Origin: Bacteroidota bacterium
GTDB lineage: Bacteria; Bacteroidota; Bacteroidia; AKYH767-A; JAHEYN01
Length of the DNA: 59,039 nucleotides
Reading direction: 5' to 3'
Assembly (NCBI GenBank): GCA_023251555.1
Contig: JAHEYN010000019.1
Coordinates: 1-59,039, forward strand
Both the position numbers and the translations under genes were made by a program. Below the pieces are notes generated by a model. It was not told where the DNA came from. It worked only from the letters and a program-made list of their open reading frames with translations, and made no database searches. This document shows, in pieces, positions 1 through 59,039 of the stretch. How positions within the stretch are numbered: the stretch's first letter is position 1; each line of letters opens with the position of its first letter.

Positions 1-1
1 G

Positions 2-430
2 CAGAACAGCGGCGTAACATGGGTGCTGTCGAACAGCGGCATTGACGGTATCGCAAGCAAGGATACAAGGGCGCTGATCATCCACGGGACTACTGTTTTT
101 GCAGGCATGTACGAAGGCGCCTGCTGGACGAGGGATATCGCTGATTTCTTTACCGGCACAGGGAATGATGTTGCCCGGCGCCGTGAAGAAATTTCAGTTT
201 ATCCCAATCCGTTCTTCACAGATTTAAACTTTGAGTGCAAATCATGCGCGATGCCCGGTGTTACAGAAGTTGTGATTTACGATCTCACAGGAAAAGAAAT
301 CCGGAGAATTCCTGTAACCGGAGGGACTTTTGTAAATGCAGAAAGGGGAGTCCTGGCGGATGCGGCTTACATATACAGGGTCGTGTGCAATGGAAAAGTG
401 CTTGGCGAAGGCAGGCTGGTGGCGAGATAG
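2..430 (+). CDS. T9SS type A cargo protein, C-terminal part (5' end outside window)
   Basis: The reading frame is open from the window edge, so 142 residues of a longer protein are visible and the true start lies upstream. The first residues (NSGVTWVLSNSG) resemble BNR/sialidase-like or photosystem-stability-factor-like propeller repeats, but too little is present to assign a domain. From about residue 58 there is a classic T9SS type A sorting domain: ISVYPNPF, then a beta-rich segment with VVIYDLTGKEI and a terminal AYIYRVV...GEGRLVAR. By family knowledge such a protein is exported by Sec, passed through the T9SS and anchored or released at the surface, with the C-terminal domain cleaved. 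It faces the minus-strand operon that ends at 465. No clear terminator is seen in the 34-bp gap. The substrate or role cannot be told. Confidence 0.8.
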   Translation, partial: QNSGVTWVLSNSGIDGIASKDTRALIIHGTTVFAGMYEGACWTRDIADFFTGTGNDVARRREEISVYPNPFFTDLNFECKSCAMPGVTEVVIYDLTGKEIRRIPVTGGTFVNAERGVLADAAYIYRVVCNGKVLGEGRLVAR

Positions 431-464
431 GTGAATAAGCCGGAGATCTTTTTATGTTGAGAGG

Positions 465-2048
465 TTATCTTTTCATCCGTTCCTTACACTGTTCTGCACA
501 GCGCTCCCCGTCAACGGCAGCGGAAACGATGCCTCCGGCATATCCTGCTCCTTCGCCGCAGGGATAAAGACCTTCTACTTCCGGATGCTGCAGTGTGAGC
601 GGGTCACGGGGGATGCGGACAGGAGAGGACGTCCTGGACTCTACACCGAGAAGGACAGCCTCGTTTGTAAAGTACCCTTTCATTTTATTTCCGGATAAAC
701 GGAGGCCATGCTGCAGGCGGGAAGCAATAAAGGGAGGAAGTATTTCATGGAGCGGCGCAGTTTTGATTCCCGGCCGGTAAGATGTTTTTCCGGGTGAAGC
801 GGATAGTTTGTTGTTTACGAAATCAACCATGCACTGCGCGGGAGCTGTTTGTCCGCCGCCGCCGGCGCCAAAGGCAGCCCGTTCAATCTCCTGCTGGAAC
901 TCCAGAAGCAGCAGGGGAGAAGAAGCCTTCACTTCCCTCTTTAGTTTACTGAAATAACCGGCAGCCTCATTCATATCAACGGCAGTGACAATGCCCGAGT
1001 TTGCAAATTCAGAGTCCCTGCGTGAAGGCGACATACCGTTTACCACGATTTCTCCCGGTGCTGTGGCGGCAGGCACGATAAATCCACCCGGGCACATGCA
1101 GAAGGAGTAAACACCTTTCCCGTTTACTTCGGATGCAAAACTGTAGGATGCTGCCGGCAGGTGAGGATTCCTGCTGCTGCAATGGTAGCGGATGGAATCA
1201 ATAAGCTGCTGTGGATGTTCTATCCTCAGGCCCAGGGCAAAGGGTTTGGCTTCGATCCGGATTCCTTTCCTGTCAAGCAACTGAAAGACATCTCTTGCCG
1301 AATGCCCTGTGGCGAGGATGAGTGCATCCCCTTCAACCACGCTTCCGTCATGGATCCTGATGCCGCGTACCTTCCCGTCTTTGATAAGTATGTCATCCAT
1401 TCTGGTGTTGAAATGTATTTCTCCTCCCGAGTCAAGTATGCTTTTCCTGATGGCGGTGATGACTCCGGGGAGCTTGTTGGTCCCGATGTGCGGGTGGGCG
1501 TCAATGAGAATATCCTCTTGTGCTCCGTGATCAACCAGGGTTGAAAGGATGCGGCTTACGTCGCCCCGTTTCGAAGATCGGGTATAAAGTTTTCCGTCGG
1601 AGTAAGTGCCTGCTCCTCCTTCGCCAAAACAATAGTTGGATTCGGGGTTTACAATATGTTCTTTGTTGATTGCGGCAAGGTCGCGCCGGCGGCTTCTCAC
1701 TTCTTTTCCTCTTTCTATGATGATGGGTTTTAGTCCCAGCTCAATGAGACGGAGTGCGGCAAAAAGCCCGCCCGGTCCGGAGCCTGCCACGATAACATGC
1801 CGGCTGTTTCTTACAGACTGATATTCCCTTTTCGGCGAAAAACCGGCAGGGGCCGGTTCCCCGTAATAAATTTCGGCGAGGAGCCGTATTACAATTTTTG
1901 AAGAGCGGGCGTCAATGGACCTTTTAAGTTTCCTGATGAATGAAATATTTTCAGCATCAATCCCGAGAACCCCTGCTGCATGATCTTTCTGCCGCTCCTC
2001 ATCCGATGCATGTTCAGGCGGCAGAACAAGCTCAACTGTTTTTCTCAT
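465..2048 (-). CDS. NAD(P)/FAD-dependent dehydrogenase (COG2509-like)
   Basis: A 527-residue flavoprotein. After an N-terminal region of about 80 residues, a Rossmann FAD-binding motif GSGPGG occurs at residues 89-94, followed by the acidic end of the second strand (IIIERG). Further family features are the CFGEGGAGTYSDGKL segment and the C-terminal YPCGEGAGYAGGIVSAAVDGE segment that closes the FAD site. The order matches the uncharacterised FAD-dependent dehydrogenases of COG2509, which are distinct from the HI0933 family. The physiological substrate is unknown. It is the last gene of a six-gene minus-strand operon, 12 bp after porT. The ATG at 2048 is the natural start because the N-terminal domain begins there. 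The neighbours suggest envelope or menaquinone-related physiology, but that is only context. Confidence 0.85.
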   Translation of the reverse strand: MRKTVELVLPPEHASDEERQKDHAAGVLGIDAENISFIRKLKRSIDARSSKIVIRLLAEIYYGEPAPAGFSPKREYQSVRNSRHVIVAGSGPGGLFAALRLIELGLKPIIIERGKEVRSRRRDLAAINKEHIVNPESNYCFGEGGAGTYSDGKLYTRSSKRGDVSRILSTLVDHGAQEDILIDAHPHIGTNKLPGVITAIRKSILDSGGEIHFNTRMDDILIKDGKVRGIRIHDGSVVEGDALILATGHSARDVFQLLDRKGIRIEAKPFALGLRIEHPQQLIDSIRYHCSSRNPHLPAASYSFASEVNGKGVYSFCMCPGGFIVPAATAPGEIVVNGMSPSRRDSEFANSGIVTAVDMNEAAGYFSKLKREVKASSPLLLLEFQQEIERAAFGAGGGGQTAPAQCMVDFVNNKLSASPGKTSYRPGIKTAPLHEILPPFIASRLQHGLRLSGNKMKGYFTNEAVLLGVESRTSSPVRIPRDPLTLQHPEVEGLYPCGEGAGYAGGIVSAAVDGERCAEQCKERMKR

Positions 2049-2060
2049 TGCGCGTTTTTC

Positions 2061-2777
2061 TTATTCAAAAGTAAATGAGAAGAGCAGTGTCTTGGTCTCA
2101 AGGCTGCTGATAGGTTTCGAGAAAAAGCTGTTGTCGTGTACTATCACGTCATTGAGTCCCTGGTACACTTTTACTTCGGTCGAGAACTTGAAAAATTCGA
2201 GGTAGAAATCCATTCCGAATCCTACTTCGTAGCCATATTCGGCCGACTTCAGCTTAACCAGTTCTTTTTTCCTGTTTACATTGGATTGAGATGCCATGTC
2301 AACGCTGTACTTGCCGCCCGCAAGCACATACATGCGGTAGTTATTGACCCGCACGGATTTGTATTTGATATCGAGGGGAAAATCCATGAAAGTGGATTCT
2401 ACCGTTTTCTTTGTTATGTGCGAGTTTTTTGAAGAGGTGTCGGTGAAGGTGTAATAAAGGTCTCTGGAAGTGAAAGAAAGCTGTGGAATGAAACGGAGGT
2501 TAAAATAATTCCCCATCCTCAGGTCGGATAGTATTCCGAGATTAAAACCTCCTCCCGGCCTTGATTCCACTACTGCAAGGGTGGAGTCTAACAGTGGCAT
2601 CCTGCTGATCCTGAAATCGGTGTTGTTGATTCCCATGGTGATGCCGAAATGCAGAAGATGGTAGTCGTACTTGGGAAGGTTGAGCACTCTTCTCTGTTGT
2701 GCCGAAGCGGGGAGGGAAAGCAGGATGATGACAAGCGCCGGCAGGATTATGAATCTTATATGTACTGCTGTTTTCAA
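2061..2777 (-). CDS. porT: PorT-family type IX secretion outer-membrane protein
   Basis: A 238-residue protein with a Sec signal peptide (hydrophobic run IILPALVIILLSLPASA before QQRR). The mature part alternates polar and apolar residues and ends in an aromatic residue pair (SFTFE), as expected of an eight-stranded outer-membrane beta-barrel. Segments such as GFNLGILSDLRMGNYFNLRFIPQLSF and EVGFGMDFYLEFFKFSTEVK are typical of PorT/SprT. The gene lies 6 bp downstream of ubiE/menG, an arrangement I recall as common in Bacteroidota, and this supports the PorT call over a generic porin family protein. In Porphyromonas gingivalis and Flavobacterium johnsoniae PorT/SprT is required for type IX secretion. 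The several T9SS cargo genes in this window fit that role. Confidence 0.82.
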   Translation of the reverse strand: MKTAVHIRFIILPALVIILLSLPASAQQRRVLNLPKYDYHLLHFGITMGINNTDFRISRMPLLDSTLAVVESRPGGGFNLGILSDLRMGNYFNLRFIPQLSFTSRDLYYTFTDTSSKNSHITKKTVESTFMDFPLDIKYKSVRVNNYRMYVLAGGKYSVDMASQSNVNRKKELVKLKSAEYGYEVGFGMDFYLEFFKFSTEVKVYQGLNDVIVHDNSFFSKPISSLETKTLLFSFTFE

Positions 2778-2783
2778 AGGTGC

Positions 2784-3506
2784 TTATTTCTCCCCGTAAT
2801 AAATAGAAGCTATTCCGAAGGATAAAGGTATAAAGCCTGTTTTCTCAAACCCGCACGCGTCCATTATCTTTATAAAATCTCTTCCGGAGGGAAATGCTTT
2901 TACTGACTCGGGGAGGTAATGGTATGCCTGTGTGTTGCCGGAAAATATTTTCCCGATAAGGGGCAGTATGCGCCTGAAATAAAAGTGGTAAAGCTGCTTC
3001 ACCGGAAATTTTCCGGGTGTTGAAAATTCAAGTATCACTGCGGTTCCCCCCGGTTTCAGTACGCGGTGCATCTCCCTGAGGCCTTTTTCAAGATTTTCAA
3101 AATTCCTCACCCCGAAGCTAACGGTAACGGCATCAAAATTATTGCCGGGGAAGGAGGTCTTTTCTGAATCTTCTCTCTTGAGCCGGATAATATTTCCAAG
3201 ATTTTTCTTTTTTATCTTTTCTCCTGCCAGCAGGAGCATGTTCTCTGATATGTCGATCCCGGTAATATCTTCCGGGTGAAGCGTATACGCGGCTTCTATG
3301 GCCAGGTCAGCCGTGCCTGTGGCCATGTCAAGAATTTTTTTCGGAGCCTTTTTTTTAAGGAGTGCAACAGTTTTTTTTCTCCAGAGGATGTCGGTACCGG
3401 CAGAAAGAAAATGATTGAGAAAATCATACTTCGTGGCGATGCTGTTAAACATCCTCTCAACCTGTTCTCTTTTCCCCGCTTCGCTGCTGTATGCTGTAGT
3501 GTTCAT
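2784..3506 (-). CDS. ubiE: Demethylmenaquinone methyltransferase (UbiE/MenG)
   Basis: A 240-residue class I SAM-dependent methyltransferase. It has the family N-terminus (VERMFNSIATKYDFLNHFLSAGTD), motif I DMATGTADLAI from residue 60, the GVRNFENLEKGLREMHRVLKPGG signature and a C-terminal PLSFGIASIYYGEK. It adds the methyl group to demethylmenaquinone in the last step of menaquinone synthesis. Bacteroidota normally lack ubiquinone, so MenG is the likelier activity. It is the fourth gene of the minus-strand operon, 9 bp after trkH and 6 bp before porT. Length and motifs are complete, with no anomaly. Confidence 0.93.
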   Translation of the reverse strand: MNTTAYSSEAGKREQVERMFNSIATKYDFLNHFLSAGTDILWRKKTVALLKKKAPKKILDMATGTADLAIEAAYTLHPEDITGIDISENMLLLAGEKIKKKNLGNIIRLKREDSEKTSFPGNNFDAVTVSFGVRNFENLEKGLREMHRVLKPGGTAVILEFSTPGKFPVKQLYHFYFRRILPLIGKIFSGNTQAYHYLPESVKAFPSGRDFIKIMDACGFEKTGFIPLSFGIASIYYGEK

Positions 3507-3515
3507 GACAGTTCT

Positions 3516-5324
3516 CTACCCGAGCATGAAATGTGCTTCCGGGTATTTATAGTTTGTTGTGGCTACTTTCTTGCTCAGGGCCAGGGCAAGTGTCAGCGTT
3601 CCCACCCGCCCGGCGAACATGCTGAGAATGAGAATAATCTTTCCGTAGCCTGAAAGATCCTGGGTGATCCCGGTGGAGAGCCCGACGGTACCGAAAGCCG
3701 ATACTTCTTCGAAGGCAAGGCGCAGCATGCCGAATCCGGGGTCAGTGATGAGGAGGGCTATGGTGGCAAAGAAAATAAGAGTGAGGGAAAAGGTAAGGAT
3801 GGAAAAAGCTTTGTTGAGAAGTTCAAAGGAGACGGAATGTTTGAGGAGCTCGAGGTTTCTTTTTCCCCTGATGGTGGAATAGGCAGACACAAGCAGGATC
3901 GTGAAGGTGGAAGTCTTTATTCCCCCTCCCGTAGAGGCCGAGGATGCGCCTATGAACATCAGGAAGATCATAATCATCAGCATGGAAGGGGCGATATGCG
4001 AAATATCCACGGTGTTGAATCCGGCGGTACGGCAGGTTACCGACTGGAAAACGGAGGTGATTCCGGCTTCCATGGTTTTCATGCCGGAGAGGGTATTGTT
4101 TTTTTCGAGGATGTAAAAACACGTTGCGCCGAAGATTACGAGGGCAACAGAGCTGTATAGTGAAATCTGTGTGCTGAGTTTAAGCCGTTTCCATTTCAGC
4201 CTCAGCCGCTCTCTCATGTTCCTTATGCCGAATATGTCCTGTATGGAAAAAAATCCCAGGCTGCCGAAAAAGATAATTGCCGCGAAGGCGAGGTGGAGGA
4301 CAAAAGATCCGCGGACACCGTCCTGGCAGAGATTTTTACTGAAGAGAGAGAAGCCTGCGTTGTTGAAAGCCGAGACGGAGTGAAACACGGAATAGAACCA
4401 TTTCTCCCACAGGCTGTTGAAATGCAGTGCGGGATCCCATAGGGAGAAGATGAGTATCGCTCCCGCACCTTCAATGAGAAACGCCATGGATATAATCTGC
4501 CGCAGCATGCCTTTGGCGCTGAAGAGGGAATCGGAACTGAAGTATTCCTGCAGCATGGTTTGCTGCTTGAGGCCAACACCTTTCTGCGTAAAGGATGCAA
4601 AGAAAGTGGCGAAGGAGATGATGTTGAGGCCTCCCATCTGTATCAGGAGCAGGATAACTATTTTTCCTTTCACACTGAAGAAAGTGGCGGTGTTTACGAC
4701 TGTAAGCCCTGTAACGCAACCGGCGCTGGTGGCGGTGAAAAGAGCAGGGATGAAATCCATGCTGCTGCGGGATGCGCTCATCTCCGGAAGCATCAGCAGC
4801 ACAGCGCCTCCCATAATGAGGATGATAAACGAGAGGAGAAACACTGTTCCGGGGTTTACTTTTATATTGGAAAAGAGGGTGGTGGCTTTGGCAACCTGCA
4901 TGATGAGGATGGCAAGGAGAATTGCCTGCATGAGGATAATGTAGACGTCCCTGTACTTGTAAAATCCTATGCTGAGGAAGAACCCCTGTACAGGGGTGAT
5001 ACCCATCAACCCGCCTATGCCGTCAATAATGATAATTATTGCCAGTATGCATTCCAGCCAAGTGTCCCGGAGAAATTTTCGGGGCTCAAAATCATAAAGG
5101 AACCGTGCAAAGTAGTTGAGCACATAAAATACGAAACTTCCCCTGATGATGAGAAGTTCTGCTTCCCTGAGTTTGTCATCCATGGGAAACCCGTAGTAAT
5201 ATACAATAGTCCCGAGCGAAATAAGGGAAACAACAAAAGAGAGCATACGGAAAATTCCGAGCACGATCCCTTTACTGCTGAAGAGATGAAGGTTGATGGT
5301 TTCCCTGAAACTGTGAAGTGACAT
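3516..5324 (-). CDS. trkH: TrkH-family potassium uptake channel subunit
   Basis: A 602-residue polytopic inner-membrane protein. Four selectivity-filter-like loops can be recognised in order: TSAGCVTGLTV, NNAGFSLF, TCRTAGFNTVDI and GTVGLSTGIT, each carrying the conserved filter glycine. This is the TrkH/KtrB superfamily fold, which imports K+ together with a cytoplasmic TrkA/KtrA regulator. No TrkA gene is present in the window. The protein is longer than the usual 450-500 residues: about 120-130 extra N-terminal residues form additional hydrophobic segments (FRMLSFVVSLISLGTIVYYYGF, and LECILAIIIIIDGIGGLMGI). It starts 2 bp after the kinase gene, so translation is probably coupled. Long antisense open frames over this gene are shadows. 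Confidence 0.9.
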   Translation of the reverse strand: MSLHSFRETINLHLFSSKGIVLGIFRMLSFVVSLISLGTIVYYYGFPMDDKLREAELLIIRGSFVFYVLNYFARFLYDFEPRKFLRDTWLECILAIIIIIDGIGGLMGITPVQGFFLSIGFYKYRDVYIILMQAILLAILIMQVAKATTLFSNIKVNPGTVFLLSFIILIMGGAVLLMLPEMSASRSSMDFIPALFTATSAGCVTGLTVVNTATFFSVKGKIVILLLIQMGGLNIISFATFFASFTQKGVGLKQQTMLQEYFSSDSLFSAKGMLRQIISMAFLIEGAGAILIFSLWDPALHFNSLWEKWFYSVFHSVSAFNNAGFSLFSKNLCQDGVRGSFVLHLAFAAIIFFGSLGFFSIQDIFGIRNMRERLRLKWKRLKLSTQISLYSSVALVIFGATCFYILEKNNTLSGMKTMEAGITSVFQSVTCRTAGFNTVDISHIAPSMLMIMIFLMFIGASSASTGGGIKTSTFTILLVSAYSTIRGKRNLELLKHSVSFELLNKAFSILTFSLTLIFFATIALLITDPGFGMLRLAFEEVSAFGTVGLSTGITQDLSGYGKIILILSMFAGRVGTLTLALALSKKVATTNYKYPEAHFMLG

Positions 5325-5326
5325 AC

Positions 5327-6349
5327 TTAATGCAGATCTATCCGGCTGGCTTCGGCAGCAAGCTGTTTGCTGTCAACAGGCACTACGCCTGCTTTTTCAC
5401 ATACCAGTCCCCCGGCAAGATTTGAAAGCGTGGCCATGGAAACAGGATCGAGCCCTGCCGCAAGGCAGAGTGCTGCAACGGCAATTACAGTATCGCCTGC
5501 ACCTGAGACGTCTGCAATATTCCTGATATGAGCAGGGATGAGCCTGTAGCCGGCCTTTCCTCCTGCAAGCACTCCCTTTTCAGAGAGGGTTACCATGATT
5601 GTTTCAATCTCCTGTTCCTGTCTTAGTTTTTCCAGGTACGGCACAAGCAGCATTGGGTCAGTAAAATCCTTATCCATCCTGATCCCATCTCTAAGCTCTC
5701 CCATGTTGGGTTTGAAAAGACTTACGTTCCTGTAGTGCCTGAAATTCTTTTTTTTCGGGTCTACGGCAACAGGTATTTTAAGCTTGCGTGCAGCGGAAAT
5801 AATTTCACTGATAAGATGTTCTGTGATAACGCCTTTGTCATAATCCTCGAAAATCACAGCGTCCGGCTTTTCTTTCCTGATAATGGATTTTATTTCTTCC
5901 CTAAGTTTTTTTTCGTCTTCCTGGCTGAGGGGTTTATCAGTCTCTTCATCCACTCTGAGCATCTGGTGGTTGCTGCCGATAATCCTCGTTTTAACGGTTG
6001 TGCTTCTCTCCCTGCTTGTAATGATTTCCCTGGGGGAGATGCCGCGGGAGCGCATGATCCAGAGGAGATTCCTGCCCGCCTCATCGTCTCCCACTACGGA
6101 GCACAGGATGGGTGTGGCTCCCATGGAGAGGATGTTGAGCGCCACGTTAGCTGCCCCGCCCGGGCGGTTTTCCTTTTTTTGTATGGTGACAACAGGTACC
6201 GGTGCTTCGGGGGAGATGCGTTCTACCTTTCCCCATACATAAGAATCAAGCATTACGTCCCCTACGATGAGGATACGCATGGAGGGGAAACGCCTGAAAA
6301 GAGTTTCCGTTTTCTTTAGGGGAGAAGTGGTTGATTTCTTTTTTTTCAT
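5327..6349 (-). CDS. D-glycero-beta-D-manno-heptose-7-phosphate kinase (RfaE1/HldA type)
   Basis: A 340-residue PfkB/ribokinase-family kinase. The N-terminal GDVMLDSYVWGKVERISPEAPVPVV segment is the hallmark of HldE/RfaE kinases, the RPGGAANVA motif marks the sugar site, and DVSGAGDTVIAVAAL near residue 285 holds the catalytic aspartate of the anion-hole motif. It phosphorylates heptose-7-phosphate to the 1,7-bisphosphate in ADP-heptose synthesis for LPS core. The protein ends after the kinase domain, so the nucleotidyltransferase half of bifunctional HldE is absent and must be encoded elsewhere if the pathway is complete. A lysine-rich leader (KKKKSTTSPLKK) precedes the domain, so an internal start at MRILIVGD (residue 24) is possible. 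It is the second gene of the operon. Confidence 0.85.
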   Translation of the reverse strand: MKKKKSTTSPLKKTETLFRRFPSMRILIVGDVMLDSYVWGKVERISPEAPVPVVTIQKKENRPGGAANVALNILSMGATPILCSVVGDDEAGRNLLWIMRSRGISPREIITSRERSTTVKTRIIGSNHQMLRVDEETDKPLSQEDEKKLREEIKSIIRKEKPDAVIFEDYDKGVITEHLISEIISAARKLKIPVAVDPKKKNFRHYRNVSLFKPNMGELRDGIRMDKDFTDPMLLVPYLEKLRQEQEIETIMVTLSEKGVLAGGKAGYRLIPAHIRNIADVSGAGDTVIAVAALCLAAGLDPVSMATLSNLAGGLVCEKAGVVPVDSKQLAAEASRIDLH

Positions 6350-6356
6350 GCCGGGG

Positions 6357-7550
6357 TTAACTTAATTCCGCAAGCGCTTTTTGCATTCTTGCAGCGGCTT
6401 CGGTGAGGCGTTCGTCGGATGTTGCATAGGAAAACCGGATGTGTTCGGGAGCGCCGAATGCATCTCCTGCCACAAGGGAAACTCTGGCATGGTTCAACAG
6501 GTACATGCACAGTTCGCCTGCATTGTTTATCTTCTCATTCCCGTTTCTTTTCCCGAAGAATGAACTTATTTCGGGGAACAGGTAAAATGCGCCCTGCGGA
6601 ATGTTCAGATTCATTCCCGGAATCTCTCCGAGGAGGCGGATCACGAGGTCCCGCCTCCGGAGGAAGGATTTTCTCATTTCGAGAGCAGGCGCATTGCCGC
6701 TGCTGATTGCCGCGAGGGCTGCCCTCTGTGAAATGGAGGAAGCGCCGGAAGTTACCTGTCCCTGGATTTTCTCACAGGCCGCTGCCACAGCCACCGGTCC
6801 GGCAAGGTACCCGATTCTCCATCCTGTCATGGCAAAGCTTTTGGAAACGCCGTTCACGATTATAACCTGCCCGCGGATAGCATCATTTGATGCTATGCTG
6901 TTATGGGAGCCTGTAAAGTTGATGTGTTCATAAATCTCGTCCGACAAAACAAAGATTTCGGGATGCATGGAAATTACCGCTGCAAGATCTTTCAGCTCAT
7001 CCGCTGAATATACGCTTCCCGTTGGGTTGCAGGGGGATGAAAACATGATCAGCCTGGTTCTGGGTGTGATGGCTTTTTCAAGCTGTGCGGGAGTAATCTT
7101 GAAGTCGTTTCCGATGGCTGTCTTTACAGGTACGGGATTTCCCTCAGCCATTCTGACTATTTCTGCATAACTTACCCAGTAGGGGGCAGGGAGGATCACA
7201 TCATCCCCGGGATTCACAATGCTTAAAACGGCATTATATATGGATTGCTTGGCTCCGGTCGATACAATAATTTCAGCAGGGCTGTAACTGAGGCCGTTTT
7301 CACGTTTGAACTTGGCGCAGACTGCTTCCCGGAGATCCTGGTAGCCGGCTACAGGTGTGTAATAACTGTAGTTTTCGTCAATGGCTTTCTTCGCTGCCTC
7401 TTTGATATGGGTCGGAGTGGGAAAGTCAGGTTCGCCAAGGCTCAGGTTGATGACGTCAAATCCTTTGGCGTTGAGCTCCCGGCTGAGCTTTGACATTTTA
7501 AGCGTTTCTGATTCGCTGAGGTGTGAGATACGCCCTGATAAACTGCCCAT
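6357..7550 (-). CDS. PLP-dependent class I aminotransferase (aspartate aminotransferase type)
   Basis: A fold-type I aminotransferase of 397 residues from the ATG at 7550 (MGSLSGRISHLSES), which fits family alignments better than an upstream extension of nine residues. Recognisable elements are LSLGEPDFPTP near the N-terminus, VSTGAKQSIYNAV, the substrate-binding CNPTGSVYS, the aspartate-tyrosine pair LSDEIYEH, and the PLP lysine in GVSKSFAMTGWRIGYLAGP. This matches the bacterial AspAT subgroup Ib, which transfers amino groups between aspartate or another amino acid and 2-oxoglutarate. Exact substrate specificity cannot be read from sequence. It is the first gene of the six-gene minus-strand operon. 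A TAGCTTTG -7 box lies about 25 bp upstream of the start. Confidence 0.9.
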   Translation of the reverse strand: MGSLSGRISHLSESETLKMSKLSRELNAKGFDVINLSLGEPDFPTPTHIKEAAKKAIDENYSYYTPVAGYQDLREAVCAKFKRENGLSYSPAEIIVSTGAKQSIYNAVLSIVNPGDDVILPAPYWVSYAEIVRMAEGNPVPVKTAIGNDFKITPAQLEKAITPRTRLIMFSSPCNPTGSVYSADELKDLAAVISMHPEIFVLSDEIYEHINFTGSHNSIASNDAIRGQVIIVNGVSKSFAMTGWRIGYLAGPVAVAAACEKIQGQVTSGASSISQRAALAAISSGNAPALEMRKSFLRRRDLVIRLLGEIPGMNLNIPQGAFYLFPEISSFFGKRNGNEKINNAGELCMYLLNHARVSLVAGDAFGAPEHIRFSYATSDERLTEAAARMQKALAELS

Positions 7551-7574
7551 AAAGTTCCCCGTTTTTCTTTCACG

Positions 7575-7582
7575 CAAAGCTA
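7575..7582 (-). promoter_or_regulatory. -7 box of the aminotransferase-to-FAD-dehydrogenase operon
   Basis: TAGCTTTG on the minus strand matches the Bacteroidota -7 consensus TANNTTTG exactly and lies 24 bp upstream of the preferred ATG at 7550. No TTG is seen at the N20 position, so the -33 element is weak or absent. It would drive the whole operon 7550 to 465, since downstream gaps are only 2-12 bp. Confidence 0.5.
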
Positions 7583-7857
7583 ATAAAATTGAATGAATGA
7601 ATATAGAGGCGGTTAGGCGTGCTGCAGGACAAATGTTCCCGCCAACGGTAAAGATGCATATGTATTGGTTTGTATCAACCTGTATTAGTTCTTAGTGTTG
7701 AAAACTCCTTTGTTACTTACTATTTCATTCGCTTCTGATTCCGGGCCACAGAGAAACTATCCGAAAGGTTATCATGTACCTGAAACCGGCAAATTATACT
7801 TTTTCATACTTTTGTGCCTGAACCGTTTTCAATTACAAACAACAAACCCCTATTAAC
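7583..7857. other. Divergent intergenic region between aminotransferase operon and aquaporin
   Basis: About 275 bp between two divergently transcribed genes, moderately AT-rich. Apart from the two -7 boxes annotated separately, I see only a small imperfect hairpin (GGTT-TGTATC-AACC near 7667-7680). No RNA gene or further ORF is supported. Confidence 0.5.
7807..7814 (+). promoter_or_regulatory. -7 box of the aquaporin gene
   Basis: TACTTTTG matches TANNTTTG and lies 43 bp before the ATG at 7858, giving a leader of about 35-40 nt. No TTG occurs at the expected -33 distance. Confidence 0.45.
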
Positions 7858-8496
7858 ATGAAACAATATCTTACTGAATTTATCGGCACCTTCTTCCTCG
7901 TGCTTGTTATTGCTCTCACGGGGAATCCCCTGGCCATTGGCAGCATGCTTATGGTGATGGTATATATGGGAGGACCGGTTTCCGGCGCTCATTATAATCC
8001 TGCTGTAACGATAGCTGTCTGGCTTCGCGGGAAAATAAAGATGGCCGACGCGCTGGTGTATATGGTGGTTCAGCTTACTGCGGCAGTGGCGGCGGCAATA
8101 TTCTTCTATCTTATTTACGGGGAGACGAAGCACTTCGTTCCTGCTCCTGCCGAAGGTATTAATATGCTGAAGCCTTTTGCTGTGGAGGCGGTTTTTACAT
8201 TTGCGCTTGCTTCAGTGGTATTGGCTGTTGCCACTTCAAAAAAGTCTTCCGGCAATTCTTATTTTGGTATTGCTATCGGGTTTACCGTAATGGCAGCAGC
8301 TTATGCAGGGGGAGGAATTTCGGGAGGTGCATACAATCCTGCCGTGGGTGTGGGTCCGCTTATTGCTGATGCTGTATTGCAGCATGGAACCGGACTGAAG
8401 CATGCATGGCTCTACATTGCAGGGCCGTGTACGGGAGGAATAGCTGCCGGTCTTGTTTACCGCCTCACAAACCCGGAAGAACTCAGGGAGTCCTGA
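7858..8496 (+). CDS. Aquaporin / MIP-family channel
   Basis: A 212-residue inner-membrane protein with six hydrophobic segments and the two NPA-type half-helices of the MIP family: HYNPAVTIAVW at about residue 44 and AYNPAVGVGPL at about residue 160. Both are NPAV, typical of many bacterial MIP proteins. It carries water or small neutral solutes. The choice between aquaporin and glyceroporin cannot be made from the residues seen, and no glycerol genes are adjacent. The protein is a little shorter than E. coli AqpZ (231). It converges with rpe, with only 11 bp between stop codons and no evident terminator. Confidence 0.88.
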   Translation: MKQYLTEFIGTFFLVLVIALTGNPLAIGSMLMVMVYMGGPVSGAHYNPAVTIAVWLRGKIKMADALVYMVVQLTAAVAAAIFFYLIYGETKHFVPAPAEGINMLKPFAVEAVFTFALASVVLAVATSKKSSGNSYFGIAIGFTVMAAAYAGGGISGGAYNPAVGVGPLIADAVLQHGTGLKHAWLYIAGPCTGGIAAGLVYRLTNPEELRES

Positions 8497-8507
8497 GAAT
8501 ATTCTTG

Positions 8508-9158
8508 TCAGAAGTATTTAAGATCGTGGATAGTTTTCGCGGGATCTGCGGAAGAAAAGACTGCATTCCCGGCCACTAACACACTGGCACCGGCCTTCAC
8601 CAGGGACTGGGCGTTTGCCATGCCCACCCCACCGTCAATCTCTATAAGAGCTCTGCTGGCTTTTTCCATCATCAGCGTTTTAAGAGAAGTGATTTTCTGG
8701 AAAGTATTTTCAATGAATTGCTGTCCGCCGAATCCGGGGTTGACCGACATAAGGCATACCATGTCAATATCTGAAATAACTTCGGATAGCACTTGTACGG
8801 AAGTGTGCGGGTTAAGGGCTACAGCAGCTTTCATCCCCATTTCTTTTATTGCCTCAAGCGTCCTGTGGAGGTGAATGTCAGCCTCGTAATGAATGGTGAT
8901 GCTGTCTGCGCCGCAATCCCTGAAGCGGGAGAGATACTTGTCGGGTTGAATAATCATCAGGTGGACATCAAGTGGCTTTTTGGCGATTTTTTTTACGGCA
9001 GACAATACAGGAAAACCGAAAGAGATATTGGGAACGAACACCCCGTCCATAACATCAATATGAAGCCAGTCGGCTTTGCTTTTGTTAACCATTTCAATGT
9101 CCCTGCCGAGGTTGGCAAAATCTGCCGACAAAATAGAGGGTGCTACTAAATGAACCAT
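8508..9158 (-). CDS. rpe: Ribulose-phosphate 3-epimerase
   Basis: A 216-residue TIM-barrel enzyme interconverting D-ribulose 5-phosphate and D-xylulose 5-phosphate in the pentose phosphate pathway. Signatures are APSILSADFANLG at the N-terminus, HIDVMDGVFVPNISFG with the catalytic aspartate and metal histidine, LMSVNPGFGGQQFI, and the second catalytic aspartate in IEIDGGVG. Length and motifs are normal. The ATG at 9158 is immediately preceded by a perfect -7 box, so the message may be leaderless or start from a second box a few bases further up. Confidence 0.95.
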   Translation of the reverse strand: MVHLVAPSILSADFANLGRDIEMVNKSKADWLHIDVMDGVFVPNISFGFPVLSAVKKIAKKPLDVHLMIIQPDKYLSRFRDCGADSITIHYEADIHLHRTLEAIKEMGMKAAVALNPHTSVQVLSEVISDIDMVCLMSVNPGFGGQQFIENTFQKITSLKTLMMEKASRALIEIDGGVGMANAQSLVKAGASVLVAGNAVFSSADPAKTIHDLKYF

Positions 9159-9162
9159 GGTG

Positions 9163-9188
9163 CAAAGATAAGAGAGTTTGCAAAAGTA
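9163..9188 (-). promoter_or_regulatory. Two overlapping-range -7 boxes before rpe
   Basis: On the minus strand TATCTTTG (9170-9163) lies only 4 bp before the ATG and TACTTTTG (9188-9181) 22 bp before it. Both match TANNTTTG. The first would give a leaderless mRNA and the second a leader of about 15 nt. Neither has a TTG at N20. Confidence 0.45.
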
Positions 9189-9220
9189 GGGCGCTTGCCC
9201 GGGAGAGAAAATAAATACTG

Positions 9221-11155
9221 TCAGCGGGGGGGCTGAGGCAGTTTGTTTTCCTCTGGTTTTTTCTTCCCGAGTTCGCCCGTTACGCGGAACTCCACTCTCC
9301 TGTTCATCTGCTGGCCTTCGAAATTATCCGATCCGTCCGGGGTGGTGTTGGGGGCAATGGGCCTGGATTCCCCGTATCCTTTTGCGGTAAGGCGTTTTTT
9401 CGGGATTCCGCGGGATACAAGATATTGCACGATGGTTTCCGCCCTTTTCTGGGAGAGGCGTAAGTTGTAATCTTCCAGGCCTATGCTGTCGGTGTGGGCT
9501 GATACTTCAACGATCAGGGTAGGTGTATCGGAGAGAAAATCCACCAGTCTTTCCATTTCATCTTTTGAATCCGGCCTGAGGGTAAACTTATCAAAATCGA
9601 AATAGATATTTGTAAGCGTGTAGGTTTTATCCTTTTCCAGCTTATCGCTTAGGTGAAAGTCCAGCCTCGAAGTGTCTGACGACACAATGGAAGGTGTCAC
9701 ACTTTTTATTTTCGAGATGGAATCGCGCAGTGCGTTGTAAACAGCTTCGTTCGTGTATTTAAACCGGTAGATATCGTCACAGCAGGAAGAACCTCCGGAG
9801 GCCAATCCGCCCGGCCTGTTGGAGACGAGATAGCCTGCATCCCTTTCGGAGAGCACGAAGCCGAAGTCGTCGTAGCTTGAATTGATGGGTATGCCCATAT
9901 TTTCCGGTGCCGACCACCGGGTCACCGTCCCCGAAGCTTTGAGCGAATCAGGCCTCTTTGAAATATATGTTACATCCCATGAAACCACATTCCACCTTGA
10001 TTTGAAAACATCAAGCCCACCGTAACTTTTCCACCCGTCGGAACTGAAATACAGTGTTTGTGTTGCGAAGTCATAATAGGGGCTTTTCTCATCACCGGCG
10101 GTATTGATGTTGGGGCCGAGATTAACGGCAGGGGAGTAGTCGCTGGTGTTTCTGGCTTTTATTGAGAACCATATATCTGATCCTCCTCTTCCTCCCGGGC
10201 GGTCGGAGGTAAAGAACAGCACCTCCTCATTTTTACTGTTGGTGCCGATGCCCGGCTGGGTTGTGGAATATTTCTCATCATTTACCTGAGGCCCCATCCG
10301 GAAGGGGTTTCCCCACTTACCGTCTTTCTGCTCACTCATGTATATAGCGCAGATCATTTTCTCATTGGCATCGGTCTGGCACCGGTTAAAGAAAAATCTT
10401 TTCCTGTCAAGAGAAAAGGTTCCGTTGGCTGTGTGAACCTGTTTGCTGTTGAAAGGGCCATCCGTGTATTCCTGCACGGAAACCTGCCCGTTGTCCTGGA
10501 TTGTTCCCCTGTATAGTTTTACAAGGAGGGTATCGCTTCCCTTTTCCGCCAGGTTCACGAGGCGGTTAACGGCCATGGAGGAGAAGATAAAGTTTTTCTC
10601 TCCGTCAGGCAGGGGGGAGAAATTGGAGTTAGAAGTGTTCACATTTCTGCCAGCGTTCAAAACATTTACAGGCAGGGTATCCTTCACCGTGGCCAGAGAA
10701 AATTTGCAATCTTCGATTTCTTTGAGGGCAATGCTGCGGTACAGTTCGGGGTTGGTGTCTTTATATACTTTATAGAAATTCTTAAAAACTCCGGTTGCAG
10801 TATCGTATTCGCCGAGAACCTTTAGAATAGAGGCATACTTCAGCTTTGCAATGGTGTATTTCGAGGAGTTTATTTTAATGGTTTTACTGTACCAGTCCCT
10901 TGCGTTTTCATAATCACGCACAGCATAAAAAGATTCGCCGAGCCTGTATGCATAGTCCTGGTTTTCGGGTTCCAGCCTGTTAAGCTGAAGGTACAGGTCA
11001 ATGGCAGTGTAATAATTGGCGGTCCGGAAAGCATAATCGGCGAGCTGGGCAGCCTTGTATTTATTAATATCGGGCTTATCCTGACCCTGTGAAAGCACAG
11101 GGGCGGCCATGATCAGGATGAGGGCACAGAATGTGTTTTTTAAAGGCGTAAGCAC
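9221..11155 (-). CDS. OmpA-family protein with TPR and PD40/WD40-like propeller (PorE-like)
   Basis: A 644-residue envelope protein. It begins with GTG at 11155 and a signal peptide (CALILIMAAPVLSQGQ). Residues about 35-150 contain TPR-like helices (AAQLADYAFRTANYYTAIDLYLQLNRLEPEN). Residues about 180-460 form a PD40-type beta-propeller with FSSM, FFTSDRPGGRGGSDIWF, LYFSSDGWKSYGGLDVF and YLVSNRPGGLASG repeats. The last 110 residues are an OmpA peptidoglycan-binding domain: FDFDKFTLRPDSKDEM, then VEVSAHTDSIGLEDYNLRLSQKRAETI. The order TPR-propeller-OmpA resembles PorE of the T9SS, but the intervening carboxypeptidase-regulatory domain is not evident and no lipobox is seen. It overlaps the porP gene by 16 bp and is the third gene of the PKD-PorP-OmpA operon, so it probably links the surface protein system to peptidoglycan. 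Confidence 0.85.
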   Translation of the reverse strand: MLTPLKNTFCALILIMAAPVLSQGQDKPDINKYKAAQLADYAFRTANYYTAIDLYLQLNRLEPENQDYAYRLGESFYAVRDYENARDWYSKTIKINSSKYTIAKLKYASILKVLGEYDTATGVFKNFYKVYKDTNPELYRSIALKEIEDCKFSLATVKDTLPVNVLNAGRNVNTSNSNFSPLPDGEKNFIFSSMAVNRLVNLAEKGSDTLLVKLYRGTIQDNGQVSVQEYTDGPFNSKQVHTANGTFSLDRKRFFFNRCQTDANEKMICAIYMSEQKDGKWGNPFRMGPQVNDEKYSTTQPGIGTNSKNEEVLFFTSDRPGGRGGSDIWFSIKARNTSDYSPAVNLGPNINTAGDEKSPYYDFATQTLYFSSDGWKSYGGLDVFKSRWNVVSWDVTYISKRPDSLKASGTVTRWSAPENMGIPINSSYDDFGFVLSERDAGYLVSNRPGGLASGGSSCCDDIYRFKYTNEAVYNALRDSISKIKSVTPSIVSSDTSRLDFHLSDKLEKDKTYTLTNIYFDFDKFTLRPDSKDEMERLVDFLSDTPTLIVEVSAHTDSIGLEDYNLRLSQKRAETIVQYLVSRGIPKKRLTAKGYGESRPIAPNTTPDGSDNFEGQQMNRRVEFRVTGELGKKKPEENKLPQPPR

Positions 11156-12159
11156 GGTTGAAGTATTGGCAGCCGGTTTTTCCCGGGCAGCAGTTTGCTG
11201 GTGTAAAGAATGCTCAGCTCCAGGCCTCCCTGGTAGTTGCTTGCAGGGTGGAAGCCTGAGAGGTTGATATCATAGCCTATGTTCACTTTCCATTTTTCAT
11301 ATTCCATTCCTGTTACAAAAATGAGTGCATCTCCTACACGGTAGCTTCCGCCTGCGCTGAAGTTAATGTTAAGGTTCCTTTCATTTCTTAGGGCGCGCTC
11401 CCATATTACTCCAACCAGCACTTCCCTGGCCTGTGTCTGTGACATATACAGTATGTGGGGGTACAAGGCCATGCCGGGGCCTGCAGACAGCCTTGCATCC
11501 CAGTGAAACACAGATCGCCAGGGCAGGTTGTAGATACCATTAAGGAGAGAAGCCTCAGGCTTATTGATATGGAAAAAAGCGAGGCCTGCATTCATGGACG
11601 GGCCTTTGGGCTGTTCGTAGTGGTAATGCACCCCTGTGCGGATGTCGAGGCGGGTAAAGGCGGGATTGACAGTGTTTTCGTGGCTGTCAATACCGGTGTT
11701 GAATTCTTCGCCTGAGAACTGGTTCCCGAAGGTCATGGAGGAATAGTCAGCCCTTTTCTGGAAGAGGCCGGACTGGAGGCCGAGAGAAAGAGTATGTTCC
11801 CTGTGGTAGCCGAAGTTAAGATGGTATGCTGTGCTTAACATAAGCTGCATGCTGCTCATTCCACCGCCTGCGGTTTTATCACTGACAAGGAGGAAACCTG
11901 CTCCGAGGGCATCTCCTTTAAACCTGTCCTGGAACAAGCGGAAATCCGTTGAGATGGAAGAAGTGGTAAAAGGAGAAGCCACGCTGCCCCACTGGTTTCT
12001 CTGGTTAAGCACAGCTCTCATATTGCCCCTGATGTCTCCGGTAAGTGCAGGGTCAAGAGTCAGGGGCGAGTAATAGAACTGGGAGAGGTGCACGTCCTGG
12101 CCTTTTGCGGTTAAGGCGAAGAGGAACAGGTTGGGTAATATGAAAAACAGTTTCTTCAT
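11140..12159 (-). CDS. PorP/SprF-family type IX secretion outer-membrane protein
   Basis: A 339-residue protein with a signal peptide (MKKLFFILPNLFLFALTAKG) and the PorP/SprF signature right after cleavage: QDVHLSQFYYSPLTLDPALTGDIRGNMRAVLNQRNQWGSV. The rest is an outer-membrane beta-barrel rich in aromatic strands. SprF-type proteins are needed for export or anchoring of SprB-like adhesins with type B sorting domains, and the gene directly upstream encodes exactly such a protein. The start ATG overlaps the stop of the adhesin gene by four bases (ATGA), and its own 3' end overlaps the OmpA gene by 16 bp, so the three products are probably made in a fixed ratio. I give no symbol because Bacteroidota carry many PorP/SprF paralogues. 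Confidence 0.9.
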   Translation of the reverse strand: MKKLFFILPNLFLFALTAKGQDVHLSQFYYSPLTLDPALTGDIRGNMRAVLNQRNQWGSVASPFTTSSISTDFRLFQDRFKGDALGAGFLLVSDKTAGGGMSSMQLMLSTAYHLNFGYHREHTLSLGLQSGLFQKRADYSSMTFGNQFSGEEFNTGIDSHENTVNPAFTRLDIRTGVHYHYEQPKGPSMNAGLAFFHINKPEASLLNGIYNLPWRSVFHWDARLSAGPGMALYPHILYMSQTQAREVLVGVIWERALRNERNLNINFSAGGSYRVGDALIFVTGMEYEKWKVNIGYDINLSGFHPASNYQGGLELSILYTSKLLPGKNRLPILQPCLRL

Positions 12160-15100
12160 CGGATCAGCGTAAACACTCCTTTCTGAAGAATCGTCTGGTC
12201 AGAGTCGGCGGCTTTTGCAAGGATATAATAGCTGTAGGTATCAGTATCCTGCAGCACTCCGTTGTAAGTACCGTCCCATCCGTCATTGATGTTTTGTGTT
12301 TCATAAACCATCTGGCCCCACCGGTTAAAAATCTTAAATGCAACAAGAGATCCTATGCCTGCATACAGGATGTTTATTTTGTCATTTGTTCCGTCTCCGT
12401 TAGGGGTGAAAGCTGTCGGCAGCCTCACAAAAGCTTTGGAGGAGATATAAATTGTTGCGGAAGCCGTATCGGAACATCCACCGTTTACAGCAACAAGCTG
12501 CACTTCGTATTCCCCGCTCTGCGCAGGATATGTGTATGAGGGGTTTTGCTGAAGGGAAGAGTCCCCGTTGCCGAAATGCCAGAGGAGATAAGAAGCACTT
12601 ACAGACTGGCTTACAAAGTTGATGGTTGAATTGCCGATGGTAGGATAAACCGGTGTATAAGCGAACTGTGCCTGGGGCAGGTAGTAGGCATTGAGGTGTA
12701 TGATGCTGTCGCGCACGCAGTCTCCGCCGGCATATGTGTATGTGAGTTTTACGTCATAAGGTCCGGGGGCGGCATAGGTATGCGAAACCGTATTGCCTGA
12801 AGCGGAAGCGCTGTCGCCGAACTCCCAGTTCACGGATGATACAATTACAGAGGTATCCTTGTTCTGGAAAGAGAAGCTGATTTTCAGCGGTGCATCGCAT
12901 TTCATGCTGTCGGCGATAATCTCAAGGTCAGGAGCCTTATGTACGACCACTTTTTTGGAAAATGCTGCGGAGGGGCATCCCAGGCTGGTAAGGGCGGAAA
13001 GGGTAACGCTGTACGTTCCTGAGTTGAGAAATTTGTGAACAGGGTATGCGGAAGTGCTTGTGTCGCCGTCGCCGAAATTCCAGAGATAGGTAACAGGAAA
13101 CAGGTGTTCTGTAAGGTTGTCGAAGAGTATGCTGTCATTATCGCAGCGGAGGGTGTCTCCGAAGCGGAAATCCGGAAGAGCCCCGTCGGCGTATATAGTA
13201 TCTGATGACGGAACGGTATAGATACAGCCTGCAGTATCATGAAGGATGAGGTTGGGGGTAAATGCCCCGGGAGTGGTGTATGTATGTATCACGCTGTCGC
13301 CCTTGCCGGCGGATGAAAGGAACAGGACGGAGCCATCGCCGAAATCCCAGTAGTAAAGATCGGCGTTAATTGCTGTGGCTTTGAATGTGGCGGTAAAAGG
13401 AATACAGGAGGTGTCGGGTGTGAATGAGAATGTTCCCCTTGGTCCGGCAATCTTAACGAGGCTGTTTTTTGTAACTGTGTCCGTACAGCCGTTGGAAGAA
13501 GTGGTGATTAATTTCACGCTGAAGTCTCCTGAAACTGTATAATAGTGAACAGGATTCTGAAGTGAAGAAGTCACGCTGTCTCCGAAGTCCCATTCCCACT
13601 TTGAAATCCCGGGAGGGGAGGTCAAATCGGTAAAGGAAATGGGCGAGGGGGGGCAGGCTCCGAAGAGGGTGTCTGTTTTAAATGCTCCTGCCGGAAGGGC
13701 ATTTACCGTAATGAAGGCCGGCTGAGTCATTGTGTCCCTGCAAGCCGAAGAGTCTGTTACTATGAGATTCACGGTGTAAGTTCCGGATGTGCTGTAAATA
13801 TGCACAGGGGCGGCAGCAGAGGCGGTGTCGCCGTCGCCGAAATTCCATAGATAAGAAATGTTGTTGCCGGCCGACAGGTCTTTGAATACAGCCGTGGCTC
13901 CTTCGCATACTGATGCTGAGACAACGGAGAAATCTGCCGTGGGATGCACCACAGTGATAAGGTCATCCATCACGAGCGTATCAATGCACCCTTTGGCATT
14001 ATGCACTATGAGAGCGACATCGTACCTTCCCGTATCGGTATAAATGTGCACAGGGTTCTGGGAAGAGGAGTCTATGGGGCTTCCATCGCCGAAATCCCAG
14101 TATCTTTTGGTGATATAGGGTCTGGAGGAATCGGAGAAAGCGATGCTGAGAGGCTTGCACCCGTATGTTTTGTTAACGGAGAAGAGGGAGTATGCGTTAT
14201 TGACCACGATGGTATCATAGTTGGTGTAAGTGCAGTGCGAAGTGTCGTACTTCCCGTCCCCGCAGCACCAGTACATCAGGTCAACCGTAATTTGTTCTTT
14301 TATAATATATGTGCCGGTATCCCGGTATGTATGAGCAGGGCTTTTGTAAGAGCCCGAGGTGTATCCGCCGTTGCTGTGGACAGGCTGCACGGTATCTGTT
14401 CCGAACATGGCACGGGGTACGGTGTCGAAATAATTCACCACTTCCGTTATGGTATCATTGGCAAGAGTGTCCCCGTCGCCGAAATCCCACCTCCATCTTC
14501 TTATCTCCCCGTAAAAACTTTTGGATGTATCCGAGAAGTTAAAAGTGTTGGAAGCAAGGCAGGCTGCCTGCTGGCTGGATGTGAAGCCGGTATGCACGCT
14601 GTCAATGACAACCATATAGTGAGGGTTGCCGTCTGTGCATCCTCCCGATTTGGTGCTGCTGTTATAGGTGGTGAGATAGAACTGGTAATGGCCTGCCCGG
14701 TTGAAAGTGATGTAGTTGATAGCCGAAGGGTTCCCGTCAAGATTGGTAGTCTGGTTTGTTTCAATGTGGACAACATAGAAAGAAACCACTGACTCATAAT
14801 TGGAGGAGTTGTTCGAAAACCCGAGTGTTATTGGCGGAGCGCATGCAGTAAGGTCTTCCTTGCCGGCAATGGAAGAGTCGGTATGAAAATAGGCAAGGTC
14901 GGTGCGAGGGGGAACATTGGGAAAGGTTTTCCGTATGGTGTCATTGCAGCCGTTGTAGCCGGCAACAAACTGCATGGTAACATAGCCCATGGGCCAGTGG
15001 CCGGTATCGAAAAAAGGATTTTGATCGAAAGCCGTATCCCCGACGGATTTTTTTGTTATGGTGTCATAAACAAAGTCCCATCGCCAGTTATTGACATGAA

Positions 15101-16757
15101 TGGAGGTGTCGTTAAATCCCGATTTGTCAAGATACTGGTACATGTTATGGAAGCAGGCTGTATCGCCGAAAGCAGTAATGAAATCAATATAGTCCGGGAG
15201 AATGCCTACTTTAATATAGTTCTGCCCGGTGATGGTGTCTTTGCAGCCCTTGGCTGTTGTTACAATAAGCGAAACAGTATACCTGCCTGTATCAATGTAT
15301 GTGTGCTGGGGGTTCTGCTGGCTTGATACCTGACCGTCGCCGAAATCCCATTGCCAGGCCACTACCGGATCCTGTGAAATGGATTTATCGGTGAAGCTTG
15401 TCAGGAAAGGTTTACAGCCCGAAGTGAGGTCAGCAGTGTAGCGGGCAAAGGGTTTCCAGAGGGAAATGTCTTTAGTAATGCCGGATTTGCATCCGAACTT
15501 GTTGGTGGCGGTGAGTGTTACGGTGAAGGTGTCAATGAGAACATCGGGAGCAACAGTATATGTGTGTGTGGGTGCTGCCGCAGAAGAGGTGGTCCCGTCG
15601 CCGAAAGCCCATGTATAAGTGACAGAATCTGTTCCGGCCGATTGATTATTGAAGCTAACAGTAAACGGCGACTGGCATACAAAGGAGTCTGCGAAAAATG
15701 CGGGCAGGGGAGGGATGTAAGTTTTTGTAACGGTATCGGAACATCCGCCGCCCATGGCGGTGATAAGGGTAATCGTGTAAGGTTGCGAAGAAGTATAGGT
15801 ATGCAGGGGATTCTGGTCGGTGGATGTACTCCCGTCGCCGAAACTCCAGCTCCATGACGAAGGCACTGGTGTTGTTTTATCGGTAAAAGCCAGGGTGAAA
15901 GTTTTTCCGGAGCAGTTGACGGAGTAGCTGAAGTCCGGCTGGAGGTTGAGTATATCCACCTGCTTTGTAACGGAGTCACTGCAGGATGCCGTGCTGATTA
16001 CCAGCTTTACGTTGTATGTTCCGGGCGAAGTATAGGTATGGGAAGGGTTAGAGGCGGAAGATGAATCTCCGTCGCCGAAAAACCACCTGAAGGAAAGCCC
16101 CGTGCCCTTGGAGGTGTTTGTAAAAAAGACATCAGCCGGGGCAGGACATACGGAGGTATAGGAGGAGAAGTCGGGTTTTATTTCCCCGACGGCAATATAA
16201 GAAGGCCTGGAATAGTAGTCCTGGCAGCCGTTGGCGTCAACCACTATCAGTGATACATCATAGGTTCCCGGGGCGGTATAGGTGTACGAAGGGTTCTGCT
16301 GCGTGGAAACGCCACCGTCGCCGAAAGTCCAGAACCAGCTTGCAATGGAGTTGGATAGCGGGATGGTCTGGTCGAAAAAGTTTACACTGAAAGGGATGCA
16401 TCCTGCGGTGTCATTTGCGGAAAAATTGCTTATGGGAGCTGAGTAAGCGGCAATGTAATAGGGTTTTACAAGCGTATCGCTGCCCTGTGCATTTGAAACA
16501 ACGAGGGTTACGGTATATACACCGGGGCTTGTGTAAAATGCCCCCGGATTTTGGTCTGTGGAAGTGTTGCCGTTGCCGAAGTCCCATTTCCAGGAAACAG
16601 GACTCCCGGACGACTGGTCAGTAAACTGTACTATTACAGGTGCACAGATGGAAGTGTTTCCCGCAGAAAAATTTGCTGCAGGCTGGGCAGAGGCAGGCAG
16701 GCAGAATAAACCGCACAAAAGAAATATAATGAAGGAAAAGAGAGAAGGTAAGCGCAT
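12156..16757 (-). CDS. Giant PKD-repeat adhesin with gliding-motility-associated type B sorting domain (SprB-like)
   Basis: A 1533-residue secreted protein. The signal peptide is FSFIIFLLCGLFCLPASAQP. About 15 PKD or PKD-like domains follow, each with the core W-x-FGDG-x-S...NP-x-H-x-Y...G-x-Y-x-V-x-L and usually a cysteine near its start and another in G-C-x-D. One or two units near residues 550-740 are degenerate. The final about 90 residues are the CHU_C/gliding-motility type B sorting domain: LPTAFTPNGDGTNDKINI, FKIFNRWGQMVYET, DGWDGTYNG, GVFTLIR. The ATG at 16757 is preferred over a TTG one codon earlier. It is the first gene of an operon with PorP/SprF and an OmpA protein. Family knowledge suggests a surface adhesin or filament, by analogy to SprB, which moves along the cell during gliding. 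Actual motility is inference. Many large antisense ORFs here are shadows of the GC-rich repeats. Confidence 0.9.
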   Translation of the reverse strand: MRLPSLFSFIIFLLCGLFCLPASAQPAANFSAGNTSICAPVIVQFTDQSSGSPVSWKWDFGNGNTSTDQNPGAFYTSPGVYTVTLVVSNAQGSDTLVKPYYIAAYSAPISNFSANDTAGCIPFSVNFFDQTIPLSNSIASWFWTFGDGGVSTQQNPSYTYTAPGTYDVSLIVVDANGCQDYYSRPSYIAVGEIKPDFSSYTSVCPAPADVFFTNTSKGTGLSFRWFFGDGDSSSASNPSHTYTSPGTYNVKLVISTASCSDSVTKQVDILNLQPDFSYSVNCSGKTFTLAFTDKTTPVPSSWSWSFGDGSTSTDQNPLHTYTSSQPYTITLITAMGGGCSDTVTKTYIPPLPAFFADSFVCQSPFTVSFNNQSAGTDSVTYTWAFGDGTTSSAAAPTHTYTVAPDVLIDTFTVTLTATNKFGCKSGITKDISLWKPFARYTADLTSGCKPFLTSFTDKSISQDPVVAWQWDFGDGQVSSQQNPQHTYIDTGRYTVSLIVTTAKGCKDTITGQNYIKVGILPDYIDFITAFGDTACFHNMYQYLDKSGFNDTSIHVNNWRWDFVYDTITKKSVGDTAFDQNPFFDTGHWPMGYVTMQFVAGYNGCNDTIRKTFPNVPPRTDLAYFHTDSSIAGKEDLTACAPPITLGFSNNSSNYESVVSFYVVHIETNQTTNLDGNPSAINYITFNRAGHYQFYLTTYNSSTKSGGCTDGNPHYMVVIDSVHTGFTSSQQAACLASNTFNFSDTSKSFYGEIRRWRWDFGDGDTLANDTITEVVNYFDTVPRAMFGTDTVQPVHSNGGYTSGSYKSPAHTYRDTGTYIIKEQITVDLMYWCCGDGKYDTSHCTYTNYDTIVVNNAYSLFSVNKTYGCKPLSIAFSDSSRPYITKRYWDFGDGSPIDSSSQNPVHIYTDTGRYDVALIVHNAKGCIDTLVMDDLITVVHPTADFSVVSASVCEGATAVFKDLSAGNNISYLWNFGDGDTASAAAPVHIYSTSGTYTVNLIVTDSSACRDTMTQPAFITVNALPAGAFKTDTLFGACPPSPISFTDLTSPPGISKWEWDFGDSVTSSLQNPVHYYTVSGDFSVKLITTSSNGCTDTVTKNSLVKIAGPRGTFSFTPDTSCIPFTATFKATAINADLYYWDFGDGSVLFLSSAGKGDSVIHTYTTPGAFTPNLILHDTAGCIYTVPSSDTIYADGALPDFRFGDTLRCDNDSILFDNLTEHLFPVTYLWNFGDGDTSTSAYPVHKFLNSGTYSVTLSALTSLGCPSAAFSKKVVVHKAPDLEIIADSMKCDAPLKISFSFQNKDTSVIVSSVNWEFGDSASASGNTVSHTYAAPGPYDVKLTYTYAGGDCVRDSIIHLNAYYLPQAQFAYTPVYPTIGNSTINFVSQSVSASYLLWHFGNGDSSLQQNPSYTYPAQSGEYEVQLVAVNGGCSDTASATIYISSKAFVRLPTAFTPNGDGTNDKINILYAGIGSLVAFKIFNRWGQMVYETQNINDGWDGTYNGVLQDTDTYSYYILAKAADSDQTILQKGVFTLIR

Positions 16758-16775
16758 CAAAATTCTTTATGTCCC

Positions 16776-16809
16776 CAAATATAATTATTTATCCCAAGTT
16801 ACGATTCAA
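16776..16809 (-). promoter_or_regulatory. Promoter of the PKD adhesin operon
   Basis: On the minus strand the -7 box TATATTTG (16783-16776) is a perfect TANNTTTG match. A TTG (16809-16807) stands 23 bp upstream, at the long end of the accepted spacing. The predicted start lies about 10-12 bp before the ATG at 16757, so the leader is very short. Confidence 0.55.
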
Positions 16810-16918
16810 CTTAACTTTTTTATGCAGTTGATCCGAAGGTAATTACGCGAGCGTGAAAAGTGATACATAATTTATAACTTAGCTGCCTTAAATTTTATAA
16901 TCTCTTAAATCTCCCCCT

Positions 16919-17386
16919 ATGAATATTAAAGCAGGCGACAAAGCCCCGGCATTCAGCCTGGTGGACAGCGATAAAAATAAAGTTTCACTGGCCGATTTCA
17001 GCGGCCATAATGTTATACTGCTCTTCTTCCCGGCAGCTTTTACAGGTGTTTGCACCAAAGAGCTTTGCCAGGTGAGGGACGAATTTTCCCTTTATGAAGG
17101 CCTTGATGCAAAGGTCCTCGGGATTTCCGTTGACGGAATATTTACCCTGAAAAAATTCAAAGAGCTGAACACCTACAACTTCCCTCTCCTTTCTGATTTT
17201 AACAAGGAAGCCTCCGCTGCCTATGGTGTACTCTATTCCGAGTGGAATTTCATGAAGGGTGTCTCAAAGCGTTCCACATTTGTAATAGACAAAGCAGGAA
17301 TAGTCCGCTTTGCGCAGATTTTGGAAAATGCAGGCGATTATCCTGATTTTGAGGGAGTGAAGAAAACGCTTCAGTCCCTGAAGTGA
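16919..17386 (+). CDS. Thioredoxin-dependent peroxiredoxin (BCP/PrxQ or AhpE type)
   Basis: A 155-residue cytoplasmic redoxin. The peroxidatic cysteine is Cys45 in FFPAAFTGVCTKELC. A second cysteine follows five residues later (Cys50), the spacing of the resolving cysteine in BCP/PrxQ enzymes, whereas AhpE usually lacks it. WNFMKGVSKRSTFVID and IVRFAQI are the usual C-terminal strand elements. It reduces H2O2 or organic peroxides with thioredoxin as electron donor. The ATG at 16919 starts the conserved NIKAGDKAPAFSL segment. Upstream, TAACTTAG (7 of 8 to no more than consensus level) is a weak -7 candidate. It converges on the ZIP gene with 4 bp between the stops. Confidence 0.88.
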   Translation: MNIKAGDKAPAFSLVDSDKNKVSLADFSGHNVILLFFPAAFTGVCTKELCQVRDEFSLYEGLDAKVLGISVDGIFTLKKFKELNTYNFPLLSDFNKEASAAYGVLYSEWNFMKGVSKRSTFVIDKAGIVRFAQILENAGDYPDFEGVKKTLQSLK

Positions 17387-17390
17387 TTCT

Positions 17391-18125
17391 TCAGCCAGGG
17401 AATGCCCCGAGGCTCAGCAGTGCCGACAACACCCCGATGATAATAACAGCCATCTTGTAGAGGTTGAAACGGTGTTCCTCGCCCGATTCAAAAAGAATGG
17501 TGGTGGAGATGTGCAGGAAGATCCCTGTTACGAATGCCATGGTACGGCTGTAATAAAGAGAAATCTCCTGTAATTCGAAATGCCGGATCAGCATGACGTT
17601 GGTGAGAGCTCCCATGGGTGTCATGGCTGCAAAAACCGCCAGCACCGGGATTACGGCCTTCCTCCTTATGCTGCTTGTACTGAGCATGCTTGCAAGCGCA
17701 AAGGCAACAGGTATGTGGTGCATGATGATTCCCGCCAGCATGGATTTTGCTGCTGCCTCACTCCCGCCTCCTGAAAGCGGCATTCCTTCCATGAAAGAAT
17801 GAACGCCAAGGCTCAGCAGGGCTGCAACCGGCAGGATACCCCTGTGCTTCTCATCAGCATGAGTGTGTCCATGCTCAATGCCTTCCGAGAAGAACTCCAG
17901 GAGAAGCTGCAGCAGGAAGCCTCCCAGAATATAAACCCCTGCATTTGCAGTGCTGTTGGCGTAAACTTCGGGGATGAGGTGTGTGATGGTGAGTGTAAAG
18001 AGATACGCCCCGCTGAAGGAAAGGGAGAGCTTCAGGTGATGCTGCCTGATGTTTTTGAAAAGATAAAAAGATAACCCTCCGGCAAAGACAAGGAAAAACA
18101 AAAGGGTGTAATAGAGAATGCTCAT
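17391..18125 (-). CDS. ZIP-family divalent metal transporter
   Basis: A 244-residue inner-membrane protein with about eight hydrophobic segments. A histidine-rich cytoplasmic loop (EHGHTHADEKHRG) lies between the third and fourth segments, followed by the ZIP signatures LGVHSFMEGMPLSGG (H-x3-E-G, metal site) and MHHIPVAFALASML (second half of the binuclear site). Proteins of this family import zinc or related divalent metals down their gradient. The metal cannot be decided here. It follows a methyltransferase gene by 9 bp on the same strand and is probably cotranscribed. Its 3' end meets the peroxiredoxin gene. Confidence 0.88.
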   Translation of the reverse strand: MSILYYTLLFFLVFAGGLSFYLFKNIRQHHLKLSLSFSGAYLFTLTITHLIPEVYANSTANAGVYILGGFLLQLLLEFFSEGIEHGHTHADEKHRGILPVAALLSLGVHSFMEGMPLSGGGSEAAAKSMLAGIIMHHIPVAFALASMLSTSSIRRKAVIPVLAVFAAMTPMGALTNVMLIRHFELQEISLYYSRTMAFVTGIFLHISTTILFESGEEHRFNLYKMAVIIIGVLSALLSLGAFPG

Positions 18126-18134
18126 CTTGTCTTT

Positions 18135-18878
18135 TCAGGATTTTTTCTTTCCTATGATAATTATCCGGTCCGAAAAATTTTCATCAAAAGTACTGAGTTC
18201 GTAGTCCCCGAACAAATGTAAAACCCTCAGGCCGGAAGCTTTAAAATATTTTTCAAAAATATCCGGCTGAATGATTTTTACTTTTTCAGAGAATGAATGA
18301 AGGCTGCCATTGTCATTTACCAGGATATCTTTGAGAATAAATCCGTTTTCAATACTCCTTCTCAGCTCAAAAGAAACCCCATCTGTCATTTGTTTCTCCT
18401 CCGCCACGAGATGTTTTTCAGCCCTGAGTCCATTGATATAATCAAGCACCAGGTACCCCCCGGGGCGGAGTGATTCTGAAAGAGAAGCAATAACGGATGC
18501 GTTTTCTTTTTCCTTCCCGGAATACCCCATGCTCGTGAACAGGCTGAAGGCAAAATCGAAATTTTTTTTTCCAAATGGCTTACGGAAATCACGGCAAAAG
18601 AAGTTCAGTTTTTCTCCTGCGAATGCTGAGCAATACTTTATGTTCTCTTCCGAGAGGTCTATACCTGTTACGTCAAATCCTTTTTCATTCAGGTAAAGGG
18701 AATGCCTTCCCCGCCCGCAACCTGCATCCAGCATTCTCGAAGAATGGGATGGCTTAAGCAGTGCCGTCAGGCGGTCGATAAAGAGTTTTGCTTCTGCGTG
18801 GTCGCGTTCCCTGTATAGCAGGTGATAGTAGGGAGAGTTAAACCATTCCCTGAACCATTCGGATTTACGGGCTTTCAT
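18135..18878 (-). CDS. Class I SAM-dependent methyltransferase of unknown substrate
   Basis: A 247-residue Rossmann-fold methyltransferase. Motif I is MLDAGCGRGRHSLYL, followed by an acidic motif VTGIDLSEENIKYC and LRPGGYLVLDYIN. The N-terminus (WFREWFNSPYYHLLYRERD) is typical of a Bacteroidota group of small methyltransferases whose substrate is not known to me. It is upstream of and close to the ZIP transporter gene, so they are likely one transcript. A perfect TATTTTTG -7 box (18911-18904) stands 25 bp before the ATG. Confidence 0.8.
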   Translation of the reverse strand: MKARKSEWFREWFNSPYYHLLYRERDHAEAKLFIDRLTALLKPSHSSRMLDAGCGRGRHSLYLNEKGFDVTGIDLSEENIKYCSAFAGEKLNFFCRDFRKPFGKKNFDFAFSLFTSMGYSGKEKENASVIASLSESLRPGGYLVLDYINGLRAEKHLVAEEKQMTDGVSFELRRSIENGFILKDILVNDNGSLHSFSEKVKIIQPDIFEKYFKASGLRVLHLFGDYELSTFDENFSDRIIIIGKKKS

Positions 18879-18903
18879 AAATTTTTAATGATTACCGGCG
18901 CAT

Positions 18904-18911
18904 CAAAAATA
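18904..18911 (-). promoter_or_regulatory. -7 box of the methyltransferase-ZIP operon
   Basis: TATTTTTG on the minus strand matches TANNTTTG exactly, 25 bp before the start at 18878. There is no TTG at the usual -33 distance. Confidence 0.4.
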
Positions 18912-19126
18912 CTTTTTATTATTTTCTTAGCTGCCTCCCACAAAATACACGGGTGAAAAGCTGTGGAAGTAGTTATTATCCTTGTCTTCGGCAACGGCCG
19001 TCGTCCGTAAGTTGGCCGTGAATTTATACAAAATGCTTACACAAAAAGAATGGTTCAGACTTTTCCCGGCAGCAGCCTGAATACAGGGACATTTTATATT
19101 GGAATTAGCCGTAAACTATTATTGAC

Positions 19127-19152
19127 CAGAAAAGCCCTTGTAGGCAAGGGGC
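19127..19152 (-). terminator. Probable intrinsic terminator of the repeat-containing cargo gene
   Basis: Read on the minus strand, CCCTTG-CCTA-CAAGGG forms a 6-bp stem with a 4-nt loop (19150-19135), followed by CTTTTCTGG. It lies about 20 bp after the stop codon at 19169. The U-tract is short, so termination may be partial. The rest of the 18879-19134 gap holds no feature I can support. Confidence 0.4.
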
Positions 19153-19168
19153 GTTTCTGTCGCGTGTG

Positions 19169-20362
19169 TCAGCCGGTGATGATGATTTTTTTTGTGGCGA
19201 TTACCTGGTTGTCTTTTGTTATGTGAACGAAATACAATCCGTTTGCGAGATTATCACGCAAGAAAATAACCGTCTGCCCGGAAATATTTTTTATTTGCTT
19301 AACTGTTTGCCCGAAGGAATTGTAAACGGAGAGAGTTGTATTTTCAAAATTTGTATTTGTTCGTATAGTTGCCTCAGAAGATAATGGATTGGGGTAAATA
19401 GAAATCTTGGCAGTTTTAATAATGTCGGGATTTGCAGCCGAATTTCGAATGTTTTTGCAATCATTGCCAGATCTAAAACTGCTAAAGTAAGTTCCATTAG
19501 AATTGGTAATTGAGGGACTGCTTACAATATTTCCAGTTGTCATATTTACGCCGGTAAATGTTCCGTTGGTAATGAAGTAGTAAATATTATTGATAGGATC
19601 AATTGCGGTTCCGGACGGTGTGTAGCAGGTAACCAATGAAGATGTAGAAATATTTGTTACTACACCTGTTGAAGGATTGATTTTAGCTAAATATGTTTCG
19701 TACGGTGAACTGTTCTGCGCAAGTCCGTATATAGTCGTATCTGAGCAATTAAAAAGAAAATTGCCGAAGTAAGCTCCATTAGAATTAGTAATTGTGGGAT
19801 TGCTTACAATATTTCCAGTTGTCATATTTACGCCGATAAATTTTCCATTGTTACTGAAGTAAAAAATATTATTGATAGGATCAACTGTAGGTTCGAATGA
19901 GGAGGAGGCCGCCAGTGAAGAGGTAGAAATGTTTGTTATTACACCTGTTGAAGGATTGATTTTAGCTAAATATAATTCTGTGGGTGAGATGTTTTGCGCA
20001 AGTCCGTAAATAGCCGTGTCTGAGTAATTAAAAAGAAAACAGATAAAGTAAGTTCCATTAGAATTGGTAATTGCGGGACTGCTTACAATATTTCCAGTTG
20101 TCATATTTACGCCCGTAAATGTTCCGTTGGAAATGAAGTAAAAAACATTATTGATAGGATCGATTGCTGATTCGAATGTGTAGGAGGCAGCCAGTGAAGA
20201 GGTAGAAATATTTGTTACTACACCTGTTGAAGGATTGATTTTAGCTAAATATAATTCTAGGGGTGAGCTGTTCTGCGCAATTCCGTAAATAGTGGTGTCG
20301 CCTTGCCCATAAGTTGAAATACAAAATAGCCACAACGAAAGATTTATAAGTAATATTTTCAT
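19169..20362 (-). CDS. T9SS type A cargo built of three near-identical 93-94-residue repeats
   Basis: A 397-residue secreted protein. The ATG at 20362 is chosen because it begins a good signal peptide (MKILLINLSLWLFCISTYGQG). Upstream in-frame codons are hydrophilic. Three tandem repeats follow, each reading roughly TTIYGIAQNSSP-x-E-x-YLAKINPSTGVVTNISTSSL...IDPINNIFYF...GTFTGVNMTTGNIVSSP-x-ITNSNGTYF. This resembles beta-propeller or LVIVD/quinoprotein-like blades, although no catalytic residue can be named. The last about 80 residues are a type A sorting domain (ISIYPNPLSSEATI, SVYNSFGQTVKQI, ANGLYFVHI). The DNA repeats are very similar, pointing to recent duplication or conversion, and the gene is more AT-rich than its neighbours. 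Function is unknown beyond surface export. Confidence 0.8.
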   Translation of the reverse strand: MKILLINLSLWLFCISTYGQGDTTIYGIAQNSSPLELYLAKINPSTGVVTNISTSSLAASYTFESAIDPINNVFYFISNGTFTGVNMTTGNIVSSPAITNSNGTYFICFLFNYSDTAIYGLAQNISPTELYLAKINPSTGVITNISTSSLAASSSFEPTVDPINNIFYFSNNGKFIGVNMTTGNIVSNPTITNSNGAYFGNFLFNCSDTTIYGLAQNSSPYETYLAKINPSTGVVTNISTSSLVTCYTPSGTAIDPINNIYYFITNGTFTGVNMTTGNIVSSPSITNSNGTYFSSFRSGNDCKNIRNSAANPDIIKTAKISIYPNPLSSEATIRTNTNFENTTLSVYNSFGQTVKQIKNISGQTVIFLRDNLANGLYFVHITKDNQVIATKKIIITG

Positions 20363-20617
20363 GGTTGGAAATTTTATTATTGATTTTTTCTCGTCAGGAT
20401 TGTAAGCCTGCCACTGCATCTTTATGGTTTGTAGGTTCGTCATTTTACCATTTGGCAATGATCCCTGACTTTGGATTCGGAAGGGAGACCTGATTAAGTT
20501 AATGTGCCCAAACCGAAGTTACATTTTTTTTTGAACTTGTAACCCTTCAGCGGAAGTTGGAAGGGGACGCTACACCAAACGGGGAGGAAGGCTTAACCGG
20601 AAAACTCCACTGAAGAA
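20363..20617. other. Intergenic region before the tRNA-Gly promoter
   Basis: About 255 bp upstream of the divergent cargo gene and before the tRNA-Gly promoter element. It encodes the non-conserved N-terminal extension of the cargo ORF. I see no convincing -7 box for the cargo gene and no other feature. Confidence 0.4.
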
Positions 20618-20669
20618 AAATTTGTCGTACACGCCCCTTTTTTCTTATATCCCTAAATTCGTACTTTTG
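20618..20669 (+). promoter_or_regulatory. Promoter of tRNA-Gly/valS with upstream AAATTTGTCGTACAC element
   Basis: The -7 box TACTTTTG (20662-20669) ends 10 bp before the tRNA. No TTG is found at the N20 position. Instead a 15-bp element AAATTTGTCGTACAC lies at 20618-20632. The same 15 bp, at the same 41-bp offset between its TTTG and the -7 box, precedes the choice-of-anchor B gene (42851-42902). This suggests an activator or alternative upstream contact, but two copies are not proof. Confidence 0.5.
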
Positions 20670-20679
20670 CCGCTCTCAT

Positions 20680-20752
20680 GCGGGAATAGCTCAGTTGGCA
20701 GAGCATCAGCTTCCCAAGCTGAGGGTCGCGGGTTCGAATCCCGTTTCCCGCT
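20680..20752 (+). tRNA. tRNA-Gly (anticodon CCC)
   Basis: A complete 73-nt cloverleaf. The acceptor stem GCGGGAA/TTCCCGC pairs perfectly. The D arm is GCTC-AGTTGGCA-GAGC. The anticodon stem TCAGC/GCTGA encloses the loop TTCCCAA with anticodon CCC, reading GGG glycine codons. The T arm has TTCGAAT as its loop. The discriminator is T and CCA is not encoded (CAC follows). It stands 24 bp before valS, so both probably come from one primary transcript. Confidence 0.95.
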
Positions 20753-20776
20753 CACTGTTTTCCCCCATTCTCTTTT

Positions 20777-23407
20777 ATGCAGATTCCTAAAACATATAGT
20801 CCGCATGAAGCGGAAAGCCGCTGGTATTCTTACTGGATGGAGAAGGGTTTTTTCCGTTCCCTTCCTGATAAAAACCGTGAAGCTTATACCATTGTAATTC
20901 CTCCTCCCAATGTAACAGGCATTCTGCACATGGGGCACATGCTCAACAATACCATACAGGATGTTCTGATCCGCCGGGCAAGGATGATGGGCAAAAATGC
21001 CTGTTGGGTGCCGGGAACCGATCATGCCTCCATTGCTACTGAAGCAAGAGTGGTAGCTATGCTGAAGGAAAAAGGGATACAGAAGTCTTCCCTCACCAGA
21101 GAAGAATTTTTGAAATACGCATGGGAATGGAAAGAAAAATACGGGGGCATCATCCTTGAACAACTGAAGAAACTCGGAGCCTCCTGCGACTGGGACAGGA
21201 CACGCTTTACCATGGATCCCGACCTGAGTGATGCTGTAAGGGATGTTTTTGTTGATTTATATAATAAGGGACAGATATACCGTGGAGTGCGTATGGTTAA
21301 CTGGGATCCTGACGGCCATACCGCTGTATCGGATGAAGAAGTTATACACAAAGAGGTGCAGTCTAAGCTGTATTATGTGAAATACGCCGTGGAGGGCTCC
21401 GCAGGTGAATGGATTACCGTTGCCACCACCCGGCCCGAAACGATACTTGGAGATACTGCCGTATGCGTTAACCCTGCAGATCTCCGCTACCGCCACCTGG
21501 ACGGGAAACACTGCATAGTTCCCATCGTTAACAGGAGCGTACCTGTTATTTTTGATTCTTACGTGGACATGGAGTTTGGAACAGGAGCGCTCAAGATCAC
21601 TCCCGCCCATGATATCAATGACTACAAGCTGGGCATACAGCATAAGCTGGATGTGATTGACGTGATTGCCCCCGATGGAAAAATGAGTAAACAGGCGGGT
21701 GTTTATGCGGGAGATGACCGTTTTGCCGCCCGTAAAAGAATTGTAAAAGACCTTACGGCAGCGGGCCTCCTGATAAAGGAAGAAGATATCAGGAACAAGG
21801 TGGGATATTCAGAGCGCACCGGCGCTGTAATTGAACCCCGGCTTTCAATGCAATGGTTTCTGAGGATGGATAAGATATCCCGCCCTGCACTTGAAAATGT
21901 ACTGAACGGCAGCATAAAGCTGATACCTGAAAAGTTTATAAATACATACCGGCACTGGATGGAGAATGTTCACGACTGGTGTATCTCCCGCCAATTATGG
22001 TGGGGTCACCGCATTCCGGCATGGTACGATGAGAGGGGAGCCTTCGTGGTGGCAGGGACAGAAGCGGAAGCCCTCTCTCTTTATAATGCAGCCCACCCTT
22101 CTGCTCCGGTAAAAAAACTCAGGCAGGATGAGGATGTCCTTGATACATGGTTTTCCTCCTGGCTGTGGCCGATCAGCGTGTTTGACGGGTTCAGGAACCC
22201 CGGTAACCCGGATATAAAATATTACTATCCTACCAGCGACCTTGTAACCGCACCCGAAATTTTATTTTTTTGGGTGGCACGCATGATTATAGCCGGTTAT
22301 GAGTATATGAAGGAAAAGCCTTTCAGCAATGTTTACCTTACCGGTATTGTAAGGGATAAGCAGGGAAGGAAGATGTCAAAATCGCTCGGCAATTCCCCTG
22401 AAGCCCTTGCACTTATAGAAAAGTATGGCGCCGACGGCGTAAGGGTGGGAATGCTCCTCAGCTCTCCTGCCGGAAATGATCTGCTCTTTGACGAAGCCCT
22501 GTGCGAGCAGGGTAGAAATTTTGCAAACAAAGTATGGAATGCTTTCCGGCTGGTGAAGGGTTGGACGGTGGATGATTCCGCCCCCGCGGAAGAAACTACT
22601 GCGCTCGCCTCAAAATGGTTTGACTCAAGATTCAGCCAGCAGCTCGGCCTGATCAATGACCACTATGCGAAATACAGGATATCCGAGGCACTGATGGCTA
22701 CCTACAAGCTGGTATGGGATGATTTCTGCTCCTGGTATCTTGAAATGATTAAGCCCGGGTTCTACGGGGGGAAGCAAAATCCTGTTGACAGGTTGACATA
22801 TGATACAGCGGTGTCCTTCTTTGAAAAAATACTGAAACTGCTGCATCCCTTTATGCCTTTTGTGACGGAGGAAATATGGCATTTGTTGGGTGAGCGCGCA
22901 GAAAAAGATTGTCTTATCGTTGCCTTATGGCCCCTATCCGCTGAGGCAGACAATGTATTGTTAAACAGTTTCAGTGAAGCTTCAGAGATAATCACTTCCA
23001 TCAGAAATTTCAGAAAGGGTAAGAACATTCCTGTAAAAGAGAAGCTGGAGCTTTACGCGAAAAACTACCGGCAAAATACTTTTCACCCGCTGATATTGCG
23101 TATGGCTAACGCTGAAATTATCAATGACCAGAGAGACACTAACGGAAATGTTTTTTCCTTTCTTTCCGGGAAGGCTGAGTTCTTTATTCCTCTTTCCGGG
23201 GAGGTGGATTATGCATCCGAGCGTGCACGCATTGAAGGAGAGCTTGAGTATGCCCGCGGCTTCCTGAGTTCCGTCCTGAAAAAATTATCCAACGAACGCT
23301 TTATAGCCGGCGCAAAACCTGAAGTGATCGAAAATGAAAGGAAAAAGCAGTCGGATGCCGAAGTGAAAATAAAAGCTCTTGAGGTGCAGCTTCAGAACCT
23401 GGGATGA
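20777..23407 (+). CDS. valS: Valyl-tRNA synthetase
   Basis: An 876-residue class Ia aminoacyl-tRNA synthetase that charges tRNA-Val and edits misactivated threonine. The HIGH motif appears as HMGH at residues 51-54 within [33 protein letters not shown] follows. The editing domain contains [17 protein letters not shown]. The second ATP signature is [14 protein letters not shown], and a [10 protein letters not shown] segment typical of ValRS lies between. The C-terminal coiled-coil tRNA-binding arm ([21 protein letters not shown]...[13 protein letters not shown]) is complete. The gene directly follows tRNA-Gly and overlaps the next gene by four bases (ATGA), so it is coupled to the aminopeptidase gene. 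Confidence 0.97.
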
Positions 23408-24429
23408 AGAGGCTGCTCATTTTTTTGTGCGCCGCCCTTATATTTTCTTTTGCATTCCTGAAAAGAGAACTCATCGGGTACATAGGCCGGCAGGCAGCCG
23501 GGCAGTTTAAGATTATATGGTATTCCCGTTCCGTGGATGATGTTCTTGCCGACCCTTCTTTTCCGGACTCTCTCAAGGCTAAAATCAGGATGGTACAGGA
23601 AGTGAGGCGCTTCGGGGTAGATTCCATCGGGCTCTTGGATACAAAAAATTATACTACCCTGTACGACCAGCACGGGAAACCCTTGCTATGGGTGCTTACA
23701 GCTTCCGAGCGCTACCGGCTCAGGCCAAAAGAGTGGTCTTTTCCTCTCATAGGGAAAGTTACATACAAAGGATTTTTCAGCAGGGCAGAAGCTCTCTCGG
23801 AAGAAAAAAATCTTAAAGAGGAAGGGTATGACACTGACGTGGGAAATGTGGGAGGATGGTCAACCCTCGGATGGTTCAGGGATCCTCTTCTTTCCGGTAT
23901 GCTGCATCGCTCCGATGGGGCGCTGGCCAATCTTATACTTCATGAGCTTACTCATGCCACGGTTTATGTGAAAGGTAACCCGGTTTTCAATGAGAACATT
24001 GCGACCTTTATAGGTAATAAAGGAGCATTTCTCTTCCTGCAGCATAAGTATGGCAAAGAATCCCGGCAGTACTCGCATTATGCCGGGAGCATGGAAGATG
24101 AAAAGCTTTTTAATCAGTTTATTCTTAAAAGCGCACACCGCCTGGATTCCCTTTATGTTTCATTTGAACAGGGCAATTTTCCTGAAACACTGAAAGACAG
24201 CCTCAAAACGCTTCTGCTAAGGGATATATTTGCAGGAGCGGACACCCTCTCCCTTCATGATGCCGGGAGATACAGGAAGTTATACCGCAGAAAGGAACTT
24301 CCCGGGAATGCATTTTTTATTTCTTTCAGGGAGTATGATTCACGGCAGGATTCGCTCGAAGCGGTGTGGCGGGAAAAATTCAGAGAAGATACCAGGAGCT
24401 TTATGGAATACTTCAGGAGCGCGCAATAG
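23404..24429 (+). CDS. Predicted zinc aminopeptidase (COG4324 family)
   Basis: A 341-residue protein with an N-terminal hydrophobic segment ([16 protein letters not shown]) that is either a signal anchor or a signal peptide. The zincin motif is HELTHA in [16 protein letters not shown], followed 20 residues later by NENIATFIG, the third-ligand glutamate region characteristic of the predicted aminopeptidase family (COG4324). The N-terminal [27 protein letters not shown] is the other conserved block. Substrate and true activity are unproven in this family. Translation is coupled to valS through the ATGA overlap. It converges on the YdcF-like gene with a 3-bp gap. Confidence 0.85.
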
Positions 24430-24432
24430 GAC

Positions 24433-25194
24433 TCAGGCGTATCCCTGTATCTTATACACCATGTATCCTATCCATTCATGGAAGAGAATCTCCCATGTAA
24501 AAAGAGCCTCGCTGGAAGGAAGGAGAAGGTTGTATATCCTGAATATCCTGGGCCCGCTGTAACGATCGGTGCTGTATGGAATTACAGATATGCCTGTTTT
24601 TCTGAAACAAGATGCTGCCCGTCTCAGGTGGAAGCCGGATGAAAGCAGGAGACAGTTTCCCCTGATGTTGTTTTTTTCAAGGATGGGTCTGGCAAAGACC
24701 GCATTCTCATGCGTGTTTCTTGATTCGTTTTCAGACAGCAGGTCTTCTGCCGGGATTCCTATCTCCGTCAGGAACCTTTTTACCAGCGGAGCCTCTTTCA
24801 TGTCAGGGTATTCAAGGCTTCCTGAGCCGCCGACAAACAAAATCTTTCTGATGACACCTCTCTTATAAAGCTCAACTGCCTGCAGCAGTCTGTCGGTACC
24901 CCTGTAAAATTGTATCCTGTCGTATTGCGCATCGTATGTCAGCAGTCCGCCGAGCACTATACCCGCTTCGTAAGTTCCGAGATCCCGGTAATGTGTGGCG
25001 GGAACCTCCCAGCGCCTCATGGCTTCATCTAAAAGAAAAGAGTTGCTGAAAAGGAAGAAGGTTAAAATTCCGGAAATAAAGACAATTCTTTTCCGTGCAG
25101 GGTTCTTTATAAGAAGAGAAGACAGCAGCAGGGCAGATACCCATGTGACAGGGGTTGTGAGAAAGGATAGAATTTTCGAAAGTATGAAAAACAT
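24433..25194 (-). CDS. YdcF/ElyC/SanA-family (DUF218) envelope protein
   Basis: A 253-residue protein. Two N-terminal hydrophobic segments (ILSFLTTPVTWVSALLLSSLLI and IVFISGILTFFLFSNSFLL) anchor it in the inner membrane. The DUF218 domain starts with GIVLGGLLTYD and contains FVGGSGSLEYPDMKEAPLVKRFL, SENESRNTHENAVFARPIL and LLSSGFHLRRAASCFRKTG, the conserved residues of the family. ElyC and SanA of E. coli act in peptidoglycan or outer-membrane barrier homeostasis, and the biochemical function is not settled. It is divergent from murF, an envelope gene, with the dispersed repeat between them. Confidence 0.88.
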   Translation of the reverse strand: MFFILSKILSFLTTPVTWVSALLLSSLLIKNPARKRIVFISGILTFFLFSNSFLLDEAMRRWEVPATHYRDLGTYEAGIVLGGLLTYDAQYDRIQFYRGTDRLLQAVELYKRGVIRKILFVGGSGSLEYPDMKEAPLVKRFLTEIGIPAEDLLSENESRNTHENAVFARPILEKNNIRGNCLLLSSGFHLRRAASCFRKTGISVIPYSTDRYSGPRIFRIYNLLLPSSEALFTWEILFHEWIGYMVYKIQGYA

Positions 25195-25291
25195 GTGAGG
25201 GCGTTAAGAAGGTTGTGTTTTCATGCAGTGTAAAATTAGATAAAATATTGAGCCTTGTGAAAGGGATCCAAGCCACCTTCTACAAACTTTG

Positions 25292-25370
25292 AATCCACTT
25301 TCGTGTTCCGCTACGGCGGACAAGAGAGTCCCGGGCTTGCCATGGGGTTAACACCAATTTATTAAATTTA
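25292..25370 (+). repeat. Dispersed UNCG-hairpin repeat, copy A (upstream of murF)
   Basis: This copy has the core TCCGC-TACG-GCGGAC, a 5-bp stem closed on a UACG loop, preceded by AATCCACTTTCGTGT and followed by a second GC-rich palindromic stretch and GGGGTTAACACCAATTTATT. It sits in the divergent region between the YdcF-like gene and murF, in the orientation of murF, and ends about 20 bp before the murF start. The related copies are at 30957, 33291, 47284 and 56615. Confidence 0.75.
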
Positions 25371-25389
25371 CTTTTTATAAAGGCGTCTT

Positions 25390-26700
25390 ATGACAGATAT
25401 TAATCTCATCTACAGCATCTTTGAAAAACACCCGCTTGTTTGCACCGACAGCAGGCAGCTGCAGCCCGGTTCTCTTTTTTTTGCACTGAAGGGGGAGAAT
25501 TTTAACGGGAATCTTTTTGCCCTTAAAGCGCTTGAGGCAGGGGCGGCTTATGCTGTTGTTGACGAACCTGTATCTTCTTCGTCTGACCGCATCCTTCAGG
25601 TAACGGATGTTCTTAAAACGCTACAGCAGCTTGCTTCTTTACACAGGCTTAAGCTCAACCCACTGGTTTTAGCTGTAACCGGATCTAACGGGAAAACAAC
25701 TACCAAAGAGTTAATCAGGGCGGTACTTTCGAAGAAGTTCAGGACACAGGCTACCGAAGGTAACCTGAACAACCATATAGGCGTTCCTCTTACGCTTCTC
25801 TCACTTAAAAATGAAACGGAAATGCTTATTGTTGAGATGGGGGCCAATCACAGGGGAGAAATTGCTGCACTTTGTGAAATAGCTTCCCCCGGGTACGGGA
25901 TTATCACCAATATAGGAAAGGCTCATCTTGAGGGGTTCGGGGGCTTCGAAGGCGTAAAGAAAGCCAAAGGTGAACTTTATGATTATCTCTCCGCACACGG
26001 GGGAAAGGTTTTCCTGAATACTGATAATCCCTTTCTCCCGGGGATGTTGTCAGGAGCGGAAAAGACGGGGATCATCTCTTATGGAACCGGAGAAAATAAT
26101 GATTGCACCGGAGTCTTTCTGGATGCATCTCCTTTTGTCAGTATGAAATGGAAAGCAGGAGGTCCGGCAGAGTGGATGCATCTTCAATCCCATCTCATCG
26201 GGAAATATAATTTCGAAAATATTCTTTCAGCTGCGTGTGTAGGAAACTATTTCGGCGTTCCGGAGCCGGAAATTTCCAAAGCGGTTGAAGAGTACACTCC
26301 TTCCAATAACCGTTCACAGGTGATTACACGGGGTTCCAATACTATTCTGCTTGATGCCTACAATGCCAACCCGAGCAGCATGAAAGCCGCGCTCGAAAAT
26401 TTTAAGGAGATGAAAGCCTCCCGTAAAGTGGTTGTGCTGGGAGATATGATGGAACTGGGTGAAACCTCGGATGCCGAACACCTCGAGCTTGTGAGGATGC
26501 TTACAGGATATGCTTTTGATGAAAATATCCTTGTGGGAAACGCACTGGGAAAGTATAAGGATGAAATCAATGCACTTTGTTTTTCTACTGCACAGGAAGC
26601 AGGGGAGTGGCTCGGAAAAAAGGAATACTCCGGCACTTTCTTCTTAATTAAGGGATCAAGGAAAATGCAGCTTGAGAAAGCAGCGGAGAAAATCAGGTAG
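25390..26700 (+). CDS. murF: UDP-N-acetylmuramoyl-tripeptide--D-alanyl-D-alanine ligase
   Basis: A 436-residue Mur ligase that adds D-Ala-D-Ala to the UDP-MurNAc-tripeptide, the last cytoplasmic step of peptidoglycan precursor synthesis. The N-terminal uridine-binding domain has TDSRQLQPGSLFFALKGENFNGNLF. The ATP-binding P-loop GSNGKTTTKE is at residues 98-107. EGNLNNHIGVPLTLL, VEMGANHRGEI and NIGKAHLEGFG are MurF-type motifs, and the C-terminal domain has LLDAYNANPSSMKAAL and VVLGDMMELG. It is complete. The dispersed repeat copy A ends about 20 bp upstream, so the ribosome-binding region borders the repeat. Confidence 0.95.
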   Translation: MTDINLIYSIFEKHPLVCTDSRQLQPGSLFFALKGENFNGNLFALKALEAGAAYAVVDEPVSSSSDRILQVTDVLKTLQQLASLHRLKLNPLVLAVTGSNGKTTTKELIRAVLSKKFRTQATEGNLNNHIGVPLTLLSLKNETEMLIVEMGANHRGEIAALCEIASPGYGIITNIGKAHLEGFGGFEGVKKAKGELYDYLSAHGGKVFLNTDNPFLPGMLSGAEKTGIISYGTGENNDCTGVFLDASPFVSMKWKAGGPAEWMHLQSHLIGKYNFENILSAACVGNYFGVPEPEISKAVEEYTPSNNRSQVITRGSNTILLDAYNANPSSMKAALENFKEMKASRKVVVLGDMMELGETSDAEHLELVRMLTGYAFDENILVGNALGKYKDEINALCFSTAQEAGEWLGKKEYSGTFFLIKGSRKMQLEKAAEKIR

Positions 26701-26784
26701 CTCTCCTGACAAAAATCACTCTCTTTGTTGACGGTGATCATCCCGTATTGCGTGGGACGGGACTACTTTTACGGTAAAAACAAA

Positions 26785-27321
26785 ATGAAAAAGTTATATC
26801 TCATGGCTGTATATGCCATACTGCCTGCCTCGTTCCTTTTTGCGCAGGCATCTTCTGATACAGTGGTATCCGTAAAATATACAAATGCCATTGGCGCAGG
26901 AGCGGGGTTTACCACGGGCTATGGATTGTCGTACCGGTATATTCCAGGCCGCATTGGTTTCCAGGCTAATTTCGCTCCCTACCATGATAAGCAATCCGAC
27001 ACTTACAGCGCAGGAGTTACGTTTATCTATACGCTTATTGAAAGCAAGACGGCCAATCTTTTTCTTTATGAAGGGAATCATTACTACTACGATTCGCAGA
27101 TGGTTTACTATACCGATTCTACAAAGAATATACAGACAACGGATACCAGTCATATAACCGGCAGAATGACGGAAAGCTACGTGAATAACGGGGTTGGCTT
27201 CGGGATGGAGTTTATCATCGTGAAGAGAATAGGATTTAACCTGATGGCGGGATATGCTTTTTACGATAATTTCAGAAGTATCAATTTCACAGGCGAGACC
27301 GGACTGTATTATAAGTTCTGA
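26785..27321 (+). CDS. Predicted outer-membrane beta-barrel protein, unknown function
   Basis: A 178-residue protein starting at the ATG 26785, which begins a signal peptide (KLYLMAVYAILPASFLFAQ). An upstream in-frame extension lacks this character. The mature part has alternating hydrophobic strands, many tyrosines (YNYDSQMVYY-like stretches) and ends in GLYYKF with a terminal phenylalanine, the typical BamA recognition end. It looks like an eight-stranded barrel of the OmpW/PorT general type, but I recognise no named family. It follows murF by 84 bp. The gap contains a TCCCGT/ACGGGA hairpin (26741-26762) and a near-consensus TACTTTTA box. Confidence 0.6.
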   Translation: MKKLYLMAVYAILPASFLFAQASSDTVVSVKYTNAIGAGAGFTTGYGLSYRYIPGRIGFQANFAPYHDKQSDTYSAGVTFIYTLIESKTANLFLYEGNHYYYDSQMVYYTDSTKNIQTTDTSHITGRMTESYVNNGVGFGMEFIIVKRIGFNLMAGYAFYDNFRSINFTGETGLYYKF

Positions 27322-27404
27322 GACTTCCGGCTGCGTTTTTTTGCCGGATTACATGCTTCTTTCCGGATCCTGAGAAATATCATGGAGCCCGTTGATCCGT
27401 GTCA

Positions 27405-27435
27405 TTGCAGAGGAATGTGGCCCCTGATACTTTTG
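27405..27435 (+). promoter_or_regulatory. Strong Bacteroidota-type promoter of the porin gene
   Basis: TTG (27405-27407), a 20-bp spacer and TACTTTTG (27428-27435) form a full match to TTG-N20-TANNTTTG. The -7 box ends 23 bp before the ATG at 27459. Confidence 0.7.
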
Positions 27436-27458
27436 CTGAAACTTTAAATATCTTAATT

Positions 27459-28736
27459 ATGAAAAAGAAACTGCAATTAATAATGTTTGTATCCTGCAGT
27501 ATTGCGGGTACTGCCTCTGCGCAATTTACACTGAGCGGAGAACTTCGCCCCCGTACTGAGTACAGGCATGGCTATCAGACGCTTCTTGATTCAGCCCAGG
27601 GAGCGGGAGTATTCACCTCACAGCGTACAAGATTAAACTTCGGGTATGCTGCTGAAAACTTCAGGACATCCCTGGTGCTCCAGGATGTAAGGGTATGGGG
27701 GAGCCAGCCTCAGCTTAATGCTGCGGATGGCCTCAGTTCCCTGCACGAGGCATGGGGCGAATACACTCTCTGCAGGAGTTTTTCAGTGAAGGCGGGAAGG
27801 CAGGAACTAAACTATAATGACGAACGCCTCCTTGGTGCAACCGCTTGGGTTCAGCAGGCAAGGAGCCACGACGCACTTCTGGTTAAGTATTCTGACAGCA
27901 CATTAACAGCGCATGCCGGTGCTGCTTATAACCAGGGAGGCGAAACCTCTTTCACCGTTCCTTATGCGGTTGGAGGAAGTTACAAGGAAATGTATTTCAT
28001 GTGGATAAACAAGAAGGTGGCAGGTTTCAATATAAGCCTCATCGGAATCGGGAATGGAATGCAATCCAAGGTCTCCGCTTTCAGCACCTGGTTTTCCCGT
28101 ACTGCCGGAACTTATATCGAGTACAAAAAAGATAATCTGTTTGTATGCGGAAGATATTATAACCAGGGGGGAGTGGATGCGGATAAAAAGAAGATCGAGG
28201 CATTTATGGCAGGAGCAGATGTGAATTACATGCTGCTTTCAAGAATCAGTGTAGGGGTGGGAGGGGAGATGATGTCAGGGCAAAGTGCGACTGACACATC
28301 GAAATCATATATGGCTACCAACCGTTCTTTTTCAGCCCTCTATGGCACGGGCCATAAATTCAACGGGTACATGGATTATTATTATGCCGGGAATCCTCAC
28401 GGGGGAGTGGGGTTGCAGGATATTTATTTTAAGACAAAATTTAAGGCAGACAAATGGTGGGCCGGACTTGATGCGCATATTTTTAATGCTGCTGCCAATG
28501 TCCTTGACAAGAAAAAACTTGCATCGGATAAAGTTTATTCATCCATGAATCCCTACCTCGGCGCGGAACTGGACATTACCGCAGCATATACGTTCTCTCC
28601 TGAATTCTCTCTCCAGTGCGGATATTCACAATACCTTCCTACCGCGAGCACAGGTTCTGTTAAGAAAGGAAAGTACAACCAGACTCAAAACTGGGCATAT
28701 CTGATGTTAACCTTTAAGCCGGTTTTCGTGAAGTAA
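27459..28736 (+). CDS. Putative porin (alginate-export-like barrel)
   Basis: A 425-residue outer-membrane protein. The ATG at 27459 begins a signal peptide (LQLIMFVSCSIAGTASA) and mature FTLSGELRPRTEYRHGYQ. The latter and the segment RTRLNFGYAAENFRTSLVLQDVRVWGSQ, followed by GRQELNYNDERLLGA, are characteristic of the large barrels of the alginate-export/phosphate-selective porin group. A C-terminal strand series ends in YLMLTFKPVFVK. The substrate is unknown. The gene has its own strong promoter and a good intrinsic terminator, so it is a monocistronic unit. Confidence 0.75.
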   Translation: MKKKLQLIMFVSCSIAGTASAQFTLSGELRPRTEYRHGYQTLLDSAQGAGVFTSQRTRLNFGYAAENFRTSLVLQDVRVWGSQPQLNAADGLSSLHEAWGEYTLCRSFSVKAGRQELNYNDERLLGATAWVQQARSHDALLVKYSDSTLTAHAGAAYNQGGETSFTVPYAVGGSYKEMYFMWINKKVAGFNISLIGIGNGMQSKVSAFSTWFSRTAGTYIEYKKDNLFVCGRYYNQGGVDADKKKIEAFMAGADVNYMLLSRISVGVGGEMMSGQSATDTSKSYMATNRSFSALYGTGHKFNGYMDYYYAGNPHGGVGLQDIYFKTKFKADKWWAGLDAHIFNAAANVLDKKKLASDKVYSSMNPYLGAELDITAAYTFSPEFSLQCGYSQYLPTASTGSVKKGKYNQTQNWAYLMLTFKPVFVK

Positions 28737-28757
28737 TGATTTTGTAAGCCTGGTTTT

Positions 28758-28799
28758 ATCCCCTTCGTTTATGGGTAATGGCGAAGGGGATTTTTTTTA
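28758..28799 (+). terminator. Intrinsic terminator of the porin gene
   Basis: ATCCCCTTCG (28758-28767) and CGAAGGGGAT (28782-28791) form a perfect 10-bp stem with a 14-nt loop, directly followed by a run of eight more T residues. It lies 22 bp after the porin stop. For the facing minus-strand gene there is no U-tract, so it works on the plus strand only. Confidence 0.9.
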
Positions 28800-28813
28800 T
28801 ACAACTTGTTGCA

Positions 28814-30799
28814 CTAACGGGTGCCCGCTGCAAACTTTCTGAAAAATATTTCGCCTCCTGCCTCAACCCGGAGAAAATACATGCCGGGTTTTAAAGAACC
28901 TGTATTTACCTGCTGCTCGCTGCTATTCCGGCTGAGCAGTATCTGATTCTTCAAAACCTGTTCCCCGCAGGCATTGAATACGGTGAATGAAATTTCCTTT
29001 CCCGTGGGGTAGTTGTAATAAGCAGTGATAGACTCCCTTGCCGGATTTGGGTATAATATTAATTCATCGGCGAGGAAATGATTATCCAGGGAAATAATTT
29101 CAGAGTAGGAAAACCTGCCGTCATAATCCATTTGTTTCAGGCGGTAGTAATTGATTTCAGGAAGAGGGTAGTTGTCTGTAAACCCGTACCTGTGCATGGA
29201 GGATGTGTTTCCTGCGGTATGAACCTGCCCTATCTCCTCAAAAGTATTTCCGTCGCTGCTTCTCTCAACGGTAAAGTACCCGTTCATCGACTCAGAAGCC
29301 GTACTCCACTCAAGGGTGTTTACTTTCCCAGGCCGGCCGCTGAATGTAAGCCATTCTATGGGCAGGAGCGCACATGAAGAACTTGCGGTAAAAATATCGT
29401 AACTGTTTGAGAGTGTAGTACTGCCGAAAACCGGGTTAGCACCCTGATAATTTCCTGTTATGTAGCTGTTCCCGGAGGCATCAGCATCAATTCCATAGCT
29501 GTAATCAGATCCTCCTGAGCCCCCGCCGCTGATGGCACAAATTACGTTCCCGGAAGCATCGTACTTTACAGTAAAAACATCAAGAGTGCCAAAGGATCCT
29601 GTATTGTTTAAAGTGGTGCTCCCGAAGACTGTCGAAGGGCTTCCGTAATTTCCTGTCACATAGGTATAGCCACTCCCTGCATCGGTGCTGATCGCCCAGC
29701 CATATTCCCAGCCTGTTCCCCCGGATCTCCTTGACCACTGGGGAACACCGGAACTGTTATACTGGGTGATAAAAAAGTCGGAAGTGTTGCCGGCACCGGC
29801 GTTGGTTAAGGTGGTGCTTCCGAAAATAATTGAAGGTCCCTGGAAGAACCCGGTGATATAAATATTATTGCCTGCATCCACGCTCACTCCCTGTGACCAG
29901 TCATGAAAATCCCCGACTCCGCCCGCCCTGACGCCCCATTGCACCGTTCCTGCGCTGTTGTATTTGGCAAGAAAAATATCATTGTATCCTATGCTGCTTG
30001 AGTTAGTCAGGGTGGAACTGCCGAAAGTAATTGTGTTACACTGGAAATAACCGGTTACGTAGCTTTCCCCGTTCCCGTCAACTGCAACGGCATAAGCGAT
30101 ATCACTTCCGTTTCCTCCGTTTTTTACAGCCCATTGCACAGCTCCGGCGGTATTGTATTTAACAAGGAAGATATCTTCTGCTCCTCCGACTCCGTTATTT
30201 AATGTAGTGCTGCCGAATACGATGGAAGCGCTTGCAAAAGCACCTGCCATGTATGGATTCCCGCTGCCGTCGAGTGCAATGCCATAACCAAAATCATTAT
30301 CCACTCCTCCTGCCCTTGCAGCCCATTGAAAAGCCCCGGCAGCATTATATTTTGCAATGAACACATCATTGGTTAAGCCAACACCTCCCGCATTTGTTAA
30401 GGTAGTGCTCCCGAAAACCATTGTGGGACTGGCAAAATAACCCACCACATAGGTATTACCGCTTGCATCCGCACTGATGCCGTATGCAATATCGGCTTCC
30501 GTTCCTCCTGCCCTTGCAGCCCATTGAAATGCCCCGGAGCTGTTATATTTTGCAATACATATATCTTCCGTTTGCATCCCGCTTGCATTGTTTAAGGTAG
30601 TGGACCCGAATACGATGGAAGTGCTTGCGAAAGCGCCGGCTGTGTAGCAGTTTCCTGAAGCGTCAAGACTGATGGCGTATCCGTAATCATAATCTGCACC
30701 CCCGCCTTTTGTTGCCCAGTTCCATGTCTGGGCTTTCGGAGCGTGGAGCAGGAATAGATTTAATGCGGGCAGAATCGTAAATATGAGAGATCTTTTCAT
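28814..30799 (-). CDS. T9SS type A cargo with seven SBBP-like beta-propeller repeats
   Basis: A 661-residue secreted protein with a signal peptide (MKRSLIFTILPALNLFLLHAPKAQ). Seven repeats of about 55-65 residues follow. Each starts with W-A-x-R-x-GG and contains YGI-x-D-x-SGN-x-Y-x-x-G-x-F and then FGSTTL-x-N, which is the SBBP (beta-propeller) repeat pattern. Seven copies would close a seven-bladed propeller. From about residue 480 there is a Fn3-like segment (LEWSTASESMNGYFTVERSSDG), common in this cargo class, and the last 80 residues are the type A sorting domain (ELILYPNPARESI, FNACGEQVLKNQ, LKPGMYFLRVEAGGEIFFRKF). No enzymatic motif is apparent. Its own TATATTTG box lies 28 bp upstream of the start. 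Confidence 0.85.
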   Translation of the reverse strand: MKRSLIFTILPALNLFLLHAPKAQTWNWATKGGGADYDYGYAISLDASGNCYTAGAFASTSIVFGSTTLNNASGMQTEDICIAKYNSSGAFQWAARAGGTEADIAYGISADASGNTYVVGYFASPTMVFGSTTLTNAGGVGLTNDVFIAKYNAAGAFQWAARAGGVDNDFGYGIALDGSGNPYMAGAFASASIVFGSTTLNNGVGGAEDIFLVKYNTAGAVQWAVKNGGNGSDIAYAVAVDGNGESYVTGYFQCNTITFGSSTLTNSSSIGYNDIFLAKYNSAGTVQWGVRAGGVGDFHDWSQGVSVDAGNNIYITGFFQGPSIIFGSTTLTNAGAGNTSDFFITQYNSSGVPQWSRRSGGTGWEYGWAISTDAGSGYTYVTGNYGSPSTVFGSTTLNNTGSFGTLDVFTVKYDASGNVICAISGGGSGGSDYSYGIDADASGNSYITGNYQGANPVFGSTTLSNSYDIFTASSSCALLPIEWLTFSGRPGKVNTLEWSTASESMNGYFTVERSSDGNTFEEIGQVHTAGNTSSMHRYGFTDNYPLPEINYYRLKQMDYDGRFSYSEIISLDNHFLADELILYPNPARESITAYYNYPTGKEISFTVFNACGEQVLKNQILLSRNSSEQQVNTGSLKPGMYFLRVEAGGEIFFRKFAAGTR

Positions 30800-30827
30800 T
30801 AGAAGATTTATTTTCTGTTATAAGACA

Positions 30828-30835
30828 CAAATATA
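30828..30835 (-). promoter_or_regulatory. -7 box of the SBBP-repeat cargo gene
   Basis: TATATTTG on the minus strand is a perfect TANNTTTG match 28 bp before the ATG at 30799. No TTG stands at N20. Confidence 0.5.
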
Positions 30836-30956
30836 TAAGAAAAATGATACATACTCCTGGAATACGGTGCAGAACAAATTTCCATTTAGTTGCCTCGGGA
30901 ATGGCCTTTGGAAAAATGCCGCCCGGAAACGGAAACGAACGTAGCGATGAAATAGT

Positions 30957-31020
30957 TTTAACCCCGGGGCAAGCGCTCCGGACGTTTTGTCCGCCGTAGC
31001 GGAACGCGAATGCGGATAAA
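30957..31020 (-). repeat. Dispersed UNCG-hairpin repeat, copy B
   Basis: Read on the minus strand: TTTTATCCGCATTCGCGT, then TCCGC-TACG-GCGGAC, then a GC-rich palindrome around CCGGAGCGC and GGGGTTAAAACTATT. It lies between the divergent cargo gene (start 30799) and the acetyltransferase gene, oriented like the cargo gene. It is upstream of the cargo -7 box and therefore not in its transcript. Confidence 0.75.
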
Positions 31021-31062
31021 AACAAATCATTCTTAAAATAGTTTTATTTTAGCCGAAATTTT

Positions 31063-32226
31063 ATGATGCAGCTGATTCAGGTAGTTACGGAAAAAGACAG
31101 GAGAGATTTTCTCAGGGTTCCCATTGTGCTTTACAGGGAAGATCCCTTCTGGATAAGGCCCCTGGATAAGGATATTGAGAATGTTTTTACTCAGAAGCGA
31201 AATAAATTTTTCAGGCATGGGGAGGCGGTGCGGTGGGTTCTTAAAGATGCCGGCGGACAACTCATAGGCAGGGTGGCGGCTTTTATCAACAGGAAAACAT
31301 CCAGAACGTTTTCCCAGCCTACGGGAGGCATGGGTTTTTTTGAGTGTATTGACAACAGGGAAGCGGCTTTTCTTCTTTTTGATACATGCAAAAAATGGCT
31401 TGAAGAGAGAGGGATGGAGGCGATGGACGGCCCCATTAACTTTGGCGAGAGGGATCGCTGGTGGGGACTGATGGTGGAAGGTTTCTTTGATCCTACCTAC
31501 TGCATGAACTACAATCCCCCGTATTACAGAAAATTGTTTGAGGACTACGGCTTCAGGACATATTTTGAACAGTATAACTACAGCATGAGAGTTGGAGATC
31601 CTCTCCCTCCCCAATACCAGGAAAAGAGTGACAGGGTAAGCCGGAATCCTTTGTATCACTGTGAACACATCCGCAAAAACCGGCTTGAGAAATATGCAAT
31701 GGATTTCACCTCGGTATATAATAAGGCCTGGTCCAGGCACGAAAATTTCAAAGGCATGGGGAAAGAACAGGCTATGTCAATCATGAATTCCATTAAGCCC
31801 ATCATGGAAGAGGATCTCATCTGGTTTGCATATTATGACAATCAGCCCGTTGGTTTTTTTATTATGCTGCCCGAAATCAATCAGGTGATAAAACACCTGA
31901 GAGGCAAGCTCGACCTCTGGGGAAAACTCCGCTTTCTCTGGTACAGGAAAACAGGGGCATGCAGAAAGATGTTCGGCGTAGCATTCGGCATTGTACCCGA
32001 GCACCAGGGAAAAGGACTGGAGGGGTTTATTATTATGGCTGCGGCTAAAATTATTCAGCCGAAAAACAGGTACGATGATTTCGAGATGACCTGGATAGGC
32101 GATTTTAATCAGAAAATGATTCATATGGTGGAATCCATCGGGGGAAAAAAGATCCGTACGTATATTACCTACCGCAAACTATTTGATGAGAGCAAGCCTT
32201 TTGAAAGGGCCCCGATGATTAAATAA
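31063..32226 (+). CDS. GNAT-fold N-acetyltransferase-like protein
   Basis: A 387-residue protein. The N-terminus (FLRVPIVLYREDPFWIRPLDKDIENVF) and the block NGPINFGERDRWWGLMVEGF-like (here DGPINFGERDRWWGLM) are recurrent in Bacteroidota proteins annotated only as hypothetical or GNAT. A GNAT-like acetyl-CoA site is suggested near residues 300-330 by AFGIVPEHQGKGLEGFIIMAAAKII, where the Q/R-x-x-G-x-G/A loop appears as HQGKGLE. Substrate and pathway are unknown. There are two adjacent ATG codons at 31063 and 31066 and I keep the first. The -7 region is weak (TATTTTAG). tRNA-Lys follows 83 bp downstream from its own promoter. Confidence 0.65.
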   Translation: MMQLIQVVTEKDRRDFLRVPIVLYREDPFWIRPLDKDIENVFTQKRNKFFRHGEAVRWVLKDAGGQLIGRVAAFINRKTSRTFSQPTGGMGFFECIDNREAAFLLFDTCKKWLEERGMEAMDGPINFGERDRWWGLMVEGFFDPTYCMNYNPPYYRKLFEDYGFRTYFEQYNYSMRVGDPLPPQYQEKSDRVSRNPLYHCEHIRKNRLEKYAMDFTSVYNKAWSRHENFKGMGKEQAMSIMNSIKPIMEEDLIWFAYYDNQPVGFFIMLPEINQVIKHLRGKLDLWGKLRFLWYRKTGACRKMFGVAFGIVPEHQGKGLEGFIIMAAAKIIQPKNRYDDFEMTWIGDFNQKMIHMVESIGGKKIRTYITYRKLFDESKPFERAPMIK

Positions 32227-32256
32227 GCCCTGCTGTATAAAAAACTTTTTCAGTAC

Positions 32257-32287
32257 TTGGAAAGTAGGGTTAATGCACCTATATTTG
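32257..32287 (+). promoter_or_regulatory. Promoter of tRNA-Lys
   Basis: TTG (32257-32259), a 20-bp spacer and TATATTTG (32280-32287) match the TTG-N20-TANNTTTG consensus fully. The box ends 22 bp before the tRNA. Confidence 0.75.
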
Positions 32288-32309
32288 CACCTCGTTTTTT
32301 TAAAACACT

Positions 32310-32382
32310 GATTCCGTAGCTCAGCTGGTAGAGCATTACACTTTTAATGTAAGGGTCCTGGGTTCGAATCCCAGCGGGATCA
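32310..32382 (+). tRNA. tRNA-Lys (anticodon TTT)
   Basis: A complete 73-nt cloverleaf. The acceptor stem GATTCCG/CGGGATC contains one T-G wobble, the D arm is GCTC-AGCTGGTA-GAGC, and the anticodon stem TTACA/TGTAA encloses the loop CTTTTAA with anticodon TTT. The T stem CTGGG/CCCAG encloses TTCGAAT. The discriminator is A and CCA is not encoded. The last 22 bases recur in decayed form at 33141-33162. Confidence 0.95.
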
Positions 32383-32421
32383 CTTGATGATGAAAACAAT
32401 GTCCGCTGAATGAAGCGGAAT

Positions 32422-32450
32422 AAAAAAGCAAACTTCGGTTTGCTTTTTTT
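32422..32450 (+). terminator. Intrinsic terminator after tRNA-Lys (UUCG loop)
   Basis: AAAAAAGCAAAC and GTTTGCTTTTTT form a 12-bp stem on a TTCG tetraloop with a terminal T-run. It lies 40 bp after the tRNA. A smaller hairpin TCCGCT-GAATGA-AGCGGA (32402-32419) precedes it. Confidence 0.92.
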
Positions 32451-32548
32451 ATGGATTATTAACTTTAACTATTCCTGATAAAGCAGCAACAATATTATAC
32501 AACTGAAAAAGATAAGTCACTATTAAAAAATAAATAACCGATAGTAAT

Positions 32549-33127
32549 ATGGCACCTTCCGTTTTTATTTTTGAAATAAAACTTCTTGATACAAATCCTT
32601 CCATATGGAGAATTATCGAAGTAAAAAACAATACCACGCTCCATGACCTTCACCGGGTTATTCAGGTGGCGATGGGTTGGAAAAATGCTCACCTATATTC
32701 TTTTACAAAAACAATAGGCGAGAAATCTATTGAATACATTCTCCCTGAATACGACTCTCCTGATGAACCTTATCATGGAAACAATCCGATGGAATTTAAG
32801 TTAAAAGATTTATTTTCTCAGGTAGGAGATAAAATTGAATACCTCTATGATTTTGGTGATCATTGGCAGCATGAAGTGATTTTTAAAGGGAAGAAATATG
32901 ATACTTCTACCTTTGGTTATCCTGCCTGCACAGCAGGTGCTATGGCTTGTCCGCCGGAAGATGTTGGTGGAATTCACGGATATAAAATATTGTTGAGTGC
33001 AATAGAAAACAAACAGAAGAAGGATCTCGGAGAATACAAAGCCTGGCTTGGGTACGATTTTGATCCTTACGATTTTTCAGCCGACAAACTTATTTTTCTT
33101 TCAAAAATGCTGAGAAAAATAAAATAA
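32549..33127 (+). CDS. Plasmid pRiA4b ORF-3 family protein
   Basis: A 192-residue protein of the PRiA4_ORF3 family. It shows the family pattern IFEIKLLDTNPSIWRIIEVKNNTTLHDLHRVIQVAMGW-x-NAHLYSF, then YLYDFGDHWQHEVIF and the C-terminal CPPEDVGGIHGYKILL. The molecular function is unknown. The family occurs on plasmids and chromosomes and is found near mobile elements. The gene is clearly more AT-rich than the valS or murF regions and sits directly behind tRNA-Lys, inside the putative remnant element. There is no promoter match upstream. The ATG at 32549 begins the conserved domain. Confidence 0.88.
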   Translation: MAPSVFIFEIKLLDTNPSIWRIIEVKNNTTLHDLHRVIQVAMGWKNAHLYSFTKTIGEKSIEYILPEYDSPDEPYHGNNPMEFKLKDLFSQVGDKIEYLYDFGDHWQHEVIFKGKKYDTSTFGYPACTAGAMACPPEDVGGIHGYKILLSAIENKQKKDLGEYKAWLGYDFDPYDFSADKLIFLSKMLRKIK

Positions 33128-33162
33128 TGCGGGGGATTCCGGTTCGAGTTCCAATGGGATTA

Positions 33163-33455
33163 TATCATGGCTGTTTCACCAAGGTTTCACTCCGTTTTTC
33201 TCTGTATTCTCCATACTGTTTCTATTTCTTTTTGCATGCTTTTAATTCCATGATGTGTTCCATTCTTGTTGATTTTTAAGATTAAATTTAATCTGCCTTT
33301 GCGTTCCGCTACGGCGGACGGGAAGGTCTTGGGTTAATTTCCCGCAGCTTGCTGCGAGGTGGTTCATTTCCCGGTTCACTTTAAATACCACCTGTTTTTT
33401 TTATCTTTAACTATCCGGCTTTCGGGAAGATTTATACTTACAACCTTATTTTCTT
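33163..33455. other. Intergenic region between pRiA4b-type gene and SpoIIE phosphatase
   Basis: 293 bp, AT-rich apart from repeat copy C (33291-33348). A hairpin CGCAGC-TTG-CTGCG lies at about 33343-33357. TATCTTTA (33402-33409) is a 7 of 8 match to TANNTTTG and may be the -7 box of the phosphatase gene. No ORF or RNA gene is supported. Confidence 0.4.
33291..33348 (+). repeat. Dispersed UNCG-hairpin repeat, copy C
   Basis: ATCTGCCTTTGCGT followed by TCCGC-TACG-GCGGAC. The left half matches the other copies, while the right half is diverged (GGTCTTGGGTTAATTTCCC). It has the same orientation as the downstream SpoIIE phosphatase gene, about 110 bp before its start. Confidence 0.7.
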
Positions 33456-34712
33456 ATGAAACAGCAAGAAGAAATACCACATATCACACAGGAGCTCATT
33501 TTGTTTTACAGAAAATGGATTTTCGTGCTTGAGTTTCCGCTTGTCGTGCTGATTATTTATACTGCACAGAATCCTCTTTACACTTTTTATTCATGGCTTG
33601 GTTCATTTTTTATTGGAATTTCTGTAGGAGTGATCATGATGAAAAAAGGTCGTAAGCCCGGAATATATGTTGCCAGCATTCGCTCTCTTTTCATGTTTCT
33701 GATGGTTTGGTTTGCCGGCAAAGACGGAATTACCTGGATGTTTTTTCTTCAACCTATCGTATCCACTGCACTTACACTTCCCGATATCAAATTGCGGTTG
33801 AAAATGCAGATTCCTATTGCAGTCATCGTACTAATTGAATATGTCTTTTTGGGAGATTCAATAATTGATATTATGATTAAAACTACGGTGTATGCTACTT
33901 TGATAGTACTTAATGCTAAAGTAAGTTCTGTTTTTAACCTGCAGAATAATATTCTTGCTGATAGAAATCGCGAAATAACAGATAGTATTCAATATGCGAG
34001 AAAAATCCAACAAGCACTATTAGCCCATGAAAATTTTTTAAATGCTTATTTAAAAAATTATTTTATTATATATAGGCCCAAAGATATTGTAAGCGGTGAT
34101 TTTTATTGGGCAACAGAGAAGCATGGACGATTTTATCTGGCGGTCTGTGATTCAACTGGTCATGGAGTTCCCGGGGCATTTATGAGTTTACTTAATATTT
34201 CTTTTTTAAACGAAGCAATTTCAGAAAGAGAAATAGTACAGCCAAATGAGATATTGAATCATGTCCGTAAACGTTTGATAGAAAATATTTCTGGTGAGGA
34301 AACAAAAGATGGAATGGAAGGGGTTCTGCTGTGTTTTGACAGAAACTCAAATGAGATTTCATATTCTTCGGCCTACAATCCTCCCTTTTTGTTTAATAGC
34401 AATAAATTGCAGGAACTTCCTTCGGATAAAATACCGATTGGCCCTGGAGAGAAGACAAATTCTTTTACGAATCATGTTATTTCTTTTACCGCGGGAGACA
34501 TATTATACCTGTACACTGATGGTTATCCGGACCAGTTTGGGGGACCAAAGGGGAAAAAGTTTAAGTATAAACAACTTAACGAAAAATTATCTGAAATAGG
34601 TAGTAAACCCCTGACCGAGCAAAAAAATATTCTTGAAAAAGCATTTACCGACTGGAAAGGAAGTTTAGATCAGGTAGATGACGTTTTGGTTATAGGTATT
34701 CAGTTATTCTAA
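33456..34712 (+). CDS. Membrane-bound SpoIIE/PP2C-family protein phosphatase
   Basis: A 418-residue protein. The N-terminal about 160 residues hold five or six hydrophobic segments (FPLVVLIIYTA, WLGSFFIGISVGVIMM, SLFMFLMVWFAG, IPIAVIVLIEYVFLG), then a short linker NREITDSIQYARKIQQALL. The C-terminal PP2C/SpoIIE domain has RPKDIVSGDFYWA, the metal-binding aspartate in VCDSTGHGVPGAFMS, LYTDGYPDQFGG and DQVDDVLVIGI. It dephosphorylates serine/threonine, probably on an anti-sigma-factor antagonist or similar partner, with the membrane part as sensor. No partner is adjacent. The gene is much more AT-rich than the related gene at 53849-55735, whose phosphatase domain shares the same motifs. It lies in the compositionally odd segment after tRNA-Lys. 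Confidence 0.85.
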   Translation: MKQQEEIPHITQELILFYRKWIFVLEFPLVVLIIYTAQNPLYTFYSWLGSFFIGISVGVIMMKKGRKPGIYVASIRSLFMFLMVWFAGKDGITWMFFLQPIVSTALTLPDIKLRLKMQIPIAVIVLIEYVFLGDSIIDIMIKTTVYATLIVLNAKVSSVFNLQNNILADRNREITDSIQYARKIQQALLAHENFLNAYLKNYFIIYRPKDIVSGDFYWATEKHGRFYLAVCDSTGHGVPGAFMSLLNISFLNEAISEREIVQPNEILNHVRKRLIENISGEETKDGMEGVLLCFDRNSNEISYSSAYNPPFLFNSNKLQELPSDKIPIGPGEKTNSFTNHVISFTAGDILYLYTDGYPDQFGGPKGKKFKYKQLNEKLSEIGSKPLTEQKNILEKAFTDWKGSLDQVDDVLVIGIQLF

Positions 34713-34782
34713 TTAACCAGATCCTGTTTAGGGGAGCCCGTCAGAGGAATCATTTATACCGCTTCCTTATTTCCCCATTGTG

Positions 34783-36357
34783 TTATTCCTTCACAAACCT
34801 TATTTGTTTTTGCTCTCTGCCATTGGTTGCTTTCAGAAAATAAATTCCTTTTGAAAGAGAACTTATATCAATATTGATAGGGGATAGGGGATTGGAGGTT
34901 GGGGAATTAAGAACTTCTCTTCCCAATACATCGTATATTCTCAGTTCCACATTTGTAAATCCTAAATCCTTAATTTGAACTTCTAAATGTCCGTTGGCAG
35001 GATTAGGATGAATACTAATTGACGATTGATTGATTGCTCCGAAGGAGTCCCTGTTGTTGATTGCAATGGTTTTGGAATATGAGAAGTTACCATTGTAATC
35101 AACTTGTTTGAGACGGTAATAATTAATTAAAGTATTTCGCTTATGGTCAATAAAACTATATTTTAGTTTTGCTGATGAATTACCCGCACCCTTAACTCTT
35201 CCGATTTCTTCAAAGTTATTGGCCTGTCCGATTTCGTCATTCGGGCGGGCATCGCTGCTTCTCTCAATAACAAAATAATCATTGTTATTTTCGCTTGCCG
35301 TTTCCCATTGCAGAACATTTTTTGTTCCCTGATTTTCTCCTTCAAAATAAATCATTGCTATCGGTAAAACAGAAGGGGCGAATTCCCAAAAATCATAATA
35401 AAAATAGTAATTGCCCAGTCCGTCATCCCACTGTCCTGTTCCAACATATCCGCTTGATGCAGTGCCTATCCCTACAGCCCACATTACTCCTGCATTTGAG
35501 GCCCCGGGATAAACAGCTATTGCAGCCCATGAATTAGAACTTTGGTTGTATTCGTAAAAATCTTGTTTATAATAAGGGGATGGATTCCCAAATCCTCCAC
35601 CCATGTATCCTCTATTTACTGTTCCTCCAATGGAAAAGCCAATAGTCCCATGTCTTGAAGTTCCGGGAAAACTAGTTTTAGCTGTCCATGTTCCTGCTCC
35701 TGTCGGGTCAAATTCGTAAAAGTCATTATAATCTGAGCCACCAAATCCTGTTCCGACATATCCTTTTGTGCCTATGCTAAACCCTGCTGCTTCTGATCTT
35801 CCTGTTCCTGCAAAATCTGTTTTTGCAGTCCAACTTCCGGCACCTGTCGGATCAAATTCATAAACTTTTTTTGACCAGGTTCCGTCATTGCCTGTGCAAA
35901 CATATCCTTTGGTTCCAATGGCAAAACCTACTGCACTGAATCTCCCTGAACCTGAAATATCAGTTTTTTTTGTCCATGCATTTGTTCCCTGATTCCATTC
36001 ATACATATCTTTCCCGCTGTTTACAGAAGCATTATTCCCTGTTCCGATATACCCTTTCGTACCAATAGAAAAACCAACAGCAAGGTATCTTTCAGGAGCA
36101 TATCCCGCAAAACCTGATGGAATATCTGTCATTTGAGCCCATGTGCCTAATGCTCCTCCCGGAGTCCATTCCCATAGATCTTTATACATGGCAGCCATGC
36201 CATCCGAACCTGTACCTATATATACTTTGGTTCCGATAGAAAAACCTGCTGCACCTGTCCGGGGAATAAATCCAGGGATATCTGCTCTTTGTGTCCATGT
36301 CTGGGAAAATGAATAATAATTCGTCAGACATAAAACGAATGGTAAGATTTTTTTCAT
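34783..36357 (-). CDS. T9SS type A cargo with Kelch-like repeats
   Basis: A 524-residue secreted protein with a signal peptide (MKKILPFVLCLTNYYSFSQT). About six Kelch/galactose-oxidase-type repeats follow, recognisable by GFSIGTKGYIGTG and a following W-E-x-x-P or Y-E-F-DPTGAGTW segment, likely a six-bladed propeller. From about residue 345 there is the usual Fn3-like linker (LQWETASENNNDYFVIERSSDA), and the last 80 residues are the type A sorting domain (SISIHPNPANGHLEV, RIYDVLGREVLN, LSKGIYFLKATNGREQKQIRFVKE). No catalytic residues can be proposed. It is AT-rich like its neighbours from 32.4 kb. The upstream region has no good -7 match. Confidence 0.83.
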   Translation of the reverse strand: MKKILPFVLCLTNYYSFSQTWTQRADIPGFIPRTGAAGFSIGTKVYIGTGSDGMAAMYKDLWEWTPGGALGTWAQMTDIPSGFAGYAPERYLAVGFSIGTKGYIGTGNNASVNSGKDMYEWNQGTNAWTKKTDISGSGRFSAVGFAIGTKGYVCTGNDGTWSKKVYEFDPTGAGSWTAKTDFAGTGRSEAAGFSIGTKGYVGTGFGGSDYNDFYEFDPTGAGTWTAKTSFPGTSRHGTIGFSIGGTVNRGYMGGGFGNPSPYYKQDFYEYNQSSNSWAAIAVYPGASNAGVMWAVGIGTASSGYVGTGQWDDGLGNYYFYYDFWEFAPSVLPIAMIYFEGENQGTKNVLQWETASENNNDYFVIERSSDARPNDEIGQANNFEEIGRVKGAGNSSAKLKYSFIDHKRNTLINYYRLKQVDYNGNFSYSKTIAINNRDSFGAINQSSISIHPNPANGHLEVQIKDLGFTNVELRIYDVLGREVLNSPTSNPLSPINIDISSLSKGIYFLKATNGREQKQIRFVKE

Positions 36358-36791
36358 GCTATTTTTTTTAAAGGTTTATTAAATTTATATTATCTAAAAC
36401 ATTATTCAATCTTGTAGGTCTGCAAAATAATGTGAACTTCCCGTTAGATAGTGCTTCATGTTAATTCAAATATAAATAATTTTTTCATGTTTTCATTGAA
36501 TTTAAAATTCTGGTGAGCTAACCTCTTTTCCCTGATACCAATTTATTAATTGCCCTGTCGACGGTTCTTTTAACATCTTCCATCTTCATGACCCCGCAAG
36601 CGCCCAATGCACAATATACCTGCTGTAATCATCTAAGGAATTGACAACAGAGTTGGGAATAATTACTCAAGATAGTGCTCGTTTTGAAAAAAAGCGTTTG
36701 AATATTTCGACTTTATTTCATGGTTGGAAAGCAAGACAGAGGACAGATCTTTTGCAGATATTGTGATAGAGAAAGCACAGCAAAACAGACG
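36358..36791. other. Gene-free AT-rich region with a transposase relic
   Basis: 434 bp between the Kelch-like cargo gene and agmatinase. It contains the transposase remnant annotated at 36540-36660 and a GATACCAATTTATTAA string (36534-36549) resembling the right end of the dispersed repeat. Nothing else is recognisable. Confidence 0.5.
36540..36660 (-). pseudogene. Remnant of an IS transposase (rve/DDE core, IS3/IS481-like)
   Basis: On the minus strand the frame reads VVNSLDDYSRYIVHWALAGS up to 36586 and then, after a frame change of one base, MKMEDVKRTVDRAI. The join LDDYSRYIVHW...S-MKxEDVxRT is the well-known segment around the second catalytic aspartate of rve-type transposases of the IS3/IS481 type. 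Only about 35 codons survive. No ends, no N-terminal HTH and no final catalytic glutamate are visible. It marks an old insertion at the right side of the AT-rich segment. Confidence 0.6.
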
Positions 36792-37685
36792 TCAGATCTT
36801 ATCCCGGAAAGTAATATAACCCATCAGCCTGTACACCAGCTTGGCAAGGGTATATTCCGAAAGGGCTTGCCCCTCCATGGGGGCACATTCAACCACATCA
36901 AAGCCAATGATATTTTTTTTCTTTGCCACCTTCCTGAGAAAGCGGAGGGTCTCATCCCAGAACAGCCCGTTCGGTTCAGCGGTTCCCACGGCAGGGATCA
37001 CGGATGGGTCAAACCCGTCTGCATCAATGGTTACATAAACATTCTCATTCAGTTTGCCTACTGCCTCGTCCACCCAGTATCGGTTTTTCCTTATCTCATG
37101 GGCGTAATATGTTGTGATGGATGGCGATGATCTGATCAAATCCGCTTCCTGTTTGCACTGGGCACGGATACCGACCTGGCATAAGGGAATGCCGAGATCA
37201 TGCACTCTTGCCATTACAGACGCATGAGAGTAAATATTGCCGTGATAGGATGTTCTCAGGTCGGAATGAGCGTCAATCTGCAATACTGACATGCCGGGAT
37301 ATGCCGCCGCATGGGCTTTAACAAGGCCAAGAGTAACGGTGTGCTCGGCCCCCAGGGACACCACGAACTTGCCATCCCTGATGAGCTTCGAAGTGGATTG
37401 CTCTATGAGATCAACTGCAGCGGCATCAACGGTGTTTTTAAAATCAACGGGAGCAAGAGTTGCAACAGGAGAGGATTTGTATGTTTCTTCCCCGAGTTCT
37501 TCATCGTAAAATTCCACGAAGCGGGAGGCTTCTATGATGGCAGCAGGACCTTTGGAAGATCCCTGCAGGTAGGAAGATGTATACTCATACGGAAGCGATT
37601 GTATAACAAACTTCGCTTTTTCATAGGAGTACAGATCCGTTTCTTCTATTCCCAGGAAATTGAATTCGGTGGAAAGTGTTTTCAT
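36792..37685 (-). CDS. speB: Agmatinase / arginase-family ureohydrolase
   Basis: A 297-residue ureohydrolase. Manganese-ligand motifs are present in order: SLGAEHTVTLG (histidine), LQIDAHSDLRTSYHG (DAHxD), and VTIDADGFDPSVIPAVGTAEPNG (DxDxxDP). This combination fits agmatinase (agmatine to putrescine and urea) better than arginase, as the last motif has the PAVGTAEPNG form. Exact substrate needs assay, since guanidinobutyrase-like activities share the motifs. It begins 26 bp after the stop of the large type B cargo gene on the same strand and might be cotranscribed, but no functional link is evident. No arginine decarboxylase is in the window. Confidence 0.87.
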   Translation of the reverse strand: MKTLSTEFNFLGIEETDLYSYEKAKFVIQSLPYEYTSSYLQGSSKGPAAIIEASRFVEFYDEELGEETYKSSPVATLAPVDFKNTVDAAAVDLIEQSTSKLIRDGKFVVSLGAEHTVTLGLVKAHAAAYPGMSVLQIDAHSDLRTSYHGNIYSHASVMARVHDLGIPLCQVGIRAQCKQEADLIRSSPSITTYYAHEIRKNRYWVDEAVGKLNENVYVTIDADGFDPSVIPAVGTAEPNGLFWDETLRFLRKVAKKKNIIGFDVVECAPMEGQALSEYTLAKLVYRLMGYITFRDKI

Positions 37686-37711
37686 AGGATGACTTCTAAT
37701 GAATAAGTATT

Positions 37712-40700
37712 TTATCTTACCAGGGTGATGTTTCCCTTCTTTACATCCTGCCCCCCCGTGCTGTATGAAATCTTCAGGTAAAAGACAAACACATCATTCT
37801 GCATGGGCTTGCCCCTGAGTTTCCCGTCCCAGCCTTTTGTTATATCGGTGGTTTTGAAAACCTCTTCTCCCCAGCGGTCATACACTGCAAAGAATAAATC
37901 CCGGACACATTCCGCCCGGACATACAGCACATCATTCTGGTTGTCGTCATTGGGAGAGAATGCCGAAGGAACAAATACATGCCCGCATCTTTTCTCAACC
38001 GTTATTGTAACAGAATCGACGCTGGTACAGCCGTTGGAGTCAGAAACAGATACATAGTAGGTTGTGGTGGTGTCAGGGCTGGCAATCACTGCGGCTCCGG
38101 TGTCCGGCTTCAGGCCGGATGAAGGTGTCCACACATAGCTTGTTCCGCCTGTGGCAGTAAGAGTTACGGAGGCTCCCTGGGTGATGGTTTGATTATTCCC
38201 GGCATCAGCACCAGGGAAACTGTTAATTGTTACCGTTACCGAATCGGTATCCGAGCAAACCGCATTGGAAACGAGCAGCCAGTATGTACCGGTGGAAGTA
38301 ACAGTAAGAGCGGGAAGGGATCCCCCGGTTGACCAAAGGAAATTCACTCCTGATATTCCGGGATCAAGCAGGTATGAACTTCCGCAGAAGGTTGTGTCTT
38401 TTCCCAGGTCAGCCGAAACAGGCAAATAACTGATCATTATCGTGTCGGCGCTCACACATCCTCCCGCTGAATCGCTTACCCAGTATGTTCCTGAGGCGGA
38501 AACAGTGATCACCCGGGAAGAATCACCTGTAGACCACTGGTACAGGGAGCCCGGGTTCCCTGCGTCAAGCATAACGGATCCGCTGCACAGCGATGTGTCA
38601 TTACCGATATTTACAACGGGAGGCGTATTCACAGTGATGGTGTCAAAGAAATACTCATAGCATACATAATTGTTATGGTACATCTCGAAATAGACGTAAT
38701 AAGTTCCGGGAACTGTATACAGGTGTGCAGCATTGAGGAGGGTATCATTCCATGGAGAAGTGAAATCATCCCAATAGAAATAGGTCGTGTCCCCGAAATC
38801 CCGGTACAGCTGGTTGATAGAGGATGTATCCCCGTTGATACCGTATATAAAATGTATCGAGTCCCCGATACAGATATTTTTAGGGAAGGTGGTGGATGTC
38901 CATATTGTAGCGGGAGGTGCAATCAATGTAAAGGATGTGTCATAAGGGCATCCGTTTGCATCAGCAACATGCACTGAGTATAAACCGGGTGTATATATGT
39001 TAAAGAGATCCTGTACCGTATCTCCGGTGGACCAAAGGAAATTATACGGGGAGGTTCCTCCGCTTACACTCAGGGCGATGTAGCCATAATTTCCGTATGA
39101 TGTATCACATGGAATATCATACACGTATGGGATAACATTCAAAGGGTTGGCTGCGCCCGGCACCACCATGCTGTCAATGGTCTGGCATCCGCTGAAATCT
39201 TTCACGGTAACAGTGTATGTACCGGGGATAAGCCCCGTGGCAGTTTGAGTGGTTTGCCCGCCGGGGGACCAGAGAAACGTAAGAGGCTGAGTTCCTCCCG
39301 AAACATTCACAGTAGCAGTTCCGTCAGCGGATCCATAGCAGGATATTCCCGTGCTTGAGTGCGACTGCTGTGTAAAACCGGAGCTGGCAGTAACCGCTAT
39401 GGTATCCATTCCTATCGCGCTGGCACTGCAGCCGGCCCCGCTGCTTTCATAGGCAATTACGGTGTAAGTGCCCGGGGCGAGACCTGTGGCGGTGGAATCC
39501 GTTTGTCCGCCGGGCATCCAGAAATAGCTGAAAGGAGGAGTGCCGCCTGAGACGGAAGCAGTAGCCGTTCCGTCATTGCCCGCACAGGTTGAAGCAGTGG
39601 AGGATGTTGTAAGGGTAAAAGAGGGCGGGGGGGTGCAGGAAACAAACATGGAGAGTGCAGAAACAAAACCATCCCCGCAGGCAAGTATCTCCCCGTTGGC
39701 ACCTGCAGCCACATCATATACAATCCCCGGTGCCGCTGCGGAAGAAACAAGGGAAAGAGAGGTGTCGTACTGCGAAACGCCCGTGGTCGTTCCCACAAAA
39801 ACATTATCGCAAAGGTCAACTGTAATTCCCCCGCACGCAAACATATTGCCGTTGGCAACAGAGATACTGCCAAGAAGAGCCCCGGACCAGGGATCCCATT
39901 TTTTGAGGGTAATGCCATCGTAGGTGTACAGGTGCATGGATCCTTTTGCCATGCCGTTAAACCCGTTGGCAGAAGTATAAGTGATGCTCCCGGCCTCGTA
40001 AAATGAATAGCCGTCTGACACGGTGTATGCTAAAGGAGATAATGTATTTGCAGGGCATTTGACAATGATATTGTCATAGTTCAGGTTTCCTGCATTGGTT
40101 CTTGAAGTGGCCATATAGCAGTTAGTGTCGTCAAGTGCGAGCAGGGAAATGTCGTGTTTTTCCTGGATGGAAGAGAGGACATTAACAGGGGCGATAGAGG
40201 CAATGGTAGTATCAAAAGTGGCTGCCTGAAAGGTACTCGAAGTACTCCCGCAGCCCAGCACACCCTGGTGGGTGCATGAATTGTATGCTACGCGCCACAT
40301 CTCTTCTATGCTGCTGTTACCTGTAAACAGCGTACCCTGCTGCCCGGAAGTGTAAACCTTGAGCATGGCAGCCCCGGGCCCGGGGGAAAAGCCTTCTGTG
40401 AGATACGAGGTGCCGCTGAGCCTGTCCACCGCAAAGTCGCCGTACCAGTATGAAGTAAGCGCAGAGCCTGTGAAGGTCCAGAGAATAGTCCCGGCATTAT
40501 CCAGCTTCACCAGCTGGAAAGGAGCCTGTCCGCCGTAGATGTATACATTGCCCTGGAAATCCCAGTCAATGTCATAAGCCCTGTTGGTGCCGGCAAAAGT
40601 GGGCGTGGTCATCCACGGATCTACCGTAACTGTTTTCCGTGCATCATAATTTTCCAGGTGAAAGGAAACCGTATGCTTCTTCACCGTGAAAGAAGCTGTA

Positions 40701-41434
40701 ATCCTCTTCCCGCTTTCATCATATACAACGGGTGCATGGTCTGTAAAATATCCGAAAGAAGATTTTATCCGCAGGTTGCCCTCTCTGCCGGCAGTAATAT
40801 CCTTTGCCCCGGTGTACTGCATTTTTATATCCCCCGGGTTGGCGCCGGGATAAAGGATGATGTTATATTTTATTCCTTCTTTTCCATCCGGGAAAAGGTA
40901 TTCGATATCTACATGGTTGTATATATTCTTATATGTAAGTTTTTTAAAGGCATTGGCCTTCAGGGATGATTTCCCGGATTTATCGGAAAGATTGGAATAG
41001 CTATAATAATTATTCACTTCTTCCCCGGCAAGGATTTCTGCGGCGGGGTTTGCTCCTGTCCAGCTGACTGCCAGATAATGCGGCTCAGGTTTGGGTAAAA
41101 TATCCTCAGCGCCGATTTTTTTATCCCTGTATTTCTTTGCTTTCTCTTCGGCCTTTTCTCTCTGGCTCTCTGTAAGAGGAGGCATTTCAAGATGCCTGAA
41201 AACAACACCTGATGAAGTGAAGAACATATCAGTTCCTTTTTCCCTTGCGGCGTAAAGGATTGCTCCTTTCCCCGCATTGTCTTTTTCTGTGAACTGTCCC
41301 CTGTTTTCAATGAAATTGTCCTGATCAAAAGGGTTGCGCGCCCATACTGGAATTTTTTCCTGGGCGGAAAGGCTGGCTGACAGCAGCATACTGAAGAACA
41401 GTGAGAAATAAATACAGGTGAATTTATTTTTCAT
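37712..41434 (-). CDS. Large T9SS type B cargo with DUF7948-like region and SprB repeats
   Basis: A 1240-residue secreted protein with a signal peptide (TCIYFSLFFSMLLSASLSAQE). Residues about 35-280 match the N-terminal domain common in Bacteroidota cargo: NFIENRGQFTEKD, HYLAVSWTGANP, YKNIYNHVDIEYLFPDGKEGIKYNI, DPWMTTPTF. A propeller-like region follows (NVYIYGGQAPFQLVKLDNAGTILWTF). Three SprB repeats (SGGTPPFSYFWMPGGQT...GLAPGTYTV and two like it) are next, then a PKD-like and two or three Ig-like segments with LDAGNPGSLYQWSTGDSS. The end is a CHU_C type B sorting domain: VPSAFSPNDDNQNDVLYV, VYDRWGEEVFKT, GWDGKLRGK, GNITLVR. It is likely a surface adhesin needing a PorP/SprF partner, and the nearest PorP is at 11.1 kb. 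Confidence 0.88.
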   Translation of the reverse strand: MKNKFTCIYFSLFFSMLLSASLSAQEKIPVWARNPFDQDNFIENRGQFTEKDNAGKGAILYAAREKGTDMFFTSSGVVFRHLEMPPLTESQREKAEEKAKKYRDKKIGAEDILPKPEPHYLAVSWTGANPAAEILAGEEVNNYYSYSNLSDKSGKSSLKANAFKKLTYKNIYNHVDIEYLFPDGKEGIKYNIILYPGANPGDIKMQYTGAKDITAGREGNLRIKSSFGYFTDHAPVVYDESGKRITASFTVKKHTVSFHLENYDARKTVTVDPWMTTPTFAGTNRAYDIDWDFQGNVYIYGGQAPFQLVKLDNAGTILWTFTGSALTSYWYGDFAVDRLSGTSYLTEGFSPGPGAAMLKVYTSGQQGTLFTGNSSIEEMWRVAYNSCTHQGVLGCGSTSSTFQAATFDTTIASIAPVNVLSSIQEKHDISLLALDDTNCYMATSRTNAGNLNYDNIIVKCPANTLSPLAYTVSDGYSFYEAGSITYTSANGFNGMAKGSMHLYTYDGITLKKWDPWSGALLGSISVANGNMFACGGITVDLCDNVFVGTTTGVSQYDTSLSLVSSAAAPGIVYDVAAGANGEILACGDGFVSALSMFVSCTPPPSFTLTTSSTASTCAGNDGTATASVSGGTPPFSYFWMPGGQTDSTATGLAPGTYTVIAYESSGAGCSASAIGMDTIAVTASSGFTQQSHSSTGISCYGSADGTATVNVSGGTQPLTFLWSPGGQTTQTATGLIPGTYTVTVKDFSGCQTIDSMVVPGAANPLNVIPYVYDIPCDTSYGNYGYIALSVSGGTSPYNFLWSTGDTVQDLFNIYTPGLYSVHVADANGCPYDTSFTLIAPPATIWTSTTFPKNICIGDSIHFIYGINGDTSSINQLYRDFGDTTYFYWDDFTSPWNDTLLNAAHLYTVPGTYYVYFEMYHNNYVCYEYFFDTITVNTPPVVNIGNDTSLCSGSVMLDAGNPGSLYQWSTGDSSRVITVSASGTYWVSDSAGGCVSADTIMISYLPVSADLGKDTTFCGSSYLLDPGISGVNFLWSTGGSLPALTVTSTGTYWLLVSNAVCSDTDSVTVTINSFPGADAGNNQTITQGASVTLTATGGTSYVWTPSSGLKPDTGAAVIASPDTTTTYYVSVSDSNGCTSVDSVTITVEKRCGHVFVPSAFSPNDDNQNDVLYVRAECVRDLFFAVYDRWGEEVFKTTDITKGWDGKLRGKPMQNDVFVFYLKISYSTGGQDVKKGNITLVR

Positions 41435-41478
41435 GGCACAGGTACCCTGTCTTATAAATTACAAAGCGTTTGGTTTTT

Positions 41479-42675
41479 TCAGTTTGCTGCAATAGTCCTG
41501 GTTACAGCCTCGGCAGCTTCTTTGAGGAGTATGGCGGAATACACCTTCAGGCCGGACTGGTCTATAATTTTTTTTGCTTCCTCTGCATTGGTTCCCTGGA
41601 GGCGGACGATGATTGGCACAGGAATGGATCCGATATTTTTATAAGCATCCACCACGCCCTGGGCCACCCTGTCACAGCGCACTATGCCGCCGAAAATGTT
41701 AACCAGTATGGCTTTCACGTTGGGATCTTTGAGAATAATACGGAACGCCGCTTCCACGCGCTGTGCATTGGCTGTTCCGCCCACATCGAGGAAGTTGGCA
41801 GGCTCGCCCCCGGCAAGCTTTATGATATCCATGGTCGCCATGGCAAGGCCGGCACCGTTGACCATGCAGCCCACATTGCCATCCAGCTTGACATAGTTAA
41901 GTTCATGCTCCCCTGCTTCTACCTCGGTAGGGTCTTCTTCGCTGAGGTCGCGCAAAGCCGGGTATGAAGGATGACGAAAGAGAGCGTTATCGTCGAGGTT
42001 CACCTTTGCATCCACCGCCAGTATGCGGTTATCGGATGTTTTAAGCACAGGATTGATTTCAAAGAGTGTGGAGTCGGTCTCTGTGTAAGCCTTATACAAG
42101 GCGGTAACAAACTTTGTCATTTCCTTGAAAGCATTCCCGGAAAGGCCGAGGTTAAAGGCCACCTTGCGTGCCTGGAAGGGCTGCATGCCGACCGCAGGAT
42201 CTATTTCTTCCTTAAATATGAGATGCGGTGTTTTTTCAGCCACGGCCTCTATGTCCATCCCGCCTTCGGTGGAATACATGATGATGTTGCGGCCGGTTTG
42301 CCTGTTCAGCAGCACGCTCATATAATACTCTTTGGGGTCGGTCTCTCCTTTGTAATAAACATCTTCGCATATAAGCACCTTGTGCACTTTCTTTCCTTTG
42401 GGCCCGGTCTGGGGAGTTACCAGCTGCATGCCGATGATCTGCCCGGCTTTTTCTTTCACCTCGTCAAGCGTTTTTGCAAGCTTCACTCCTCCTCCTTTGC
42501 CCCTTCCCCCTGCGTGAATCTGGGCCTTCACCACCCATGCGGACGTTTTGGTTTCAGCCTGAAGCTTCTTTGCGGCATCCACCGCTCCCGAAGCGGTATC
42601 AGCTACTATGCCCTTTGCAAGCGGAACGCCAAAACTTTGCAGTATCTCTTTGGCCTGGTATTCATGAATATTCAT
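41479..42675 (-). CDS. sucC: Succinyl-CoA synthetase, ADP-forming, beta subunit
   Basis: A 398-residue ATP-grasp enzyme subunit that works with SucD in the TCA cycle to make succinate and ATP from succinyl-CoA. The family start [19 protein letters not shown] is present, then [45 protein letters not shown] and the C-terminal [18 protein letters not shown] with NMGIVR-like substitution. It is complete. The partner sucD is not adjacent, which is usual in many Bacteroidota. It has its own promoter with a perfect TACATTTG -7 box. The large antisense ORF across it is a shadow. Confidence 0.95.
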
Positions 42676-42715
42676 AGAGAGAATGTGTTTTTAAGGTGAT
42701 TTTTTTTTCAGAACT

Positions 42716-42749
42716 CAAATGTAATATTTTTCGGGGATTTGATCTCCAA
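42716..42749 (-). promoter_or_regulatory. Promoter of sucC
   Basis: On the minus strand TACATTTG (42723-42716) is a full TANNTTTG match, with a TTG (42749-42747) 23 bp upstream. The box ends 40 bp before the ATG, giving a leader of about 35 nt. Confidence 0.6.
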
Positions 42750-42850
42750 CGGCTCTGCCATGAGTATTCGAATAAATCAACGGTGTATGCATGCCAAAGA
42801 CAAAATGAAAAAAGTGCAATCACTTTATTTTTGTTTTATGCGATGCATGG

Positions 42851-42902
42851 AAATTTGTCGTACACCCGCCGGAGGCTTCTTCGCCTGTATTTATTATCTT
42901 TG
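42851..42902 (+). promoter_or_regulatory. Promoter of the choice-of-anchor B gene with AAATTTGTCGTACAC element
   Basis: The 15-bp element at 42851-42865 is identical to 20618-20632 and lies at the same distance from the -7 box, TATCTTTG (42895-42902). No TTG occurs at N20. The -7 box ends only 6 bp before the ATG at 42909, implying a leaderless or near-leaderless message. A small hairpin AAAGTG-CAAT-CACTTT (42811-42826) is upstream. Confidence 0.5.
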
Positions 42903-42908
42903 TCTGCC

Positions 42909-45293
42909 ATGCGTGCCTGCGGACATCTTCTGTTTTTTATTTTGCTTTCACCTTTTCTTTATTCCCAGCCATCTCCCAAGAACATCACATTCAGATCCAA
43001 CCTCTCATACCCCGGGAAGTCACTTGCTGATATCTGGGGCTATGCCGATTCTGCCGGGAATGAATACGCCCTCGTGGGGGTGTATGATAATATTTCAATC
43101 GTGAATGTTACCGATCCCCAGAATCCTGTTGAAAAGGTGAGTGTCCCTGCTCCGGGATCGGTATGGCACGAAGTGCGCACCAGCGGAAAATATGCTTTTG
43201 CCGTATCGGAGGGTGGGGGAGGGCTGCAGATTATAAATCTTTCGTGGCTGCCGGATTCCGTACAGTATATAAACTGGACGGGCGACAGCTCCATAGCAGG
43301 GCAGCTTTTAACAGCTCACGCTCTTCATATTTCCGGCCATTACCTTTACCTCTATGGCAGTAATATAGGGAACGGGAATACCCTGTTTATTGACATCACA
43401 GATCCGTGGAATCCGGCTTACGCTGGAACTTATGCTTACCCTTCCGGCGGGGTGAGCAGTTATGTGCATGACGGTTATGTGCGCAATGACACTCTCTGGG
43501 AATGCCATATCAGTTCCGGTTTCTTTGCTGCAGTGGATGTAACCGACAAATCCAACCCTCTCCTTATCTCTACGCAGGGGACACCCGGTTTTGCCACGCA
43601 CAACGACTGGCTTTCCGATGACGGAAAAACTCTTTTCGTGACGGACGAAATAACGAACTCTGCCCTCCTTTCCTATGATGTAAGCAATCTCCCTAACATT
43701 CCTTTGCTTGATAAGATACAGCTGACTCCCGGGTCCGGATCTGTTGTACATAACACACATGTCATCAATGACTACTGCGTTACTTCATGGTATAAGGACG
43801 GGCTGGCCATTGTGGATGGACATCGTCCCGGGAACTTAGTCGTAGTGGGGTGTTATGACACATACCCCCAGGGTTCCGGCGACGGCTATAACGGATGCTG
43901 GGGAGTGTATCCATACCTGCCATCCGGGACTATTTTAGCCTCCGATATTGACAACGGCCTCTTTGTCCTCACTCCTGATTACCGCAGAGCCTGTTACCTC
44001 GAGGGCGTTGTAACCGATAGCCTTTGCGGCTCTCCTTTATATAACGTGAAGGTGGAACTACAGGGCAGTGCGGTATCATGTTTTTCCGATCTTTCGGGGG
44101 AATACAGGACCGGAACGCCTGACTCAGGCTCATACACCGTGGTTGTATCCGCTCCCGGCTACGTTACCAGAACTGTTACAGGCGTTACTCTTTCTCCCGG
44201 CTTAATCACAAATCTCAATGTGAAGTTGTTCAGCTCCAGCACTGTTACGGTGGATATAGATGTGCTTGATGCGGTGACAAGCACCCCCGTTCAGAATGCC
44301 AGTGTTTTAATTGCGAACGACAGCGTTTCTTTTTTTATCAATTCCGACAGCAGCGGGCATATTCATAAATGCGACCTTCTCTCCGGTATTTATAATGTTA
44401 CGGCAGGGAAGTGGGGTTATGCTACCGTATGTATGAACGGGCAGAGTTTTACATCACCGTCAAATTCACTTGTACTCCAGACAGGGAAAGAGTTTTATGA
44501 TGACTTTACTTTCAACTACGGATGGGCAGTTTCCGGGCTTTCTCCCAATAAGTGGATGCCCGGGATTCCCGTAGGGACCATTGATTCCTTTTCAGTAGCC
44601 AATCCCGACAGCGATGTGGCGGGAGATTGCAACAACAAATGTTACGTTACCGACAATCTGGGCGGGGGAGCCTGGGATCATGATGTGGATTTCGGCAATA
44701 CCGTGTTGTCCTCGCCTTTGTTTGATGCAACGGTTTTTACACAGCCTCTTGTTTCGTACAGCCGCTGGTTTTATAATAAGGGTTTCCTCTATGGTTACCC
44801 GGATGATACATTTAAAGTAAGTGTTTCGAATGGTATTGATACTGCAGAGCTTGAGCTGGTCAAAGGGATTGACACTTCAAACGGCCACTGGGTAAGCAGG
44901 GTCTTTAAGATTTCGGATTTCCTTCCGCTTACATCTTCCATGAGGCTTATAGCTGAGACGGGGGATTACGGCCCGGTATATAATGTGGTGGAAGCCGCCC
45001 TCGACAGCTTCGCGGTGTATGAAAGTCCGCTTGCCATCGAAGATTATAAAAAGAACAGGGAAGTAACTTTCTTTTATGAAAGAGGGAAAATATATTATGA
45101 TTTAATGGATGCCTCCGCTGCCGGCTCGCTTGCTGTCATTGACATACTGGGTAGAACAATACGGGAGCTGCCTCTCGCGAAATCTTCGGGATGGATTTCA
45201 CCGGGGGATCTTGTGCCGGGGACTTATATTTTTCGCCTCCATTATGGAAAAGATCAATTCGCGGTGAAGGCTCTTGTAACATCTGTATGGTGA
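42909..45293 (+). CDS. Choice-of-anchor B family protein with carboxypeptidase-regulatory-like domains and T9SS-type C-terminus
   Basis: A 794-residue secreted protein. The ATG at 42909 begins a signal peptide (CGHLLFFILLSPFLYSQP). A longer upstream frame is rejected because of its composition and because the promoter lies inside it. Residues about 20-360 form the choice-of-anchor B domain of LVIVD-type repeats: IWGYADSAGNEYALVGVYDNISIVNVTDPQNP, WHEVRTSGKYAFAVSEGGGGLQIINLS, THNDWLSDDGKTLFVTDE. Residues about 365-515 hold two carboxypeptidase-regulatory-like beta-sandwiches (LEGVVTDSLCGSPLYNVKVELQGS). A jelly-roll-like segment precedes a C-terminal sorting-like domain (GSLAVIDILGRTIRELPL, LVPGTYIFRLHYG). 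The YPNP motif is not present in its usual form. The role is unknown, presumably surface-exposed. Confidence 0.82.
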   Translation: MRACGHLLFFILLSPFLYSQPSPKNITFRSNLSYPGKSLADIWGYADSAGNEYALVGVYDNISIVNVTDPQNPVEKVSVPAPGSVWHEVRTSGKYAFAVSEGGGGLQIINLSWLPDSVQYINWTGDSSIAGQLLTAHALHISGHYLYLYGSNIGNGNTLFIDITDPWNPAYAGTYAYPSGGVSSYVHDGYVRNDTLWECHISSGFFAAVDVTDKSNPLLISTQGTPGFATHNDWLSDDGKTLFVTDEITNSALLSYDVSNLPNIPLLDKIQLTPGSGSVVHNTHVINDYCVTSWYKDGLAIVDGHRPGNLVVVGCYDTYPQGSGDGYNGCWGVYPYLPSGTILASDIDNGLFVLTPDYRRACYLEGVVTDSLCGSPLYNVKVELQGSAVSCFSDLSGEYRTGTPDSGSYTVVVSAPGYVTRTVTGVTLSPGLITNLNVKLFSSSTVTVDIDVLDAVTSTPVQNASVLIANDSVSFFINSDSSGHIHKCDLLSGIYNVTAGKWGYATVCMNGQSFTSPSNSLVLQTGKEFYDDFTFNYGWAVSGLSPNKWMPGIPVGTIDSFSVANPDSDVAGDCNNKCYVTDNLGGGAWDHDVDFGNTVLSSPLFDATVFTQPLVSYSRWFYNKGFLYGYPDDTFKVSVSNGIDTAELELVKGIDTSNGHWVSRVFKISDFLPLTSSMRLIAETGDYGPVYNVVEAALDSFAVYESPLAIEDYKKNREVTFFYERGKIYYDLMDASAAGSLAVIDILGRTIRELPLAKSSGWISPGDLVPGTYIFRLHYGKDQFAVKALVTSVW

Positions 45294-45357
45294 GTAAAGT
45301 CCATTCCATACACCTATGAGATATTTCGTATGTTCTGATTTATGCGGTGTGCTTATA

Positions 45358-45393
45358 AATAAAAAACCCGGACGTTACCGCCCGGGTTTTTTA
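45358..45393. terminator. Bidirectional intrinsic terminator between choice-of-anchor B gene and HU
   Basis: AAAAAACCCGG (45361-45371) pairs with CCGGGTTTTTT (45382-45392) around a 10-nt loop. It has an A-run before and a T-run after, so it can terminate transcripts from both sides. It lies 65 bp after the plus-strand stop and 20 bp beyond the HU stop. Confidence 0.92.
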
Positions 45394-45411
45394 TTTCCGA
45401 AAGGAAGTGAA

Positions 45412-45684
45412 TTACTTCACTCTCTTTGCTAACTCAGCGCCAGCTTTGAATTTGGCAACTTTTTTAGCAGGAATGTTGATAGGCTTGCCGGTTTGAGGAT
45501 TTCTTCCTTTCCTTGCAGAACGCTTGGAAATGCTGAATGTACCGAATCCAACCAGGGTTACTTTGTCGCCTTTTTTCAGAGAGGCAGTAACAGCACCTGT
45601 GAAACAATCCAGTGCAGCAGCAGCTGCGTTTTTGGAAATTTTTGCCTCACCAGCAATTTTTTTTACGAGATCACCTTTGTTCAT
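45412..45684 (-). CDS. HU-family DNA-binding protein
   Basis: A 90-residue histone-like protein with the complete HU fold: [27 protein letters not shown] helices, [52 protein letters not shown]. The beta-arm has the RNPQTG...IPA tip with the intercalating proline. As a homodimer it bends and compacts DNA. It is flanked by a strong promoter and a strong terminator, as expected for an abundant monocistronic gene. Confidence 0.96.
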
Positions 45685-45724
45685 TTTAGTTTTAGTTTTT
45701 AAAGGTTAATAATTTTGAACGCCA

Positions 45725-45755
45725 CAAATGTAATAACGAAAACCACGCCACACAA
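45725..45755 (-). promoter_or_regulatory. Promoter of the HU gene
   Basis: On the minus strand TTG (45755-45753), a 20-bp spacer and TACATTTG (45732-45725) match the full consensus. The leader is about 34 nt and ends in an A-rich stretch before the ATG, typical of highly expressed Bacteroidota genes. Confidence 0.78.
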
Positions 45756-45999
45756 GCATTTTGAGCTTTTTATGCCAATTCTTTTTTCAACAATTGCCAG
45801 CACCTGTGTTAATAAACACCCTGTAAACATTGATAAAAATGCATGCAAATGCATTGAAAGTACTGTATTTAAAGGGTTTTAGAGATATTCGCAGGGTGTA
45901 TGTATTTAACATAATACTATGATAATATTACCCCTGCAAGCCTTTGCTGTAAGGGGTTGCAGGGGAGATAAGAGGCGAAAAGCCTGTGGCCGAAAGGTT
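45756..45999. other. Intergenic region upstream of HU
   Basis: About 245 AT-rich bases beyond the HU promoter, up to the end of the DUF2905 gene. Apart from the stem-loop at 45931-45965 I see nothing definable. Confidence 0.4.
45931..45965 (-). terminator. Large stem-loop downstream of the DUF2905 gene
   Basis: CCCCTGCAA (45931-45939) pairs perfectly with TTGCAGGGG (45957-45965), with an inner CCTT/AAGG stem. It lies 35 bp after the DUF2905 stop on the minus strand. The following sequence TAATATTATC is AT-rich but not a U-run, so it may act as a weak terminator or as a 3'-end stabiliser of the tsaD-DUF2905 message. Confidence 0.5.
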
Positions 46000-46230
46000 T
46001 TAATGGGTATGCCATACTTTCCTTACCAGCCAAAGGATTATGCTTATGACTATGCTTAAAACCAGCATACTGACTAAAGGAATGTATATCCTGAAGTTCT
46101 CCTTTCCGATTCTGATATCCCCGGGGAGATTCCCGAACCAGCTGAACTTGTTGCCTCCCATCCATAACACGGCACCTGAGAGGGCAAGTATGAGCCCGCC
46201 AACAAACAGAAGTTTTCCAATGTGTTCCAT
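46000..46230 (-). CDS. DUF2905 family small membrane protein
   Basis: A 76-residue protein with two membrane segments (LLFVGGLILALSGAVLWMGG and YIPLVSMLVLSIVISIILWLV) separated by FSWFGNLPGDIRIGKENFRI, the signature of DUF2905. The function is unknown. It starts 2 bp after the tsaD stop on the same strand, so the two are surely cotranscribed. It is too small for other domains. Confidence 0.9.
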   Translation of the reverse strand: MEHIGKLLFVGGLILALSGAVLWMGGNKFSWFGNLPGDIRIGKENFRIYIPLVSMLVLSIVISIILWLVRKVWHTH

Positions 46231-46232
46231 GC

Positions 46233-47261
46233 TTAAAAAGTCATTCTTGCCAGGGGTGCGGTATTTTGTGCTGAAAAATCTTTCTTCAGAAATTTATAAT
46301 ATCCTGTGAGCGCAATCATGGCTGCATTATCCGTGCAGTATTCAAAAGGCGGTATGAAAATATTCCAGCCATATTGCGTACTCAGGGCGGCAGCGGCTTT
46401 TCTCAGTCCGCTGTTGGCGGAAACTCCTCCTGCTATGCCGATATCATTTATGCCGTGCTCTTTTGCCGCAGCCACTACTTTTTTCATAAGCGCAGAAATG
46501 ATAGTATGTTGTATGGAAGCACAGAGATCCGGCCTGTTAGCTTCTATAAACCGGGGATCTTTTTTCAGCTGCTCCCTGAGAAAGTAAAGTACTGATGTTT
46601 TTATCCCGCTGAAACTGAAATTGAAATTATCCATCTCTGCGCATGAGAATATGAATCTCCCCGGGTTGCCTTCCCGGGCAAGTTTGTCAATCTCAGGGCC
46701 CCCGGGGTAGGGCAGGCCCATAAACCTCGCCATTTTGTCAAAGGCTTCTCCGGCAGCATCATCCTGCGTTTCGCCTATTACTTTCATGGAAAGATGGCTT
46801 TCGGCTTTTACAATCTGGGTGTGCCCTCCTGATACTGTAAGGCAAAGGAATGGAAAGGAGGGAACGGGTTCTTGTTTTTCTCTCCTGATAAAAAGAGAGA
46901 GGACATGAGCCTGCATATGGTTGACTTCAATGAGAGGAATTCCCGCCGCCAGCGTAAAAGCCTTGGCAAAAGAAGTTCCTACCAGCAGGGATCCCAGCAG
47001 CCCCGGCCCTCTTGTGAAAGCAACGGCGGATAAATCTTTCTTATCTACTCCTGCCTCTTTCAGGGCAATGTCCACAGCAGGAACAATATTTTTCTGGTGG
47101 TCCCTCGAAGCAAGTTCGGGAACGACTCCGCCATATTTCCTGTGAACCTCCTGTCCTGCAACAATGTTGGACAGGAGTACTCCATCCCTGACTACTGCAG
47201 CAGATGTTTCATCGCAGGAGGATTCAATACCCAGAATAACAGCAGAACCGGCTTTATTCAT
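46233..47261 (-). CDS. tsaD: tRNA N6-adenosine threonylcarbamoyltransferase
   Basis: A 342-residue ASKHA-fold protein of the TsaD/Kae1/YgjD family, which transfers threonylcarbamoyl to A37 of tRNAs reading ANN codons together with TsaB and TsaE. The start is MNKAGSAVILGIESSCDETSAAVV, the iron-binding motif is NHMQAHVLSLF, and LCLTVSGGHTQIV, GEAFDKMARFMGLPYPGGPEIDKLA and GIAGGVSANSGLR follow. The ATG at 47261 is preferred to a TTG one codon earlier. It is divergent from tamB, with a dispersed repeat in between. Confidence 0.95.
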   Translation of the reverse strand: MNKAGSAVILGIESSCDETSAAVVRDGVLLSNIVAGQEVHRKYGGVVPELASRDHQKNIVPAVDIALKEAGVDKKDLSAVAFTRGPGLLGSLLVGTSFAKAFTLAAGIPLIEVNHMQAHVLSLFIRREKQEPVPSFPFLCLTVSGGHTQIVKAESHLSMKVIGETQDDAAGEAFDKMARFMGLPYPGGPEIDKLAREGNPGRFIFSCAEMDNFNFSFSGIKTSVLYFLREQLKKDPRFIEANRPDLCASIQHTIISALMKKVVAAAKEHGINDIGIAGGVSANSGLRKAAAALSTQYGWNIFIPPFEYCTDNAAMIALTGYYKFLKKDFSAQNTAPLARMTF

Positions 47262-47271
47262 CAATAGTTTG

Positions 47272-47279
47272 TATTTTTG
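47272..47279 (+). promoter_or_regulatory. -7 box candidate for tamB
   Basis: TATTTTTG matches TANNTTTG and directly precedes repeat copy D, so a transcript starting here would carry the whole repeat in its 5' region. No TTG is found at N20. Confidence 0.4.
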
Positions 47280-47283
47280 TTTT

Positions 47284-47370
47284 AATCCGCCTTCGCGTTC
47301 CGCTACGGCGGACGAGAAGGCCTGGTTTTATTTCCCGGTGCTTAATCCGGGGTTAATACCAATTTATCAA
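47284..47370 (+). repeat. Dispersed UNCG-hairpin repeat, copy D (overlaps tamB start region)
   Basis: AATCCGCCTTCGCGT, then TCCGC-TACG-GCGGAC, GAGAAGGCCTGG, and a right end GGGGTTAATACCAATTTATC. The right end is nearly identical to copy A. It lies in the divergent tsaD/tamB gap, in the tamB orientation, and its 3' part is in frame with tamB. Confidence 0.8.
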
Positions 47371-50300
47371 GATATTACCGGAATCAAAGTTATCAAAAAA
47401 GCGCTGAAAATACTGCTAATCACGGTTTGTACGGCTTTCCTGTTCGGTGCCGGAAGTTATTTTCTTATACGCCTTCCCAGGGTGCAGACATGGTTTACGA
47501 AAAGCATCGCAGCATACCTTTCTGTCCGGCTCAATGCCGCTGTAAGTGTCAGAGGCGTCGATATTTCCTTATTCAGGAAAGTGATACTCGAGGGAGTTTG
47601 TTTTGAAGATCAGCACCATGACACATTATTATATGCGGATCGTTTTGCTCTTGATATCAGCGGGTTCAGCTATAAAAAGAAAATACTCAGTCTCCGGGGT
47701 GCAGAGCTGGCGGATGCCGGAATCTTTCTTGTTAAATACAAGGGTGACAAGGACCTGAATATCCGTTTTCTTCTTGATTATTTCTCTTCGCCCGACACTT
47801 CCGCTTCAGCTCCCTGGAATATCAGCTGCAGCCGCATAATATTTAAAAATATCTCATTCTCTTACCATGATATGAACGAGCCTCCCGGCCGGAAAGGCTC
47901 GGTTGATTATAACCACCTTTCTGTTTACGGTTTTAATGGAATCCTTGACAACATACATGCAGGGAGCGCTTCATTCTCGTCTGCCATGAAATCTTTTTCA
48001 TTTACTGAATCTTCAGGTTTCAGGGTCAGCAATCTTTCTTCTTCTGAAATAACAATTACACCTTCTGCCGTTTCCTTTAAAGATCTGGAGTTAAGCACAC
48101 CTTTCAGCGCTGTGAAAGGGGGCATTTCCTTCAGTTACTCTTCGTGGGATGACTTCCGGGATTTTCTTTCGCTTGTATATATCAGGGCTAAACTCAGCGG
48201 ATCCCGGCTGGATACGAGGGATCTGTCTTTCTTTTCACCCGGCCTGGATTCTGTTTCCCGCACTGCTGTCTTTTCCTGTGATGTGAAAGGCTCCGTGAGC
48301 CAGCTTAAGATTAAAAACATCTCTCTTCAATACGCAGGTCATACCAGTTTCAGGGGAAACCTCAGTATCAGCGGTCTTCCTGATCTGGCCGGCACATTCA
48401 TTGACCTCCAGGCAGATTCCCTCACCACCACAAGGGAAGACATAGAGCAGGTGCCCATTGGCAATGGCCATCTCAGTCTTCCTGAAAATATTTCTTCACT
48501 CGGTACGGTATTCCTGAGGGGGAAATTTACCGGGTTCATTAATGACTTTGTCGCTTATGGGTATTGCAATACCGGCCTGGGATATGTTTCATCCGATATC
48601 AACCTGAAATACAACAAGGCGGAGAACACCACTTATTATTCCGGAAACTTTGCGACGAAAAATTTTCATATCGGGAAATTTCTCTCTCTTGAGAAATATG
48701 CAGGAAGAATCACTCTTGATGCCAGAGTGGAAGGACATGGCCTTACGAAAAATCACCTGACAGCACGCCTCGACGGCCGTATTGCCTCCGTGGAATTTAA
48801 CGGGTACAATTACAGCAATGTGAGCGTGGCGGGAAACATTGCGAAAGGGCTTTTCAGGGGAAGCGCTGCAGTAAGCGATGAGAATGTGGATCTCTCTTTT
48901 AACGGCAGCATTGATTATTCCGGGAAGATACCTGTATTTGATTTTTCTTCATCCGTGAAGAGGGCAAAGCTGCAGAAGCTTCATCTCTCACTGAGAGATA
49001 CTTCCTCCGAGCTCTCGGCCTCCATGCAGATACACCTTTCAGGTGACAGGCCTGATAATCTTAACGGGACGCTTATGCTGAATGACATTTCCTATACTGA
49101 AAAGGGCGCTGCCTGCAGGGTGAATGCAGTCCGCATGAACTCCGGGTCGGGAAAAGGGAAGAAAAACCTTGAGATTCTTTCTGATCTTGCAGATGCTTCT
49201 TTCAAAGGGAACTTCAGCTTCTCCACGCTTGCAGGAGCTGTGAATGAGCTCATGGCCAGCTATTTTCCTTCCCTTGTTTCCGTTAAGGGTGCGGGAACTT
49301 ATTCAGACCAGTATTTTGATTTTAATGTAAGGGTTAAAGATACCAGGCCGTTTACGCGGATCTTTTTTCCCGGCCTTGAGATAGAGCCCGATGCCACATT
49401 CGCAGGAACATTCTCCGCATCCGGCAGCGGCCTTACGCTGCGGGGAAGGGTGCCGGGCGTAAAGTACGGGTCTCTTTCCCTGAAAGAGATCAGCCTTGAT
49501 GCCGAACCTGATGGCAGCTCTCTGGTTTTATTTTCCAGATGCAGGAAGCTCAACCTCTCCCCCCGGACATGGATAGATGATGTGGATATAAGCACCCGCA
49601 TGCAGCACGACAGCCTACTGTTCCGCATACAGCTTGCAAACAGTGACACAGCGGGAAATCATGCCGATATGAGAGGGTTTGTCTGTTCCCGTGATCATAA
49701 GTTCTTTGCCGGTTTTGACGCTTCCTCCCTCATTTCTTTTGAAAAAATGTCATGGAAAATAAGCCCTGAAAACAGGATTGAAATGGATTCTTCTTCCATT
49801 GCTGTTTCGGGTTTTGCCCTGGGATCAGAAAACCAGGCCTTAAGCGCGGATGGAAGAATTCGTGTAAAACCCGTACCGGGTACATATTCCGACCGCATGA
49901 ATATAAACTTTTCCGGTTTCCGGATAGAAACCTTCCGGCAGTTCCTTTCTGCATACGGTGACCTGCGTGGAGTGCTCAGCGGATCTTTGTCGGTTGCAGG
50001 AAGCATTGCCGGCCCGCAATTATCTTCTTTTGCCTCCATCCCTGATTTTTCCATGAACGGCGACACTCTCGGGGCTGTAAGCCTTCTTTCTTCATGGGAC
50101 AATGAAGCAGATAAAATCAAGCTTTCGTGTGCCCTCCGTAAAGATACCCTTACACTTTTTGACATGCAGGGCGCATACAACCTGAAGAATGAAAAGGACA
50201 AATTTGATTTTAACATTACCCTCCGTAAAATTCACCTGGAAAAATTCAGCCGCTACCTCTCGGATTATTCGGTCAGGAACCTGCGAGGGACAGCTTTTGC

Positions 50301-51798
50301 CGACCTTCACCTTTCTGGTTCCCCTTCCGGGCCTGTTCTTACAGGGGTTGTTACGCTGCAGCGTACCGGCTTTGTTTATGATTACCTGAATACCACCTAC
50401 AATTTTGCCGATAAGATTGTGCTGTCTGAAAATTCAATTGACCTTAACAACATTACCCTGAATGATGCAAAAGGCAACAAGGCTATGGTAAACGGGAAGA
50501 TTCTGCACGATCATTTTTCGGATTTCCGTTTTGATATTTCCGTTGCTGCCAAAGAGTTTCAGTGCCTGAACACTACGGCTTCCATGAATGAGCTATACTA
50601 CGGTACCGCGTACGCCACCGGGCTGATAACCGTTAAAGGCACGCCGGACAATACCATGATCAAGATGGCTGCCCGGTCGGACAAAGGCACCCTGATATAC
50701 ATCCCGCTTTCCAACCCTGAAGAAGTGGCGCAGAATAACTTTATCACTTTTATTTCTCATGATACGAGTGCCGCTGCCGGAACAGGAAAATCTCTTCCCG
50801 AGCTCTCGGGAATACAGTTTGAGATGGATGTTGAGGCTACGCCGGATGCGGAGATTCAGCTGATTTTCGATTCCAAGATAGGAGATGTGATTAAAGGCAG
50901 GGGAAACGGAAATATCCGCATGGAAGTGACTGCTTTAGGTGACTTTAAGATGTACGGAGATTATACCATTGAAGAGGGCGATTACCTTTTCACATTTATG
51001 AACAGCATCAATAAGAAGTTCACCATTGAACGCGGCGGAACCCTCAGGTGGAGCGGAGATCCTTATGCTGCCGATGTAAGCCTGAATGCCCTGTACAGGC
51101 GGAAAGCAGCCCTGTATGATATGCTGCCCGGCGTTATTGACACTTCGTATAAAAAACCTATCCCCTACATCTGCCGTCTTAATATGAACGGGAAGATTAT
51201 GAACCCCGGTATCCGTTTTGATGTGGAGATTCCGGATCTCCGGAAGGATGAGACAACAGCCTCTCTTGTGAAGAAGTACATGAGCTCTGACCAGGAGATA
51301 AGTAAACAGGTTTTTAACCTGCTTATACTGAACCGCTATGCTCCCGTGGTGGGAGGGTCGGCTTCCGGAGGAGGTACGGAAGCCGGTCTGGGAGCCAATG
51401 CCAGCGAGATTCTTTCGAACCAGCTCAGCAACTGGGCCTCCCAGATAAGCAGTAAGTTTGATGTGGGTGTTGCGCTTGACAAGGATGTGATGGAAGCATC
51501 TCTCTCCAAGCAGTTCTTTAATGACCGCGTACTGGTGGACGGGAGCGTTGGCGTGATTAATAACCAGCAAAGCACGAACAACTTCGTGGGAGATATCAAT
51601 GTGGAGGTGAAAATTACGAACGACGGAAAGCTTCGCCTCAAAACATACAATAAGTCAAACACAGGTAGTTTCATTGCCGCTGATTCTTCTCCTTACATCC
51701 AGGGCATAGGGCTCTCTTTTAAAGAAGAGTTTAATAATTTTAAAGATTTCGCGGTGCGTTTTCACGAAAGAAGGAGAAGGAAAGCCGTGAGCCAGTAG
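47338..51798 (+). CDS. tamB: Translocation and assembly module protein TamB (DUF490)
   Basis: A protein of about 1486 residues if read from the GTG at 47338. One N-terminal membrane anchor (ALKILLITVCTAFLFGAGSYFLI) is followed by LPRVQTWFTKSIAAYLSVRLNAAVSVRGVDISLF, typical of Bacteroidota TamB. A long periplasmic beta-rich region follows, and the C-terminal DUF490 domain includes GNGNIRMEVTALGDFKMYGDYTIEEGDYLFTF, RGGTLRWSGDPYAADVSLNALYR, VLDGSVGVINNQQ-like and LRLKTYNKSNTG. Such AsmA-like bridges move lipids or assist outer-membrane protein assembly. No ATG, GTG or TTG exists between 47341 and the anchor. ATC at 47392 or ATT at 47374 are alternative rare starts. The GTG lies inside the dispersed repeat, so the start is uncertain. 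It converges with the NlpC/P60 gene, with 5 bp between the stops. Confidence 0.88.
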   Translation: MLNPGLIPIYQDITGIKVIKKALKILLITVCTAFLFGAGSYFLIRLPRVQTWFTKSIAAYLSVRLNAAVSVRGVDISLFRKVILEGVCFEDQHHDTLLYADRFALDISGFSYKKKILSLRGAELADAGIFLVKYKGDKDLNIRFLLDYFSSPDTSASAPWNISCSRIIFKNISFSYHDMNEPPGRKGSVDYNHLSVYGFNGILDNIHAGSASFSSAMKSFSFTESSGFRVSNLSSSEITITPSAVSFKDLELSTPFSAVKGGISFSYSSWDDFRDFLSLVYIRAKLSGSRLDTRDLSFFSPGLDSVSRTAVFSCDVKGSVSQLKIKNISLQYAGHTSFRGNLSISGLPDLAGTFIDLQADSLTTTREDIEQVPIGNGHLSLPENISSLGTVFLRGKFTGFINDFVAYGYCNTGLGYVSSDINLKYNKAENTTYYSGNFATKNFHIGKFLSLEKYAGRITLDARVEGHGLTKNHLTARLDGRIASVEFNGYNYSNVSVAGNIAKGLFRGSAAVSDENVDLSFNGSIDYSGKIPVFDFSSSVKRAKLQKLHLSLRDTSSELSASMQIHLSGDRPDNLNGTLMLNDISYTEKGAACRVNAVRMNSGSGKGKKNLEILSDLADASFKGNFSFSTLAGAVNELMASYFPSLVSVKGAGTYSDQYFDFNVRVKDTRPFTRIFFPGLEIEPDATFAGTFSASGSGLTLRGRVPGVKYGSLSLKEISLDAEPDGSSLVLFSRCRKLNLSPRTWIDDVDISTRMQHDSLLFRIQLANSDTAGNHADMRGFVCSRDHKFFAGFDASSLISFEKMSWKISPENRIEMDSSSIAVSGFALGSENQALSADGRIRVKPVPGTYSDRMNINFSGFRIETFRQFLSAYGDLRGVLSGSLSVAGSIAGPQLSSFASIPDFSMNGDTLGAVSLLSSWDNEADKIKLSCALRKDTLTLFDMQGAYNLKNEKDKFDFNITLRKIHLEKFSRYLSDYSVRNLRGTAFADLHLSGSPSGPVLTGVVTLQRTGFVYDYLNTTYNFADKIVLSENSIDLNNITLNDAKGNKAMVNGKILHDHFSDFRFDISVAAKEFQCLNTTASMNELYYGTAYATGLITVKGTPDNTMIKMAARSDKGTLIYIPLSNPEEVAQNNFITFISHDTSAAAGTGKSLPELSGIQFEMDVEATPDAEIQLIFDSKIGDVIKGRGNGNIRMEVTALGDFKMYGDYTIEEGDYLFTFMNSINKKFTIERGGTLRWSGDPYAADVSLNALYRRKAALYDMLPGVIDTSYKKPIPYICRLNMNGKIMNPGIRFDVEIPDLRKDETTASLVKKYMSSDQEISKQVFNLLILNRYAPVVGGSASGGGTEAGLGANASEILSNQLSNWASQISSKFDVGVALDKDVMEASLSKQFFNDRVLVDGSVGVINNQQSTNNFVGDINVEVKITNDGKLRLKTYNKSNTGSFIAADSSPYIQGIGLSFKEEFNNFKDFAVRFHERRRRKAVSQ

Positions 51799-51803
51799 CC
51801 GGG

Positions 51804-52577
51804 TTACAGGATTCTCCTGATCAGCCTCAGGTTATGGGTGTACCGTTTGCGGGTGACATTAAAAATTCCCTGCTGGTCTACCTTGTCAATCCTGACTTTT
51901 CCAGATGCATGAATGATTTCATCCGGGGAGAGGATGATGCCGGTATGAACTATTTTTCCATCGGGGTTTTCAAAAAAAGCCAGGTCTCCTGTACGTGCTT
52001 CGGTAATAAGTCCCACGGAGATACCCTGTTCAGCCTGCTGCCATGCGTCGCGTTTCAGCCGGTAGCCGCTGATTTTAAAAACCATCTGGGTGAACCCGGA
52101 GCAGTCAATGCCAAAAGGAGAGCGTCCTCCCCACAGGTAGGGGGCATTAAGGTAGATGCATGCATTTTCGGCTAATTTTTTTCCGGGTACGGGATGGTCG
52201 CAGTTCTTTGTTTTTCCGTCGAACGGTATGGACAACGATCCTATTCTGAATGACTGCCCGTTATAAAACGGAAGGGAGCTTCCCGCAAGAATGGGAATAA
52301 GTCTGTCGTTGTACCTGACCAGCTCTATCAGTTCGGTGGTAACGTAGGAAGCTGTTTTGTTCAGCCTGTTAAAATCTTCGAGGAGAATAGGGGAGAACTG
52401 CTTTTCGTCAATCCAGCCTTCGTACTGGTCAAAGGCAATTCTTATTTTTTTCCACTGCCGTTTACTCTGTATAATTTCAAAGTGTTCTCCGAAAAGGAGC
52501 TGGGAAACCATTTCGCTGGAATCATCAGGTTCCTTTCTTAAGGGAACTACGCTGAGGTCGCAGAGTCCGTGGTTCAT
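51804..52577 (-). CDS. C40 (NlpC/P60) family peptidase with N-terminal SH3-like domain
   Basis: A 257-residue protein. Residues about 10-65 resemble a bacterial SH3 domain (SVVPLRKEPDDSSEMVSQLLFGEHFEII...YEGWIDEKQF). The C-terminal NlpC/P60 domain has the catalytic cysteine in APYLWGGRSPFGIDCSGFTQMVF, a histidine in KIVHTGIILSPDEIIHASG and a following polar position. It would cleave gamma-D-glutamyl-diamino-acid bonds of peptidoglycan peptides. There is no signal peptide, so it may act on recycled muropeptides in the cytoplasm, which is inference. It starts 15 bp after the thiolase gene on the same strand and may be cotranscribed. Confidence 0.87.
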   Translation of the reverse strand: MNHGLCDLSVVPLRKEPDDSSEMVSQLLFGEHFEIIQSKRQWKKIRIAFDQYEGWIDEKQFSPILLEDFNRLNKTASYVTTELIELVRYNDRLIPILAGSSLPFYNGQSFRIGSLSIPFDGKTKNCDHPVPGKKLAENACIYLNAPYLWGGRSPFGIDCSGFTQMVFKISGYRLKRDAWQQAEQGISVGLITEARTGDLAFFENPDGKIVHTGIILSPDEIIHASGKVRIDKVDQQGIFNVTRKRYTHNLRLIRRIL

Positions 52578-52592
52578 TCCGGGGCAGGTATT

Positions 52593-53771
52593 TCAGATTC
52601 TTTCAATCACCATGGCGCTTGCGCCTCCGCCCCCGTTACAGATGCCGGCAGCGCCTATCGCTGCATTCTGCTGCCCGAGGACGCCGAGAAGTGTTACCAC
52701 AATCCTTGCACCGGAGTTCCCGAGCGGGTGCCCGAGTGCTACAGCACCGCCATTGATGTTCACTTTTCCCGGGTCAAGGTTCATTAATTTATTATTGGCG
52801 ATGGAGACAACCGCGAATGCCTCGTTGATTTCATAGTAAGAAATATCCGGCTGGCCGAGGCCTGCTTTGGCAATGGCTTTGGGTATGGCTTTGGAGGGAG
52901 TGGTGGTAAACCATTCAGGAGCCTGCTCTGCATCTGCAAAAGACAGAATCTTTGCGATGGGTTTTACGCCGAGCTCCTTTGCCTTTTCTTTGCTCATCAG
53001 CAGTACTGCGGAGGCTCCGTCATTGAGCTTGGATGCGTTGGCAGCGGTAACCGTTCCATCTTTCTGGAATACAGGTTTGAGTGAAGCAAGTTTTTCGAAG
53101 TTTACTTTTTTATATTCTTCATCGTCGGATACAACCAATGCATCCTTTCCTCTCTGGGGGATTTCAACGGGTACGATCTCATTCCTGAAGCTTCCTTTCC
53201 CGTATGCCGCTGCAGCCCTCCTGTAGGATTCAATGGCGAAAGCATCCTGGGCTTCCCTGCTGATGTTAAGCTCTTTTGCGCATAACTCTGCTGCATTTCC
53301 CATGTGATAATTTTTATAAACATCCCATAACCCGTCCCTGATCAGCCCGTCTGTAAGTTCCCCGTGGCCGAGGCGGTAGCCGTTGCGTGCCTTGTCAAGA
53401 TAATACGGAACGTTTGACATGCTTTCCATGCCGCCTGCCACTGCAATGTCGGCATCCCCGGTCATAATTGACTGGGAGGCAAGCATGATGGCCTTCATGC
53501 CGGATGCGCATACCTTATTGACGGTGGTACAAACGGTTTCCGGGGCAAGGCCTGCATAGATGGCAGCCTGCCTTGCAGGAGCCTGTCCGAGCCCGGCTGA
53601 ATAAACATTTCCCATAATAACCTGCTGTACGAGTTTACTGTCAATGCCGGATCTTTTAACAGTTTCTTTGACAGCTGCTGCTCCCAGCTGTGTGGCGGAG
53701 AGTGAAGAAAGGCTGCCGCCAAAGCTCCCAAGCGGGGTCCGGGCTGCGGAGATGATGTATACTTCTTTCAT
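52593..53771 (-). CDS. Acetyl-CoA C-acyltransferase (thiolase)
   Basis: A 392-residue thiolase. The ATG at 53771 begins MKEVYIISAARTPLGSFGG, the family start. A 27-residue upstream extension is rejected. The acylated cysteine lies in VNKVCASGMKAIM, the catalytic histidine in GGAVALGHPLGNSGAR, and the C-terminal GICNGGGGASAMVIER contains the second active cysteine. It is either a biosynthetic acetoacetyl-CoA thiolase or a beta-oxidation enzyme. The motifs do not separate these firmly, although the length and GHPLGNSGAR suit the acetyl-CoA acetyltransferase group. No other fatty-acid genes are adjacent. Confidence 0.92.
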   Translation of the reverse strand: MKEVYIISAARTPLGSFGGSLSSLSATQLGAAAVKETVKRSGIDSKLVQQVIMGNVYSAGLGQAPARQAAIYAGLAPETVCTTVNKVCASGMKAIMLASQSIMTGDADIAVAGGMESMSNVPYYLDKARNGYRLGHGELTDGLIRDGLWDVYKNYHMGNAAELCAKELNISREAQDAFAIESYRRAAAAYGKGSFRNEIVPVEIPQRGKDALVVSDDEEYKKVNFEKLASLKPVFQKDGTVTAANASKLNDGASAVLLMSKEKAKELGVKPIAKILSFADAEQAPEWFTTTPSKAIPKAIAKAGLGQPDISYYEINEAFAVVSIANNKLMNLDPGKVNINGGAVALGHPLGNSGARIVVTLLGVLGQQNAAIGAAGICNGGGGASAMVIERI

Positions 53772-53848
53772 AGGATGATTTTTTGTCTCTGCGAATTTAG
53801 AAAATAATAAGAGGGTGTAAAAAATGAAAGATGCCGGGAGGCTTCTGT

Positions 53849-55735
53849 TCATGTCACTGTGCTTATTCTCACCCCTATCACCAGTATGTCGTCTGTCTGT
53901 TCAAAGCCGCCCTTCCACCGTTCGATGAAAGCATCAAGGTCCGCTGCCTGTTTTTCCATGCTTTCATGCTGTATGGAAGCAAGCAGTTCCTTAAACCTGC
54001 CGGTCATCAGTTTTTTATCATCGGCATTGAACTGGTCGGCGTAGCCGTCGCTGAAGGTATAGAAAGTATCTCCCCGGCTCAGGGTGAATGTATGGCCTGT
54101 AAAAGTTCGCTCCTGTTCATAATCGGCTCCACCGACAGGAAGCTTGGTGGCTTTCACTTCCTGGAGAACTCCGCCGCGGAAAAGGTACAGCGGCCTCATT
54201 GCTCCCGCGTATTCCAGTATTGTGCCGGATTGTTCCTCTGCAATGCTGCACAGTGCGACATCCATCCCGTCCCTTGTCTCGGCGCCGAACACATCTGATT
54301 TCCCGTGCTGTTTAAGGGCTTCCCGTATGCCTGTATGAAGCCGGCGGAGGATTTCCGGCGGATGCGTAATTCCTTCTTCCTTCACAATCTGGTTCAGCAG
54401 GCTGCATCCTATCATGCTCATGAAAGCCCCGGGGACGCCATGGCCTGTGCAGTCGGCTGCCGCGATGATTACCCGGTTGTTTTTCCGCCCTGCCCAGTAA
54501 AAGTCGCCGCTCACGATATCCTTGGGCTTAAAAAGAATAAAGGAGTCCGGCAGCAGCTTCTTCACATCGTTTTCATGTGGCAGGATCGCGTGCTGGATAC
54601 GCTGCGCATAGTTGATGCTGTCGGTGATGGACCGGTTCTTCTCCTCAATTTTATCGTATGCTTCTTTAAGTTCCACGTTTTTAAGGCGGAAGATTTCAGC
54701 TTCTTTTTTTGAATTTTCAATGGCAAATCCTATCTGCTGGTGCTTGAGCTTATTGGTGGTTTCCGCGTTCAGCACTTCTTCCCTGAGCGCATGGAATAAC
54801 TTATAGTGTTCGAGCGACTTAACGGGATCATTCATTTTCTCATAAGCAGATGCAAGGGCGAGGTGTATCTCATAGCGCAGAGGCTTTGCCTTCAGGGAAA
54901 CGGCGATGTCAAGAGCCTGCTGAAGGCCGCGGACAGCCTCTTCCGCCCTTCCGTTTCTTACAGCAATATTACCGAGGCCCATGAGGCAATGCAGGGTGCA
55001 TCGCGGATCGCCGCTCGCATTTATCTCTTTGCTCCTGGTGTAGTTATCCGATGCGGATTTATCATCCTTCATTTTTTCATAAAGGCTGGCCATCCCGAGG
55101 TAAGTCCAGGGGAGCCCTCCCCGGTCATTATGTTCCTCACGCATTGCGAGACTTCGCCGGTAATAGGCGAGGCCGTTCCGGAAATCACCATTAAGCGTGT
55201 AGGTTCTTGCAAGCAGGTTCAGGGAAGATGCGGCTGCCCTGAAATTTTTGAGCTCCTCTCTTATTGAAAGGCTTCTGGTGAATGCATCAATTGCATGGTT
55301 ATAATCAGAAAGGCGGTTATAAATAAGTCCGATGGTTCCGAGCAGGTCAGCTTCGGCTTCCCTGTCCTCCTCAGGGTCAATGAGCTCAAGACCTTTCAGG
55401 CCGTGTTTCAGTGCATTTTCATATTCCCCGTAATTGTCATATACATTAGCGATAAAATTAAGAGCCCTCAGTTTTCCCTCTCTGTCAGATTCAGACTCGA
55501 AAAAGGCAAGGGCTGAAGTGAGATACTCAAGCAGGTTCTCATCATTCGACAATAAAAAATTAGCGGCGGCGGAAACCAGCTTTCCCCGGGCTATTCCCCG
55601 GGAGTAATTTATGCTTTCTGAAGATGCAAGTATTTGTTTCCCGAGAACGAGCGCCCTGGGAGTGTCAGCGTACCTGAGGTTCCAGGCCTCCGGGTAAAGA
55701 ATATCAATCTTTGTTCTGTTATCCTTTGTTACCAC
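53849..55735 (-). CDS. TPR-containing SpoIIE/PP2C-family phosphatase
   Basis: A 628-residue cytoplasmic protein read from the GTG at 55735, the only start near the stop of the upstream gene. Residues about 20-340 contain seven or eight TPR units (for example GEYENALKHGLKGLELIDPEEDREAEADLLGTIGLIYNRL, DYNHAIDAFTRSLSIREEL). A coiled-coil linker follows (KKEAEIFRLKNVELKEAYDKIEEKNRSITDSINYAQRIQHAIL), then the SpoIIE domain with KPKDIVSGDFYWAGR, AADCTGHGVPGAFMSMIG, FYTFSDGYADQF and FEQTDDILVIGV. It probably integrates protein-protein input through the TPRs to dephosphorylate a Ser/Thr-phosphorylated regulator. Its upstream partner, 11 bp away, is a membrane protein with GldL-like motifs. The phosphatase domain is homologous to that of 33456-34712. 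Confidence 0.88.
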   Translation of the reverse strand: MVTKDNRTKIDILYPEAWNLRYADTPRALVLGKQILASSESINYSRGIARGKLVSAAANFLLSNDENLLEYLTSALAFFESESDREGKLRALNFIANVYDNYGEYENALKHGLKGLELIDPEEDREAEADLLGTIGLIYNRLSDYNHAIDAFTRSLSIREELKNFRAAASSLNLLARTYTLNGDFRNGLAYYRRSLAMREEHNDRGGLPWTYLGMASLYEKMKDDKSASDNYTRSKEINASGDPRCTLHCLMGLGNIAVRNGRAEEAVRGLQQALDIAVSLKAKPLRYEIHLALASAYEKMNDPVKSLEHYKLFHALREEVLNAETTNKLKHQQIGFAIENSKKEAEIFRLKNVELKEAYDKIEEKNRSITDSINYAQRIQHAILPHENDVKKLLPDSFILFKPKDIVSGDFYWAGRKNNRVIIAAADCTGHGVPGAFMSMIGCSLLNQIVKEEGITHPPEILRRLHTGIREALKQHGKSDVFGAETRDGMDVALCSIAEEQSGTILEYAGAMRPLYLFRGGVLQEVKATKLPVGGADYEQERTFTGHTFTLSRGDTFYTFSDGYADQFNADDKKLMTGRFKELLASIQHESMEKQAADLDAFIERWKGGFEQTDDILVIGVRISTVT

Positions 55736-55746
55736 GATACCCGTAT

Positions 55747-56592
55747 TTACTGTACCGGCAGATCATAATAATACATTCCCCATGGTATGCTTTTTTGGCC
55801 GAAAATATCAATGAAAGAAGAGCGGAAAAGGAAAAACCATCCTGCGAAAATAAACACCACAAACCATGGAATAAGAATATTGTTTACAAGAAATGTCCGT
55901 TCTTTTTCCAGCCACTTTGTGAAGTTGGTGAGCTGTACCGACAGCAGCAGCACTACAGAACTGATGAGAAAGCATGCGGGGAAATAATTCTCCACCGCAG
56001 ATACCATTTCTCCGCCTCCCGGCCAGTGCTGTATTTTGAACAGCCAGGAGACGTAAAAAAAACCCATGATAAAACTGCATACAAGCCCCATGAGCCAGAG
56101 AACAGTGTTTTTTTTAAAGAACGAAAAAGAATACAGCATCTGTGCAAAGAAGTTGAAGGTCATCCCGGCGATTGATATAGTAAGAATGGGGCCTGCACCT
56201 GCCCAGTGTTTTGTTTTGAACACCCAGCCCAGTATGTAAAGAGCAAGCATTGCAATAAAAGTGCTGAGGGATTTCCTATTTCCCCCGCTCCGGCTCCCGA
56301 ACAGGAACTCTATAAAAGGGATTGAAAGGAAAATAAAAAAGCGTTCAATAATTCCGTTAAACGCCATGTAGGGATACCACCACAGGAAAATCTCCACGGC
56401 AATAAGAGCAGAAAGAATGAGCAGCAATGGCCTGCGCCGTTTTGTCCATGCAGCCCAAAGCAGGCCTGTGGCAATGGATGATAAAAGCAGCAGCAGCAGG
56501 CCGGGATAGGGGTACTCCCTGAATGAAAGGGCATAACCTGCAGCAGTCACTGCCGCAAGTCCCCCGATGATTAATTTCTGCTTCCTGTTCAT
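55747..56592 (-). CDS. Polytopic membrane protein with two GldL-like FKxxHWxGxG motifs
   Basis: A 281-residue inner-membrane protein with about eight hydrophobic segments and no recognised enzyme motif. Two segments read GWVFKTKHWAGAGP (about residue 118) and SWLFKIQHWPGGGEM (about residue 185). The string FKI-x-HWPG-A/G is the best-known feature of GldL, the membrane motor protein of type IX secretion and gliding, where it follows a transmembrane helix. Here it is duplicated inside a protein that lacks the long GldL C-terminal domain. I do not know a named family. It sits 11 bp before the TPR-SpoIIE phosphatase gene. The start ATG at 56592 begins a plausible first membrane helix (LIIGGLAAVTAAGYAL). 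Confidence 0.7.
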   Translation of the reverse strand: MNRKQKLIIGGLAAVTAAGYALSFREYPYPGLLLLLLSSIATGLLWAAWTKRRRPLLLILSALIAVEIFLWWYPYMAFNGIIERFFIFLSIPFIEFLFGSRSGGNRKSLSTFIAMLALYILGWVFKTKHWAGAGPILTISIAGMTFNFFAQMLYSFSFFKKNTVLWLMGLVCSFIMGFFYVSWLFKIQHWPGGGEMVSAVENYFPACFLISSVVLLLSVQLTNFTKWLEKERTFLVNNILIPWFVVFIFAGWFFLFRSSFIDIFGQKSIPWGMYYYDLPVQ

Positions 56593-56614
56593 GGTGATGA
56601 CAAATATACATGTT

Positions 56615-56826
56615 TATTCCGCCTTCGCGTTCCGCTTCGGCGGACGAGAGGGTCCGTGGCTTCTCACGGGGCTAATACTAATTTTATTCCGCCTTCGCGT
56701 TCCGCTTCGGCGGACGAGAGGGTCCGTGGCTTCTCACGGGGCTAATACTAATTTTATTCCGCCTTCACGTTCCGCTTCGGCGGGGGTGGGAGAGCCCGTG
56801 GCTTTCCCCGTGGCTAATACCATTTT
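56615..56826 (+). repeat. Three tandem copies (70-bp period) of the dispersed UNCG-hairpin repeat, copies E1-E3
   Basis: The unit TTATTCCGCCTTCGCGT, then TCCGC-TTCG-GCGGAC, GAGAGGGTCCGTGG, CTTCTCACGGGGCTAATACTAA repeats with a period of exactly 70 bp (56615, 56685, 56755). Units 1 and 2 are identical. Unit 3 has diverged (CACGT, GGGGGTGGGAGAGCCCGTGG, AATACCATTTTG). Each unit holds a UUCG-capped hairpin and a second CCGTG/CACGG hairpin. It fills most of the gap between the divergent GldL-motif gene and the STAND gene, in the STAND orientation. Confidence 0.88.
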
Positions 56827-56846
56827 GTAAAATTTGCTTATTTTTC

Positions 56847-56867
56847 ATGAAAATTCAATATAGCTGA
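56847..56867 (+). CDS. Possible six-codon leader peptide before the STAND gene
   Basis: ATG AAA ATT CAA TAT AGC TGA encodes MKIQYS. Its stop overlaps the next start as TGATG (stop 56865-56867, ATG 56867-56869), an arrangement that can couple translation. Such short frames also arise by chance, and no promoter evidence decides it. Confidence 0.25.
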   Translation: MKIQYS

Positions 56868-59039
56868 TGACCGGTTCACCCTTTAAATTCCTTGATTCCT
56901 TCACCAAAGAAGACCGTGAAATATTTTTCGGGCGGGAAAAGGAATCCGAAGAAATATATTCCCGTGTTTTCCAGGGCAATATCCTGCTGGCGTATGGGGC
57001 TTCCGGGACAGGGAAGACAAGTCTCATACAGTGCGGGCTGGCCAACAAATTCAGCGATTCAGACTGGCTTCCGATTCTTGTGCGGCGCGGTAACAATATG
57101 ATGGATTCATTGATAAACTCCATCCGCAATGCAGCCCTTACCCCGCTTAAGAATGAATCATCTCCCTCTCTGAAAAAATATTTACAGTCCCTTTACCTCG
57201 ACCACTTCAAACCTGTGTATCTTATCTTCGATCAGTTCGAGGAACTTTTCATTTTTGGTACCCGGGAGGAGATTGAAACATTCGCTGCCGGAATTGCGAA
57301 GGTTGTAAAGTCCGATCTGCAATGCAGGTTTATATTCGTGATGAGGGGAGAATACCTCGAACACCTCACCGTTTTTGAAGATCTCATCCCTTCTTTCTTC
57401 GACAACCGTATCCGCATCGAAAAGATGACACGTAAAAATGCCGCGGAAGCAATCCTCGGCCCCTGCAGGGTTTTTGATATTGAGGTTGAAGAAGGCTTTG
57501 CCCAGGCTTTGCTCGAAAGACTCTCGCCGGATAAGTCTGAAGTGGAACTCACTTACCTCCAGGTTTTCCTGGATAAAATATACAGGAAAAGCCTGTTGCT
57601 CAATACAGGGGGGCAAAAGCCAAAGTTCACACTCAGTCTTCTTGAAGGGCTTGGCCATATCGGCGATGTACTCTCTGATTTCCTGGAAGAGCAGATTGCG
57701 CTTATCCCCGATGCTGAAAATGCACTCACCGTGCTTAAAGCATTTGTCTCAACCGAGGGTACCAAGCGCCAGATAGATATTTACGAGATAAATGAGTTTA
57801 CGCGTACCATCGGGAAAGATCTTTCCAAGGAAACCCTCGAGAATTTCATACACCAGTTCGTAAACCTTCGTATACTGCGCGATAAGGACGAGCAGGGAAA
57901 ATATGAACTCCGGCACGACTCACTGGCAGCAAAGATTTATGAGAAAATTACCCTGGCGGAAAAAGAACTGATCGGGATACGGGAAATGATCGCCAGCCGC
58001 TGCAAAGAGTACGAAACCCGCGGTAATCTTCTTACACAGGAAGACCTGAACTATATCGCTCCCTATGAAAATAAAATTTTTCTTCGTGGCGAAGCGGAAA
58101 CTTTTTACAATAAAAGCAAACAGGTAATAAGGAGCACTATGCGGCTGAAACGCAGGGTGGCTGTCATGTCTCTCCTCAGCATTCTTCTCTTAACTTCCGC
58201 CGTAGCATTCTGGTTTTATCAGGAAGGCAATGTCTCCAGGTCCAATGAGCTTGCAGCCCTATCTCTTGTCAAACTGGAGACGGATCCTACTCTCGCATAC
58301 CTTCTTGCAGAGGAAGCATGGAAAAAAAATCCGGAAGGGGAACTTGCCCTCAAAGCCCTTGTAAACGCATATAGCCATGGACCTTTTTATAGTACCGTGA
58401 AAGGAGATAAGTACGACATTTCTCCTGATAGTAAAATTATCGTTACTACCTCATCTGACAGCGCCGTTAGTATCTACGATATGGAGGGAACTCTTTTGAA
58501 GTACCTTAAATTCAATGTGGAGCAGGAAATAATACAGGGAGAGGCTTTTGCCTCCGGCGGGAAAAGGTTTTTCCTGAGGGACAGGCACGGAAACTATACC
58601 GTGATGAGCCTCAGCGGAGAAAAACTTCATTTTTTTGAGAATCCCGGGATTAAAAAAACTCTTTTCGATTTTTCTTTCCAGCCGGGCGCAGACGGATGCC
58701 TCTTAAACCGCGGCAGTGATTTCAGTGTTTACAACTCCTCATGGGAAGAACTTTTCAGGGTTTCCAACAAGGGTATGCGCAGCATGGATGCAAAGTTTTC
58801 TCCCGACGGGAAAAGCATTATGGGCTATGCTGATAATACAATCCGGGTTTTTAATATGGAGGGAAAAGAAGTGAGAAAATTCACCTGTGACGACGGAGCC
58901 TTTATCACCGATGCTGATTTTTCCGGAAATTTTATTGTGACAACTTCGGTTGAAAAAAATAAAAATGAGAACATTATTAGATCTCTGTACACAAGCGAAG
59001 GAAAGAAATGCTTAACCGGAAATAGGCGGGGCTATTCAA
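56867..59039 (+). CDS. STAND-type (nSTAND1-like) ATPase with WD40-like region, 3' end outside window
   Basis: At least 724 residues, and the frame is still open at the window end. The N-terminal NTPase has REIFFGREKESEEI, the P-loop AYGASGTGKTSLIQCG at residues 42-57, and a Walker B with two acidic residues in VYLIFDQFEELFIFG. The winged-helix-like end of the module reads YELRHDSLAAKIYEKI. One transmembrane helix follows near residues 430-450 (VAVMSLLSILLLTSAVAFWFY). After it come SNELAALSLVKLETDPTLAYLLAEEAWK and beta-propeller repeats (YDISPDSKIIVTTSSDSAVSIYDMEGTLLKYL, AKFSPDGKSIMGYADNTIRVFNMEGKEV). STAND ATPases are signal switches, often in immunity or stress sensing. The upstream tandem repeats and possible leader ORF make its control unusual. 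Confidence 0.82.
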   Translation, partial: MTGSPFKFLDSFTKEDREIFFGREKESEEIYSRVFQGNILLAYGASGTGKTSLIQCGLANKFSDSDWLPILVRRGNNMMDSLINSIRNAALTPLKNESSPSLKKYLQSLYLDHFKPVYLIFDQFEELFIFGTREEIETFAAGIAKVVKSDLQCRFIFVMRGEYLEHLTVFEDLIPSFFDNRIRIEKMTRKNAAEAILGPCRVFDIEVEEGFAQALLERLSPDKSEVELTYLQVFLDKIYRKSLLLNTGGQKPKFTLSLLEGLGHIGDVLSDFLEEQIALIPDAENALTVLKAFVSTEGTKRQIDIYEINEFTRTIGKDLSKETLENFIHQFVNLRILRDKDEQGKYELRHDSLAAKIYEKITLAEKELIGIREMIASRCKEYETRGNLLTQEDLNYIAPYENKIFLRGEAETFYNKSKQVIRSTMRLKRRVAVMSLLSILLLTSAVAFWFYQEGNVSRSNELAALSLVKLETDPTLAYLLAEEAWKKNPEGELALKALVNAYSHGPFYSTVKGDKYDISPDSKIIVTTSSDSAVSIYDMEGTLLKYLKFNVEQEIIQGEAFASGGKRFFLRDRHGNYTVMSLSGEKLHFFENPGIKKTLFDFSFQPGADGCLLNRGSDFSVYNSSWEELFRVSNKGMRSMDAKFSPDGKSIMGYADNTIRVFNMEGKEVRKFTCDDGAFITDADFSGNFIVTTSVEKNKNENIIRSLYTSEGKKCLTGNRRGYS

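Follow-up and report, generated by a model that had tools for sequence, protein, structure and literature searches.

A polytopic membrane protein with two GldL-type hairpins as a candidate input of a SiaA-like phosphatase in Bacteroidota

We analysed a 59,039-nt contig of a Bacteroidota bacterium (JAHEYN010000019.1; the whole stretch is called the window) and found near its end a two-gene unit that encodes a membrane protein with two GldL-type hairpins and a SiaA-like TPR-SpoIIE phosphatase. The pair is real, is conserved in a narrow lineage, and is tied through fusion proteins to a wider signalling use of motor-like membrane parts. We propose, with a probability of roughly one in two, that the membrane protein is the membrane input or anchor of a Sia-type partner switch that is linked to an nSTAND ATPase.

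The gene pair and its neighbors

The membrane gene (55747 to 56592, minus strand) encodes a 281-residue polytopic protein with about nine predicted transmembrane (TM) helices, a topology based on hydropathy and on helix limits from a low-confidence model. That structure model, built from two sequences, had a pLDDT of 44.9 and was set aside, and its helix pattern agrees with about nine TM helices. The sequence-only reading had reported the GldL motif twice in this protein, and both copies are present, FKTKHWAGAG at residues 125 to 134 (56191 to 56220, minus strand) and FKIQHWPGGG at residues 185 to 194 (56011 to 56040, minus strand). The Pfam GldL_N model (PF22827) matched two stretches of the protein, with a score of 27.5 bits (cut-off 24), and each hairpin taken singly in a six-frame search stayed below that cut-off. 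The score with the NCBIfam GldL model TIGR03513 was far below its cut-off (16.5 versus 68.3), so that the HMM comparison with GldL suggested in the sequence-only reading came out positive with the first model and negative with the second. A profile built on the window membrane protein (profile A1) matched a single chain among the solved structures, GldL 7sau_C (E = 0.016). The charges of the loops fit a likely periplasmic position of the motif loops, as in GldL. At the DNA level, a degenerate form of the motif occurred exactly at four places in the 2.84-Mb genome, while the reversed control pattern did not occur. Two of these places are in the membrane gene, one is in GldL itself, and one is in a 170-residue frame on contig C52. 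A polytopic-looking protein of 166 residues on C52 (L011:6509-7009) carries a single GldL motif, FKLHHWPGAG, without a Glu at motif position +19.

The phosphatase gene (53849 to 55735, minus strand) lies 11 nt downstream of the membrane gene and encodes an intact-looking protein of 628 residues. As had been claimed from the sequence, it combines a protein-interaction region, the tetratricopeptide repeats (TPRs), with a SpoIIE phosphatase domain (residues 419 to 624; 53864 to 54481, minus strand; Pfam, 3.6e-19). The four PP2C-type motifs that we searched for are all kept, and no GldL hairpin was found in the chain. The NCBIfam SiaA model NF038263 matched at 3.7e-52, a domain-level match only, with a score of 177.8 versus an equivalog cut-off of 700. 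Among solved chains the phosphatase matched 6k4e, a putative serine phosphatase that we take to be the PP2C domain of SiaA (1.3e-29). At 1e-50, the window phosphatase has 15 matches in the genome, counting the window copy. A second SpoIIE phosphatase of 418 residues with an N-terminal membrane part is encoded on the same contig (33456 to 34712, plus strand).

Divergent from the pair, a gene that the sequence-only reading had missed starts at 56867 and is cut off by the end of the contig at 59039 (plus strand). It encodes an nSTAND1-TM-WD40 ATPase (PF20703, 1.9e-40) with a Walker A motif, GASGTGKTS. The GldKLMN cluster of this genome is on another contig, C21, and neither GldK, GldM, nor GldN is encoded beside the window pair, in agreement with the claim that GldM/N neighbors are missing.

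The order search included just one other genome of the same family, G411, which has the same three-gene arrangement of phosphatase, membrane, and nSTAND genes. The phosphatase is 51% identical to that of the window, the nSTAND protein 50%, and the membrane protein 35%, and the membrane gene and phosphatase gene are 5 nt apart. A contig scan by weak peptide patterns also gave one locus, that of G411, and a single-protein query at 1e-8 of a first phylum sample found the window's own genome only. Strong matches to all three genes occurred in 2 of 42 order genomes, so the pair that was described as a unit from the sequence is kept in G411 and the three-gene block is narrowly distributed. Behind the nSTAND gene of G411 is a 344-residue gene (L034:3176-4210) without any Pfam match, whose RNEIGH sequence we presume to resemble a HEPN-type Rx4H motif. 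A relative that is 79% identical across the two genera is found in the window's own genome at C54:14942-15973; contig C54 probably abuts the window, because this relative, near the contig's end, adjoins a frame that probably encodes the rest of the nSTAND protein.

In each of the five strongest relatives (the window, G411, G465, G748, and G491), the membrane gene stands directly next to an nSTAND1 gene, in divergent, convergent, or same-strand order. A SpoIIE gene is beside the membrane gene in two of the five, the window and G411, and none was seen next door in the nSTAND-linked loci of G465, G748, and G491. For this particular subfamily, the proposed link to SpoIIE is thus based on two genomes and on analogy with the fusions.

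The missing glutamate and the two-hairpin unit

In Flavobacterium johnsoniae GldL, E49 in TM helix 2 is reported to be strictly conserved and essential, and GldL responds to the proton gradient (PMC8986121). Hairpins were aligned gap-free on the motif, and only text-pattern matches were counted, with decayed hairpins left out. From this alignment we took motif position +19 as the equivalent of E49 and +29 as that of E59. Glu was present at both positions in all eight GldL proteins compared. It was absent from position +19 in all 29 non-GldL hairpins (2 from the window, 2 from G411, 3 from nSTAND-linked loci, 9 from SpoIIE-fused proteins, 10 from the PadR-linked type described below, and 3 from small proteins). 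The window hairpins have Met (motif 1) and Phe (motif 2) at the E49 position. Hairpin 2 has acidic residues at +10 and +16, which are not conserved in G411. Since both window hairpins lack the TM2 glutamate, the protein is not likely to be a proton sensor or motor of the GldL kind, and the energy-sensor proposal was not supported in the form of GldL-like sensing of the proton gradient.

Both copies of the hairpin matched in 11 proteins; in 10 of them the spacing was 60 residues, and in the remaining one it was 61. This constant spacing across proteins of very different lengths argues that a two-hairpin unit was inherited and that the motif was not reused by chance. Profile A1 at 1e-5 matched in at least 66 of 395 genomes of the class, a lower bound, as are all class counts given here, with 5 to 6 candidates scored per genome. 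Some of these matches are likely GldL itself, with only hairpin 1 covered in frames of about 265 to 290 residues. In the order genomes, weak GldL_N matches were found, besides GldL, in frames of about 62 to 420 residues and one of 632. The hairpin motif is not private to the type IX secretion system (T9SS), and the two-hairpin unit recurs in other membrane proteins. Sharing of the motif with other membrane proteins had been named as an observation that would count against the sequence-only reading; the motif is indeed widely shared, but as an apparently homologous hairpin and not by chance.

Fused and PadR-linked relatives

We built a second profile (A3) from residues ~1 to 360 of five proteins in which the hairpins are fused to SpoIIE and ran it on the 395 class genomes. 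At 1e-10 it matched in at least 237 of them, and the matches listed were mostly GldM-length frames aligned only over ~140 to 355. At least 8 of the 395 genomes had frames of 689 to 762 residues with a near full-length match (1e-78 to 1e-185). All eight long frames (L114 to L118, L161, L163, and L164) combine a SpoIIE domain with GldL-type hairpins and a GldM-like segment in a single chain, and all eight match the GldM N-terminal domain PF12081 (7e-13 to 2e-18). Five of the eight were used to build A3 and so match it by construction, and those of G555, G670, and G714 are independent. The profile of the window membrane protein reached the fused frames at ~1e-9 to 1e-6, and the 60-residue spacing is found in the three fused proteins in which both hairpin copies matched. 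Against solved structures, A3 matched PorM/GldM over the TM and D1 region (7sat, 6e-12; 7cmg; 6ey0; 7sau). Five potassium-channel matches at ~0.006 in that search were taken as chance.

A ninth fusion (L119, 453 residues) has hairpins and SpoIIE and no GldM match. A census of PF12081 in a phylum sample, whose genomes largely differ from the class sample that yielded the fusions, gave matches in 94 of 395 genomes, mostly in GldM-length frames and never in frames of 689 to 762 residues. One further genome, G716, was considered as a second split pair (L174/L187, contig C15) and was rejected and not counted. It is probably a frame break, because the two frames (318 and 378 residues) sum to the length of a fusion, the match stops in the middle of a domain, and the first frame has no Pfam GldM match. 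The strongest evidence that hairpin proteins cooperate with SpoIIE phosphatases comes from the single-chain fusions, which together with the 11-nt gap and the conserved pair in G411 bear out the two-gene unit.

A tree of SpoIIE domains was made from 32 of the 34 domains found, two of fewer than 170 residues being left out. The window phosphatase pairs with that of G411 (98/87), and the fusion of genome G453 and a paralogue from the window's own genome are close to it at a node (87/86) that was not starred. The other eight of the nine fused domains form a separate clade (100/99). The window phosphatase does not come out as the plain sister group of these fused domains, so fusion of the hairpin module, or a swap of the phosphatase domain, occurred more than once. 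Two neighboring phosphatase genes on contig C26 of the same genome (L132:1638-3563 and 3536-6841) have almost identical SpoIIE domains (branches of 0 and 0.004), as would be expected after a recent duplication or gene conversion.

A third type of protein, of about 390 to 490 residues, has an N-terminal LxDHxC stretch, two GldL-type hairpins, and usually a GldM-D1-like segment; examples are L035:425-1651 in G411, L119:4501-5661, and L165 to L180. Among 30 loci found with A3, 15 frames had hairpins and LxDHxC, and 12 of the 15 adjoin a frame that is PadR-like by text pattern. L173 has PadR without the LxDHxC signature. Pfam confirmed PadR in two other loci, L119 and L136. HAAS domains are known as neighbors of PadR, and none was found by Pfam in the third-type proteins scanned. 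We noticed no motor genes in the PadR-linked and SpoIIE-fused stretches.

A proposed partner switch, its rivals, and known systems

SiaC was found in all 11 genomes searched, and the NTSS phosphosite is present in eight of nine SiaC sequences looked at, the ninth being a Ser-containing variant. The window's own genome has three SiaC matches, two of them with SiaB beside them (contigs C26 and C9), and none adjoins the window pair. The C26 locus is a run of three genes, for a full-length TPR-SpoIIE paralogue with 38% identity, a SiaB kinase that scored 175.8 bits versus a cut-off of 85, and SiaC. In G411, ~4 kb separate SiaC from the orthologous phosphatase, and the two are on different strands. 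Among the genomes with fusions, G490 has two SiaC genes ahead of the fused gene on the same strand, and in G453 one same-strand row runs from SiaC over a lipoprotein-like gene and an ABC transporter to the fused phosphatase; the other four of the six fused genomes searched (G580, G486, G734, and G603) had no SiaC match closer than 10 kb to the fused gene. A row of SiaC, lipoprotein-like gene, and ABC transporter recurs in three genomes, at L133:1242-5643, L115:2233-6649, and L034:11016-15358, and this transporter row is a candidate SiaC output in Bacteroidota. Pfam found no FHA domain in the SiaC-linked ABC transporter, so we rejected the suggestion that phospho-SiaC binds there. In Pseudomonas aeruginosa, the phosphorylation state of SiaC at Thr68 is controlled by SiaA together with SiaB (PMC7647112).

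We suggest that the membrane protein would serve a SiaA-like partner-switch phosphatase as its input, or anchor, within the membrane. Its two hairpins, with loops predicted to be periplasmic, would be kept for structure without the proton-carrying glutamate. In response to a putative stimulus, they would contact the soluble phosphatase and relay a conformational change, or a state of assembly, to it by way of its TPR/coiled-coil part. The enzyme would in turn remove the phosphate from the conserved threonine of a candidate SiaC-family target, opposing a SiaB-family kinase. The nSTAND1-WD40 ATPase would be the third member and probably gates or drives the membrane protein.

The nSTAND linkage also fits a different role, that of a conflict or stress module in which the nSTAND1-WD40 protein is the sensor, the membrane protein the effector or anchor, and the phosphatase an accessory in this lineage only. 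The constant nSTAND1 neighborhood in three orientations, with SpoIIE in only two of the five loci, and the patchy distribution speak for such a module. However, PADLOC-DB gave no convincing defence match (the nSTAND genes matched weakly, at best IetA at 1.7e-4, the phosphatase had a generic TPR match, and the membrane protein had no match), no toxin domain was recognized among the scanned proteins, and the SpoIIE fusions elsewhere favor signalling. We consider this module possible but rather unlikely.

The two readings that tie the protein to the motor or its proton gradient fare worse. A role in regulating or assisting the T9SS/gliding motor, as first proposed, would account for the GldL-like hairpins and the A1 match to 7sau_C in a genome that does encode GldKLMN, but those genes are on another contig, the hairpins lack the TM2 glutamate, and there are hairpin proteins next to PadR, or in fusion with SpoIIE, in stretches where no motor genes were noticed. 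Moreover, a GldL_N match over the cut-off was found in 40 of 42 order genomes and the block in only two, which tells against a motor-specific regulator and makes this role improbable. A sensor of membrane energy that signals through dephosphorylation draws on the reported proton-gradient response of GldL (PMC8986121) and on the compatible hairpin orientation. The absence of Glu at the E49 position from all 29 non-GldL hairpins, the window pair included, and of the hairpin 2 acidic residues from G411 makes it the least probable of all.

Returning to the partner-switch reading, we see a broader possibility, which we hold tentatively and at somewhat less than even odds, that GldL hairpins and the GldM TM-D1 segment form a portable Bacteroidota receptor outside the motor, uncoupled from protons, whose outputs are SpoIIE (fused or split), PadR-linked proteins, and nSTAND. 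GldLM is regarded as a dedicated proton motor; our results suggest that motor parts double as signalling receptors, and such receptors may even have given rise to the motor, or the motor to them. In the literature outside subscription journals and preprints, we found nothing joining GldL or GldM with SpoIIE, nothing relevant on GldL with PadR, and no result for GldM and GldL with "phosphatase domain"; the matches listed on GldL paralogues held nothing on a signalling use of motor-like parts. Glutamate-less hairpins and a D1-like segment in signalling proteins suggest a second life for the motor architecture and offer a testable idea on the origin of the motor. These natural glutamate-less versions could separate the structural from the energetic roles of the conserved FKxxHW residues, and they hint at the input side of Bacteroidota Sia-type partner switches.

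The membrane protein resembles GldL/PorL in its two-TM hairpin with FKxxHWxGxG and probably periplasmic loops, but it has two hairpins in a chain of about nine TM helices, has no cytoplasmic GldL domain, lacks the TM2 glutamate in both hairpins, and scores far under the TIGR03513 cut-off. The eight long fused proteins share the hairpin unit and a SiaA-like SpoIIE domain with the window pair. They differ in being one chain with a GldM TM/D1 segment and no Pfam TPR match, whereas the window protein has no GldM D1. The divergent gene at 56867 matches the nSTAND1-WD40 NTPases (PF20703) and is here partnered with a GldL-hairpin membrane protein. SiaA of the P. aeruginosa SiaABCD system is the best match of the SpoIIE/PP2C domain, and the SiaB and SiaC families are both present in the genome. 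SiaA has its own membrane sensor, whereas the window phosphatase is a soluble TPR chain, with the membrane part in a separate gene and the sia genes not adjacent.
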